64,000 nt of DNA, taken from the NCBI GenBank assembly GCA_963969495.1, contig OZ018327.1, positions 35,017,175 to 35,081,174 of the forward strand, read 5' to 3'. Of the stretch, positions 1 to 64,000 are shown one piece after another (position 1 is the stretch's first letter; the number at the start of each line of letters is the position of its first letter). Below the pieces are notes generated by a model that worked only from the letters and a program-made list of their open reading frames with translations, searched no databases and was not told where the DNA came from. Both the position numbers and the translations under genes were made by a program. This DNA is from Ceratothoa steindachneri. Its lineage: Eukaryota > Arthropoda > Malacostraca > Isopoda > Cymothoidae.

Positions 1-300
1 GTTGCTACAAAATATGGCAGGGGTTTGAGGTTTGACATGGGATCAAAATCACAGATTGCTACAACATATGGCAGGGGTTTGAAGTTTGACATGGGGTTAA
101 AACCACAGATTGCTACAACATATGGCAGGGGTTTGAAGTTTGACATGGTATCAAAACCACAGGTTGCTACAACATATGGCAGGGGTTTGAGGTTTGACAT
201 GGGATCAAAACCACAGATTGCAAAAAACATATGGCAGGAGTTTGAGGTTTGACATGGGATCAAAACCACAGGTTGCTACATCATATGGCAGAGGTTTGAA
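1..300. repeat. 54-bp minisatellite, entering from the left edge
   Basis: About five and a half tandem copies of a 54-bp unit that begins GTTGCTACAACATATGGCAG. Because 54 is a multiple of three, one frame stays open across the array and gives a repetitive 75-residue ORF, which I do not regard as a gene. The array begins before base 1 and decays near base 300. Confidence 0.93.
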
Positions 301-429
301 GTCAGCCTGAATCAGGACTCCCTCTATTGAATAACCATGCTTGATGTAGCTTATCTTTGCTAAAACCATAAACCGGTTTTAACTCAGCTAGGCCATAGCC
401 CTTGAATGATGATGATGCTGTTGCATTGC

Positions 430-570
430 TCCAAGGGGTAGATGGCATCTCTGCTCCTCAGGGGTTTTTTTTTTAAGGGGCTATCTGGCGACTGCCCACT
501 TGGGCATAAGTCGCCACTGCTCCACAGGGGTAGATGGCATATCTGCTCCCCTGGAGTAGATGGCATTTCT
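430..570. repeat. Short repeats carrying a GGTAGATGGCAT core
   Basis: Three degenerate copies of a roughly 22-bp unit (GTAGATGGCATNTCTGCTCC). The first two are separated by the 52-bp retrotransposon tail at 465-516, so the repeat predates that insertion. Confidence 0.7.
465..516 (-). mobile_element. 52-bp 3' end of a B/C-family non-LTR retrotransposon
   Basis: A T-run followed by CTATCTGGCGACTGCCCACT. This is the same 3'-terminal sequence found at the tail of element B (10301-10400) and element C (16549-16640). It is flanked by near-identical 14-bp direct repeats, CTGCTCCTCAGGGG at 451-464 and CTGCTCCACAGGGG at 517-530. It is best read as an extreme 5'-truncated LINE insertion. Confidence 0.82.
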
Positions 571-1065
571 GCTCACCCTGACTACTTGCAAGATTAAGGG
601 GGGAAAAAAGCCTTGGACCTTACAGTTTGCGCTGTAGGCTCCACCAATATTACCACAATTAAGTGGGGCCAGGACCTTCTGTGAGACTGTTGAGGGAGGC
701 TGTTGTATGCTGTGGTAATTTTATAATACCCCCTCAGTGCTAGCAGCCCATGCAATAGCTAGAAAGTGGATGTTCAGTTGCAACAACCTCACACAGAATA
801 CATCCAAGTGGGGGTCTTCCCACTCTAAGGATTGCATCCAGGTGTAGTGGTCATGGCATATCCACTTGGGAATGACCGACCACTCTACAGCTCTATTTAT
901 TCTTGCCCTACAGGGTGGCGAGTTTAAAAACACAGCCACACCTGATGTATAAAACAGCTTTCGAGAGTCCTGTAAAACTGTTCCAATAATAATATTAGGT
1001 TGGACCACATAAAATGTAGGTAGTGTTCACTTGACCATATATAATTCTGGTGTAGGGTAAACTCG
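571..1065. other. No recognised gene
   Basis: Mixed-composition sequence. A minus-strand ORF at 721-1008 has no recognisable motif. I see no splice-bounded exon, RNA gene or clear repeat boundary. Confidence 0.5.
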
Positions 1066-1228
1066 CCAATTAAGACACTTGTGAGAATAAACTGCTCTGC
1101 AAAAACTTAATGACCACAATCAAAATCTTTTAGGTGATGGTCTTAGATCATTTTGAGCATAAAAGATCTGGATTGTGGTCATTAAGTTTTTGCAGAGCAG
1201 TTTATTTTCACAAGTGTGCCTTAATTGG
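1066..1228. mobile_element. 163-bp palindromic MITE
   Basis: Two arms of about 57 bp (1066-1121 and 1170-1228) are near-perfect inverted repeats beginning CCAATTAAG and ending CTTAATTGG. They share TGCTCTGCAAAAACTTAATG and surround a short centre that can itself pair. The structure fits a non-autonomous hairpin element. Its autonomous partner is not in the window and I did not fix a target duplication. Confidence 0.85.
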
Positions 1229-1541
1229 GGAAGGTGCGTCTTACAAAGCTCCCCCACCGGCTAATGTTGTGTTGCAAGTGACTTTTTTTTTACAAGTTTA
1301 AATCAGAGAATAATAAGAATGAAGCAGAGAAAAAACATTCAGTATTCAAAGATGAAAAATGCTAATTAATGAAAAATACAAAGATGGCTTCAGGATTCAA
1401 GCTGGAAATGTGGACCTTCAAATTTAAAGTCATTATTAATTGCTAAAAGATTGACATTGTTGAAAGTAACTCCAAAACTTGTCTGACAACTTGCAGTATA
1501 AAGAGTTTCACCATTACGCTGTTATAGTTAAGGTAAAAATT

Positions 1542-1670
1542 CAAAAAAGGAAATGGGTGCGACATGAATTGGTGGAAAGTCAGAAACTGCAGGGCTTAGA
1601 AGTGTATTCGCCGCTGCTGCTTCATAACAATAACCCTTTTGAGATCATATGGCGACATGTCAGGAGAAAG
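1542..1670 (+). pseudogene. Mariner transposase fragment (central part)
   Basis: The + frame reads KWVRHELVESQKLQGLEVYS, then LLLHNNNPFEIIWRHVRRK. From memory of mariner transposases, this matches the stretch between the helix-turn-helix and the first catalytic Asp (WVPHEL...R.E.C.SLL.RN...PFL.RIVT.DEKW). The first catalytic DE is not conserved (HVRRK). No inverted ends are seen on either side, so this is an isolated scrap. Confidence 0.65.
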
Positions 1671-1679
1671 TGAATACTG

Positions 1680-2270
1680 TAGTGACTAAGGTAGTCTCCA
1701 TAAGACGTCATACACTGTTTTTCAATGAGAAAATATTGCTGCTACTTTTTATAGAAAAAAAATTAATGCCTGAAAATAAAATCTAAACGACCTAGACTTA
1801 ACAATTTTGCTTCCCAATAAATAACACAACCACAACTTCACAAATCAAAATTTACAGAACTATATGAAGTTTTACTGGATCCCACAAACTCAGGGTACGT
1901 CCATGGAAATAGTCACAATGCAACGGTATGCAACTTTAAGTTCCCCTCTGCTGTCTCTTGTATGGTATGAAGAGTGTTGGGGAATTTTTGAGAGAGCCTA
2001 TGAACCGATGGAATACTGTGGTTGCAGTTTCTTTGTTTTTCTGAATGTTGCGAGGGCAGTATTTTGGTGAACGTTTTTTATGTTTGAATATCATTGATGT
2101 ATTGTATGTTACACCAAGCATTTCAAAGGGGTGGTAGAGGAGGAGAAGCAGAGTTATTTATGGTTGAGATGTGTATTGGTATTCCCATGTATCACTGGTA
2201 AGGAAGGTAGCTATAGAATTGATTGAGGCTATTTTGAGTGTGTGCTGAACCAGGTGTGCAGGGTGTGCAG
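1680..2270. other. AT-rich, no recognised gene
   Basis: Two short opposing ORFs (1864-2070 plus, 1936-2121 minus) overlap and have no motif. Part could be worn mariner 3' sequence following 1670, but I cannot align it by eye. Confidence 0.4.
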
Positions 2271-2378
2271 GGATCCTTCAGCATGAGGGATGCATGCATG
2301 AAGGGGTGTGCATGGATCCTTCAGCCTGAGGGATGCATGCATGAAGGGGTGTGCATGGATCCTTCAGCCTGAGAGATG
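2271..2378. repeat. 43-bp tandem repeat, about 2.5 copies
   Basis: The unit starts GGATCCTTCAGCCTGAGGGA and includes TGCATGCATGAAGGGGTGTG. Copies begin at 2271, about 2314 and about 2357. Confidence 0.9.
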
Positions 2379-2654
2379 AAACCCCACTGGAGAAGATACT
2401 ACCACACAGCACCCCAATTTTGCATGCAAAAAGTAATGGATGACTGTGCTTAAGAGGGTATAAAGTGGGTGGAATAAGGCCATCTATTTTTTTAAGTGGC
2501 ATTGATGCAATAAACCTCACTTTGTGGGGGAAGGGGGCAGTTGATGAAAAATGAATAAAAACTATTTCAAAGAAATTCTGATAGAAATTTTAAGCTTTAA
2601 ATTGTTAAGACTCCTTTTTCAGTGATGGAAAAAATAAAATATTCATGCATAAAC

Positions 2655-3050
2655 CATGAGTAGACATGGCACAAGTAACCATGGAACATGCTTGCTTACA
2701 CATGGCACATGTGGAGAATGCCTACATAGAGCACATGTGTAAAATGCCTACATAGAGCACATGTGTAGAATGCATACACATGGCATATATAACTGTAGAA
2801 CATGTCTACACATGGCATATATGAATGTGGGACATGTCTACACATGCTACATATGATTGTGGGACATGTCTACACATGCTACATATGATTGTGGAACATC
2901 TCTACACATGCCAACGCATGACACATGTGACCACGCCTACACATAGCCCATGTGACCATAGAGCATGCTACATGTGCCCATGGAGCATGTCTACACATGG
3001 CACATATCCATGGAGCATGCCTACACATGATATACGAGACCATGGAAGCG
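2655..3050. repeat. Degenerate ~32-bp minisatellite rich in ACACATG
   Basis: Repeats of a unit like GACATGTCTACACATGCTAC followed by ATATGATTGTG. It is regular between 2825 and 2915 and more worn at both ends. Short ORFs on both strands here are by-products of the repeat. Confidence 0.85.
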
Positions 3051-3510
3051 ATAACTGACACGTTTGGGAAGTTCTTCCTCACCCTCCATATTCACTGCAT
3101 CTTACACCATCAAATTATCATTTATTTCAATCACTATCATCATTCATCATCTCAAAAAGAAATTTAACTCAACGGAAAATAAAAGAATGAATTCTAAGCA
3201 CTTTCAACCTAGCTTAGAATTCATTCTTATTCTATTTCATGTGGGTTAAATGTACATTTGTGCACCATTTTGTAAACTTATCTAAATTATCCGAATAAAA
3301 GGGAGACTGATACCAAGTTAACCATTTTTCCCATTAAAACCACCTTTTTTTTAAAAAAAAGTAATTTAGTTCTCTATCACCTAGTTTAGTAATAAGAGAG
3401 AAGTGTTAATAATATTAACTACTTTCGATTAAATTTCATTTAATACATTCAATTAAGGAAAAAATATTATTTTCCTACCAAACTTAATGAGCAAAGGCTG
3501 AAAACCCTAC
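3051..3510. other. AT-rich; possible intron of the 3511-3723 exon
   Basis: No recognised coding potential or repeat. If the neighbouring exon is real, this is intronic sequence downstream of it on the minus strand. Confidence 0.35.
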
Positions 3511-3723
3511 CTTTATCACTCGTCCCATACGTTGGAGCAGGATTTTCGGTTGAATAGTGGTCAACTGGAGTAGCACTTGAGTAGCCAGTTTTAAGTGTAC
3601 GTGGAAAGTGGGATGGTCGATCACCTCTTGGATCCATTTCCGTATAAGGACTTGCCTCCATCTTTTGCCAAAAGGGAGACTCTTGGTCTTTTAAGTTAGT
3701 ATAAAATTGATAATCATCCAACC
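3511..3723 (-). CDS. Candidate internal exon of an unidentified host gene
   Basis: The open segment on the minus strand is bounded by a plausible acceptor (AG at 3725-3724) and a good donor (AAAG then GTAGGG, GT at 3510-3509). The exon is 213 nt, 71 codons, in symmetrical phase 1-1. The peptide begins LDDYQFYTNLKDQESPFWQK and continues with a hydrophilic stretch rich in Pro, Ser, Thr and Tyr ending near PAPTYGTSDK. It has no transmembrane segment or catalytic motif. Composition and lack of stops differ from the decayed transposons around it. It could be part of a cytoplasmic tail or a disordered linker, but I do not recognise the protein. No partner exon is evident in the window, so the rest of the gene would lie outside or across long introns. 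Confidence 0.45.
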
Positions 3724-3939
3724 CTGCCATCATCAAGACACAGAGCTGGTGTTATATCAAAATACTAAACTTATAGAATTTGACTGTAAATAAAACATAG
3801 ATCATAAAATAGCTGGACTTGAATTAAGTACTAGCAGAAATTATTTGTGAAAGAAGTGGAATGCGCTGGAATCAATCTGCAAGCACTATCTTCTCCCATT
3901 AAAAAATCTATATGGATAAAAGAGAAGCAAAAATTACTT

Positions 3940-3941
<2 letters not shown>

Positions 3942-4012
<71 letters not shown>
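3942..4012. repeat. (TA)n microsatellite
   Basis: About 35 TA units lying immediately beyond the 3' end of the minus-strand Penelope fragment. Confidence 0.97.
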
Positions 4013-4016
<4 letters not shown>

Positions 4017-4780
4017 TATTAGTGTAGATGGGTAGCAGTCTTTCTTGAATGCAAATTTTTTTGAAGACCATGGTATATTCCGTCTTAGTCAATTTCCTTT
4101 GGCAACTTTCTATTCTTCTAACTGTCTTATTTAGTCGATCTTGTAGATGGTAGATCACTTGTCCTGTGTTCATCTCTTTTAAATGAATGGGTTTGGTAAA
4201 AACCAAACTAAATTGTTGAGCTTTCGATCTTATCTGATCATCTTCGGAGCGTCTTTATGTATTCTTTCCTCCTTTATGAATGAAAAGAAAATGTTGGGGT
4301 TTTTTTGGGGGGGGCGGTATTTATTCCGCCTGGCTTGAGCCCTACATTAAAGGAAACAAGCCAATCTGGTGAATGGAATTTTAAAACAACTTCAATGTTC
4401 AATTCCAGCTTACCACTTGACTATTGATGGATGGCTTTTCTTCGTTTATCAAGATGGCTTCTAAGATGTTCAGCCTAGCTTTATTCTTCCCCCCCCCCCG
4501 TTTCTTTTAATTACGGTGTTGTCAATTAGTATATCTCTCATTAGGTTGATGTTGTGCACACTCTCCATATGATTTTCAGGCCCTCCGCTTTGAAGTGCAT
4601 GGTTAAACATCTCAAAAGGGTAGTAGTTGTCATGCCAATATATTTTAAGTTATTATAAAGCTTGCAGTCTTTATTGAGGCAGATGAACTTGTAAACTATG
4701 TTGGTTGACTTTAGATTTGAGGAGTTTTGGCAGCTGTTGTTTTTTGTGAATAACGGTTTCTCAAAAAGCATTGAAAAACA
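4017..4780 (-). pseudogene. Penelope-like element fragment with GIY-YIG endonuclease
   Basis: On the minus strand 4771-4541 encodes a GIY-YIG-type endonuclease core: NIVYKFICLNKDC, then LKYIGMTTTTLLRCLTMH. Further along (about 4480-4410) it reads LNILEA-L and EKPSINSQ, the usual end of the Penelope endonuclease domain. The reverse transcriptase half is missing. A presumed 3' non-coding tail runs to the (TA)n tract at 4012. The copy has stops and frameshifts. Its tail is repeated in opposite orientation at about 4990-5445, so the two copies form a head-to-head inverted repeat. I am confident of the Penelope class but not of its subgroup. Confidence 0.85.
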
Positions 4781-5446
4781 ACTTCAATCATTTCAAAGAT
4801 ATGGATAAAACATAAAGTAATCAGGAAGCAGTAAACAACAAACTGTATTACATAAATCAGATGTACACGGCCTATAAAATAGACGAAAAAAACATCAAGG
4901 AGATTATTAACCATAACATCAAGGTTAAGAATCAAATGGACAAAATTCAACTTATTATATATTATAAAATGACAAAAGCCAACAATCTCCTCATGATAAA
5001 GCTAAGCTGAACATCTTAGAAGCCATTTTAATAAAAGAAGAAAAGCCAGCCATCAATAGTCAAGCAGTAAGCTGGAATTGAACATTGAAGTTGTTTTAAA
5101 ATTCCACTCACTGGATTGGCTCATTTCCTCTAACATAGTGCTCAAGCCAGGCAGAATAAATATCCCCTAAAAAAGTTTTCTTTTCATTCAGTCTGATTCT
5201 GACTCCACACATTTCATCAGTAAAGGAGGAAAGAATACATAAAGATGCTCCAAAGATGATCAGATAAGATCGAAAGCTTATCAATTTAGTTTGGTTTTTA
5301 CCAAACCCATTCATTTAAAAGAGAGATGAATACAGGACAAGTGATCTACCATCTACAAGATGGAATAAATAAAAACCCAGAAGAATAGAAAGTTGCCAAA
5401 GGAAATTGACTAAGCCGAAATATACCATGGTCTTCAACAAAATTTC
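4781..5446 (+). pseudogene. Second Penelope-like fragment, opposite orientation
   Basis: The plus strand 4860-4985 reads through the linker that precedes the endonuclease in these elements (INQMYTAYKIDEKNIKEII, KIQLIIYYKMTKANNLLM). It then jumps directly to AKLNILEAILIKEEKPAINS at about 4995. The catalytic GIY-YIG core is therefore deleted. From there to 5446 it matches the reverse complement of 4017-4490 closely. It ends in a (TA)n tract that was later split by a mariner element. Confidence 0.82.
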
Positions 5447-5466
5447 CATATATATATATATATATA
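5447..5466. repeat. Left part of a (TA)n tract
   Basis: A short TA run whose right-hand continuation is 6399-6474, beyond the mariner insertion. Confidence 0.9.
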
Positions 5467-6397
5467 CGAGGGGCGGTCAATAAGTTTTGCAATTCGGATA
5501 TAAGGAAACGAGATATGAGGAAAAGTGTTTTATTATTTTTCAACATAACTACCCTCGACTTCAATGCACTTGTGCCACTTGTCCCTGAGGCTTTGAATTC
5601 TCGACAACCAGAAATCTCCCGACTGCTGTTCAATCCACTCCTGGACGGTGAACTGGACATCTTCATTGTCCCCAGACTGGCGTCCACACAGTGCAGCCTT
5701 GAGCTGGAGGAATAAAAAGTAGTCGCTAGGGGCAGGATCTGGACTGTAGGGAGGATGGGTGAGCTCCTCAAATCCGCACTCACGCAAGGCAGCTTGTGCA
5801 ACTCTGGCCTTGTAGACTTTGACGACGTTGAAGTCGATCATGGGGCATGAGGTTTCTAGGGACTCAATGGGCAGAGACCTTGGTCATGGCAAAATTGTTG
5901 TGGATGATGTTGATAACACTTCCATGTTATATTCCAAGTTCTCGCTCGATTTCTTGGAGCTTCACCCGTCGATTTTCGAGGATGATCCTCTCCACACGGG
6001 TCACATTGTCCTCGTTGGTCACGTCTGACGGGCGTCCTGGATGGGGGTCATCTTCAAGGGACTCACGACCATGGCGGAACTCCCTATTCCAGCGAGTAAT
6101 GGTTGCATAGGAAGGAGCGGTGTCGGTGTACACTGCAACCATGCCTTCATGGATCTCTTTTGCATTCTTGCCTTCCTTGGTCAAAAATTTGATCAGTGCA
6201 CGGTGCTCAACCTTCTCCATTGTTGAAAAATTTGTGACTGCCGATCTGCGATCAGCTACTGCTTCTTAAATAGACGAGGCAGGAGCGTGCGGCTGCAGGT
6301 CCTGACTTGTCATAACTTGTCCTAACACCCCCACACACAGCCATCCCCCTTCCTCTGTTTTGTCCTACCAATTCGCAAAACTTATTGACCGCCCCTC

Positions 6398-6398
<1 letters not shown>
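5467..6398 (-). mobile_element. Internally deleted mariner element, 932 bp
   Basis: The terminal inverted repeats are CGAGGGGCGGTCAATAAGTT at 5467 and its complement ending at 6398. Each end is flanked by a TA (5465-5466 and 6399-6400), the standard mariner duplication. At 932 bp it is shorter than the usual ~1.3 kb. The insertion site was a (TA)n tract. Confidence 0.95.
5530..6220 (-). pseudogene. Mariner transposase with its catalytic centre deleted
   Basis: The start MEKVEHRALIKFLTKEGKNA (6220) opens the N-terminal helix-turn-helix domain, including the conserved GRPSDVTNEDNV linker (residues about 62-75). After ERELG the frame shifts and a deletion joins it to a C-terminal segment (5841-5533) with AQAALRECGFEELTHPPYSP and DPAPSDYFLF, ending GSYVEK. 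The deleted part holds the first catalytic Asp and the HDN containing the second. Only the third (SPDPAPSDY region) remains. It cannot make active transposase, but intact ends could have been mobilised in trans. Confidence 0.93.

Positions 6399-6474
<76 letters not shown>
6399..6474. repeat. (TA)n microsatellite, right part
   Basis: About 37 TA units continuing the tract interrupted by the mariner. Confidence 0.97.
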
Positions 6475-6478
<4 letters not shown>

Positions 6479-7544
6479 TATATACACACACAATCACTTT
6501 AATAATGTTAAAATTTGATTACAAAACTAAAGAGATTAAATTTGCACAATGAACTCAGTAGGTATTAAAGTTTTCAATTGCATTACATTTTTATTTTTTT
6601 GTCATCTTGTTGATGGTACTTTCAGAAAAAGTATAGTGTTTCATGGTTTATTGAAAACAAATTGGATATGTAGACAGTGAAATTACAAGACTTATGAAAG
6701 AGCTCCACTGCCAAATCTGTTAATTTATGTATAGCACAAGAAACTTATAAGACAGGGCAGTGTTAGATAAAGGGAGGAATAGAGGAGCAAAAACCTGATG
6801 AAAACATCAATCATTATTGGTCTCACTCAAAGTATATCCAATTAAATTCACCATGCTTAACTATGCCTAAATTATTACACAAGGTAAGATTATATGCATA
6901 CAGTGTACAAATTTTACAGGTACTTGACACTCTAGTCAAATGATAAACCAAAAAGTAAAGAATTTGCATTTAACATGCTAGAACACATATGTAAAGAACA
7001 GCCCCATGTGATAAGAAAGCTTCAATAATATAACTCAAAGGTAAGTAGTGTATGGTATGGGATTATGTGCAATCAAAAAAGGGGCCCATTTTTATGCATA
7101 GAAAAATAATTCCCCAGATAACCCTCCAATGGGCTATGGTAAAGATATAGGACATCATTGACCTTAAGCAAAGGAATGAATGAATAGTGCCAAAAATAAA
7201 TGCTGCAAAGCCCAAACAGACTAGCCCACAGCCAAATTCAAGGAGGGGCAATTTGCATGAAAATTCTCAATAAAAATATAGACATCTGGAGAATATACAA
7301 AAATATAGCTATGAAATTAAAATCAATAAAATGGAAGTACAGGAATTTAAAACCACCAAAAGGTGTAAAAGGATATCAAAAATAAACTATTGAGAATTCA
7401 ACAAAGGATAAAAACATAGACTGTAGATGGATCAACAATAGATACAAGAACAGAGAATATAAAATCATGAAACAATATATTAAATTTTGGCTAAAAGATT
7501 ATATTCTTCTAAAAATTCTATTCACACTAAAAGAGACACAAGTC
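6475..7544. other. AT-rich; may contain the 3' non-coding end of element A
   Basis: No recognised coding sequence. Element A's ORF2 ends near 7545 reading leftwards, so some of 7000-7544 may be its 3' UTR. I could not find a clear tail or target duplication. Confidence 0.4.
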
Positions 7545-8320
7545 TCAGACAAGATGCCCCACAGAACTTGCTGGGAGGGGAGCCATCTGCCCAGTAATGA
7601 AAGGAAAGACCCTCATCCTCAGCTTTCTCAAAAGGGCACACTCAGCAAACATGTGAAGGATGGACAGTGGCACCCTGCACAAGATGCACAAAGGTGGGGG
7701 CTGCCCATTCATCAAGTACCCATGAGTGAGGTGGCAATGGCCTATCCTCAGTTGGCACAAAATAACCTCCAGTCTATGTGGTTTCATGGTACGTGGCCAT
7801 GGGAGGACTGAAGGTTTTATGGAATGGAGCTTGGTGGGAGGAAGCTCATCCCACATCTTCTGCCATAAGCCAACTACATATTTGGTGATGAGAGGATAGA
7901 CATCACGAAGTGGGACTGGGGCTGATGGGGGTGTCCCCAATGATACTGCTTCCTTGGCTGCAGCATCCGCCCTTTCATAACCTGGGATGGCCACGTGACT
8001 AGGCACCAGGCACCCAGCAAAAAGAAATCTTAGGAATAGAAGATAAAAAAAGCCACAGCTGGGTCTTGGAAACCAACGGATGGCTAGAACCAAAAGCACC
8101 CAGTGCCTCCAGAGAACTAAGGCAGTCAGAGAAAATTGTAAGACAAGCAGATGGCATAGGAGCAATAACAAAGAGTGCAGCAAGAATGGCAACAAGTTCT
8201 CCTGTGAAAACAGAAGCTGCACTTGGTAGGCAAACCAATGCTGTCTGAGATCGGAAGACAGCAGCAGCTCCAACTCTGTCCGATGACTTGGACCCATCGG
8301 TGAACACAAAGTGCTAGGCT
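7545..8320 (-). pseudogene. Element A ORF2: RNase H domain and C-terminal region
   Basis: RNase H motifs are visible in two frames: MFTDGSKSSDRVGAAAVF (first Asp), ASVFTGELVAILAA (Glu), TIFSDCLSSLEALGAF (Asp), and ISFCWVPG followed, after a frameshift, by IPGYERADAAAKEA (last Asp). The downstream part reads CQLRIGHCHLTHGYLMNGQP, with a Cys-rich segment (LCILCRVPLSILHMFAECAL). This matches the CCHC-like tail found after RNase H in arthropod elements of this kind. The domain is recognisable but interrupted. Confidence 0.9.
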
Positions 8321-8629
8321 GATGGTGGGATGAGTGTTGATCATAGATGGTTCTCAAGGCTACAGGCAAGAACTGATCCTTGGGCCTACCAGTAAGCCCC
8401 TTGCATACCACTACAGGTGGTATGAGCCATGGGGGAATCTTTGGTATTGAAAATGGAATAACAGAAAATTCTCTTTGATGTCCTGTGTGCTCAGCCATGC
8501 GTAGAGCAAATTGAATGTGCACTCATAGACTGGCGACCATGGTAATTGCTCAAGTCTAAAAAGATATTTGAGGTTAGACTTGAGCCTGTAAAAAGGAAGA
8601 GGGAGAGCCCGTTCTCTGCATAGACACTC

Positions 8630-9028
8630 TACACAGGAAAGGACTTGAAGGCTCCAGAAGCCAGGCACACAGTATTTAATTTTTCAAGAATGGATGGTGA
8701 GGCAGGAGTACACCTGTGACCCATAGTCCAGCTTTGACTGGACCAATGCTGAATACAAAAGCCACAGGGTACATTGATCACTTCCCCAAGAAGTGTGCCA
8801 GTAATTTTTATGTCCATTCTCTTCAGACAAGACCTTTTCAAGGCATCCAAATGAGGCCTCCAAGAAAGCCTTGAATCAAAGATCACCCCTAGAAATCTGA
8901 AATGGGGCTCAAAGGTGACAGGGACACCATAGAGTGACAAATGGGAAGGGTCCCATGTCACTGATCTATAATTGTAAAAGTGGACAGCCTTGGTCTTTAC
9001 TGCGGAAAAGCAGAAGCCCTTGGAAGAA
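8630..9028 (-). pseudogene. Element A ORF2: C-terminal part of the reverse transcriptase
   Basis: It begins at the split codon beside the solo LTR with SSKGFCFSAVKTKAVHF, then HFRFLGVIFDSRLSWRPHLD (RT thumb motif FLG..FD..L.W..H). It continues to ASGAFKSFPV, equivalent to the LATGAFRTSP motif in element C. It joins in sense to 9829-10290 once the LTR is removed. Confidence 0.9.
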
Positions 9029-9032
9029 GCAT

Positions 9033-9828
9033 TGTGGTGGAGTGAATGTGAGTGTGTATGAAGGGCCATTCTCCCACCCCTTTTCCCAACACCCTCTCCC
9101 TCCGTCTGTGTGTGAATGAGAATGGGGGTTTGTTTTGTTTTTTTTATATATATAATATAAATTGATTTTCATGTTTTGTATAAAATGTTTTTTTCTCTTC
9201 CTCAGCTAAATGTTAAATATTTTTCGAAGGGCCACTCTAGTAAATTTAATTGCCATCCTTTGTAAGGAGTTGCAGAGACTGTAGGGTTGAAATAACCAAC
9301 CAGAGATTATAAGTACTGCCAGGACTGAGAGGGCTTTGATAGCTTCAAGACGTGACCAGATCACAATATTGTATGAGCTCGGAGGGGCTGGGGTTTTTTT
9401 TGTAAAACGCTTGAGACGCCAATACCCACCTGGGTAGCGTGTGCGCCCTTTCTTCCTTTTTTTGGTCCTCTTGTTTGCTTTAGGCCTCCTGTTATTGATT
9501 TCTTGTCTACTGTGTTATCGGTTGGTTGATATACCCTGGTAGATATTTTTGTTGTTGTTTGACTTAGCCTATCTGTCTTTAGTATATATAGTCTAATTGA
9601 ATGTTATTTTTTGTATAAATTTTGATTGGTATTCATCAGATAATATTGTGTATATATAAAAATTAGCTATCTGTATTTTTGTGTGCATATTTACCCCATA
9701 TTTTTTTGGTAAGTAAAGGACTGTACAAACAATCGGTTTCATTTCTCCCTCGACTTCTCACGTCCAAATTTGTGTAGGAAGCAGGTTGGATCGATTTGGG
9801 TTAGAGTCTAGATTTTTGGCTCGCTACA
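9033..9828 (+). mobile_element. Solo LTR (TG...CA), 796 bp, with 4-bp duplication
   Basis: It starts TGTGGTGGAGTGAATGTGAG and ends TTTTTGGCTCGCTACA, and is flanked by GCAT at 9029-9032 and 9829-9832. Removing it restores element A's reading across ...INTVADN/ASSKGF.... A sequence AAGTAAAGGACTGT near 9712 could be the polyadenylation region, which suggests plus orientation. No internal retrotransposon genes remain, so it arose by LTR-LTR recombination or was always solo. The superfamily is not determined; a 4-bp duplication is common for Ty3/gypsy-type elements. Confidence 0.85.
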
Positions 9829-10290
9829 GCATTATCAGCTACGGTATTTATAACCCGCTGCCGCTTACAGATGACAAATGGAAGTCTAGGCGAAGAACAG
9901 ATAAGCGCTACATCATCCACATATAGAGGTTGAGGAAATCTCAGCTGGGAGATTTGCGATAATGCTATTGATGGCCACAGAGAAGCAGGTGACACTGAGA
10001 CACTTCCCTGTGGCACACCTTCAACCTGCTCTACCGGCTCTGATAGGGCATTTCCAACTTTTACACAGTGTGAGCCACATGAGGAATTGCTCGACAAACC
10101 TGGGGAGAAAGCCCGACAGGACCCAATCATGGAGTTGCTTAAGGATACCACGCTTCCAAGTGGTATCATACGTTTTCTCAGTATCAAAGAAAACAGCAAC
10201 AGAATGCTGCCTCTCTGAAAAAGCATCTCTTATATAAGACTATTCTAACAAGCAGGTCGATAGTACTCTGTTTTTTTCTGAACCCTGATT
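9829..10290 (-). pseudogene. Element A ORF2: central reverse transcriptase
   Basis: It reads, with frameshifts, NPQSGFRKKQSTIDLLVR, then VEGVPQGSVSVS (the GVPQGS motif), then PLYVDDVALICSSPRLP (the YVDD catalytic box) and VINTVADN up to the LTR. The motif order matches elements B and C. The right-hand edge is the junction with element B. Confidence 0.9.
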
Positions 10291-10497
10291 GCGAGGGATA
10301 TTTTTTAATTTTTTATTATTATCTCATCTGGCAACTGCCTTCAAGGGCATAAGTCGCCGTACTCAAGCTAGCCTGTATCTAGGCTATATTAAAAACAAAA
10401 AACAAACAAAAGAATTGAAAAAACATAGAGCAAGCTCCATCGACAGGGGAAGACCCGCCCTCCCCCGCCGAAGAACACAGCAATCCATATTTGAATA

Positions 10498-11398
10498 TTA
10501 AATAACGGGGAGAAGGCGGGCCTCTTCCAAAAAGTCTATAAGCCCACAGATAGGTGTGCACGAATCCGTCCAGAGCCCAAGGGACAGGCAGTAACATGCA
10601 TGAAGATCACCCAGACTGGAACATTCGACAAGAATGTGCCGAACAGTCTGGGGGACGACGCAGTCGTTACAATAGGGTGCAGGCGAGCATTCCATCAAAT
10701 GAGAATGCGTCACACGAGTGTGCCCGATTCGAAGACGACAGAAAGCGACCTGAAGCCGTCGCAGCATTGGGGGATAGGTCCATGGGAACAGTCGCGGAGC
10801 AATGGCACGCAACTTTAAGTTCCCTTCGACCGTCTCCCATCTTCTTTGCCAAGCAGTCCGAAGAGCTGCACGTATTCCTGCCATGTAGTCGGTGTGAGGA
10901 AGAGCGAAACGCTGGTCCCGTCGCACAGTCCTCGCGGACTCTTTGGCGCCCTCATTCCCCGCAATTCCTACATGTCCAGGAACCCAGCAGAAGATAATCT
11001 CGACAGAGGGGATACGGCGTGGAAGCTGACCCCTTCTTCGGAGTTGGAGCCATCCGTCACGGATATCGCGAACCAGGGGATGCGGAGATTCCAATGCCCT
11101 GAGAGCACTCACGGCGCTTTGTGAGTCGCTATAGATTACAATCCGGTCTCCGAACCGGGCACGTCGCGTAATCTACCGTACCAAGTGGTGTATTGCCAGC
11201 TCGGCAGTGAAGACAGATGCAGCGCCTGGCAGAGCCCCACCTACTGACTTCAAACAGAGGGGATACGGCGTGGAAGTCGACCCCTTCTTTGGAGTTCGAG
11301 CCATCCGTATACACTGGCAGGGTTCCAGCGTGACACGAGGTGTGCTCCAAAAAAAGTCGAACGCAATAAACTCGGCGCTGTAGAAGCTTTGGGATCAA
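10498..11398 (-). pseudogene. Element B ORF2: RNase H and C-terminal region
   Basis: It reads LPVYTDGSNSKEGVDFHAVS (RNase H first Asp), then EIIFCWVPGHVGIAGNEGAK (the usual NERAD is altered to NEGAK). The Cys/His tail RLRIGHTRVTHSHLMECSPA and PYCNDCVVPQTVRHILVECS follows. The stop lies near 10498, close to the same place as in C. About 53 bp around 10999-11050 duplicates nearby sequence (11258-11310) and replaces part of RNase H. Confidence 0.9.
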
Positions 11399-13260
11399 AG
11401 GTGTGGCGACAAATAGTCAAATGTGGTACACTCTAGGGTGGCGTCCTGGGTAGAACCAGTGGCGACACAGGCCCAAGAGCAATACGTAGCTCTCGAGGCA
11501 GTTTCCTAGCCTTAGGGTATGACGGGCGTCTCACGGTGGCATAGGCACCGTCGAAATCAGCTACATATGCAGTGAGAGCTGTTGGCGACTGATGGAGGCG
11601 ACGGGCTCGCGCGTACAGGCGAGTGATGCACTGCACGCGGCGCAGAGCGAGTGGCATCTCCCCAGCATCGACCAACAGGCTCTCAATGTGGGAAGTGCGG
11701 AAGGCACCGGTTGCAAGGCGAAGGCCGGTGTGGTGGATAGAGTCAACCTTCCGGAATAAACGCTCCGCTGCGGATGCATAAAACTCGCATCCATAGTTGA
11801 GCTTCGAACGAACAAAGGCTCGATAAAAAAGTAAGGCAGTAGCCCTATCAGCACCCCAAGCGCTGAACGTCACGGAACGGAGAATGTCCATGGCGCGGGT
11901 ACAAGAGATGCACCATCTTAGTCTTGGCCAAAGAAAACCGAAACCTGTGTGCTTCGGCATAGCGAGAGACGCGGTTCAATGCCTGTTGGAGTCGACGCTC
12001 CAGAGTTGGCATCTGGGCCGCGCCAAAAGAGATCAAAAGGTCGTCCACGTAGAGCGTAGCGAGAACATCTTCCGGCAGCACCGAGGTGATGCCGTTGATG
12101 CTCAGAGCAAAGAGTGTGACACTTTCCTGCGGGACACCCTCTTCCTGCTTCATTGGGCCGGAGAAGGCTCCCCCTACCCGTACGCGGAATCGACGATCTC
12201 GCAAAAATTCGATATAAACATTGGGAGGCGTCCCATCGCCCCCATCGTGTGGAGAGTCTCCATGATACCGTATCGGCATGCGGTATCATAGGACTTCTCC
12301 AGATCGAAAAACACCGTGGCGTAGTACTGTCTACGAAGGAAGGCCTCGCAGACAGCATTTTCCAGTCGGAGCAGAGCATCCGACGTGGAGTTGAACTCGC
12401 GGAAGCCGCACTGTGCACAAGACAGATGGCCTCCGATGTCCAGGAAAAAGGCTAATCTAACATTTACCAATTTCTCCATCAACTTGCACACAAAGAGGTT
12501 AAAGAGATTGGGCGGAAACCAACCGGAGTAGAGTGATCTCTCTCCGGTTTGCGAAAGGCGAGCAGAGTAGCGATTCGCCAGGAATCTGGGAGGAGACACT
12601 CCCCGCAGATCCTGTTGAATAAATCTAACAGAAAGGCCATGCCTCGCTCACCCAGGTGTCGAAGCATGGTGTACCGGCCAACGTCCGGACCATGGGCGGT
12701 ATCCGCACACGAAGCAAGAGCGGAATGCAATTCACTCACAGTAAACCTGTCGTTGAAGGGTTCTCCGCCTCTGGAGGAAAAGTCCAGTCGGCGGCCTTCC
12801 GCGACATCACGACGTGCATTGAATGCTGGTGGAGCAGCATCCCGATTAGAGAATGCGGAAAAAGCGGTCGCCAAGGATTCCGCCACGGACGCGGGGTCAG
12901 AGATTGCGGTCCCATTCTCCTGGAGAACGGGAGGGAGGTCCTGCGAGAACTTGCCCCGAATCCTTTTTGACTCGCCTCTACACCTCTGCCAGAGGGGTCT
13001 TCCCGTTGAGTGAAGACACGAATGCCTGCCAACAAGAGCGGCGGGCGTTCTTCGAAATATACCGGAACCTAGCCCTAGCCCTACGAAATTCACCCATAGT
13101 CAAGTCGTTTGAGAGGCGCTTATAGCGCATGTAGGCATAACGCTTGTTTCAGGGCCGTTTCAGGAGTGGTCGGCATGCAAAACGGCCAGACTTTCTGGGA
13201 ATATTAGTCAGGCCTGCGGCGATGAGGTTACCGGAGAAGAACTCAAGAGCCTCATCTACC
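11399..13260 (-). pseudogene. Element B ORF2: reverse transcriptase
   Basis: Broken over several frames, it shows RPISLTSLC (RT motif), LVNVRLAFFLD, YYATVFFDLEKSYDTA (catalytic Asp of motif A), ALSINGITSVLPEDVLATLY with VDDLLISFGA (YVDD box), RFSLAKTKMVHLL, and the thumb region TFSAWGADRATALLFYR with LATGAFRTSHIESLL. The endonuclease that should precede it is largely missing because of the deletion at about 13262. Confidence 0.9.
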
Positions 13261-13261
13261 G

Positions 13262-14470
13262 ACCTATGCCCTCCAGGCCTAGCTCGGAGGAGACGCGGGG
13301 GCCCTCTTCGAACAGAAGATCCACTAGGCGTGGGCGAAGGAGCCAAAACTCCTTTGTTGCTGTCCTCCATTCGGGCAACAGCTTTAGGGACCCCAGAAGA
13401 TGGCCTGGCGACCAACTTCAAGGGTGTTGGCTCCTGCGAGTCTAACGAATCGGTGGAGGCGCGTGGCCGTTTCGCCTTACGGGAAACGGTCACGCTGGGG
13501 TGAAGGAGGGGGAGCCCTGGTTTTAGCAAGAGCTGGGTGTGCACCCTTTGTGCTGCCAGCTTTACCAGGGAAGCGCCCTGGTTGAGTAGAACCCGCAGAC
13601 GGGCTCCGAATGGGCGTGGAAACAACCGTGCTCATTGGCCTGGATGGGCGAGGAGCAGAGGGTGTCTTTCTAACCATTGAGGCATAAGATGTCCCAGGCA
13701 GAGCCGAGCACGCCAGGACCAAGTCCTTAGCCTCGCGGAATGAGAGTCGAACCTGGGCCTGAACAGTCAGGATTTCTTTCTCAAGGATATATGCACCACA
13801 TTGCTTTGAAGAAGCAGGATGCAGCTCTCCGCAATTGACACACTTGGCCACACATGATTTGGACTTATCGTGTGCAGCCTTGGAGCAATTTACACATACT
13901 TCGGGTGACCCCGAATTTGCAAGTCTATATAAGTGATTTGTATGGCCGAAGCAGTGGCACAAATGCCTTCACGTGGTAGCGGTACCAACCGGCATGCACC
14001 GACTCAGGGAGCTTGTCACAATTGAATGTGATGAGTGTAGGGGTGGGTCTTGAGGCCCTCCCTGTTTTCTCATCACACGTTCGACCTTGACTGCCCCATG
14101 GTCAGCCAGCTCTAAGGTGATGTCCTATATGGAGTAGTCAATGAGTTCCCTCGCATACACTACTCCTTTCACAAAGTTCATGGTAGAGTGTGGCATCACA
14201 CTCACCGGGGTGCCATCAAGTGTCTGAAGAGCACTTACCTTGGTCGCCTCGGAGAGATTCACCGCATTCTCCAGAAGGCTCCTGTCTGAGAAATATGTCA
14301 CCTTCGGCTCTCTACCAATTACATTAGCTAAAGCTCTCCTCTGATGGATCATGTTGCCCTTGGCCAACATGCCGCCATCAGTGGAGCGAATAATGATGAA
14401 GCATTTGAAGCCAGCGGGCTCGAAAACACCAAGTAACCTCTGAATGAGGGGCTCCAATGTTATCGAGTCT
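13262..14470 (-). pseudogene. Element B ORF1 (gag-like, zinc knuckles)
   Basis: The N-terminal part (14457-14125) reads LIQRLLGVFEPAGFKCFIII, then MIHQRRALANVIGREPKVTY, then MPHSTMNFVKGVVYARELID. The C-terminal part (13962-13477) contains nucleic-acid-binding CCHC knuckles: CHCFGHTNHLYRLANSGSPE, VCVNCSKAAHDKSKSCVAKC and CVNCGELHPASSKQC. A basic, Ser/Pro-rich region follows. It is fused by deletion directly to the start of the RT (RSVDEALEFFSGNLIAAGLT). Confidence 0.88.
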
Positions 14471-14630
14471 CAGGCCTGCACATTTTTGGTCTTAGTCAGG
14501 GGCTCTGCACCCAGGAAAGGGGGGCAGAGGGGCTGGATCTGCCGATCTTGGCTTAGTCAATTACCGAAGCAGCAGACCCATCCGTCCCTGCAGCTCCCAC
14601 AGATGGAGAGGAGTCCCAAGTCTTTTTTGA

Positions 14631-15135
14631 GAGGGAGATAAGATGGTTTGTCTCCAAAAAACAGAAGAGTCTTGTATTTATCATCCTCTCAAACAATTTA
14701 CCTGACAACTAGCAAGGACAATCAGGTGGTAATGGGTGGGTTCCATCCCATCCTTTCCTGGTTTTTGGAAAGGTAAAACCACAGCCTCCCTCCACATAAA
14801 GGAATCAGCCCCTAATCCAGATAGAGTTATAGATGTCCAGCAAATGTGAGAGGGATGGATGCATATTCCAAATCATATCATAGGAAATGCCATCCAATCC
14901 AGGTGCAGTGGATCCACAGTGCATCAGTGAGCTCATGGATAGAAAAGAGCCGGTTATAAGGCTCATTATCTATGTTAGGCTCCATAAAGTTGATAGGATG
15001 CTGCTCATGTTGTAGCCTAAAGGTTGAAATATTAGCAAACAATCTGGCCAAGACATCGGAAATATGGGACAAGTCTCCCAACAGTTCTCCGGCATGAACA
15101 ATGTTGGGAGCTGTAAAGCCATTGAATTTCCCCAA
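14631..15135 (-). pseudogene. Element A ORF2: N-terminal reverse transcriptase
   Basis: It reads NIVHAGELLGDLSHISDVLA, then VLPFPKPGKDGMEPTHYH and, in the next frame, KLFERMINTRLFCFLETNHL. This is the start of the RT up to the point interrupted by element B. Stops and frameshifts are frequent. Confidence 0.85.
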
Positions 15136-15269
15136 TAGCTTTCTGACCCTCTTCCAGATTTTGTCTACAGGGGTTTGCCAACATATCGACGCGATGTTAC
15201 GAGCAAGATGATAACATCAGCAAGCCTGTTTACATTCAATGACAACTCTCGAGAATTCAGCAGACCATC

Positions 15270-16025
15270 AAGGCAATTGTGGTCCATGAGCAGTTGAGCC
15301 AGAGAGCGGGATGGAGGAATTAGCTTCATGAGGAAAGGACCCATCATGGCTCAAGAGGTGCCTGAACTTAGGCCAGTTTGCCTGTTTAGTATTCCATCTT
15401 TTGCTAGGTCGTGGAGGAGGACCACCTGTACATGGTGCTATTACAAAATCAGCTCTACAGCTTGGTGAACAGAGAGGCAAGTCCACACATGTAAAGCTGT
15501 TCATCTGGATGTGAAATGATGTGTGGCTGCCATCGTTAAGAAAGCAGACTTCATTAGTGTCCAGAAATCTCTCAATCATGTTTCCTCTAGGGGTGTTATC
15601 ATGGTGCCCCCAAAATGGGGTGTCGAGCATTAGTCGCCAATCAATAAAAAGGGAGGAGGGAGAGAGAAATTAAATTAGCTAACTTTGTAGCTAAAACAGC
15701 TGTATCTCTTTCCTTGCCAGGAGGAATATACAGCGAACAGACCAAATAATGGTGACTGGAAAACAGGAGGACAGCAACCGCCTGCAGGTCTGTGTTCAGA
15801 GAGAGCTGGTTGCAGGGAACCCTGTTGTTAAATAAAAATGAAAAACCATGAATTGGTTCTCCGGGGTTCTTATAATATCCCACAAAAACCCGAAATATTG
15901 TGTACTCTGCAAGTACCCAAGCAAGTCTCCTGTAAAGCAATACAATCGGGATTGTAATCCTTAAGCAGGAGCTTGAACTCTTCCCATTTGGAGAAGAGAC
16001 CTTGGAGGTTCCAATGAATAATTTA
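15270..16025 (-). pseudogene. Element A ORF2: AP-type endonuclease
   Basis: It begins IIHWNLQGLFSKWEEFKLLL and reaches NPDCIALQETCLGTC (Asn and Glu catalytic motifs). It then shows HYLVCSLYIPPGKERD, a damaged LLIGD motif, TPFWGHHDNTPRGNMIERFL, and NSFTCVDLPLCSPSCRADF near the end. The motif order is that of the exonuclease-endonuclease-phosphatase fold used to nick the target in non-LTR retrotransposition. It is broken by a frameshift near 15635. Confidence 0.88.
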
Positions 16026-16033
16026 AAACATTG

Positions 16034-16545
16034 CTACCGTTTAAGCATAACAGTAGATTTCTTCCTACCCTTAGGGGTAGGAGATTTTGGATTTGAACTA
16101 CCAGCGGAAGTAGTTTGTGTCATACTAGCCTTAGGATTGGAGTATGACAAAGGAGGCATTGGAAGCTTGAGTTTTGCCTTTGGTTTTTCTTTAAGAGGTG
16201 GCACATCAGATTTTGATAAGTGGCTGTAAGAGAGAACCATCTTCACTGGAGAATCAGAGATGGAAGCAACTCCAGGAGTCAGTTCAGGTGTCAAGGGAAC
16301 AGACGATGTTGACACAGCTGGTGGTATTGGTTGGGATGATATAGGCAATGGTGGTGGCAAGGACATCGGAAAAAGTTGTGAATTCGATGCTGATAGAGAA
16401 GGATGTGTAGTCAGTTTTTGAGAGTCCTCCTCAGATGAGGGGGTAACCTCCACAACAGCTGGCTCCTGGGAAGGAGCAAAGGTTGGTTTCTTCTCATTCA
16501 GGGATCAAAGGAATTCCAAAGCAGTATCGACATAGGGGGTGGATT
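16034..16545 (-). pseudogene. Element A ORF1: C-terminal tail of gag
   Basis: A low-complexity segment rich in Ser, Pro and Lys (for example KSDVPPLKEKPKAKLKLPMP), ending GRKKSTVMLKR just before the endonuclease. It follows the zinc-knuckle part at 21400-21580, now separated from it by element C. Confidence 0.75.
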
Positions 16546-16818
16546 TATTTTATTTATTTTTTTAAGAGCTCATCTGGCGACTGCCTACTTGGGCATTAGT
16601 CGCCGTATTAAAACTGGCCTAGTTCTAGGCTACTTTAAAATAAAATTAGAGAGAAAAAAAGAAAAAAAAAACACCCCAAAAGGGGGAAAGGAAGCAAGCT
16701 GGTGCGTCGGGGAGAGGTCCCCCCGGCGCAGGAGCGTGCAACTAAAGGAGAAAAAAAACAAACAAAAAACAAAACAAATGCAAAAAAACAACAAAACAAA
16801 AAAACAAACAAGCCTTGC

Positions 16819-19800
16819 TTAAATAATAGGGAGAAGGCCGGCCTCCCCCAAGAAGTCAACAAGTCCACAAGTCAATGTGCACGAATCTGTCCCAAGCACA
16901 AGGGACAGGCGGTAGCGACCCCGCCCATCCCGGTACCGGGACAGGTATCGTGCGCGAAGATCACCCAGACTGGGACATTCGACAAGAATGTGCCGAACAG
17001 TCTGGGGGACGACGCAGTCGTTGCAATAGGGCGCAGGCGAGCGCTCCATCAGATAGCGATGCGTCACACGAGTGTGTCCGATTCGGAGACGACAGAAAGC
17101 AACCTGAAGCCGCCGCGGCATTGGGGGATAGGTCCATGGGAACAGTCGCGGCGCAATGGCACGCAACTTTAAGTTCCCTTCGACCGTCTCCCATCTTCTT
17201 TGCCAAGCAGTCCGAAGAGCTGCCCGTATTCCTGCCATGCAGTCGGTGTGAGGAAGAGCGAAACGCTGGTCCGGTCGCAGAGTCCTCGCGGACTCTTTGG
17301 CGCCCTCATCGGCGCGCTCATTCCCCGCAATTCCTACATGTCCAGGAACCCAGCAGAAGATAATCTCGACATCTGCCCGGCTCGCCAAAACCGTGGCGTC
17401 ACGGATATCGCGAACCAGGGGATGCGGAGATTCCAATGCCCCGAGAGCACTCAGGGCGCTTTGTGAGTCGCTATAGATCACAATCCAGTCTCCGAACCGG
17501 GCACGTCGCGTAATCTCCCGTACCGAGTGGTGTATTGCCACCAGCTCGGCCGTGAAGACAGACGCAGCGCCTGGTAGAGCCCCGCTGACTTCAAACAGAG
17601 GGGATACGGCGTGGAAGCCGACCCCCTCTTGGGACTTGGAGCCATCCGTATACACTGGCACGGTACCAGCGTGACACGATGTGTGCTCCAAAAAGGTCGA
17701 ACGCAATACTCCCGGCGCAGTACAAGCTTTGGGAGCAGAGGCGTGGCGACAAATAGCCAAATGTGGTACCCTCCAGGGTGGCGTCCTGGGCAGAACCTGG
17801 GGCGCCACCGGACCGAGAGCTATATCTACCTCTCGAAGGAGTTTCCTGGCCCTAAACCCAAAGGGCTTAGGGTATGACTGGCGTCTCTTGGCGGCATAGG
17901 CACCATCGAGATCAGCTGCGGATGCAGTGAGAGCTGTTGGCGACTGAGGGAGGCGCCGGGCTCGCGCGTACAGGCGAGTGATGCTCGGGCGTACAGGCGA
18001 GTGATGCACTGCACGCGGCGCAGAGCAAGTGGCATCTCCCCAGCATCGACCAACAGGCTCTCAATGGGGGAAGTGCGGAAGGCACCGGTCGCAAGGCGAA
18101 GGCCGGTGTGGTGGATTGAATCCACCTTCCGCAATAAACGCTCGGCTGCGGATGCATAAAACTCGCATCCGTAGTCGAGCTTCGAGCGAACAAAGGATCG
18201 ATAAAAAAGTAAGGCGGTAGCCCTATCAGCGCCCCAAGCGCTGAACGTCACGGAACGGAGAATGTCCATGGCGCGGGTACAAGAGACCCTAAGGCTGCGA
18301 ATATGAGCCTCCCAGGTGAGGCGTCGGTCGAATACAAGACCAAGGAAACGGTGCGACTCAACCACATCCAGGCGCACCCCATTAAGAAACAAATCTGGGT
18401 CGGGGTGAAGCCGTGGATGGCGGCAGAAGTGCACCACCTTAGTCTTGGCCAAAGAAAACCGAAACCTGTGCGCTTCGGCATAGCGAGAGACGCGGTTCAA
18501 TGCCTGTTGGAGTCGACGCTCCAGAGTTGGCATCTGGGCCGCGCCAAAAGAGATCGAAAGGTCGTCCACGTAGAGCGTAGCGAGAACATCTTCTGGCAGC
18601 ACCGAGGTGATGCCGTTGATGCTCAGGGCAAAGAGTGTGACACTGAGGACACTTCCCTGCGGGACACCCTCTTCCTGCTCCTTTGGGGCAGAGAGGGCTC
18701 CCCCCACCCGTACGCGGAATCGACGATCTCGCAAAAATTCAGATATAAACATTGGGAGGCGTCCCCTCGCCCCCATCGTGTGGAGAGTCTCCATGATACC
18801 GTATCGCCATGCGGTATCATAGGCCTTCTCCAGATCAAAAAACACCGTGGCGTAGTGCTGTCTACGAAGGAAAGCCTCGCAGACGGCATTTTCCAGTCGG
18901 AGCAGAGCATCCGACGTGGAGTGAAACTTACGGAAGCCGCACTGTGTAGAAGACAAATGGCCTCCGCTGTCCAGGAAATAGGCTAATCTAACATTTACCA
19001 ATTTCTCCATCAACTTGCACACGCAAGAGGTTAGAGAGATTGGGCGGAAACCGGTCGGAGTAGAGTGATCTCTCTCCGGCTTGCGAAAGGCGAGCACAGT
19101 AGCGATTCGCCAGGAGTCTGGGAGAAGACCTTCCACCCAGATCCTGTTGAACAGATCTAACAGAAAGGCCATGCCTCGCTCACCCAAGTGTCGAAGCATG
19201 GCGTACGGGACATCGTCCGGACCATGGGCGGTGTCCGCGCACGAAGCGAGGGCGGTGTCCGCGCACGAAGCGAGAGCGGAACGCAACTCACTCACAGTAA
19301 ACTTGCCGTTGAAGGGTTCTCCGCCTCTGGAGGTAAAGTCCAGCCGGCGGCCTTCCGCGACATCACGACGTGCATTGAATGCTGGCGGAGCAGCATCACG
19401 GCTAGAGAATGCGGAGAAAGCGGTCGCTAAAGATTCCGCCACGGACGCGGGGTCCGAGATTGCAGTCCCATTCTCCTGGAGAACGGGAGGGGGGTCCTGC
19501 GAGAACTTGCCCCGAATCCTTTTGACTCGCTTCCACACCTCAGCTAAAGGGGTCTTCCCGTTAAGTGAAGACACGTATGCCCGCCAAGAAGAGCGGCGGG
19601 CGTGCTTCCAAATATACCGGAACCTAGCCCTAGCCCGACGAAATTCAGCGACAGTGAAATCGTTCGGGCGGCGCTTATAGCGCATGTAGGCATAACGCTT
19701 CTGTTTGAGGGCCGTCTCACACTCGGCCGACCACCATGGGAGTGGTCGGCGTGCAAAACAGCCAGACGTCCTAGGAATAGTAGTCAGGCCCACGGCGATG

Positions 19801-20915
19801 AGGTTGCCGGAGAAGAACTCAACAGCCTCATCTACCGACCTAAACTCCTCGACTGAGATAGAGAATTCAGTCATTTCCTGAAATGCAGGCCACCGCGCCC
19901 GCGCCAAGCACCACCGAGGTGGTCTCTCAGGCGGCAGTTGCCCTGAAAATGATATTTGAATGGGAAAGTGATCACTACAATGGAGGTCATCGACCACCCC
20001 CTAATCAAAATCAGGCTATGCATCCGAAGAGCACAAAGATAGGTCAAGGCAAGAAAATGAAGCGGTTCTCGAACAGTGATGCGTAAACTCATCCACGTTT
20101 AGGACGCCCATCTCAAGCTCTTCGATCAGATCGGCAAGGACTTGTCCCCTGGGATTTATGGAGTAATCTCCCCAGAGAGGATGCCTGCCGTTCAGATCTC
20201 CAAGCAAGAGATAGGGCCTCGGCAACCGTGCCACGACGCGGCGGAAGTCCCCCGCGTCGAAGTCAGCTGACGGTGGAATGTACGCAGAAATGATAGTATA
20301 CCTCCTATCCAGGTGCAGCTGCACAGCCACTGCCTGAAAGGAGGTATCTAAAGAGAAAGGAAGAACGGAGACATCATGCCGGGTGTAAACTGCGCATTCC
20401 CCAGCCCGGCCATCCCGCGGTGGTGGGGTCGCAAGACCCTTATACCGCGGGAGGGCAGGGAGGGGGCACGCACCTAGCATGGTCTCCTGCAAAAAAATAG
20501 CTAACGGGGAACGGGACGAGACGAGCCTCCGCAGCTCCTCCCAGTTGGCCCGGAGTCCACGGCAATTCCATTGAAGGAATATGCCCTCCAGGCCTAGCTC
20601 GGAGGAGACGCGGGGGCCCTCCTCGAATTGAAGACCCTCACGGGAATGGCCGTACACTTCCCGGGGGCAGAACCCCGGGCGCTGTTGGCCGGACAAAGCG
20701 CTGAAGGCGCTGTTGGCCGGACAAAGCGCTGAAGGCGCTGTTGGCCGGACAAAGCGCTGAAGGCGCTGTCGCCTTCGAGGACTTATTGGGGGAGGTTGGG
20801 CTCGCCATGCGAGTCTTTTCCTCCCTCTGCCTCGAAACCTTAGGCGGGCGTTGCGGCTTCGGAGGCGGGGGGCCCTCTTTTCGAGGAACCCCCGTCTCCG
20901 AGCCACTCGCTCCAC
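16819..20915 (-). pseudogene. Element C ORF2: endonuclease, reverse transcriptase, RNase H
   Basis: The polyprotein drives target nicking and reverse transcription of the element. Endonuclease (20560-20016): LQWNCRGLRANWEELRRL, IFLQETMLG, YIPPSADFDAG, LLGDLNGRHPLWGDYSIN, and SDHFPIQISF after two TAG codons near 20015-19995. RT (19997-17826): FRKPERDHSTPTGFRPISLT, YATVFFDLEKAYDTAW, EEGVPQGSVLSVTLF, LATLYVDDLSISFG, FLGLVFDRRLTWEAHI. RNase H (17720-17250): VYTDGSKSQEGVGFHA, SVFTAELVAI, VIYSDSQSALSALGA, WVPGHVGIAGNERADEGAKE; then the tail RLRIGHTRVTHRYLMERSPA with APYCNDC. A 25-bp tandem duplication near 17975-18010 breaks the frame between RT and RNase H. All catalytic residues are present, so only a few lesions separate it from an intact ORF. 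Confidence 0.95.
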
Positions 20916-21347
20916 CTCGGGGCGTGGGCGAAGGGGCCGAAGCTCCTTTGTTGCTGTCCTCCTTTCGGGGAACAGCTTTAGGAACCCCGGAAGATGGCCT
21001 GGCGACCATCTTCAGGGGTGTTGTCACCTGTGAGTCTAACGACCCGGTGGAGGCGCGTGGCCGTTTCGCTTTACGGGAAACGGTCACGCTGGGGGAAGAG
21101 GGGGGAGCCCTGGTTTTAGCCGGGGCAGGGTATGAACCCTTTTTGCCGCCAGCTTTACCAGGGGAGTGCCCAGGTTGGGTAGAGCCCGCAGAAGGGCTCC
21201 AAATGGGCGCGGAAACAACCGTGCTCGTTGGCCTGGATGGGCCAGGAGCAGAGGGTGCCTTTCTAACTATTGAGGCATATGACGTCCCAGGCAGAGCCAG
21301 GCGCGCCAGCACCAAGTCCTTTGCCTTCTCCCTTTCTTTGGCCTGGT
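20638..21347 (-). pseudogene. Element C ORF1: C-terminal part of gag
   Basis: It reads DLVLARLALPGTSYASIVRK-like sequence and a long Ser/Pro/Lys-rich tail (SVTVSRKAKRPRASTGSL). It lacks the zinc knuckles because of 5' truncation. It overlaps the start of ORF2 by about 280 bp. A 28-bp unit is repeated three times at 20690-20765 in the overlap, against a single copy in element D. Confidence 0.85.
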
Positions 21348-22083
21348 AGAATGCAAAGCAACAGAAAAGCCCACACCAGTTTGGACATACATCTCCTTTA
21401 CTCTTTTTCTGGCCTCTTTAAAACTGACCCTATTCTTGTTTCTAATGGCAATGACTTCCCTCTCATAGAGAAAGAAAGTGCATTGCTGTGATGTTGCAGG
21501 ATGTTTCCACCACAGTTAGGGCAGCACGGCTGTTGAGAACAGGGCATCCTGTGATAATCCGATCCACAATTCACACACAATCTTGCCGGTTTACAAAACT
21601 TGCTTACATGGCCAAAGCGTTGGCAATGGAAACCTTGACTGGGATGTTAAGATAGCCAACCTTAATGTACTTGGGCGGTTCCAATCTGATGAAGGTCAGG
21701 ATTATGGTGGGAGTAGGTAACCTAGCGCCATTCACAAACCTGGAAATGCACTGGGTACTTTCAACCTTCTGAGTGGTAAGTTTTGATACCAGCCTGTCAA
21801 CATCATAATCTATTAACTCTCCAGATCGGATAACACCTTTACAGATGTTAAATGTCGGGTGTGAAGCAGAGGACATGTCTACAGAAGCTAAAGACTGTAG
21901 GGTATCAATCCGCTGATGCTGCTCGCTTGATTTTGCCTTGACTATCAATGCGCCATCGTTAGGTGTCAACATTTGGGCAGGTTCGCCACATTTCTCAACA
22001 AAATCCTTGTAGATGTCGAAGATGTCAGCTTTACTAAGAGGACTACCGTTGACATTCATAACTAAAAATAGGTCGTAATCCAA
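21348..22083 (-). pseudogene. Element A ORF1: N-terminal gag and zinc knuckles
   Basis: It starts MDYDLFLVMNVNGSPLSKAD (22083) and shows ADIFDIYKDFVEKCGEPAQM, CKGVIRSGELIDYDVDRLV and PTPTIILTFIRLEPPKYIKV. These are analogous to the MNFVKGVVYARELIDYSI and PTPTLFITFDCDKLPESV segments of D but clearly divergent. Knuckles follow in another frame: LCVNCGSDYHRMPCSQQPCC and PNCGG. It is cut by element C. Confidence 0.88.
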
Positions 22084-22757
22084 CTCAGAATCGACTTCTG
22101 ACCAAAAAGGATCAAAGTATGATCATCATCGTAATCATCATCGTGAGTCCAAAGAGCACCCATACAGCCCAGACAGGGTAACCCGGCCCCTGACTCCCAT
22201 TGTTGTTTTAAAAACAGCGGAGTTGCATAATGGAGATTCTCTGGACTGCGGTGCAAAGACCTCCCAGAAACAAAATGATGACCCAGGCAACCAAATCTCA
22301 TCTAGGGCATGGTCCTGCAGACAATGCCCCCCAGTGGGAGGTTCCATCGACCTGTACAGAGGCAGAAGTAAGAAAGAGTCAGTCCAAAAGCATACTCTGG
22401 TTGAGTACCAAGTGACTCTGGGGTCCACAAAGCCATAGTCCCAACTTCTGTCAAAACAGAAGAGAAGGAAGTGAAAAAAAAGACAAATGTAAAAGAAGGT
22501 ACCTAAGGTACTAAATAACTAAACTAAACTGTTAAAAATAAAAACCTAAATCCATCTAAAGCTAACGAACTACCCAAATATTGGGTATTCTGGAGAAGCA
22601 GAAGGGAAACAATAGCAAGGGGAGTTGGAAAGAAGGATAGAAATAATTGAAAGGAAAACTGAAGAAAGAAGAGGCTAAGCTTGGGTCGGATGGGGCCCTG
22701 AATCCCATCAGCACGGCGGTCAGGATGGCAAATCACCACGGCCCTTACGGGGCCTTA
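22084..22757 (-). other. Element A 5' untranslated region
   Basis: Non-coding. The segment about 22675-22745 (GAGGCTAAGCTTGGGTCGGA ... GTCAGGATGGCAAATC) matches 30020-30112, the 5' end of element D, so it marks a shared 5' UTR module near the element's start. Confidence 0.7.
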
Positions 22758-22854
22758 CTGATCTCACTGACACCATAGATGTAATTACACTCAAGAGAAC
22801 ATGGCAATAAATTTATTCATCTTGATGTGCTTTGTGCAATGAATGGTACTTGTA

Positions 22855-24029
22855 CAGTCACCGCAATGGAAATTGATTGAGTTGCACTAGAAATACACAA
22901 AAAAGCACTATCAAATTTGGTTACATTTCAGAGCATAAGAACGGTTTGTTTACAAACATCATACATCTGGAAGATCTGTACAGCCTCATAGTTTGAAAGA
23001 AAACGATACCAGCTCTCAGCTGTTGCATAGTACATGCTACCTTGCCGCTAGTTTTCTGCTCGGTTGGGCTATTTTCGTTGTGTTCATATTGGTGAATATT
23101 ATTTTTGTGTGTGTGATTTTAGAGATGCCTAACCACCTCTCTGAAGAGGAGGGAGAATTTGTCTACAGAGATCTGTTGCTAGACAGGAAGAGGAGAAGCA
23201 ACCATCAGGAGGGTGGCTGCTACGGCTCGCAGTTTACCACCCAACATTTTCCCCAAGTGGAAACTCAGGATTGGGGGAACAAAAGAAGATTTCTAGGAAG
23301 ACTGATCTGCTACAGAGGGAGGTGTTGAAGAATCCCTTCATTACAGCCGCCGAACTAAAAAAGAATCATCTCAAGCTGCTGGAACATGTGTTGATTCAGA
23401 CAATTCAACATCGCCTGCAGAAGGACCTCAGGATCCCAAGTTGACGCACTTGGCTTTTGCGGAGATATCTTCACTGGACTGAAAACAATTGGATGAAAGA
23501 TGCTTCAAGGGTATCAGAGAGGGGTGAGCAGGAAAGGGTGATGACCCCTGCTATACCATTCATAGTGTTAAACACCACAACCAGGTGATGGTGTGGGGGG
23601 GGAGGGCTTTTAGTGGAAAAGATGGGAGGGGTGGCTTATATACCTTGAAACACTACAATGAACAGTGATCGTTACATGAATGTTCCGGAGGACCATCTTC
23701 TGCCTAAATTCTATTCAATATTTTGCAGTCGCCTGGGAACAGCCCTGACCTAAACCCTATCGAAAATTGCTGGGCTTTCATAAAAGACCAGCTCACCACT
23801 GCCAACACCTCCTCCATTCCATGACTCAAGGAGATGAAAGCCCTCTAGACTACTCTGGACAATAAATACTTCAAGGACTGTCTGTATCAATGCCCAGGCA
23901 TCTTCGTTTGGTCCTGAGATAATAAAATATTGACAGGTATAAAAATTAGTTTTTAAACACTTTTTAAATGTTTTTTCTCGTGAAATTGGCCCTTTTGGGG
24001 GAGGCATTCAATTTCTGTTGTGGTGACTG
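22855..24029 (+). mobile_element. Tc1-like DNA transposon, 1175 bp, intact ends
   Basis: The left end is CAGTCACCGCAATGGAAATT. The right end is the complement of CAGTCACCACAACAGAAATT, finishing ...GGTGACTG. Flanking TA is seen at 22853-22854 and 24030-24031. It inserted about 100 bp upstream of element A's 5' end. Confidence 0.93.
23125..23985 (+). pseudogene. Tc1-like transposase, decayed and internally deleted
   Basis: It starts MPNHLSEEEGEFVYRDLLLD, opening the paired-type DNA-binding domain. It continues with shifts through NPFITAAELKKNHLKLLEHV and IQHRLQKDLRIP, then HLHWTENNWMKDASR-like and MVWGG. It ends with SPDLNPIENCWAFIKDQLTT (third catalytic region) and LWTTLDNKYFKDC. The stretch normally holding the second Asp (a QD..PCH motif) is absent between EDHLLPKF and SPDLNP, and the first DE is not conserved. 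It is inactive. Confidence 0.9.
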
Positions 24030-24031
24030 TA

Positions 24032-24835
24032 TAGTCCATTAAATATAGTAAAAAATACTTTAATATCTACCCCTAATTCTGTAAGTAATTCCTGATTTAT
24101 CTAACCATTTGTTATATAATAATATGTTTTACTTGTAAAAGATTTTATGGATACTGCATAATTTAAATGAATAAAAATATAACAGGTGTTGGAAAGAGAT
24201 GTGAAAAACTAGTAAGAATTTGTTTCATCATATTTCATACTTTTGCACTTTCAGGTCATTATTAATAGTTATTAAATACACAAAAGAAAAGCACTGCTAG
24301 CAAACAGTTATTTCATGGGAGAACTCTAGAGCCGGAATAAGAGACAATTTAGACTTTAGCGTAAATAATGGATGACACGTGGCTATGGACAAGTTTAGCC
24401 ATACAAATTAAAATGTATTATTTCTTATTTTTCATGTAATAAAAAATTCAGTGTGTCAATATGATTCAATGTAAAAGAGGGACTACAGTAATGATGCAGC
24501 GCATCATATAGTTATCAGCTTCAGTTTAGGAATTACCTGTGATTTTAGTTTATTAACATAAGGCTTTTAGACAAACAACTGACTATGGGAAATTCAGATG
24601 CAATAGTAATGTTTGTTATATGGGAGAACTGAGTGAGCTCAACTCTATCCCATGGACTGCAGCTCTAGTACGAATGCTGATGTGCCAAGTTATTTACCCA
24701 AGGTAGTAGCCGTAACTCCATGGTGGCAATCTGGACACGAGGCTCTATTTATTGCAAGTTCTATTTCCTCATTCAACACGTGGATTGTCTAGGCTTAGGG
24801 GATTTCTCTTCCTATGCATATACAAATGTGCTATA
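24032..24835. other. AT-rich, no recognised gene
   Basis: I see no coding motif or repeat structure. The ORF at 24720-24950 overlaps the mariner end and is not convincing. Confidence 0.5.
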
Positions 24836-24837
24836 TA

Positions 24838-25215
24838 TGAGGGGTCTTCACAAAAGGTTTGTGGAAAAATGGAATAAAATAAAAACAAAAAAGTATATAT
24901 TTTATCTTCCAACAAAAGCTATATTGAGGTCCAAAGACTTTTGGAAGTGAAGATATCAGCCATTTAAACTATTTCTCTTATAATTAAAGTAAGTTAAAAC
25001 AGCTCTTATAACTAACATAAGAAAAATGAGTGCCTGTCATGGTGTTTTTTAGAGGGTTGAACACAAAAAAGTTGGATGGTACTAGATCAGTACTGTGCGG
25101 GGGAATGTAAAATAAACTCCCAATGAAATTCTTGCAAAGATGACTTTGTCAAAGAAGTGCAATGAGTGGGGGACATTATCGTGATGAAAGAGGCGTCTTA
25201 TGTAAAGATTTCCAG
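24838..25215 (-). pseudogene. 3' half of a mariner element
   Basis: A mariner-type terminal repeat, GAGGGGTCTTCACAAAAGGT, lies at about 24840. Reading minus from about 25200 gives HHDNVPHSLHFFDKV (second catalytic Asp region), then, after shifts, VPSNFFVFNPLKNTMTGTHF (worn SPDLAPSDFFLFP.LK). Sequence continues to the terminus. The 5' half and the other inverted end are missing. Confidence 0.75.
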
Positions 25216-25386
25216 GATGCTTTTCCACTATACCGTTGTGGTTTTAATAAAAAACAATAGCAGAGCATAACTGAGAGGAAACACTACTTCCAATTTTAAC
25301 AAAATTGAGCCACATCAGATATGGTTAGTCACAGGATGGAATCCTGATTCAGGTCTACTTCCCAGTGGCTACCATACACTAGATGC

Positions 25387-25560
25387 CCAGGGTTCAGATT
25401 CCATGTTAATCAGTACAAGGTTTGAATTCAGTGTTAATCAGTATATGGTTCAGATTCCATGTTAACCAGTACCTGGTTCAGTTTCCATGTTAATCAGTAC
25501 CTGGTTTGATTCCATGTTAATCAGTACCTAGTTCGGATTCCATGTTAATCAGTAAGTCTC
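25387..25560. repeat. 28-bp tandem repeat, about six copies
   Basis: The unit contains GTTAATCAGTACCTGGTTCA plus GATTCCAT. Copies begin at about 25400 and run to 25555. One copy is 27 bp. Confidence 0.9.
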
Positions 25561-25649
25561 CACTAAGAAATAAAGGCAGCTTAAGTGAGTTCAAATTAGT
25601 GGTAAAAACCCTTACCATTAACCCCCCCAAAAAACTTTTGTAAAAGGGA

Positions 25650-25765
25650 AGTGATGTTGAATACCATTAATGTGAACAGGGAAATAATTGAGTTAAATAC
25701 TAGTAGTAAGGCATCTGGCCCAGACAACATTCATTCTAGGTTACTCAATCGGGTGGTCCATATTT
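25650..25765 (+). pseudogene. Short reverse transcriptase fragment (non-LTR)
   Basis: The plus frame reads NVNREIIELNTSSKASGPDN followed by IHSRLLNRV. This matches the start of the RT palm in jockey/CR1-like elements (LN..KA.GPD.I...LL). Nothing else of the element is visible. It is on the opposite strand to elements A-D. Confidence 0.65.
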
Positions 25766-26024
25766 TTTATTTTTTTCACTGGTCTGTTTCCCCCCAAAGT
25801 GTTCCTTTTGGTTGAAAAACACCCACAGCAAAGTTTTATTGATATGTATTTATATTTAGAGGTGGCTCAATGGATCCGAAGTTCCTCCAGATGAGATATA
25901 GAACGCAGTCATTTCACTAGATTGGTTTCTTCCCAACATTAACAAGCCTGGGTCCCCCCTACTGGGTCTTCTACAGTGGGTATTAGCTGCTCATTGGCAG
26001 GAGAGTCGTGATGACCAATATCAC

Positions 26025-26832
26025 TCAGTGTTGCTCAGTAAGGTCCACTTGCGAGTGTCAGGGAACTTTTTGCGGTGTTCAGCAACAACACTCGGAACAA
26101 ACTGTAATTGTTCCTCATCCTTTGTCCGGCAGCCAGAGAAATCCTCGACCAAGGCAACGGTACATTCAGCGTGATTGTTGGTAATAGCCAATATGCTGAT
26201 GAAACTCTTTGCAGCACTGAAGCTAGGCTGATGCTTCCATTGAGCTGCCAGATATTCGAGGAAATCATATGGAAGACGCAAGGTCTTGAAAAGAAGTCTT
26301 GATTTCTTGTCATCAAGTCAACTAAAGTCTTCTCTTGAATTCATTTCACGTCAATAGTTGCAAGCTTCAACGGCCCTTTCTCCCCTTCTTTCTCTTCCAT
26401 AGCTATAACTATCTTGTTCTTGCCGCTATTGTCCAAATCACCATCAAACAATGCCAAAGCGAAGTCTTCCTCTCTGTAGCGTTGGATATGTCAATGTTAA
26501 TTGTGTGATACATCTGACATTGCTTCAGCAACTTCAGGTAATTTCTCAGGGCATTCACAGCAATGCTGGCTGTTAACCACGTTTCAACGTAAAAATGTGA
26601 AAAGAAGATGCAGAGTTCTCATAATCCTTGATGATCACGTGCTGTCAGCTTAAACTGCAAGCGAAACATCCAGACTTTGAAGGTGTAGATCACCTTTGCC
26701 ATCCATTGGGCTTGATGTATGGCTCCTGAAGCTGCAAAGTGGATGCCTCCAGGAGGGACAACTCAAAGAAAGATGATAAGCGGCTCCAGGAGCTCTCTGT
26801 AGTCATCTCTGAGCTGAGTGACTTTAATGGCC
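26025..26832 (-). pseudogene. Decayed copy of an uncharacterised arthropod repeat protein
   Basis: Reading minus with frameshifts: LRDDYRELLEPLIIFL, GAIHQAQWMAKVIYTFKVWM, FRLQFKLTARDHQGL, ETWLTASIAVNALRNYLKLL, DFALALFDGDLDNSG, LPYDFLEYLAAQWKHQPSFS, TKDEEQLQFVPSVVAEHRKK. I recognise this as the C-terminal half of a protein found in many copies in arthropod genomes. I know no function for it. The N-terminal half is absent; the sequence joins directly and in frame to the endonuclease of element D at about 26833. It could belong to an undescribed mobile element. Confidence 0.7.
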
Positions 26833-27451
26833 ACCCCCCAATCAAAATCAGGCTGTGCATCCGAAGAGCACAAAGATAGGTCAAGGCATGAAAATGAAGC
26901 GGTTCTCGGACAGTGATGTGTAAACTCATCCACGTTTAGGACACCCATCTCAAGCTCTTCAATCAGATCGGCAAGGACTTGTCCCCTGGGATTTATGGAG
27001 TAATCTCCCCAGAGAGGATGACTGCCATTCAGATCTCCAAGCAAGAGATAGGGCCTCGGCAACCGTGCCACGACGCGGCGGAAGTCCCCTGCGTCGAAGT
27101 CAGCTGACGGTGGAATGTACGCAGAAATGATAGTATACCTGCTATCCAGGTGCAGCTGCACAGCCAATGCCTGGAAGGGGGTATCTAAAGAGAAAGGAAG
27201 AACTGAGACATCATGCCGGGTGTAAACCGCGCATCCCCCAGCCCAGCCATCCCGCAGTGGTGGGGTCGCAAGACCCTTATACCCCGGGAGGGCAGGCAGG
27301 GGGCCCGGAGTCCACGGCAATTCCATTGAAGGAATATGCCCTCCAGGCCTAGCTCGGAGGAGATGCGGGGGCCCTGCTCAAACTGAAGACCCTCGCGGGA
27401 ATGGCCGTAAGCTTCCCGGGGACAGAACCCCGGGAGCTGTTGGCCGGACAA
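26833..27451 (-). pseudogene. Element D endonuclease, truncated
   Basis: It reads GIFLQWNCRGLRAP (N-terminal motif, then the deletion), and the other frame GYKGLATPPLRDGWAGGCAV, YIPPSADFDAGDFRRVVARL, LLGDLNGSHPLWGDYSINPR, and SFSCLDLSLCSSDAQPDFDW. The LQET segment present in C is deleted. The ORF continues in frame into the unrelated sequence at 26832. Confidence 0.88.
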
Positions 27452-29356
27452 AGCGCTGAAGGCGCTGTTGCCTTCGAGGACTTATTGGGGGAGGTTGGGC
27501 TTGCCATGCGAGTCTTTTCCTCCCTCCGCCTCAAAACCTTAGGCGGGCATTGCGGCTTCGGAGGTGGGGGGGCCTCTTTTCGAGGAACCACCGTCTCCGA
27601 GCCACTCGCTCCACCTTGGGGCGTGGGCGAAGCTCCTTTGTTGCTGTCCTCCTTTCGGGGGACAGCTTTAGGAACCCCCGAAGATGGCCTAGCGACCATC
27701 TTCAGGGGTGTTGCCTCCTGTGAGTCTAACGACTCGGTGGAGGCGCGTGGCCGTTTCGCCTTACAGGAAGTGGTCACGCTGGGGGAAGAGGGGGAAGCCC
27801 TGGTTTTAGCTGGGGCTGGGTATGAACCCTTTTTGCCGCCAGCTTTACAAGGGGAGTGCCCAGATTGGGTAGAGCCCGCAGAAGGGCTCCGAATGGGCGC
27901 GGAAACAACCGTGCTCATTGGCCTGGATGGGCCAGGAGCAGAGGGTGCCTTTCTAACTATTGAGGCATATGACGTCCCAGGCAGAGCCAGACGCGCCAGG
28001 ACCAAGTCCTTAGCCTCGCGGAATGAGAGTCGATCCTGGGCCTGAATGGCCAGGATTTCTTTCTCAAGGAGATATGCACCACATTGCTTCGAAGAAGCAG
28101 GGTGCGGCTCTCCGCAATTGACACAATTGGCCACACACGATTTTGACTTATCGTGTGCGACCTTGGAGCAATTTACACATACTTCGGGTGACCCTGACTT
28201 TGCACATCTACATGAGCGATTCGTATGGCCGAAGCGGTGACAGTAATAGCACCGCCGCGGCAGTGGCACGAATGCCTTCACGAGGTAGCGGTACCAACCG
28301 GCACGCACCGACTCAGGGAGCTTGTCACAGTCGAACGTGATGAAGAGTGTAGGGGTGGGTCTCGATGCTCCTCCCTGTTTTCTCATCACACGTTCGACCT
28401 TGACCGCCCCATGGTCAGCCAGCTCTAGGGTGATGTCCTCAATGGAGTAGTCAACGAGTTCCCTCGCATAAACTACTCCTTTCACAAAGTTCATGGTAGA
28501 GTGCGGCATCACACTCACCGGGGTGCCTCGGCGGAATTCACCTTCGGCTCTCTACCAATTGCACTAGCTAATCCTCTCCTCTGATGGATCATGTTGCCCT
28601 TGGACAACATGGTGCTATCAGTGGAGCGAATAACGAGGAAGCGTTTGAAGCCAGCGGGCTCGAAAATGCCAGGTAACCTCTGAATCAGGGGCCCCGATGT
28701 CATCGAGGCTCCGCCCTGTGCACTCTTGGTATTAGTATTAGTCAGGGGCTCCGCAACCGGGAGGGCAGAGGGGGCGGATGTGCCGATCTTGGCTTGGTGG
28801 CTTGCCAGAGTGGCAGCAGACCCATCCGTCCCCGCAGCCCCCGCGGATGGAGAGGAGCCCTGAGTCTTTTTTGTCTCTTTAGTCTTTTTCTTTTTTGAAG
28901 AAGAGGGCGGGGAATGAACCCGTTTCTCACCTCCACCGGAAGAAGCCCCCAGGCCAGGTCCTTCTCCCAAATGGAGAAGGTCCTGGTAGTCGTGGGGGCA
29001 CAGGTCGGAGGAGATCCCTCCCCTTCTTGTACTGCTTCGGAAACCACAGCTGTTTGAGGAGGACCTTGCATCGGGGCGGATTCGGGTTCGGTGCTTGGCG
29101 CCAAGCCAGGATTCCCCCCCATGGAAGGCTGGGTTTCCTCAAGGACCATGTCTATCTCAGAGGGGGCCTCCAGTTGGCCATCCCCCCCCCCCAAGATATC
29201 GCAGGTCCCGTTGGCAGTATCGTCACTAGTCTTCTTTGGGAAGGCATGGGCCTTGACCCCGGCAAGGTTCAATATTCTTGCCAGCAGGTCTTTTGAGGGA
29301 AGCGACCGAAGGGGCCTGGCTTCCCTCTCCCCCCCTAAAGGGGTTTGCCCTACCAA
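27349..29356 (-). pseudogene. Element D ORF1 (gag-like), most complete of its family here
   Basis: The N-terminal ORF starts at 29356 (MVGQTPLGGEREARPLRSLP). After a frameshift the middle reads LIQRLPGIFEPAGFKRFLVI. Then 28518-27349 reads STMNFVKGVVYARELVDYSI, PTPTLFITFDCDKLPESVRA, CYYCHRFGHTNRSCRCAKSG and CVNCSKVAHDKSKSCVANC with CVNCGEPHPASSKQC (three CCHC-type knuckles). A basic Ser/Pro-rich tail follows. About 45 bp present in B is missing near 28532. The protein would bind the element RNA. Confidence 0.9.
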
Positions 29357-30113
29357 GCCGCTTCAATGTGGAATGGCTGGCTAAGGGCTGCCTGCTGGCT
29401 TTCTTGGCAGTCCTGTTGGAAAGAACAGAGGGGACTGCCGCTGGTTATAGGGAGGCGCCCGAAAGCACCTCCAGAGAAGGGGGTGAGGGGGAGTCCCCTA
29501 CACCCGTAAGCGAAGGAGAGGAGTAAGCCTCCTCTCCGGTTAGAGATATATGGAGGGTCCCCTGAGCAAGCGCAGGGGGGGGGGGAACCTCCATTTTTTT
29601 GCTGGAGCTGCCCAAGGGCAGCTCCGTCGATGTTATAGGGGAAGTTGGGTGTTGGTTTTTTTTTTATACTCATCATTGGGCATGGTGACCCTCTTTTTAA
29701 CACGGGATGCAATCGCGCATCACCTCTCGCAGTAGCCCGCACTGCGAGAGGTGCTTACAAGCCTGGCAGAGCCAGGAGAGGAAAAGGGATGTGAGGAAGG
29801 TATGGGTGGGGATGAAGCAGGTTGTTAAAAACCAGCCACCCCAGATCGGAGCTCAGGGGTTAGGGAACATAGTCCCTTCCCCCCTCAGCCTCGATGCTGG
29901 ACGGTTGGCTGAGAGGAAGGTCAGCATCTACCCTGTGAAATTAGAGGCTGACCAGAGTAAGTTGTGGGAGAGGTTGTATGAAAAGCGACGAGGTAGGAGA
30001 GAAATACAGGCTATCTGAAGGAAGGAAGAGAGGCTAAGCTGGGGCCGGACAGAGCGCTGGATCCCGTCAGCACAGCGGCCAGGATGGCAAATCGGCGCGC
30101 CCCTTACAGGGGG
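29357..30113 (-). other. Element D 5' untranslated region
   Basis: GC- and purine-rich non-coding sequence. The end near 30020-30112 matches element A's 5' end at about 22675-22745. Small ORFs here show no motif. Confidence 0.65.
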
Positions 30114-30205
30114 GATCCAACGCATTCACCAAAAGGCTCCCGTCTGAGAAACGGGTCACCTTCGACTCTCTACCAATCACACTAGCTAAAGCTAGTATTT
30201 TGTTC
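30114..30205 (-). pseudogene. Small gag fragment of the B/C/D family
   Basis: The minus frame reads ALASVIGRESKVTRFSDGSL followed by LVNA. This matches ANVIGREPKVTYFSDRSLLENA in element B. It covers part of the segment deleted from D's own gag at about 28532. Confidence 0.8.
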
Positions 30206-30489
30206 CCTACTAAGATCACTTTAATCACTTTATATTTATTTTTCATAAATTTATTTTTCATTTTTTTACTATTTTTATTACCATTTTTACACACTTAAAT
30301 AAACTTAGCTAGATCTTTTAGAGGAACTAGTTTTTGTGGAGATGAGATGATCTTTTTTATGGAGAATTTCAGTTTCAACATGGATTCTTCGTGTACAACT
30401 TCCCCTAAACCTGTTCTACAACTTTCCAGTTTATTTAGTGATTGAAAAAAATTAATAACATTGGCATTTGGCTAATTGTGAATTAATTA

Positions 30490-30740
30490 AAGTATATAAA
30501 AAACATTTTCCACAATAAAGTAAAAAGCATTTTCCATTTGGTTTATTTCTAGGAATTTTTTTTTACAGGAAAAATAACACCTTGTAGATTTGAACTAGGA
30601 TTCAAACATTTATTTATTGGTTTTTGGTAAACAAATACATTGCAAGTGATTTGCCACAATAAAGTATATAAAAAACATTTTCCACAAAGTAAGTAAAGAG
30701 CATTTTCCATTTGGTTTATTTCTTTGTACAGGAAAAATAA
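30490..30740. repeat. Duplicated AT-rich module
   Basis: Two copies (about 30490-30570 and 30655-30740) share ATATAAAAAACATTTTCCAC and AGCATTTTCCATTTGGTTTA. A third worn copy lies near 31450-31500. Confidence 0.75.
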
Positions 30741-30779
30741 CTAAATTAAAGGAGACTGTTCTTGGGGAGATATCACAGC

Positions 30780-32360
30780 AGGGGGCCCCCCCTCCTACAA
30801 TGATCCTGAATTTCAATCAATTGGGGGGGTCTGAGGGCATAGCCCCCTAATATATAATCATAATTGTTTATAGAATAATGTCCTAATGTTTATAGAGGTG
30901 AATGATTTAACCAAATGATTTCAATGCCTTTAATCGTTTTGCGAATTATAATGGGAGTGGGGGTGGGGTCTGACGTCAGAAATGACTGATTTGAATTTTT
31001 ATTTTGTTTTTCAATTAATCTTTTTATTAGATCCTCATTTAGAGTTATTTTTATTTTTCAATATATTTTTTCCCATTTTATTAATTTTATTACCTTTTTT
31101 TATACATTTAAATCTATTTAACTAGATTGTTTAAAGGAACTAGTTTTTTTTTAGCCATTTGGGTGTAGTACAAATGTATTTTATGCAGTTTGAAAATGGA
31201 ATCCGTTTTTGAATAGTGCCCATCATCTATTGCCAAATTATTAACTATTTTCGGATTGAGATCAATTTTTTAACTTTTTGGAAATTCATAATTTACTTAA
31301 AATTAAAATCGATTGAGAGGTTTGTGGATGGGCATTAGATATCACCCAAAAATATTAAACGCGTCTGGCGGGATGCACCAAGTTCAATCCCTAAATACGG
31401 AGTGATTCCCATTTATCAAACGGGAATTATTTCAGAAGTATACTCACTGCAATAAAGTAAGTAAACAGCATTTTTCCATTTGTTTAGTTTCGGGCATTTA
31501 AAAAAAAAAAATGGCACCGGCTATATTTCGAATAGGACTCAAACGCGCATGAATATTCAGGCAGGGGTGAATGAAATATAAAAACACACAAATCCACTTT
31601 GGGGGCCAAGCCATCAATCTACAGATTTACCACATATTAGAACAGGGATGAAATATTTGGTAAACATATAGACGAGCGGCCCAGCCAGGAAAAATTATTT
31701 TGTGTAAATATCATTCACCTGTCTCTGAATATTCGCAAAACGATTAAAGGCGCCGACATGATGTAGTTAAAGCATTCACCTCTTTAAATGTCAGAACATT
31801 ATAAAAATTAGGATTATAGTTAAATATGTAGATTATCGCCGCGAATGATGGGACGTACTATTTCGTCCGTGTTCCAAAATGTTTCACATTTTTGCAGTAC
31901 ATTTAAGTTGACGGCTTATGTGGGGGTAAACACAATGGGGGGACTACACTACGATGATCCTGAGTTTCATTAAATTGGGGGGGGGTCTGGGGGGCACAGC
32001 CCCCCAGTATATAATCCTAATTATTAATAGAATAATAATTCGAAAAGGACTCAAACGCGCATGAATATTCTGACACAAGTGAACGATAATATTTACACAC
32101 AAATTTTGTGGGGGGCCGGGCCGCTAATCTACATATTTACCGGATTATATACTGGGGGGCTGTGCCCCACCGACCCCCCCCAAGTTAATGAAACTCAAGA
32201 TCATCGTAGTGCGGTCCAAGCATCGTGCTTACCCCCCCCCCCCCTACGAGCCGTCCCCTATAAATGTACTGCAAAAACGTGAAACATTTTGTAACACAGA
32301 CGAAATAGTACATCTTATCGGCCGGGCCGCTCGTCTACATATTTACCAAATATTTTGCGC
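30780..32360. repeat. G-rich fold-back repeat cluster
   Basis: A module containing GATCCTGAGTTTCATTAAAT, a G-run, GGCACAGCCCCCCAGTATAT and TAATC occurs at about 30780-30890 and 31955-32015 in plus orientation and at 32141-32210 in minus. The last two belong to a long inverted repeat: arms 31649-32010 and 32141-32360 share ATATTTGGTAAA, GACGAGCGGCCC, ACTATTTCGTC and TTTTGCAGTACATTTA, around a loop of about 130 bp. A further shared piece, ACTCAAACGCGCATGAATAT, occurs at 31540-31560 and 32048-32070. No protein is encoded. Confidence 0.8.
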
Positions 32361-32449
32361 CACCGATCTTCAGGTTTACCAAATAAACCATCTGATGATC
32401 ACTATTTTCCAATGCTTCCACACCTTAATGGGTGTACAATAGAATTAAC

Positions 32450-33440
32450 TTGTCTACAGAGTTAAGGGGATTTGGCTGGTACGTTTACGAAATAAACCGG
32501 TATGCACAATAGAATGTCCAAAGAATGATAAATTGTAAATGAAACAAGAAATTTACCGTTCTATTCGGTGAGATGAAGTAAATACAACATTTTCGCCACC
32601 GAATGAAAACTAACGAAGAAACTTTTATCTGGGAACAAATTCTGACTTGTTTTGGGTCAAGATAGTAAAATAAGAAGTGTTGTATTTGTATCGACAGGTT
32701 AGCTTACAGGTTTTAGAGCCACGCTTTGTATCTGGATATTGCATTTATTTTCTGTGGAGAGGAGAAATAATTAATTAGCCTTATTCATTTCTCTTCTTCC
32801 ACACACACTAAAAAAATTTTATGTTGCTCTCACTATTCCTATTCTCTTGTCATTTATATATTTTTTCCCAAACGCAAATTCTAGCACCACACTCAGTCCA
32901 TAATCCTCCCTTCTCTCCACCTCCTCCTACTTTTCTCTTCCCAGCTCTATCACCAATTCTTCTTTTAATTTATCCCTCTCAAGATTCTGGCCCACATACC
33001 CCACAGTCAAACGTTCTATAGATTCTCTCTGCCCCAATAGGCACCACTCACATCTGTCATTATATTATATTGTGGGGGACTTTGATTTTGTCTTCCCGTG
33101 GTGATGGTGCTTTTTGTGGGTGGGTTTTGACGGAGGCGGATGACCTTTGATAGGCCCTTGTGGCTTTTGTTATCCGTAAAATTATGTTATGTTATGTTAT
33201 GTCCTCTCCCCTATGCTAAATGGAGGCAGTAAGTGGTTATTTGATTGTGATTAGGGGGAGGAGAGGACTCAGTTATGCAATATGGGCCCTCAAGCAGGTG
33301 TGTTCTAAGAACCCAAGTACTCCTTAAGAATATGAAGAGAAAACAAAGAAATATTTATTTATCTGGTTTACTTGGGAAGACTAGAAAATAAGTATAGTCG
33401 CCAGGTTAGTAAACCGATGGTAGGAGAATACGGGGTTGGA
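32450..33440. other. No recognised gene
   Basis: AT-rich, with a C/T-rich patch at 32850-33000 and four TTATG units at about 33183-33202. The small ORF at 32821-33021 has no motif. Confidence 0.45.
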
Positions 33441-33799
33441 AAATCAGATTCGAAAAAAATTTATGTGGTCGGAAGGAGGCTTAAAAATAATGGATGATTG
33501 ATTGTTGTATCGTAGTAGGATAGCAATCCCCAGTGAGTGTAATGGTAAATTTAGGGAGTAAACAACTGTGCAGTCCATGCGACCTTTCAAAGCTAAACGA
33601 AGAGGATACTGGCGAGAGAAATAGTGAATTAGATGAAAAAGTTCTTTCATCAGTTGGAGACTGTGGAGTGTAATGAAATAGTAGGGGTTAACCTCCCATT
33701 CGCACGAGAGCAACATCCAAGACTCGAGCGTAGAAATGTGTATATAGACTGAGGGTAAGTAGATTAATCATCTCTCCCAGCTTTGTACCTAAGAGTTAG

Positions 33800-34640
33800 A
33801 CAGAAAATTATATTTTTCTCTCTTTTTTTTTGTAAGTACCATTCGGGCATTGCTAAGCTGTTCCTAAAGAGACGAAGAAGCTATCGGGGGGGGGGGGAAG
33901 GGTCATCGATAAGCAAAACACGAAGAAAATCTCGCCCAAAGCTGTTGGAAGGTCTGACTACTATTACGAAGGTCATAAGACATTCGGAGCATCTCGAAGG
34001 GATTAGTGATTGTGGCCTTTGGAATGTCCTCATGACGAGCATGGATCTGTTTGGAAGTTGGAACCAGATCTAGGCCAAAGCGAAAAGAATAACAGAAGTT
34101 TGAAGAGGCAAAAAACGCAAAGACATGACAAATGATACCTATCCAGGATGGCAAGGGCATTCAAAGACCTGTTATCGCCCATAACCCTAATGTTATTAGG
34201 CGTAAATCGGCACTGCGTGGAGTATAGAGGCCCAAGGAGACGTTGATGGACGTGCAGCGCCAGCTTCTAACAGATATTCGAACTCCCTACGCATTGCAGT
34301 AAGCCTATATGGGACCTAGATGTCTATGATGAACAAAAAGAGGCATCATTCCTTCTTTATTCGACGAGGCACACTGTATATATTTACTTTTTTCGAAAGT
34401 GGGAGGAAAATGGCAGAAAACTCTTGAGAATGCAAGGAACATGGGTTCGGTAGAAAAGAGACGGATAGACAGGAGATAACTTTGAGAATGGAAGAAAGTG
34501 ACCACAGATAGTAAACGAAGTGGTACGCTCACCAACCTTGCGATTCCGCGAGTGAACCAACAGGTCGTAGGCAGAAAGTAAATACCCAAAATAAGACAGT
34601 CTACCTCATCACTAACGAAGGGCCATCGAAAACTTGACGG
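33800..34640 (-). pseudogene. Ty3/gypsy retrotransposon remnant (protease end and RT)
   Basis: Reading minus, LILGIYFLPTTCWFTRGIAR resembles the end of the aspartic protease region. It is followed by YRLTAMRREFEYLLEAGAAR with PSTSPWAS (start of RT). Then come ARHEDIPKATITNPFEMLRM and SYDLRNSSQTFQQLWARF, then CFAY and IASSS--EQLSNARMVL around the place of the YVDD box. All match Ty3/gypsy polyprotein order, with many frame breaks and a lost catalytic box. An ORF at 33444-33716 just downstream may be more of the same element, but I cannot assign it. No LTR was found. Confidence 0.8.
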
Positions 34641-35029
34641 AGAACAAAAGAAACCTCAAGGCTAAACCTTCCATAGGTCCTAATGTAGGCGAAATTAGCA
34701 ACGCAAAGAAATCCAAGGGATGACTGCACTCAGCTCCACTTTCTCTCGGGAATAAAAAACAACAACAACACAACAACAGAAAATGGGCCATAAACCTATT
34801 TTAGTTTTGAAGGAAAGGAAGATTGAACAGAAAATAAAAATGACGAACCAAAGAGGTTGATGATGACGGAGAAGCAGAATGAAAATATCGGCAAGGCTGC
34901 TTACACTTTAAAGCTTTGCAGGGTGGGAACGGTATTCGTTCGATTGATGACTGCCTCAGGAAAACTAAAAAAAGTGTTTTTATTATCTGAGATATATTCG
35001 TCAATATCTTCTGTTTAGGCCCCTGAACG

Positions 35030-35680
35030 TCATGGTAATCCTGGCCCTCAGCTCATCCTTGGTGTTGCAGTTGGGTTTGGTGGTCTTTCGTTCCACCGCC
35101 CACCACACAAAGAAGTCGAGTGGGTTGCATTCAAGTCAGTTGCGAGGCCAAATCTCGTGTTGTGTGAACGAAGAAATTTTTCGATAACTAGGCATAGGTA
35201 TTCTGGGTGTTGTGGCATAGCCCAGAGTCTTGCTACAACAAGTAAGACCTTCCTGCAACTACCCAATGGATGTAAGGCTTCACTATCACGCACAAAACAC
35301 GGATGTAGCCGTCGGTGTTCAGTCTGAGAGCCTTCAATGTACCTTCACTGTTGAAAAGACCAAATACCATGATTGTCGCAGGAAATTTCCACTGCATGAT
35401 TGGGCATGTCCTTGAGTGCAACAGCGAGCCACCTGTTGATCTTCGAGCTGATTTTCTGGCTTTGACAGAAATTTTTCTTGTTGGAGATGAACCACAGCAT
35501 GTCTAGCTCTAACGATTGTTTCAACTTGTTGATCAGCTTCTCGCTGTGCTTGCATCGCCTTGACAAAAATTGTCCCTTCCTCATTTTGTATGATATGTTG
35601 CGAATTTTTTATGTACCATCAGTCCGACAACTTTTCATCCACACCTTTCTTCCTTGCAATGACACGACATTCTGTGATCT
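35030..35680 (-). pseudogene. Tc1/mariner-superfamily transposase remnant
   Basis: Minus strand, in pieces: SYKMRKGQFLSRRCKHSEKL, LDMLWFISNKKNFCQSQKIS, SSKINRWLAVALKDMP, PATIMVFGLFNSEGTLKALR, LNTDGYIRVLCVIVKPYIHW, and, after a shift, QQDSGLCHNTQNTYAWLSKN with FFVHTT. This is the catalytic domain of a Tc1-like transposase common in arthropods. The first catalytic Asp is replaced (SNKKNF where SDEKNF is usual). A Leu-Asn-Ala-rich stretch near 35130 stands where the third acidic region should be. The N-terminal DNA-binding part may extend to 36040 but is not clear. Confidence 0.8.
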
Positions 35681-36983
35681 ATTTTTACCCACTTGTTGGT
35701 TTTCATACTTGTTGAAACTCGTGCTGAACGGAGTATCACCACGGACTATAACACGATTTAGTTCTTAAAGTCACAAATTCCTCGGATATGAGAACCTATG
35801 GAGGTTCAACCTTCTAGTTTCGCTCGGCCTCCGTAGTGTATTTTGATGAACCATCGTTGTTGCCGAGGTAGATTGTCCAATATTGGGTCTGTATTTCCTT
35901 TCCGCTTATGACCTCTTAGTTTACTTTCGCATATTTTTCGTACAACATTTCTAACTGTCGCTGGCTGTTTTTTCCTTAAAAAAGTTCTATCTTTTCTCTC
36001 TGTCTCCCTCCCATCGATCCCCAATTCCAGCCACTTCTGCAAGAGTTTCCTGGTCTTACTCTTTTACCTTCCAAGGATAGGCCTATTAAACACAATGTGG
36101 TACATCGGAATGAGACGACAAGGTGACCTGTATTCTCCCGTCTGCGACGATTAAATTCAGATAAACTTAAGGCAATAAATCATGAGTTTAATATCTTGTT
36201 GGATGTTGGCTCTGTTCGTCCTTCGACGTCCCCTTAGTCTGGTGTATTTCACAGACGTGTGAAGTCGCAACTATAACCGATAGATACTCATTATGTACCA
36301 TACTTCTCGGATTTTACTTCTGCTCTCTTTAGTTGCTCTCTCTTTTCTTTTACTTGCCCTAATTCCTGCTTTTAACCAGATCCCTTTCATCCGGATGATA
36401 TTAAAAAACAGCTATCACCACGCAATTTTTGTCATTTGAGATACTTCGAATGCCCTATGACTTATCGAATACTGATCAGACCTTCTAACGTTTCATGGAT
36501 CAGGTCCTGAGAGGTTTTACTTTCGCATTTTGTTACGTAGAAGAGCTACTGATATCCCCTTCCTTTTCGGAGGAACACATCTCTCATCTTCGTCACATAT
36601 TCATTTGTTTGGAAAAGTATGATATTGTACTCAACACTTCTAAGGTCCCCCTGATGGAGTGCGTTCTTTCGATGAGAAATTGGTTGTTATTCGGGATTTC
36701 CCTCAAACTTCTTCACTCAAGCAGCTTTGTCGGTTCTCTGGCATGGGGAATTTCTACCACGGATTTATTCCTGACGTTTCTCCCATTATACAAACTCTCC
36801 ACACTTTACTCTTTGCCCCAAGAAAGAGCTCATCTGGAATAGTTTTCCCAGGCGTGCGATGCTTTCTATCGAACGAAAGAGACGATGGCTTCCGTTATTC
36901 CATTGACCCATTTATGTCCTGGGTCTCACTTAAGCTTTGTCTCGGATGCGTCAGCCACCCATGTAGGTGCGACGTTGCAGCAG

Positions 36984-37407
36984 TAGCGCACCGAGAAGTG
37001 CAAATGAACGTTTAAAAGCTTCGCTTGAATGAGTTTTTTTTTAAACTCAGGATGGCGCAGTCGATTCGCCGCTTGCTAACGGTGATCCTGCCACGCAGTT
37101 AGCTGTTCGCAACTCACCTCTTGCTACTTTCGCTCTTTATTTTTTTCATCAACACTTTTCCTAAACCCCTCTATCTACGATGTTGCCCAGACCTAGGGAG
37201 TAGGGTGTTAGGCATAGCATAACGTTTACAGGCGGCGTTCGTCATCTTCTAGGAGGGTGCTGAAAATTGCAAGCGAGCGGTTTAAAAGCTTCGATCCACC
37301 GCTCACCAGTGGTGATCCGGTGATGCAGGGAGCTGTTTGTAACTCGTCTTTCGCTACTTCGTCCTTTATTTTTTCATCATCCCTTTTCCTACATAACTCT
37401 TTCAACA
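36984..37407 (+). mobile_element. Dimeric tRNA-related SINE, copy 1
   Basis: A 424-bp insertion between 6-bp direct repeats CAGCAG (36978-36983 and 37408-37413). Removing it restores the gypsy RNase H reading (GATLQQ/KFGDCW). It holds two related monomers in tandem. The first has GGATGGCGCAGTCGAT (37050, Pol III A-box-like) and CTGTTCGCAACTC (about 37101, B-box-like). The second, from about 37255, lacks the A-box part. A linker containing ATGTTGCCCAGAC separates them. It is homologous throughout to 47773-48266. Confidence 0.83.
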
Positions 37408-38378
37408 CAGCAGAAGTTTGGTGACTGTTGGCAACCCCTCGCATTCTTCGCTAAATCCTTAAATCCTCCCGAACAGAGGTACAGCACGTTCTCAAGTGAA
37501 CTGCTAGGTGTGTACATCGCAATACGCCACTTTCGCCAATATTTGCAAGGGCGTGATTTTACTATCATTGCTGACCATAAACCTTTGGTTGGTGCACTTT
37601 CCGTTCGCAACTCGTTTTCTGTGCACATTGCAGTCGATTATCGTCACCACGACTTCACCCCGGAGCTTACGATCGACAATCGATATGTTACTGGTTATAA
37701 ACACCTCATAAAGCACGCGCTTTGTCGTATTTCCGTGATCTTGAGCACGCAACTCCCTCATACTGCTGCAATCGATCAACCGACGTTCGCGGTTTCACAG
37801 GAACAGGATGAAAATACGCAACCATTGCCTCACTCTTCTCAACTCGTCGTTCGTGCGATCGACTTTCCACAGTCCTTCCAGGCGCATCCTGGTCGACTTT
37901 TCGTTGCCTCATCCTCTTATTCCTCTTATTTATCGTCGGCATAATTTCGACCAAACTCACAGTCTTTACCATCCTGGTATTAGAGCAACACGCAAGCATG
38001 TGGCCAAGTATGAATGCCGACGTGGCCAAACAGATCCGTTCATGTTTGTTTTATCAACGTACCAAGGTTCAGCCCATTTTCCTCTTCCTTCGTTACGTTT
38101 GACGCCGTTCACGTTGGCCTGGTAGGCACTAGGCCTTATTCTCGTGGTTGCACCTATTTTCTCACCAAGACCAATCGTTTTACCTATTGGCCAAAGGCGG
38201 TCGTTATTCCGGTTATCCGATCCTCTGCCGTCGTTCGAGCCTTCATCTCAGGATGGATTACTCGTTTTGGTGTCCCACCCACAATCATGAATAACCGTCG
38301 TAGTCAGGGTGAGTCCAACCAATGGGATGCACTCATATCAGTTCTTGACTCTTTACGCCTTCGTACCACAGCTTATCA

Positions 38379-38545
38379 AGCCCTCGGAAAGAGCTCTTCT
38401 CACATATACGATAAGATTACACATAAAATAAGCGCTTCATTCGATAGCCCTCTGAGAAAACGCTTTTGGCTATCTGAGAAAACACTTATTTTAAGTGTGA
38501 CCTTCTCGCGTATGTGAGAGGAGCTCCTTCCGAGGGCTTTGAGGA
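38379..38545. mobile_element. Palindromic MITE within gypsy integrase
   Basis: Arms of about 70 bp (GCCCTCGGAAAGAGCTC ... and its complement ending GAGCTCCTTCCGAGGGC) share CTCACATA and AAAATAAG and flank GAGAAAACGC. The right arm and the next 60 bp (to about 38600) resemble 48650-48735, so a longer repeat family may be involved. Confidence 0.8.
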
Positions 38546-38639
38546 AGACTGGTTAGCCCCAAAATAGCCTTCTAACCGCATAATTATGATTTTGTTATTG
38601 CAATAATTTTTCTCGATTAATAAGGCGAGGCAAAAGTTG

Positions 38640-39025
38640 AGAAAACAAACACAGCCCAAGGAACGCTAATAAAGTAATATATATCATACCTTGTTTGGAT
38701 TGTAATTTATTCTATGTAGGTCAAACTTCTATAAATATTTTTGTAAGAATTAAACAACATCATTATGCAGTATCTAAGGGATATACAAATAATGCTTTGG
38801 TCGTCCACAGGCTGAAGATGGGTCACCAAATTAATTGGTCAAAAGCAGATACCATAATGCATGTAAATGATTTTATTAGCAGAAATATCTTTGAATCGTT
38901 CCTAACCCCCAGTATAAAGACGAAAAATGTAAATATTAGCCCGGGTTTGTTTTCTTTGGATCCAGTCCTATCTTTCTTCCTCAAATCTAACTTATCAGAG
39001 GTCCTAAAAAAACCCTGACCTTATA
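38640..39025 (+). pseudogene. Penelope-like GIY-YIG endonuclease fragment
   Basis: The plus frame reads MDCNLFYVGQTSINIFVRIK (GIY-YIG core as FYVGQT), QHHYAVSKGYTNNALVVHRL and KMGHQINWSKADTIMHVND. It ends near SPGLFSLDPVLSFFL. It follows the layout of the Penelope endonuclease and is of a different subgroup from the 4541-4771 copy. The RT is missing. A (TA)n tract lies about 140 bp downstream. Confidence 0.82.
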
Positions 39026-39159
39026 GGCAAAACATTGCTTTGTATAAATACAGTATCTCTCTATTTCATAAACCATTGTGAATTTGAAAATGTAATTAAG
39101 ATAACGAAAGTACCAGCTCCAATCAATCTTTCATTTGCTTACGTGGTAGAACACCATAT

Positions 39160-39180
39160 ATATCTATATATCTATATATA

Positions 39181-39244
<64 letters not shown>

Positions 39245-39255
39245 ATATATATATT
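39160..39255. repeat. (TA)n microsatellite with CTATA interruptions
   Basis: An irregular start (TATATCTATATA) becomes pure TA from 39187. Confidence 0.95.
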
Positions 39256-40254
39256 CCATAAAAAAATTCTTGTATAAATATTAAAATATTCTCGTAAGGC
39301 GATCAAATTTCCTAATGAGGTCACATCTAGTTACTTAAATTCCAGCTAATCAGAGCGCAAGATTGATATACTCTGAACAGCGCTCGCAGTCTTTTCGTTT
39401 ATACCAATCTCTTTTGCTCCCAGCTATCGTAGGCACAGTTCTCTATCCCTATTACCAAATATTTCATCCTATTTTAGTTTATAACCCAATTATTACTTCC
39501 TTAATAGTCCGTTAATAAATTTGTTGTGAACATATTTTCCTTAAATAATTAATATTCTCCTATGAATTTTCATTACCTGTAGTGATATTTTTTCTACAAA
39601 TTTATCTTATAGTGTCTTATTTTTAATATAAGTAATCTTATTGCTAAACGATAGTCTTATTTGAATTACTTCATATACCATATATATTAATATAGTATTT
39701 GCCAAATTGATAAGTATTTTATAGACATAATTATATCTCATCTAGTACCACATATATTTAAAAGTTATTTATATTCTATATCTTGTTTTTAATAAGTAGT
39801 TTTATTCCTTTTAGTTCGTCTCGCCTCATCTCACTTGACTTCTATTCTTGACCTGTGCGTGTATTTTCTTATAGAAATTTATTTTATTTTATTTGCTATC
39901 GTATTATAATTAATACAGGAAGGTATTGCGATATCTAAATTAGATTGTTGCAATAACGATCCAATTAAAGGAGCATCACACTATTACACCATGGTCCAAT
40001 AGTGGGAAGTTCTGTCGGGTCCTAAACCTCCCAACAAACTCAACAATTAGCAATTCTGGAAGCACAGATTGGGGAGACGTTTTCCCAACTTACTACAGTT
40101 AGTATATAGCCCGTCGTCATTATCTGTGAATTCTCCTAAGTTACGTTCCTTCCTATCGTCATTGGGGTAATAATACTGTATGCTCCAGAGCTCACAAATT
40201 AGCTGTTGTCACTCTATATACGGGATCATAATGTGTACGTCTAAAATCGGACTA
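39256..40254. other. AT-rich, no recognised gene
   Basis: I see no motif on either strand. It may include 3' sequence of the Penelope fragment or unknown repeats. Confidence 0.45.
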
Positions 40255-41010
40255 TCAGCTCAGGAAAACAATGTTACCAAGAATATTTTTGTGATTGTGG
40301 CTAAATCTACATTTAACCACACAATGTATACATTTACAAAAAAAACAAAAAAACATAACAGGCCCACCCACTAAGGAATCAGATGGTATGTATTTCTGTA
40401 GGTAAAATATACAACATCGAAAGTAGTTCTTGCCATCGTGATGGTACTGGGGAGGTGCTCTATCTTGTTGAAAAGGAATGTCGCCATCGCCATGTGATAA
40501 CTGTTGAATTACAAGAAACCCCTTTCCCCAAACAATATTGGGGTAGCTATATCCGGTAATTTTACCATTGTAAAGAATAGACCAACCAAATATTTTGAAA
40601 AAAAACACACCAGACAGTTATATGCAATAAAATTACATGTCGATCCATACATGTGGGGATTTTCTTGGGATCAGTATGTGTATTTATGGCGATTAATTAT
40701 ATCATTTAACTTAAATGTAGCCTCGCAAGACCATACAATTTTTTCTCGAAACCATTTCCAAAACAGAATTCTGCCATCCGAATCCTCCTCATCTAAGGTA
40801 TGTAATAATCTCGGGATTTAAGATTTCCATTTAGCATTCTTCAGAATTATGTGGACACTTGTCTAACTTTTCATTAGCATATCTTCTCGCAGGATTTCGT
40901 GGTGATTAGTTGAGTACCTGTAGCACTTCATCAGAAGTATTTAGCATTTGTTGAAGTCTTTGGATACCCGGTCGCTTGCTTTTAACCACCACGCATGATA
41001 CTGTGTCGTT
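40255..41010 (-). pseudogene. Mariner/Tc1-type transposase remnant
   Basis: Minus strand: RSPRNPARRYANEKL and CPHNSEEC (end of the helix-turn-helix region), ILFWKWFREKI, WSCEATFKLNDIINRHKYTY (first catalytic Asp replaced by Cys), SGVFFFKIFGWSILYNGKIT, then LSHGDGDIPFQQDRAPPQYH (second Asp in FQQD). The third acidic region is not clear after GGPVMFF. This is a third transposase type, distinct from those at 5.5 and 35 kb. It lies directly left of the MULE. Confidence 0.8.
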
Positions 41011-41154
41011 CAACTTTCTCACATATACGTGAAATTGTAAGTAGAGTTGCAGGATTAGTTAAAAAAATTCGAGTTGGTATCTCCTTAGGCTAGGTAAGGC
41101 TGTTAACAATTCTGCAGTGACATCTCCTAGGGGATTGCAGGAGAGAGTAATGAA

Positions 41155-41238
41155 GGACAAATTATCGAATGGACGAAAATGGACATAGTATCGAATGGAC
41201 AAAATATAGAATAGACAAAGTATCGAATGGAAAAATTA
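41155..41238 (+). repeat. 16-bp tandem array, outer part of left MULE end
   Basis: About five units of ATCGAATGGACAAAGT type, preceded by a segment (41085-41155, TTAGGCTAGGTAAGGCTGTT onward) that recurs at 44338-44405. The array stops at the TTA used by the CACTA-like insertion. Confidence 0.9.
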
Positions 41239-42005
41239 CACTGTGTAACAAAATTTCATTTTTGTCTTGTCCTTGGGTTAAATGTGTTATTTCCCAATTG
41301 TTTGTGGCTCTATTAAATAAAAAAAAGTCAATTTTTATCAACAAACTTGGCTTTTGTGGCTAGGACATTGAATTTTTAAAATAGCCCATTTATGGTAAAT
41401 AATATTAATTTGATGCAAATAGTAAAAATATATAAAAAGTTTCAAGGGTTATGTTTTTTTTCAGTTATGGTATAAACATGATATACTGTATTTAAAAAGT
41501 TATAGAAACAGTAATACAGTAGTAATAGCTATTATTTTCCTTATATTTTGTTGGACTTTTTGCGACCTGAACAGCAATGGCAGTTCTCTTACTTTATATA
41601 TAGATTTAGCACTAATTTGGTAAAAATAACCTGTAAAGCTTTTTAGAACTTTCGAGAATTTTTTATATGTTTGAAGAATTACTAGAACGTTCTGGCAACG
41701 TAGATGACTGTATAAATACAAAGAATGTCTACTCAACAGATCAGTTTAACTCTAGCCGTCACAACGCAGACATCGTCACTCGTCATTAATAGAAGCATTC
41801 GTCACACATGACATCAAAAGGTTGCAAGCATCCGACAGGCGCATTTTGCTATGCATGTGGCGAATTTATTAAGACAAGAGAGAAAAAGAACTCTGTAGAG
41901 AGATCTGCTAAAATGTGTGAGGCCTACAAAGCATATATTGGCATGCCTGTCGGGGAGAAAGACAAACTTTGGGCACCTGCGAGCTCTGCAAAAGTACTTT
42001 AGAAA

Positions 42006-42063
<58 letters not shown>
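42006..42063. repeat. (TA)n inside the CACTA-like gene
   Basis: About 29 TA units placed within the N-terminal Cys-rich region (after CELCKSTL). Together with its flank, this replaces about 15 expected residues. Confidence 0.95.
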
Positions 42064-42067
<4 letters not shown>

Positions 42068-43099
42068 TTTGTTTATTTGGATACTGGTTTTTAAATATTT
42101 CTAATAACGCTAAGTGAAAAGTATTCGTATATTTATACTTATGTTTTAATTTTTTTTTTTTTTTACATGATGGTACATAGGAGAAAAAAGAGCTATGAAT
42201 TTCGCAATCCCACGAATTTGAAGGGAACCAACTGACCACTCAAGCAATTGTTTCTTCTGCATGGTGAATTCTTACAAACGTGGAGCAGTCAAAAATGCGC
42301 CTGTTATCATGTATCCAAACCTTCATTCATCTATTGCGTCAGTGCCACACAGTTCTGAGCTCCCCATACCCACTCCTCCAAAAAGAGAGCAGCAGTTTTA
42401 AAAAAAGGAAAAGCAGTTCAGAAGAGGATGAAGTCATTGATTCAGATTACAGAGGTGCACCTGATGAGATAAACCCATACTACCCCAACCCAAAAGATCT
42501 CAACGACCTTTTCAGAGATCTTGGCCTTACAAAGTGCAATGTCGATCTTTTAACTTCGAGACTCAAACAGTGGGATTTGTTAGATGGCAATGTGCAAATA
42601 TCAGGTTAGAGAAAACGTCACCAGTGTTTTTCAAGCTTGTTTACATTTCAAGATGAGCTTTGCTTTTGTCACAATCAGACCGATCTTTTTGAGGTAATCG
42701 AAATCGCCTGTAACCACAACGAGTTGTGTCTCTTCATTGACAGCTCATCCAGGAGCCTCAAAGCAGTGCTGCTTCATAACGGGAACATGTATCCATCTCT
42801 TCCCCTTGCTCACTCGGTCCAGCTGAAAGAGGAATGCAGCAGTGTCAAGATCTTGCTAGATGCATTGAAATATGAAGAGTACGGTTGGGGGGTTATCGGA
42901 GACTTCAGAATGGTGGCCTTCTTGATGGGTCTCCAGGGCGGCTTTACCAAGTTTCCTTGTTATCTTTACCTTTGAGACAGCAGGGACATCGTGGCAAACT
43001 ACCATCAACAGGATTGGCCACGACGAACCGAGTTTAGTATAGGGAGAAACAACGTCAAATGTGAGCCTTTGTTGGGCCCCGAAAAGTACTGTTTTCTCC

Positions 43100-43515
43100 T
43101 CGGCAACTCTCTTTTACCAACTCACCACATTCACCGCACTTATATGCTTCCCTTTTAGGGATAGTGTTATCTTTATCCATGTCTTTCTTATTATTTGTGG
43201 CATTTCTTTTGCCGTTACATTCGGTTTTAAGCGTACTCACGTTAACGCCACGGCGTCCACCTTCCGCCATCTTGAGTCTTTGTTTACCTTTTGTTTCGAC
43301 CTCTCCGTGGCGATGTTTTTTAAACCGGGCAAAATTTTGGGTCTTCGTGGCGAAATAATACTGTCCGTTTATATCACATTCGCTTCAACAATAACTAAAT
43401 TCCTTTTCATGGGTCACAAATCGTGTTCAAGTTTCACAAAAATCATTCAAAACACAGAATTTGTAGGGAGCTTTGCTCACGTCCGTCCGCACTCAACGAT
43501 TTTCCCATAAAAAAG
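43100..43515 (-). mobile_element. 5' end of a non-LTR retrotransposon inside the CACTA-like gene
   Basis: On the minus strand a presumed 5' UTR leads to an ATG at 43270 in good context (CAAGATGGCGG). The ORF reads MAEGGRRGVNVSTLKTECNG and KREAYKCGECGELVKE, the beginning of the Cys-rich (PHD-like) finger that opens ORF1 in several CR1/RTE-type elements. It then runs into CACTA sequence. The host gene breaks at GPEK and resumes at ESAVFKYL. No RT is present. Confidence 0.65.
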
Positions 43516-44275
43516 AAAAAAAAAGAAGAAGAGTCTGCAGTTTTCAAGTATCTCCCAGATTTCTTTCCTAAGCCATCTGCGGCAAAGGTGGAAGCCGGTG
43601 TCTTCGTCGGTCCACAAATAAAAAAGATCATGGAGTGCAAGGAGTTTCCCAGAGAAGCTGACTAGAACTAGCAGCGTGGGACAGCTTTATCGCAGTGGTT
43701 CTGGGCTTCGTAGGTAATCACAGAGCTGAAAACTCTGTAGAGCTTGTTGAGAACTTGCTGAGAAACTACGGCAAGATGGGTTGCAGGATGTCCATGAAAG
43801 TCCATATTCTTGACGCTTATCTTGATAAATTTAAGGAGAACATGGGAGCGTACTCCGATGAGCATAGCGGGCGCTTTCACCAGGATCTACTGGACTTTGA
43901 ACGCCGGTATCAAGGATCGTATAATGAAAATCTGTTGGGAGACTCTATTTGGAGGATGATTCGTGAAAGTACTTTACAGTATAAGCGTAAATCACGGAGA
44001 ACTACTCATTTCTAATATTTTAATTGTCTCACCTATGTAATTCTAGCATAAATAAATGTTATTTTTGAACATGTCGTTTTGTTTCTGCTTTATGCAAATG
44101 AAAGTTCAAATTCGCCACTTCCTTCCAGAGGGAATCGGTAAATTAAATATACATATCATTATTCTGGACACAAAAGTAAAGTTTGAAATAAATGTGTTTT
44201 TCATGTATTATAGACACAAGCAAATATAAAATACCATTTGCTACCCAAAGAAAAAAATCGTGTTACACAGTGTTA

Positions 44276-44600
44276 TCGAATGTACAGAGCATCGAATGGA
44301 CAAAGTATCGAATGGACAAATTTCGATTTTGTATCTTCTTAGGCTAGGTAAGGCTGTTAACAATTCTGCTGTGACATCTCTTAGGGGATTGTAGGACAGA
44401 GTAACGAAGGACAAATTATCGAATGGACAAAATATAGAATGAACAAATTATCGAGTGGACAAATTATCTAATGGAAAGAGCATCGAATGGACAAAGTATC
44501 GAATGGACAAAGTATCGAAGACAAAGTATCGGATGGACAGAGCATCGAATGGACAAAGTATCGAAGACAAAGTATCGAATTGACAAAATATAGCATGATC
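44276..44600 (+). repeat. 16-bp tandem array, inner part of left MULE end
   Basis: About fifteen units of ATCGAATGGACAAAGT, some lacking two bases (ATCGAAGACAAAGT). A unique-looking segment at 44330-44420 duplicates 41080-41165 in the same orientation. Confidence 0.92.
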
Positions 44601-44902
44601 GTGGATCATTGCTGTAATCAGTGATTTTTAATTTTTAAAATAAATAACTTTGAAGTTCGACATAAATGATGATTTTATGGGACTTAAGGAACGTATGAAT
44701 TAAACAAATAGTAAAGTTGAAATATTTATTTGAAAGATAATACAGTTGCAATGAAAAAAAAGATAAATATTTTTATATAGGTATGACGATTACAATGCTT
44801 GAAATTAATCTAAATATTGAAAACAAATTAAGAAATTGAAATTTTATTAAAAATAACATAAATTTTATTTTTTTAGGGGCACTTAAAGCTATCAAAATAT
44901 AA

Positions 44903-46215
44903 CTAAAGGTTGCAGGCGATGGCTTTAAGATATTCTATTTTAGAACTGACGTTGTATCTATCAATAATACATTTAAGTCGATCGTTTACGATAGCATAAT
45001 TTTTGTTTTTTCTTTGGACCTTTCTGCAGTTGCCCTAAAATCATTTCAGTGTTGGCTTGTTCCAGGCGTAGTTTTCTCAAAAGTTTATCTTCTGTAGGGT
45101 GACAAATCTGTTGTGAAAAGCATTATATCACCCTTGAACTGAATTGTTCGTTCTTGACAAATCATTTGCAACTCTTTTGTAAACTAACCACAAGTCACTA
45201 TCTAATACTGACTTTCTTCTTTCTCCCCCCGCCCTCTGAATAATACCTAACCATGTAGCTTCAAAATACTGTAAAAACTCTCCAATGATTTCATCATCAT
45301 TTCTTCATCAAAAGTTTCCATTAGTTTATTGAACACATCGTAAACATCACGGGGAGGAATAAAAGCAAACGCTTGAGGTTGTTTTATAATTATTGCATTA
45401 TTGTGGTCCCTATACCAGGCTTGCAAGCTTAAGGTCTGTATTTTTCTCCACAAACACTGCCCCCCACCAAAAAAAAAGAAACAAAAAACCATAGATTGAA
45501 GCTTCAGGAAAAAAAAAATTATTGAGGGCTGAGCGTTCAAAATCAAACATTATGGAAAGAGGATATAATTGATGTATGCAAAATATTAAAAATGGGTGGA
45601 ATAAGTTTTCTCATATTTCTTCTCAGTAATGCAATATATGTACCAAAGGTAGAGTCTTATTTTCACCAACAATACCATGAATGGTATATAGTTGTTTTCT
45701 AATAGTGGCTGAATTAAATGCTCCATCACAAAACCATCTTCTATGTGACTTCAAAAGGTGATGTTTTAGGCTGTCGAATATACTTTCACTTCGTGTTCAT
45801 TTAACAATAACAAAAAGTTCGCTTCTTGTTGTTAGAGTAAAATCTTCTTCCGTTAATTTAGAATTGCGAATTCTTATTATTGTCCTGAAGAGGATTTCTT
45901 TTTTTGAAGCTTTCCAATGATGTCAACTGGAGTATCACTTGTTCACTTACTTATAAAAGAAAAATGAAATGCTTCAGAGTGACGAGCATTGTGTTTAATT
46001 TTTTTCTTAATTTGAATTGCTTCATTTGGAGAGTTATCAAGCAGATAGCAATGTTCTTTAGTTATGTTGACGCTGTCTTCGGTTATTGCCAAACCTTTGC
46101 AAAAAAGTTGTTTTTCGCATTTCTAATATATTCTGCTATTCATCATTTTGTCGATGTGATATACGTAACCTTCATGGAAGAGTTTCTTTCCTCCTACTTG
46201 CGTATTGATAATTTC
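44903..46215 (-). pseudogene. MULE transposase with FLYWCH-type zinc finger
   Basis: N-terminal finger (46194-46090): LFHEGYVYHIDKMMNSRIY then a stop where Trp is expected, KCEK and CKGLAITE (FLYWCH pattern). Catalytic domain: HRRWFCDGAFNSATIRKQLY (first Asp in DGAF), TIHGIVGENKTLPLVHIL, MFDFERSALN (second Asp), WRKIQTLSLQAWYRDHNNAI, KQPQAFAFIPPRDVYDVFNK. C-terminal part: SDLWLVYKRVANDLSRTNNS, VQGWYNAFHNRF, DRLKCIIDRYNVSSKIEYLK, AIACNL then stop at 44903. Order and spacing match full MULE transposases. There are several stops and shifts. Confidence 0.9.
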
Positions 46216-47214
46216 GATTATAAAAGCTATAATGAAATTACAAACGTAAAGCTTGAAGGAATAGATGAGATTCTAGTGAATAAAGTGTCTGGCGACTGGC
46301 GATGTGAGGTTAGAAAGGAAATTCTCCCTTTCTAGCCATGGTTAAGGCTAATATTTATAGTCAAATGAATGCAAGGGAAATTAAAGTTTTTGTGATGTGA
46401 TTAGAGTTAGATTTGGGGCATGGTGAATCTTAGCGAAAGTCCCATGGCTGTAATCCAGGAGGGCCTAGGAAAGTTTCTAGTGAATTATCAGTTGGAAATC
46501 AAATAAATATAAGTGGGTTTCACACATGTCAACTTTTAGATTCTAAGAAATTTATTTAAACTCATTCACATAGAGTTTATTGGAAGCGCATTATTGCCTC
46601 TTAATATCTATTGGAAGCGCGGAATTTAGGTTGATTAACGGATTCTATCACGTTGGAGCGCAAATCCTTATATCCTTATCTAGCAAGTTTATGATCTGAT
46701 CTTATCTTCTCTGACAAGCTTGACCTATTAATGTTTTAGAATGTTTATTAATCAGCGTAGAATTCTCAAATGGATTTGCGCTACCAACGTAGCTGTATAA
46801 ATTTGCCGATTTACCTATGCGAAACCTCACAACATAAATGCCCAACACGATTATCTGAAGCTTCAGAGGTTTTCCCCCCTTAATTAAATTTTCCCTATAA
46901 TAAAAAGAAATCCTATGGCAATCACAAAATATAAAGGTATTTTGATATTCATATATTTAATTCTTCTAAATAAATAAATAGTAATTCTCTTAAATTAAAA
47001 TTTTGTTAGCATTTCCTTTTTACTGGAGGGGCGAAACTTATTGTTTGAGGTATGGGGTGCGGAATTTTAGAATTGTTAATGCTTTTGTGCATTCGGCAGA
47101 TGTACTCTCGGTTCGAAAAATATTTCCCTTGAACGCGCTTCGTTCGAATGTGCGTTCGGTTATTGTATTCTCGATGAACATATTGTTCGATACGCCCCCC
47201 CTCCCCCTGTCATC
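46216..47214. other. MULE internal sequence without recognised gene
   Basis: AT-rich. The plus ORF at 45904-46335 is antisense to the transposase pseudogene. No cargo gene is recognisable. Confidence 0.5.
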
Positions 47215-47585
47215 CGTTTTATGTATATTGTCCGTTTGATATTTTGTCCATTCGCTACTCTGTCCATTCGATGCTTTGTCTTTGGATACTTTGTCATGCG
47301 ATACTTTGTCCTTCGATACTCAGTCCCTTCGCTATTTTGTCCATTCTATACTTTGTCCATTCGCTACTTTGTCCATTCGCTACTTTGTCCTTCGATACTT
47401 TGTACTTCGATACTTTGTCCATTTGCTACTTTGTCCATTCGCTAATTTGTTCTTCGATACTTTGTCTTTCGCTACTTTGTCGATTCGAAACTTTGTCGAT
47501 TCGATATTTTGTCGATTCGATACTTTGTTCTTCGATAATTTGCCCTTCGATCCTTTGTTCTTCGATACTTTCTTCTTCGATACTC
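47215..47585 (-). repeat. 16-bp tandem array, right MULE end (inverted)
   Basis: About 23 units of ACTTTGTCCATTCGAT, the reverse complement of the left arrays. Overlapping plus-strand ORFs up to 143 residues exist only because of the repeat. Confidence 0.93.
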
Positions 47586-47772
47586 TCTCCGAACACGCTC
47601 CTAGGACTTGGTTATAAGAAAAAATATAAATCATCTGAATCTGTTCTTGGGTTGGCTTCATATACGTTTTTATAAATGTAAACATGGTTTTGGGACGCAC
47701 TTTATTTATTAAAATTATTATAGTGAAATTTTTTCGCAATCTTTTTCAGTTTAACAAAAATTATATGAAGTA

Positions 47773-48266
47773 TAGATAGAGGTATGGAGGAAAAGAAGCG
47801 ATGAAAAAATAAAGAACGAAAGTAGAGCGCAGCGAGTTGCGAACTGCTTTCTGCGTCGCCTGACAACCGTTTTGCGAGTGGCTTATCTATTGCGCCATCC
47901 TTAGTCTAAAAAAACTCATTCAAGCGATTTTATTTTTAACCGACCGCTTGCACTTCTTGGTACACTACACAGCCACTTCCTAGAAGCGGAGCGTATTTTG
48001 AAGAATGAAGACGACGAAGCCACTTTTAGACGTTATCCAAGGCGTAATACTCCATCCCCGAGTCTGGGCAACATTGTGGATAGAGGAGTTGTAGGAAAAG
48101 GGCGATGAAAAAAAAGGAAAGTAAAACGCGGCGAGTTGCAAACAGCTTCCTGCGTTACCTGACTACCCTTGGCGAGCGGCTTAGCGACTGTGCCATGTTC
48201 GGGTTTAGATAGACACATTCAAGCGAAGCGTTTAAACTGCCCATTTGGACTTCCTCGCACACTACA
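47773..48266 (-). mobile_element. Dimeric tRNA-related SINE, copy 2
   Basis: Same dimer as 36984-37407 but on the minus strand. GAAGTA lies on both sides (47767-47772 and 48267-48272). Both monomers keep the A-box-like ATGGCRCARTCGMT region and the B-box-like GTTYGCAACTCGC. The inter-monomer linker with ATGTTGCCCAGACTC is conserved. Confidence 0.8.
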
Positions 48267-48484
48267 GAAGTAATAGTGAATTTCAAAGGATTTTCACATT
48301 GGCGTACTTCTTTGAACAGGATTTACGAACGGCTACAGAAAATCGAATAGGAGTGAAGAGGTAAGTGGAATTTTGGAGTGAGGAAGCTTACAGAGCCATT
48401 ATCTTAGTTATATAATTTCTAATGATGTCTCCCTAAACATGCACTCATTGGAGACGTACATTTATATATTCTCAGCTGTCGCAT

Positions 48485-48735
48485 TGCGACCTTGCAAAGA
48501 ATCAGTCTCGATTTACAAGGCCGAGCTAGAATGGATTATATCAATTTTCCATCCTCTCCGATAGAAGGGGTGACGCATATAAAACCAATTGATATGTAAA
48601 CTTTTGTCTGGGTTAGAAAAGCTGGATCATGAATCACCCTCTCATGGTTGTAAGAGTAGCTTCTTCCGAGGGCTTGATGGAAAACTTAGCTAGCTGCAAA
48701 ATGTCATTTTAACCGCATAATTAGAATTATGTCAT
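48485..48735. repeat. Dispersed repeat shared with 38510-38600
   Basis: TTCTTCCGAGGGCTTGATGG and TTTTAACCGCATAATTA match TCCTTCCGAGGGCTTTGAGG and TCTAACCGCATAATTA in the same order and spacing. The identity of the family is unknown. Confidence 0.65.
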
Positions 48736-48749
48736 TACCCCAAAATATT

Positions 48750-50827
<2,078 letters not shown>

Positions 50828-50960
50828 ATGTTAGGTCTGGTTTAGTTAGGTTTGCTTAAGTTAGGTGAGGTTAGGTAAGTTGTTGTTAGGATAAGTTTGG
50901 TTGGGTTAGACGACGTAAGGTTTGGTTAGGGTTGATTAGGTTAAGGTTAGGTTAAAAGAA
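50828..50960. repeat. Degenerate telomere-like (TTAGG) array
   Basis: Many near-copies of TTAGG/TTAGGT, for example AGTTAGGTGAGGTTAGGTAA and GGTTAAGGTTAGGTT. TTAGG is the usual arthropod telomere unit. This is a worn interstitial array or a related minisatellite. Confidence 0.65.
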
Positions 50961-51420
50961 CAGATGGGCAGGAGAGGTTAAATCCTGTGAGTTCTTTTCC
51001 TGCTTTTTTTGTTGCCTTTTTGTCCGTGACCCCCTACCCCACCCCCACCTCCCCCAGAGATTCATATAGAGGGGGTCCCAAACGTAATGTGAATATGAAT
51101 GCAAAACAGAGAGCGTGAATTAAAGATGTAAAGTATAATGGCGATAGAGGCGGGAACTAAAGTGAAAAAGTAACGCTGTCAATATTATTATTAATAACCC
51201 CCCCTCCCCCGTCTATTTTCTTACCCCCGATCGCCGGAGCGGATAATGGGTGCCTTTATACCATGCCATCTACCATCAATTTTCTATTATTTGGTTAAAA
51301 ATGAAAAGAATCACAAAATGCATTTAACAAAGATAATTTTTAATAAGAAGCCTTTCTCCCCCCCCCCTTTGTAGACACTTATAATATCATTTAAAATGAA
51401 ACAAAGATATTTTTATTTTC

Positions 51421-51690
51421 TTACGAGAACTCCAACATAAATGGTAAAGATGAGACTGCAATGAGTGAACCAAACTCCTCCTTTTGCACCTTCAAAATAT
51501 CAATCTGGGCATTCGACCAGGAGCGCTTAGTCGCTTGGGTATGTGATCTTGGATCCACGCAATTTGGCTGATGGTCTACCCTTTCGTGATGATATCCAAT
51601 GATATTAGCCAAAGATAAATCGGACGTTCATTACAACACTACCATTTAAGGCAAGGGTTTAGTACTTCTGGTACTTCAACAACTAGATTC
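51421..51690 (-). pseudogene. Merlin/IS1016-type transposase C-terminal fragment
   Basis: Minus frame: IIGYHHERVDHQPNCVDPRS, then HTQATKRSWSNAQIDILKVQ. This matches the conserved GY.HE.VNHS..FVDP...HTQ.IE..W...K block at the end of ISXO2/Merlin-type transposases. The rest of the element and its ends were not found. Confidence 0.78.
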
Positions 51691-51934
51691 TGTTCTCTCA
51701 AACAAGAAACTGTAGTGATTTCAAGAGATAAACATTGCAATAAATTCTACTACCAGTATTTTGAGGTTTATTCAGATCTTTTATTGACTCCGATAGCAAA
51801 TTAAATACAACCTGAACCCCAAATTGGGTTTGTTTGGTTTGCTTGTTTACCCCAGGAGATCGTGAAGATACTGTAAAGCACAGGATAATAAGACCAACAC
51901 GGAAATCACTATGGCAACGCTGCCAATCGAGGTA

Positions 51935-51962
51935 GTGTGTGTGTGTGTGTGGGGGGGGGGGA
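51935..51962. repeat. (GT)n followed by poly-G
   Basis: Nine or so GT units, then eleven or so G. Confidence 0.9.
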
Positions 51963-52221
51963 TCGGTAGCATTATGTATTTGCCATCAACCTGCAAGCGC
52001 TTGGAACCGTCCGTGGCCCAAAAGATCGCCACCATTCCATGCGAGGGGAGTGTGGATTGAAAATCTCTTCGGGTAACCAGGCAGACGAAGAGCGATGTAA
52101 TGTTTGTGTGGAAGAACAGAGTAAAAGAAGAGAACGGTTCTGTAATTGGCTATGTGTGTATGACTTAGACTTGACTCACTGCCTGATAGGCGGCAGCTCC
52201 CTACAGACGCCGATTTTTTTT

Positions 52222-52304
52222 GTGTGTCCATTCACGCCGAGAATCGAACCCGGTACTTAGGGGTTAAAATCCACCCCCTTATCCACTTAGCCATGATCTC
52301 AGGC
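52222..52304 (-). mobile_element. tRNA-derived SINE head
   Basis: The minus strand has an A-box-like TGGCTAAGTGGATAAGG (about 52293-52277) and a perfect B box GGTTCGATTC (52250-52241), with a pairable T-arm (CCGGG/CTCGG). The acceptor ends do not pair, so it is not a functional tRNA. Confidence 0.7.
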
Positions 52305-52751
52305 TGTATACTGGCGATGTGGAGATGTTGATATAGAAGGGGTGGTTGGGGGTGGGTAGTATTTGAAGGGGTACAAGGGGGGGTATGTGTGTTGAAGTGT
52401 GAAAGGGCAGATTTTTATGTAATAAGGATGTAGAGGTTTGACCAAGGGGGGGGGGGGTGAAGAAGAGGGAAGAATACCTAGGTGAATATGTAAATAAAGG
52501 GAGGGGATGGGGGAGGGGTCCCTCAAATATATATAGAGGCAGATCCCTATACAGGGGCCGGGAGGAGAAACTGTAGTTGGTGGGGGCAGAAGGGCACATA
52601 ATCCTCCAGAAGCCACCTGACATCTTGTGGGTACGTAAAATGATAGATAAGGAAAAGAAAGGGGGGGTGGGGGAAGAGAGAAGGCAATTAAGTACATAAT
52701 AATTATCATGATAATTATGACTAATAAATGGTATCCTTTCCCTAATTACAA

Positions 52752-53230
52752 GGGATCTTTGCCTAGTGGGTGCGGTGTTGGACTTCTAGCGTCTAGGCAC
52801 GGGTTCGATTCCCGGCAAAAACGGACATAAGCTGACCGCCCACTGGGCGGATACACTGATGTTCTCCTCTCGCGGGAGTAAGAAGCTACATACGCAACAT
52901 CATTTACATAGGTAATCAAAACGCGCTATCTTTTCCATTCCGGTCTTCACAAGACACTACCAATAAGTGACTACTGTTGCCTATGGGACCCTTCATATCC
53001 ACATAGCCTGACACGGAACCAGGCGGTCCCCGGGGGGCTCGTGAAGGGTTCCAAGGTCGCTGGTGGGAGTATCCCCCCGCCCCTACGACTACCTTCTTCC
53101 CTAACGGGGATCTCTTCCTGGTTTTTCTTCGGGTTCTCTAGTGATTTTGCGTTCTGATTTTTATGTACATTACATTATCCGGTCGGTGGATTTCGCCCAC
53201 GATTCGAGGGATGAATGATAGTACTTATTT
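52752..53230 (+). mobile_element. tRNA-derived SINE with long body
   Basis: A-box-like TTGCCTAGTGGGTG (52759) and B box GGTTCGATTCCC (52802). A 5-bp anticodon-type stem TGGAC/GTCTA encloses TTCTAGC, giving anticodon CTA. The GC-richer body continues to about 53230. The acceptor stem is not pairable, so I call a SINE rather than a tRNA gene. The 3' limit is approximate. Confidence 0.65.
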
Positions 53231-53249
53231 ATCTTTTTTATAATCTTTG

Positions 53250-55235
53250 ATCAGTTGAAAATGAGAATAAAAGTCTAAGAGAGAAACGAAATAAAAAAAA
53301 TAGAGATGTAGAAAGAAAGTGAGGGTGAGAAAGCATCAGTTGTAACACCTCACGCAACAAATTCCATTGGTCGGATTAGGCGATCTCTCCACATCCGTTG
53401 CGTGGCCATTTTGCATATAAATAAAGCGGACAAAGACAAAGTGGCCCCTTTACCCCACCCCCAATCCCCGGAGCGACGAACCACTTAATTCCCAAAGAAG
53501 AAAAGGAAATGTACTCTGCTGTCGTTAGGCAACATTTCACCCTTTGAGTTTTAGCGTCATAAATTTTCGCGCTAAAAACTTCCCACAATTTTTCCCGCCA
53601 ACTTTCGCGCCAAATTTCGGCGCCATTTTCGCCTCAACTTTATAAGTTCATGATTAAATGATTAATATAGTTTTGTTTATTTTTTTTAATTTAATTCAGC
53701 CACCTTTGTGTATGTATGCTGTATGTCTGTAGATGGGGAAGGCTTATTACACATGCAAAGGGAAGGGCCGGATATTTTACGTATACATGTGTGTAAAGGG
53801 TTATGTGAAGTTTCATATCTGTGCTAATGCATATGCCTGTGCTAATCTCATATGCGTATTATACGTATATGATAGTAGTGCATGTGTGCGTGGTAGTGTG
53901 AAGTTTCATGTCTGTCTTAATCCATGTATGTCCCTAAATTCTGTGTGAATGTACCCATTTATCACTGAAATATTGTACGAACTTAAAGTGTATATATGTA
54001 CTTAAACATGTGGAGTGTATATAAAATACATGTGTGGCTTAATGTATGCTTATAGACTATATGTACACATCTCGAGTGTAAACACGTAGACAGGACAAGA
54101 GGGGAACTTCACCAACAGAATGGCAGAAGGGTGAAAGCGATGGCAGAAAATGGATGAATTTTTCGGTCAGATGAATTGAATTTGCGATAAGCTTAAATTG
54201 GCAGACTGGATTCGCACCGGGAACCGGGAATCGGGGCTGTAGAATATGGCTTAATTATAAATGCATTAAATTCTGATTGCTCCTCCTGCTGGGAGGGGGG
54301 GGGGCAGCAGGGATCAGCGCTCGAGTCGTGTTGATTGCGGAATTCGACCACTTCTGCCCCTCCCAAAGGGGTACAGAGGGAGATCTCCCTATTCGTGCCA
54401 CTAAAATCTCCCTCAATAGAGTTTTTAGCGTGCCTCACTAACCCTAGCACTTCAGGTTGAAGTCTGTTGTAGCATTTTCATCTCTAATTTTGTTCTTTCT
54501 TTGTTTCTGCATTTTTTTCTCTTTTTTAGCTTTTCTCTGGACTGATTAGTGCCCAAACGAAGGGAAAGAGGGCGTTAAATATCTTCAAATTCCCTATTTT
54601 ATACTGCATCCCTGTTCGTGACTCAGGTACTAGGATCATAAATTTGGGCCCTCATGTTCTTTGCCGGGAATACCATGGGGGTCATAAGTACGAGGGGAAA
54701 GGGAAAAGGGTACGAAGAATCCTGTTTAGAGGCGCCTGTCATAGAAGACGACTAAGCACGGATATGGGTCATTGAGCGGGGAATAACGAACTTGCGAGTT
54801 TTGTTCCTACGAGCACCGTTTCCAATGGTAGTAACCCATCCAGTCATGTAGGTAGTGGCATTGATGTGCGCGAACCACATATTTTGGAAAAGGGATTTGC
54901 TTCGGGCGTTCACCATAATAAGATAGTAGTATTAGTAGTAGTAGTGAGTTGCGCCACCCGCCCCTCCTCATGGTTGGGATCCGGCGATCAGATAATGAAA
55001 TGCGCATAAAGATAAGTATGTCAATCGCTGGCAAGCCCGAAGGAACCATAAGTCTGTCCTCATTTGTGGTTCCGCGTCAGGAGGTGGATATGAGCACCCC
55101 ATTAGGGGGCTGTGGTATCCCATCAGATGAGAGAGTGGGTCTGTAGTGCTGCGAAGACGGGAAGGGGAATGATAGCGGATGGGGGATTGGCTATGTGCGT
55201 GATGATGAGTGTGGAGCTACGAGTACTTATCCGGG
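53250..55235. other. No recognised gene; E2F-like cluster and (AGT)n
   Basis: Four E2F-like motifs lie at 53564-53634. GTGAAGTTTCAT is duplicated at 53805 and 53898. A short (AGT)n lies at 54926-54946. ORFs at 53733-53948 and 54193-54450 have no recognisable domain. Confidence 0.45.
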
Positions 55236-55239
55236 AGGG

Positions 55240-55445
55240 AAAGATAAATTATATAATAAATAAAGATAAATTGGATGATAAAGAGAGAGAAAGAGAGATA
55301 AATTGGATAAGAAAGAGAGAGAAAGAAAGATAAATTGGATAAGAAAGAGAGAAAGGACGATAAATTGAGTGAGAAAGAGAGATAAATTGGATAATAAAGA
55401 GAGAGAAAGAAGATAAATTGGATGAGAAGGAGAGAAAGATTTAAT
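55240..55445. repeat. Purine-rich minisatellite, array 1
   Basis: Degenerate units of AGATAAATTGGATGAGAAAG with GAGAGAAAGA. It is the same family as 56340-56870. Confidence 0.88.
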
Positions 55446-56339
55446 TGATTAATATCGAGTAAAATAATCCTATTAAATTATTTCAGTGTAAGAAATTGAA
55501 ACTAGATGAATGGTTGGCCAAATCTAATGTTTATATATCAGGATTAACCACACGATGGTATTTAGGTATGATCGCAAAATTACGCTACCGTGGTGAGTTA
55601 AATGGTTGACAGAACGAGGTGGTGGTGAAACACGGGTATTCAGCAATGACCCCCTTGCCCCCTTACACTAACACCATCAGTAAAAATATTCTACTTCTCT
55701 AATGTGTAATACGATAGTTTTTCCTTCCTCTTTTACTTCTTCACGTTCTTCGTCTCTTTTTTTCTTCTTCCACCTCTTTTCTAATGTTTATGACAGTAAT
55801 TTTCATTTTTGTCCTTTTTTTTACTTCTTATACTCGTTCTTCTTCTTTTATTCTCTTATTTTCTAATATTAAATAAGGTAGTGTTTTTAATGCACGGGCT
55901 AGCCTTAGAGTAGCACACATTCAGCTCACGAATGTAGGTGTGTGATTCCCTGACTCTGTAATCTATTGCGATTGATTGTGATTCCCTGACTCTGTAATCT
56001 ATTGCGATTGAAGGTAATTCCCTTGATCGCGAAAACTTGATCCAGCAGGGCGCCGTCCTGTTTTCTTCTCTCTTCTATATTGGAGAATGAAAGAGGCCAT
56101 TTCGAGGCCGATGTTCAAGTAATTAAAAGTCGAGTATCCAATTGAAGCAAGATTAAACCTAATTATCTGCAGCAAATGCATTTTTAATGGCACTCGTCAA
56201 TAATATTTGATAATATTCGTCATCAATTCCCCCCATTCGACCTTAATTAACAACGTAATCCATTTTTTTCCGTGTGTATGTGTTAGTGTAGACAAACACT
56301 CGATCGTGCACACGTTTTAGCCCTTGAAAGAGAGTTTGA
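55446..56339. other. AT-rich; 36-bp tandem duplication at 55941-56010
   Basis: TGATTCCCTGACTCTGTAAT with ATTGCGATTG is repeated twice at a 36-bp interval. Pyrimidine-rich patches lie at 55720-55860. No gene is recognised. Confidence 0.6.
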
Positions 56340-56870
56340 AACGGAGAAAGAAAGATTAATTCGATGAGAAAGAGAGAGAAAGAAAGATAAATTGGATGGG
56401 AAAGAGAGAAAAATAAAGATAAATTGGATGGGAAAGAGAGATAATGAAAGATAAATTGGATTAAAAAAAAAGATAAATTGAATAAGAAAGAAAGATTGGA
56501 TGATTAAGAGAGAGAAAGAAAGATACATTTGATGGGATAGAGAGAGAAAGATAAATTGGATGCGAAAGATATAGAAAGAAAGATAAATTAGATGGGAATG
56601 AGAGAGAAAGAAAGATAAATTAGATGAGAAAGAAAGATAAATTGTATGATAAAGAGAGAGAAAGAAAAATAAGTTGGATAAGAAAGAGAGAAAGAAAGAT
56701 AAATTGGATAAGAAAGGGAGAGAAAGAAAGATAAATTGAATGAGAAAGAGAGATAAATAAAGTAAATTGGATGGTAAAGAGAGAGAAAGAAGATAAATTG
56801 GATGAGAAAGAGAGAGAAAGTTAAATTGGATGAGAAAGAGAGATAAAGAAAAAGAGATACTATTTCTTTC
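56340..56870. repeat. Purine-rich minisatellite, array 2
   Basis: About 17 variable units of GATAAATTGGATGAGAAAGA type. Unit length varies because GA and GAAA blocks expand and shrink. Confidence 0.9.
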
Positions 56871-58224
56871 CTTTTAGCTTAACTTTCAACACATTCACTT
56901 CGCCTCGACCCTCACTTCTAAGCGTCAAAGCGGGAGGGGAGTTGGGAATGGCTCTCTCGCCGAGCTCTTAACCGAATTTGTTAATTCCTCTATTGTATTA
57001 CTGGATCTGAGTCCGATAATGCACTCGAATGGAGCGGAGACAACGGGTGACGGACCCGTTGACCGCCTCTGAGCACCCGCTGGACGTTCTTTTATCGGTC
57101 ACGTCCTCCGCTCGCAAGTAACTCTCTCCGCTTTGGCACTTAATTAATGAAATCATTCGTTGGATCTTCGAGTTAGGGAGAAAGCATGCGATCCCTAGCT
57201 AAGAGATAAGCTATCTGTCAATGTTCGAGGTGGGAGGAAGAGGCACGATTTGAGTAGCTAAACGAGGATATTGATGATGTAAGATAAAATATCTATGCAA
57301 TATATTAAGAAAATTAAAAATAAGAAAATGCAAATGACAGATTCGAAAATCAAACTTAATTTTCCTTCGAGATTCAGAAAAGAAATTGAAAGGTAATGAT
57401 GGAAAGGAAAGAAAGAATATAAAAATAAATATATACGTCTAATACTTATATGATGGTGTAATTTAAAAGGGTGGTTCTTGTGAACTTGGTTAACTCGACC
57501 GTTTCTTTCTCCTCAAAGGGTAAACTTTACTAAACTTAAAACTGGATAATATAAATGTTTCCCTCCACAAAGTAAAAACAATAGCGCATTTTAGTTTCCT
57601 TTATTTTGTAAAGGGAAAATATGAGTTAAGCAAAGGAACGAGAGAATTGTGTCAGTTCATTTTAAACAAAATTAAAATCTTTAAGTAAAATTTCTATTGA
57701 TTCCCGAGATAATCGGAGATAAGGGGTTATAAAGGGGATCAGTTAAACTGTAAAATACAGGGCTCTGGTAGGCGACTCTAATCCTTAACCACTTTCACAC
57801 TGCATTGGGTATACCATAATTGGAAGTCTGACAAAAGTCATCCCAGGATCCCTTGGCATAAGCTGCATTCAGATGTTTGTGTTATCAAGCCGCAATCAAG
57901 TTATGCGATTTATATCTTGCCCAAAATTAGTATCGTACAACCCACTATGTATTTTATTAATGTAAACTTTGGGTCTACATCAATACACAAATTACTACCG
58001 TACTTATCCAGCTAAGCGCCGCAGACTAAGAAAATGCATTTATACTTAATGTTTGTATGTATGACAGTGAATATATTTGGTATAAATGTTGTTAGTTCTG
58101 TTTCCGCGAAGTAAGGGGCAAGCCTACAGTGAGGGAGAGGGCCGACCACAGTTGGTTTTGAAATAATTAAAAACCACTCCAGGACGACTTGGAGATATCA
58201 GAAGTATTCGTAAACCTTTTTGTT
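56871..58224. other. No recognised gene
   Basis: Moderate GC at 56880-57180, then AT-rich. No motif or repeat was identified. Confidence 0.45.
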
Positions 58225-58435
58225 AATTAAAGAGAAATTTTCAAGAAGACTTTTGTAAGAGATGGCATTTACTTTAACAGAAAACAAAAATTAGGCGTCT
58301 TTTCACCGTTTATTTGGCCGGATAAATTTTTAGAAAAGTGAATAATAACGTCAATATCAATGCGATTAGCCACTGAAATAGATATCAAACTCAGCCCCAG
58401 AAAAAGATATCAAACTCAGGACCAGAAATACAGAA
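58225..58435. repeat. Dispersed repeat carrying two or three 25-bp satellite units
   Basis: It is homologous to 59297-59500 through AGAGAAATTT, TTTACTTTAACA, GGCGTCTT and AATATCAATGCG. It ends in AGATATCAAACTCAGCCCC-type units but, unlike the second copy, is not expanded. Confidence 0.85.
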
Positions 58436-59070
58436 AGGAGGAATAAACAAGAAGTTAAGACGTTTGAAAGTAAAATGTTTGAATTAATACCTTCGACAAA
58501 AAAACGCCTCACTTTCTCCGATTGAATGATACTGCTAGATTGGGTATTGGTCGGCGCACTCACCACTATATCAAAGACAAGAACCTCAGAGTATTGAAAC
58601 TTAGACCAAGCCGAACGGAGCCAATAATGTAAGTTTGCTCAAAAGGCAAGTGAGGGAGAGTTGAAGGCAAGGAAACTCAAAGCGTTCTGCGGAGGAACAG
58701 GAGTCATTTTGTCCCATAAGTTCCTCTACTATCGTCACCGTTCCGCTCTTCCATATCCTCACCAAGTGAGGTACAGGAACACGCTAAATAACCGGGACTG
58801 CTCGCACAGCGACCCCGTTGCTGTGCCCTAAATCAAAGACACAAGAAGGTGACAAAATCACTTTTAACTGACTTCTGGTAGCAGAAAATGAACTAAGGCA
58901 TTACAAGCTACATTTTCACTTGTAATTTACAATTATTTATCAATTTCGTAAGTAAATAAAACTATAAATAAAACATAAATATCACCATTACATTCTTCGT
59001 AAACAGGTTATGAGGTTATTTTCAAATTTATACCTACAACTGTTTGGTCTCCTATAATGAACAAATAAAG

Positions 59071-59157
<87 letters not shown>

Positions 59158-59296
59158 AGAAATATGAACAATAACATTCAAATCATTACAGTTTGGTAAG
59201 GGTAATGATAAGAATTCCTTAATCCACTAGAAAAGTCTCCTAGGGTTCCTCAGCCCTCTTCAAGAGCGCCAATTATACGAATAAGCGACCATCAAT
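58436..59296. other. No recognised gene; (TA)n at 59076-59156
   Basis: It separates the two copies of the dispersed repeat. It contains a TA microsatellite of about 40 units with one GTA interruption. The minus ORF at 58366-58566 is not convincing. Confidence 0.6.
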
Positions 59297-59454
59297 TTAT
59301 CTATAAAGAGAAATTTAAAGAAGCGTTTTTGTAGGAGATGACGTTTACTTTAACAAAAAACGAGTATTGGGCGTCTTGTCGCGGTTTCATCGCTCAGCTA
59401 AATTTTAAGAAAAGTGAACAATAGCGTCGTTATCAATGCAGTTAGATCAAAAAC
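59297..59454. repeat. Dispersed repeat, second copy, at the head of the satellite
   Basis: Same sequence as 58225-58368; leads directly into the 25-bp satellite. Confidence 0.85.
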
Positions 59455-60199
59455 GGAAAAAAATATCCAACTCAGACCCAGAAAAAGATATCCCTCATAC
59501 CCCCAGAATTAGATATCCAGCTCAGGACCATAAATAGATAGCCAACTCTCCCTCATAAATAGATATCCATCTCATGCCCAGAAATATATATTACACTCAG
59601 CCCAAGAAATAGATATCATACTCACCCCCAGAAATAGATATACAACTCAGACCCAGAAATAGATATCATTCTCACACGCAGAAATACATATCAAACTCAC
59701 TCACAGAAATATAAATCCACCTCAGCACAAGAGAAAGATTTCCACCCCACCTCGAGAAATAGATATCAAACTCAGCCCCAGAAATAGATATTAACTCAGA
59801 CCCAGAAAAAGATATTAAACTCAGCCCCAGAAATAGATATACAGCTCAGACCCAGAAAAAATATCCAACCCAGCCCCAGGAATAGATATCCATCTCGGCC
59901 ACAGACATAGATATTCAAGTCACTCAGAAATAGATATCTAATACAGCGCCAGGGAAAGATATGTAATACATCCCGAAGATATAGATATCCAACTCAGACC
60001 TAGAAATAGATATCCAAGTTACCCCAAGAAAGAGCCAAACGACTCAACTTTAGATGTAGTTATTCAAGTAAGCTCCAGAAATAGATATGCAACCTGCCCC
60101 CAGAAATAGATATTTAAATCATCCCCCCAAATCGATATCGAACTCGCCCTAGAAATATATATTTACATCAGCTTCGGAAATAGATATCCAACTCAACCA

Positions 60200-60238
<39 letters not shown>

Positions 60239-61612
60239 TCAGCCCGAGTATAGATATCTATCTCAGCCGAGCAAATAGACATCGAACTCACCCACAGAAA
60301 TAGAAATCCAACTCACCCAGAGAAATAAATATCCAATTCAGTCCCGGAAAAAAATATTTAACTCAGCCGAAGAAATAGATATCCCATTAACACCCAGAAA
60401 TAGAAATATCAAACTCATAGCCAGAAATAGATATGCAACTCAGTCTCAAGAAATACATATCCAAATGAGCCCCAGAGATAGATAACCATCTCGTCCCAAT
60501 AAATATATATCCAATTCGCATTCAAAAATAGATATCCAACTCATGCTAATAATCGATATCCAATTATCATCCAGTAATAGATATCCAACTCATCCCCAGA
60601 AATAGATATCCAACTCGTCGCAAGAAATAGATATCCACCTCAGCCCCACAAATAGATATCCAGCTCAGTCTAAGAAAGATATTCTACTTAGCCCCATAAA
60701 TACATATCTAACTCAGGACAAGCATAGGTATCTAACCCAGTCACAAAAATAGATATCCAACTCAGTCACATAAATAGATATTCAACATATTCAACTTAGT
60801 CTTATGAATTGATATCTAGCTTAGCCCTTGAAATAGATGTCCACCTCAGCCCCAGAAAGAGATATCCACCTCAACCCAAGTAATAGAAATCCATCTCACC
60901 AGCAGAAATAGATATCCAACTTAACCCAAGAAATAGATATCGAACTCAACCCCAGAAATTGCTATCTAAATCACCCCCAAACTAAATATTCAACGCATCC
61001 CCAGAAATAGATATCTATCACAGTCCTTGAAATGGATAACCAACTAAGACCAGAAAGAGATACCAAACCAGGCCACAAAAATAAATATCCAACTCACCCC
61101 CATAAATAGATATCTAACTCGACCCCAGAAATATATATCCAACTTATCCCAAGAATAGATATTCAACTCCTCCCCAGAAGTAGATATTCAACTCGTCCCC
61201 AGAAATAGATATCTATCTCAACCCCCAAAATATATATCCAACTTTTCCCCAGAAATGGATATCCAACTCAGCCCTAAAATTTAGATATCCATGTCAGCCA
61301 AACAAATTGATAGCTAACTCACCTAAAGAATTGATATCAAACAAGCCCTAACAAATAGATATTAAACTCGGCCCCATAAATATATATCCATCTCAGCCTC
61401 AGAAATAGATATTCGACTCAGCCCCTGAAATAGAGATCTACCTCAGTCCCATAAATATATGTTCAACTCAGCTCCAGAAATCGATATCCATCTCTGCTTC
61501 AGATATAGATATCCACTCAGCCAATGAAATAGATATCAATCTCAGCCCCGGAAATAGATATCCACATCAGCCCCAGAAATGCATATCCAACTCAGCCCCA
61601 TAAATGAATAAT
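59455..61612. repeat. 25-bp satellite array, about 86 units
   Basis: The unit begins AGATATCCAACTCAGCCC and ends CAGAAAT. Units diverge by a few bases and by small indels throughout. A (TA)n tract has expanded within it at 60203-60233 from a unit containing ATATAT. No coding. Confidence 0.95.
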
Positions 61613-61975
61613 TTATATACAACGCAGCAGCATAAATCAAGCGTAATCTAATATAGCATTTGCAGCGATGCATAAGATTACAAGAACTATTAAAGAACAC
61701 CCTCAACCCGCCCCGCTTATTAAAATTATTTTTCTTTATTCTGAATTAACTAAAGAATTTCCCAAATTTGAGAATAAATAAGAAAAACAACTTTTTTTTC
61801 CCCCTTGTTTAGGAAAAGCAAAATCTGTTCAAAAGTTTTAATAGATTTTTGGATTTTGAAATTATTGTTTTGTGTTTCGGGTGAAAATGAAAATAGCGGG
61901 GCAAAGGTCTTTTATCTAATGAAACCTGTTTTCAAGATCGAATTTTACATTATTTTTACTCAAAGTTTAAGTCTT

Positions 61976-61988
61976 ACACACACACACA

Positions 61989-62078
<90 letters not shown>
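61976..62078. repeat. (CA)n/(TA)n microsatellite
   Basis: Short ACACAC run followed by about 44 TA units. Confidence 0.97.
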
Positions 62079-62080
<2 letters not shown>

Positions 62081-62099
62081 GAAAATCACATGACGCGGG

Positions 62100-62182
62100 G
62101 TTGAGGATGGTAGCTCTGGCGATAAGCGTCTTGGTCATATAAGCGATGAGCGCTTGATGACACAGGTTCAAATTCAACTTCT
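62100..62182 (+). mobile_element. Possible tRNA-derived SINE head
   Basis: A-box-like TGGTAGCTCTGGCGATAAGC (62108) and B-box-like GGTTCAAATTC (62165) at a spacing that suits a tRNA with a long variable arm. No pairable acceptor stem. Confidence 0.4.
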
Positions 62183-62331
62183 TTATTTATTTTCATATAA
62201 GGGTAAAAATAGTTTGCCCTATCTTTCCGTTCTCTACATCTCCCATTTTCGTTCTTAAGCTTTCATTGGTACATCTAATATTCTCTTGAGCGTTTTTCCG
62301 GGTTGTGTTACCAATTTCCATTTTCCTTGGG

Positions 62332-62333
<2 letters not shown>

Positions 62334-62427
<94 letters not shown>
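62334..62427. repeat. (TA)n microsatellite
   Basis: About 47 TA units ending directly at CAGTGGTGATTCC, the candidate hAT terminus. Confidence 0.97.
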
Positions 62428-62430
<3 letters not shown>

Positions 62431-64000
62431 TGGTGATTCCTCCATGAATGCAAGGCATACACTGCATGCCTTGTTGCCTTGTTTTCACAGAATCACGTAT
62501 TGTAACTTGTAAGCCTTTGACACTGCAGAGAAATCAAACATTATTTCATAAGATTCAAACGATAATTTTCCCGTAGCCTCGCTTGAAGTCAGCAGAGATT
62601 ATCTCAGCTTTTTAATTTTCTAACTGGGTACAGAAAAATGGTCTTGATTGCCATAGACAATAAGACTGTTTGTTGCGTATACCAGCATTTCAGCCGAGAT
62701 CATATAGCTTTCTAAGATTGTGTCTTTGTACAGAAAAATGTTTTTTATTGCTTAATACAAAAGGTTGTTTGTTGCGTACACTCCTTTGCTTTCTATAACT
62801 TATAAATTCTTCAAGTTTATGTATCTAAAATACATGAGATAAAATGTTGCAAAACATGCTAAAAAATTAAAATTTCTATTTACCTCTCAGTTACAATTAT
62901 TTTATACATGTGTATAATTTTGTTGTTATCATTTAAATTATTGATGTTATACAAAATGCATGCAGCCGCTGGTGATATCTGCCAACCACACAGACAGTAG
63001 GCTGAGTGGCTGAGGCATCTTACATTTTGGGGAGAGTGAAGGCACTGAGGGCCAATTATATTCGTACAAGCCTACCAAGTACCAATTGTTAACCGGGTTT
63101 ATTTTTTACTTATTTTTGTGCCCATAATGACAGACGACATATTCAATGAATTAAAAGTGTGAAAGTTTAGCTCACAGTTGATTGGTGAGAAAAAGTGCAT
63201 AGTAAATAATGGGAGATCGATGTTAAATTTGCAGTTAACTAAAGAAAATAAAGGATTTACTCGAAAATTTAACACTAAGATGTATGATGAAGTTCCATGG
63301 TTATGAGGCAATAATTCCAATAAAACATTGTACTGTTGGTCGTGTTTGTTATTTTCAAATGAAGAAAAATCTGTGTGGAATTCTGTTGATCGTGGATATG
63401 ACGATTTAAATACTTTACACATCGCTGTTTCTCGTCATGAAAAGTGTCGTTCTCACATTAGCGTATTTGTCGATTTGAAAACTCAAAAAGAATTGATTTA
63501 TTGTTTGAAAAACAAAAATCAGCTGCCATTTCTAAACATAACGAGGAAGTAAGAACAGAGAAATATTGAAACGCTTTTTAGGTAGGCAATGAGGAATTAA
63601 ACGCTAATAATAGAGTTAATTATATCGAGTTAGTGATTTGTATGCAAGAATTTGATGTAAAGCTTGAGAATCATTTTTAAACTGTGAATGTTTTCAGGGT
63701 ACATTCAAAATGACTTAATTCAATCTATTAGTTCAGTTTTGTTAAAAGTTAAAAAAAAAGATGAACTTAATGAGTCCATGTACGTGGCGATGTTATTAGA
63801 TGAAACATCTGATGTCAGCTGTTTTTCACAACTCTCTATTATTGTACGTTATGTAGATACAACATGGTGATATTTCTGAACGATTTATCAGATTTAATGA
63901 TGTGAGTATTGGCAGAAGTGTTGCAGCAATTTCTGACTTAATTATTAGAAAACTACATAAACTGGGCTGTTTGTAAAAACTTGTTGCACAATCTTACGAC
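62428..64000 (+). mobile_element. hAT element, 5' part, running off the right edge
   Basis: The candidate left terminus CAGTGGTGATTCC (CAGNG start typical of hAT ends) follows a (TA)n tract, about 700 bp before the transposase. The right end is outside the window, so the terminus and the expected 8-bp duplication cannot be confirmed. Confidence 0.55.
63127..64000 (+). pseudogene. hAT-type transposase (ZMYM1-like), partial
   Basis: Plus strand: MTDDIFNELKV, then FNTKMYDEVPWL, LYCWSCLLFSNEEKSVWNSV (TTF-type zinc-finger Cys pair and aromatic context), NTLHIAVSRHEKCRSH, then SGYIQNDLIQSISSVLLKVK, YVAMLLDETSDVSCFSQLSI (first catalytic Asp region LLDETSD), IVRYVDTTW, a frameshift, SERFIRFNDVS and LVAQSYD at the edge. 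The order matches hAT transposases with a DUF4371-like region. Several stops and shifts indicate decay. Confidence 0.88.

What the first reader, a model, noticed from the sequence alone, without database searches (positions are those of the whole stretch)
41239..44272. Transposon ends and a precise empty site around a widespread uncharacterised protein
The gene remnant at 41808-44015 belongs to a protein family I recognise as multi-copy and unannotated in many animals. Here it sits in a 3034-bp unit with 12-bp inverted ends CACTGTGTAACA/TGTTACACAGTG and TTA on both sides. The target was a regular 16-bp array, so deleting the unit plus one TTA regenerates the array register. That is strong evidence for one transposition event. 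CACTG ends with a 3-bp duplication point to CACTA/CMC, and make this protein the likely transposase. Sequence shows the ends and site; the superfamily link is family knowledge; the transposase role is inference.
Basis: partly seen in the sequence, partly recalled or inferred. Interest (0 to 1): 0.85.

Follow-up and report, generated by a model that had tools for sequence, protein, structure and literature searches.

The report
Old Chapaev3 DNA transposon copy
This is a dead copy of a cut-and-paste transposon of the already described Chapaev3 group, whose protein is often listed as uncharacterised; the site is ordinary, but its predicted enzyme core resembles the antibody-gene recombinase RAG1.

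The parts
41236..41238 (.). Left target-site duplication TTA (preceded by A)
41239..41250 (+). Left terminal inverted repeat CACTGTGTAACA
   Evidence: readable in 18 of 40 merged loci
41808..42005 (+). Exon 1 remnant: N-terminal four-cysteine zinc domain; one frameshift near its end
   Evidence: frames against A1; boundary by comparison with 16 other copies
42006..42168 (+). Intron containing a (TA)n run; donor GT kept, acceptor AG changed to AT in this copy
   Evidence: by my reading GT donor in 11 and AG acceptor in 14 of 16 other copies
42169..44015 (+). Exon 2 remnant: RNase H-like DDE transposase core, with stops and frameshifts
43103..43523 (.). Foreign repeat with an A-rich right edge (edges approximate) that replaces about 50 bp (estimate) coding for the PPLH region
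   Evidence: 43112-43515 as query matches 39 other places at 92-96%; 37 other copies have 58-77 bp here where the window has 450
44261..44272 (-). Right terminal inverted repeat
   Evidence: readable in 30 of 40 merged loci
44273..44275 (.). Right target-site duplication TTA (followed by T)
41155..41238 (.). Left part of the 16-bp array (pre-insertion target); it continues at 44276

Best explanation
The unit 41239-44272 is a degenerate copy of a Chapaev3-group (CMC; Transib/RAG-related) cut-and-paste DNA transposon, closest to the Merrow family. When alive, the element made a protein of about 560 aa from two exons, with an N-terminal zinc domain and an RNase H-like DDE core holding a C(2)C...H(4)H zinc site. 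By analogy to RAG1 and Transib it would bind the CACTGTG ends, cut them through hairpins (inferred) and insert into A-TWA-T targets with a 3-bp stagger, which gives the TWA duplication. This copy jumped once into a 16-bp minisatellite arm, decayed, and later received a second repeat inside its coding region. Shown: ends, duplication tendency, target preference, copy number, conserved residues, predicted fold, decay. Inferred: the cutting chemistry, zinc binding and the assignment of roles.
Against: Only 6 of 19 two-ended copies have an exact duplication; copies differ pairwise by a median 12.7%, so decay is a fair reason but not proof. No Pfam or NCBIfam model reaches its cut-off, and a profile search of PDB sequences found no transposase. 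Foldseek TM-scores to RAG1 and Transib are low, 0.28-0.46, with large rmsd. Splice sites in own copies put the exon border near residue 70, not at the published 78. Published Chapaev3 sequences could not be fetched, so membership rests on features, lengths and host names. The window copy lacks C339, H498, E515 and the PPLH region.
Confidence: 0.93

Rival explanations
1. A CACTA/EnSpm element proper: CACTG ends, 3-bp duplication, CACTA-type transposase.
For: CACTG start and 3-bp duplication fit.
Against: No CACTA transposase model is among the 25 of 39 Pfam families shown for 78 relatives at E up to 1 (14 families not shown). TWA target and LH and H(4)H motifs are the published Chapaev3 set.
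Confidence: 0.03
2. A Transib element (5-bp duplication) rather than Chapaev3; the TTA repeat would then be a coincidence of an AT-rich site.
For: Predicted fold is equally close to RAG1 and HzTransib. PMC4411706 files Chapaev3 as a clade of the Transib superfamily (passage).
Against: The duplication signal covers three bases, flanked by A and T, over many copies; PMC4411706-bp duplicates typical of Transibs, and the window has none.
Confidence: 0.03
3. A conserved host gene, or a domesticated gene that only happens to lie between two short inverted repeats.
For: It has an intron and occurs widely among animals.
Against: 77 scored places, each with stops; ends recur beside unlike flanks; scattered hosts from lamprey and fish to mantis shrimp, wasp and moth.
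Confidence: 0.01

Closest known systems
Chapaev3 group, Merrow family (Chapaev3-1_PM of sea lamprey; PMC4079192)
   Same: Total protein length (562 = 78+484 aa; 484-aa products P0003, P0005, P0007), two exons, CAC...GTG ends, TWA duplication between A and T, C(2)C, LH and H(4)H motifs; relatives in lamprey and sturgeon
   Different: Own-genome loci reach at best 75-78% aa identity to P0001, P0003, P0007; exon border near residue 70 here; own two-ended copies 2.33-3.48 kb against the published 2.45 kb; the 80% DNA rule was not testable
Chapaev3 Garfield family (silkworm, Rhodnius, Cotesia bracovirus)
   Same: Two-exon architecture, motifs, target
   Different: Likely Garfield relatives, judged by host kind only (Cotesia P0047, moth P0043), are 48-50% identical to the window read-through and fall in another clade
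RAG1 / Transib recombinases
   Different: Low sequence identity, 12% and 16% in the best RAG1 and Transib alignments; 3-bp instead of 5-bp duplication; no second gene seen in the element
CACTA/EnSpm
   Same: CACTG start, 3-bp duplication, same CMC megafamily in the scheme cited by PMC4079192
   Different: TWA target and the Chapaev3 motif set; no sequence match seen
ZAD (zf-AD) domains of animal C2H2 transcription factors
   Same: Four-cysteine N-terminal domain; ZADs are the top structural matches
   Different: Matches are weak and below Pfam's cut-off; context is a transposase

Membership tests
Chapaev3 group | 5'-CAC...GTG-3' termini in inverted repeats | tested here: met
Chapaev3 group | 3-bp TWA duplication, inserted between A and T | tested here: met
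   Window: A-TTA | TTA-T. Copies: 6 of 19 exact, TWA and A/T preference
Chapaev3 group | DDE core with C(2)C, LH and H(4)H motifs | tested here: met
   77 or 78 of 78 relatives; motif list from PMC4079192
Chapaev3 group | Clusters with published Chapaev3 transposases in a tree | not testable with these tools
   Repbase sequences not available; only relatives from similar hosts by name
Merrow family | Two exons of 78 and 484 aa, element about 2.45 kb | tested here: inconclusive
   Total 562 aa in P0001 and 484-aa products fit; splice sites in own copies give about 70+492; own two-ended copies 2.33-3.48 kb
Merrow family | At least 80% DNA identity to Merrow over 300 bp | not testable with these tools
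   No Merrow DNA held; protein identity 75-78% at best
CACTA/EnSpm | CACTA-type transposase by sequence | tested here: inconclusive
   No CACTA model among the 25 of 39 Pfam families shown for 78 relatives; no CACTA comparison run
Transib | 5-bp target-site duplication | tested here: not met
   Window flanks agree at three bases only; signal in copies is three bases
RAG1/Transib fold class | RNase H-like core like that of RAG1 and Transib | tested here: met
   (predicted model; Foldseek TM low)
ZAD (zf-AD) domain | Match above the curated Pfam cut-off (28 bits) | tested here: not met
   18 of 78 relatives (44 have the domain) match at E up to 1, best 0.00075; 4 of 10 at 18-19 bits; own-genome exon 1 P0121 did not match
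ZAD (zf-AD) domain | ZAD fold | tested here: inconclusive

The most novel reading that the evidence does not exclude
The exon-1 zinc domain of Chapaev3 transposases is homologous to the ZAD dimerisation domain of arthropod and vertebrate C2H2 transcription factors. Then ZADs, the hallmark of a large insect zinc-finger class (recalled), would be captured transposon parts, and the RAG-related transposons would have supplied both an immune recombinase core and a transcription-factor dimerisation domain.
Probability: 0.25. Interest if true: 0.55.

Novelty: new member of a known kind. Interest (0 to 1): 0.22.

Why it matters
It gives a name and a likely mechanism to a protein family that named database entries list as uncharacterised or hypothetical in many animals, so those entries should be masked as transposons. 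It also gives model-based support that Chapaev3 enzymes share the RAG1/Transib architecture. The locus itself is ordinary.

Tried and rejected
Searches in viral contigs found no relative. PDB by sequence found no transposase and no ZAD. NCBIfam found nothing for 3 relatives. A zf-AD search of the own genome found nothing, but no control genome rang either, so it says nothing about absence. No CACTA structure appeared in the fold searches, which does not decide between the CMC and Transib schemes. The empty-site search with joined flanks: 72 of 75 listed matches span the junction, mostly within the array and at 73-89% identity, so it adds little beyond the register itself. Papers: none in the held library has both 'ZAD' and 'Chapaev'; one search found none; the listings (15 shown; 10 of 22 shown) show no title or abstract start on a transposon origin of ZAD, and none of those was opened for that question. 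Yuan and Wessler 2011 is not held and is known here only through PMC4079192. PMC7204232 was seen in passages only and not used. A 3'-end search of the genome did not complete.

Dropped rows: searches are superseded (wrong orientation of some loci in 22 and 46, narrower set in 24). Ends were sought near the extrapolated end with at most 3 mismatches. L003 and L027 (right end over 3 mismatches) and all loci lacking one end were left out of the 19 pairs; L016, L032 and L033, whose left ends are doubtful, were kept and count against. The tree used 5 of 40 own loci. The TWA background was taken from the first and last 300 bases of each locus, some of which may lie in the element.

Full report
Observation. 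The ends, the TTA repeats and the restored 16-bp register are all in the sequence at the stated coordinates. The exact 12-mer occurs only twice in the window, at the two ends.

The family. A search with the read-through found 445 relatives at E up to 0.001 among 7,997 scored candidates, 120 listed. The named ones are called uncharacterized, hypothetical or unnamed and come from sucker fish, mantis shrimp, sturgeon, piranhas, poison frog, lamprey, prawn, tunicate, Cotesia wasp and moths. No Pfam or NCBIfam model passes its cut-off. In a 78-row alignment (A2), D263, D317, C339, P383, L384, H385, H493, H498 and E515 are invariant in 78 of 78, C336 and E512 in 77 of 78.

Copies in the same genome. 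The genome (3.93 Gb) gave 40 scored places by DNA, window included, and 77 scored places by protein. Both are lower bounds. Each of the 77 carries at least one in-frame stop; some short separate pieces, mostly exon 1, have none. In 40 loci, copies differ from each other by 8.8-16.2%, median 12.7%, over part of exon 2, as after one burst of amplification (inference). The two ends stand beside unlike flanks from copy to copy.

Duplications and target. Across 40 merged loci, 18 left and 30 right ends could be read. TWA adjoined 7 of 18 and 14 of 30 against 4.7% background; A stood at -4 in 13 of 18 and T at +4 in 21 of 30. With 10 more loci, 19 copies (window included) had both ends: 6 exact, 12 with two or more of three bases. 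Random re-pairing reached these values in 3.2% and 0.7% of trials. The exact-match signal alone is therefore modest; old age of the copies is the likely reason. A second subfamily whose protein matches in one piece, without the intron (L051, L052, L054; 65-67% identical in DNA over parts of exon 2), ends in CACTATGTAACA / TGTTACACGGTG with TTA/TTA in L051; L052 and L054 gave a right end only.

Gene structure and decay. In 16 other copies with the exon 1-exon 2 interval, by my reading 11 show a GT donor and 14 an AG acceptor around an intron often rich in (TA)n; the window has lost the acceptor. A repeat present at 39 other places with 92-96% identity sits at about 43103-43523 in place of some 50 bp that code for the invariant PPLH region; 37 other copies have 58-77 bp there.

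Known kind. PMC4079192 (section 14 read, other passages seen) reports Chapaev3 Merrow and Garfield: two exons of 78+484 and 78+478 aa, C(2)C, LH, H(4)H, TWA duplication between A and T confirmed by empty sites, and horizontal transfer among lampreys, fishes and insects. PMC4411706 (passages seen) places Chapaev3 as a clade of the Transib superfamily and says a zinc-finger 'Chapa' domain occurs in Chapaevs, Chapaev3 and the N-terminal part of RAG1. The present family matches the testable group features; the exon border differs from the published Merrow figure (near residue 70). In a tree of 123 rows, five own-genome copies group with the mantis shrimp sequence (SH-aLRT 99), within a 40-row fork (83) that holds lamprey and sturgeon sequences; the Cotesia sequence lies elsewhere. 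This was a quick tree with 39 open forks.

Noticed in passing
window 41155-41238, 44276-44591 and inverted 47224-47590: The 16-bp minisatellite recurs in inverted pairs a few kb apart at several other genomic places (for example C11:163964093 and 163968223, C38:27083862 and 27088384), which suggests the arms of another multi-copy element into which the Chapaev3 copy jumped.
   Followed up: partly
window 41064-41178 and 44318-44432: A 115-bp direct repeat, 91% identical, lies on both sides of the element.
   Followed up: no
window 43112-43500: A separate repeat, 92-96% identical to 39 other genomic places and so probably younger than the transposon copies, sits inside the transposase remnant.
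   Followed up: partly
own-genome copies, flank bases -1 and +1: The duplicated base touching the element keeps its expected letter less often than the outer one (A in 8 of 18 at -1 against T in 14 of 18 at -3; T in 15 of 30 at +1 against A in 21 of 30 at +3), which could be decay or a trace of imprecise joining.
   Followed up: no
intron 42006-42168: A (TA)n microsatellite is carried in the intron of many copies, so this transposon may spread microsatellites.
   Followed up: no
window 50830-50954: A tandem array with a TTAGG-like unit, the arthropod telomere unit (recalled), lies inside the window.
   Followed up: no
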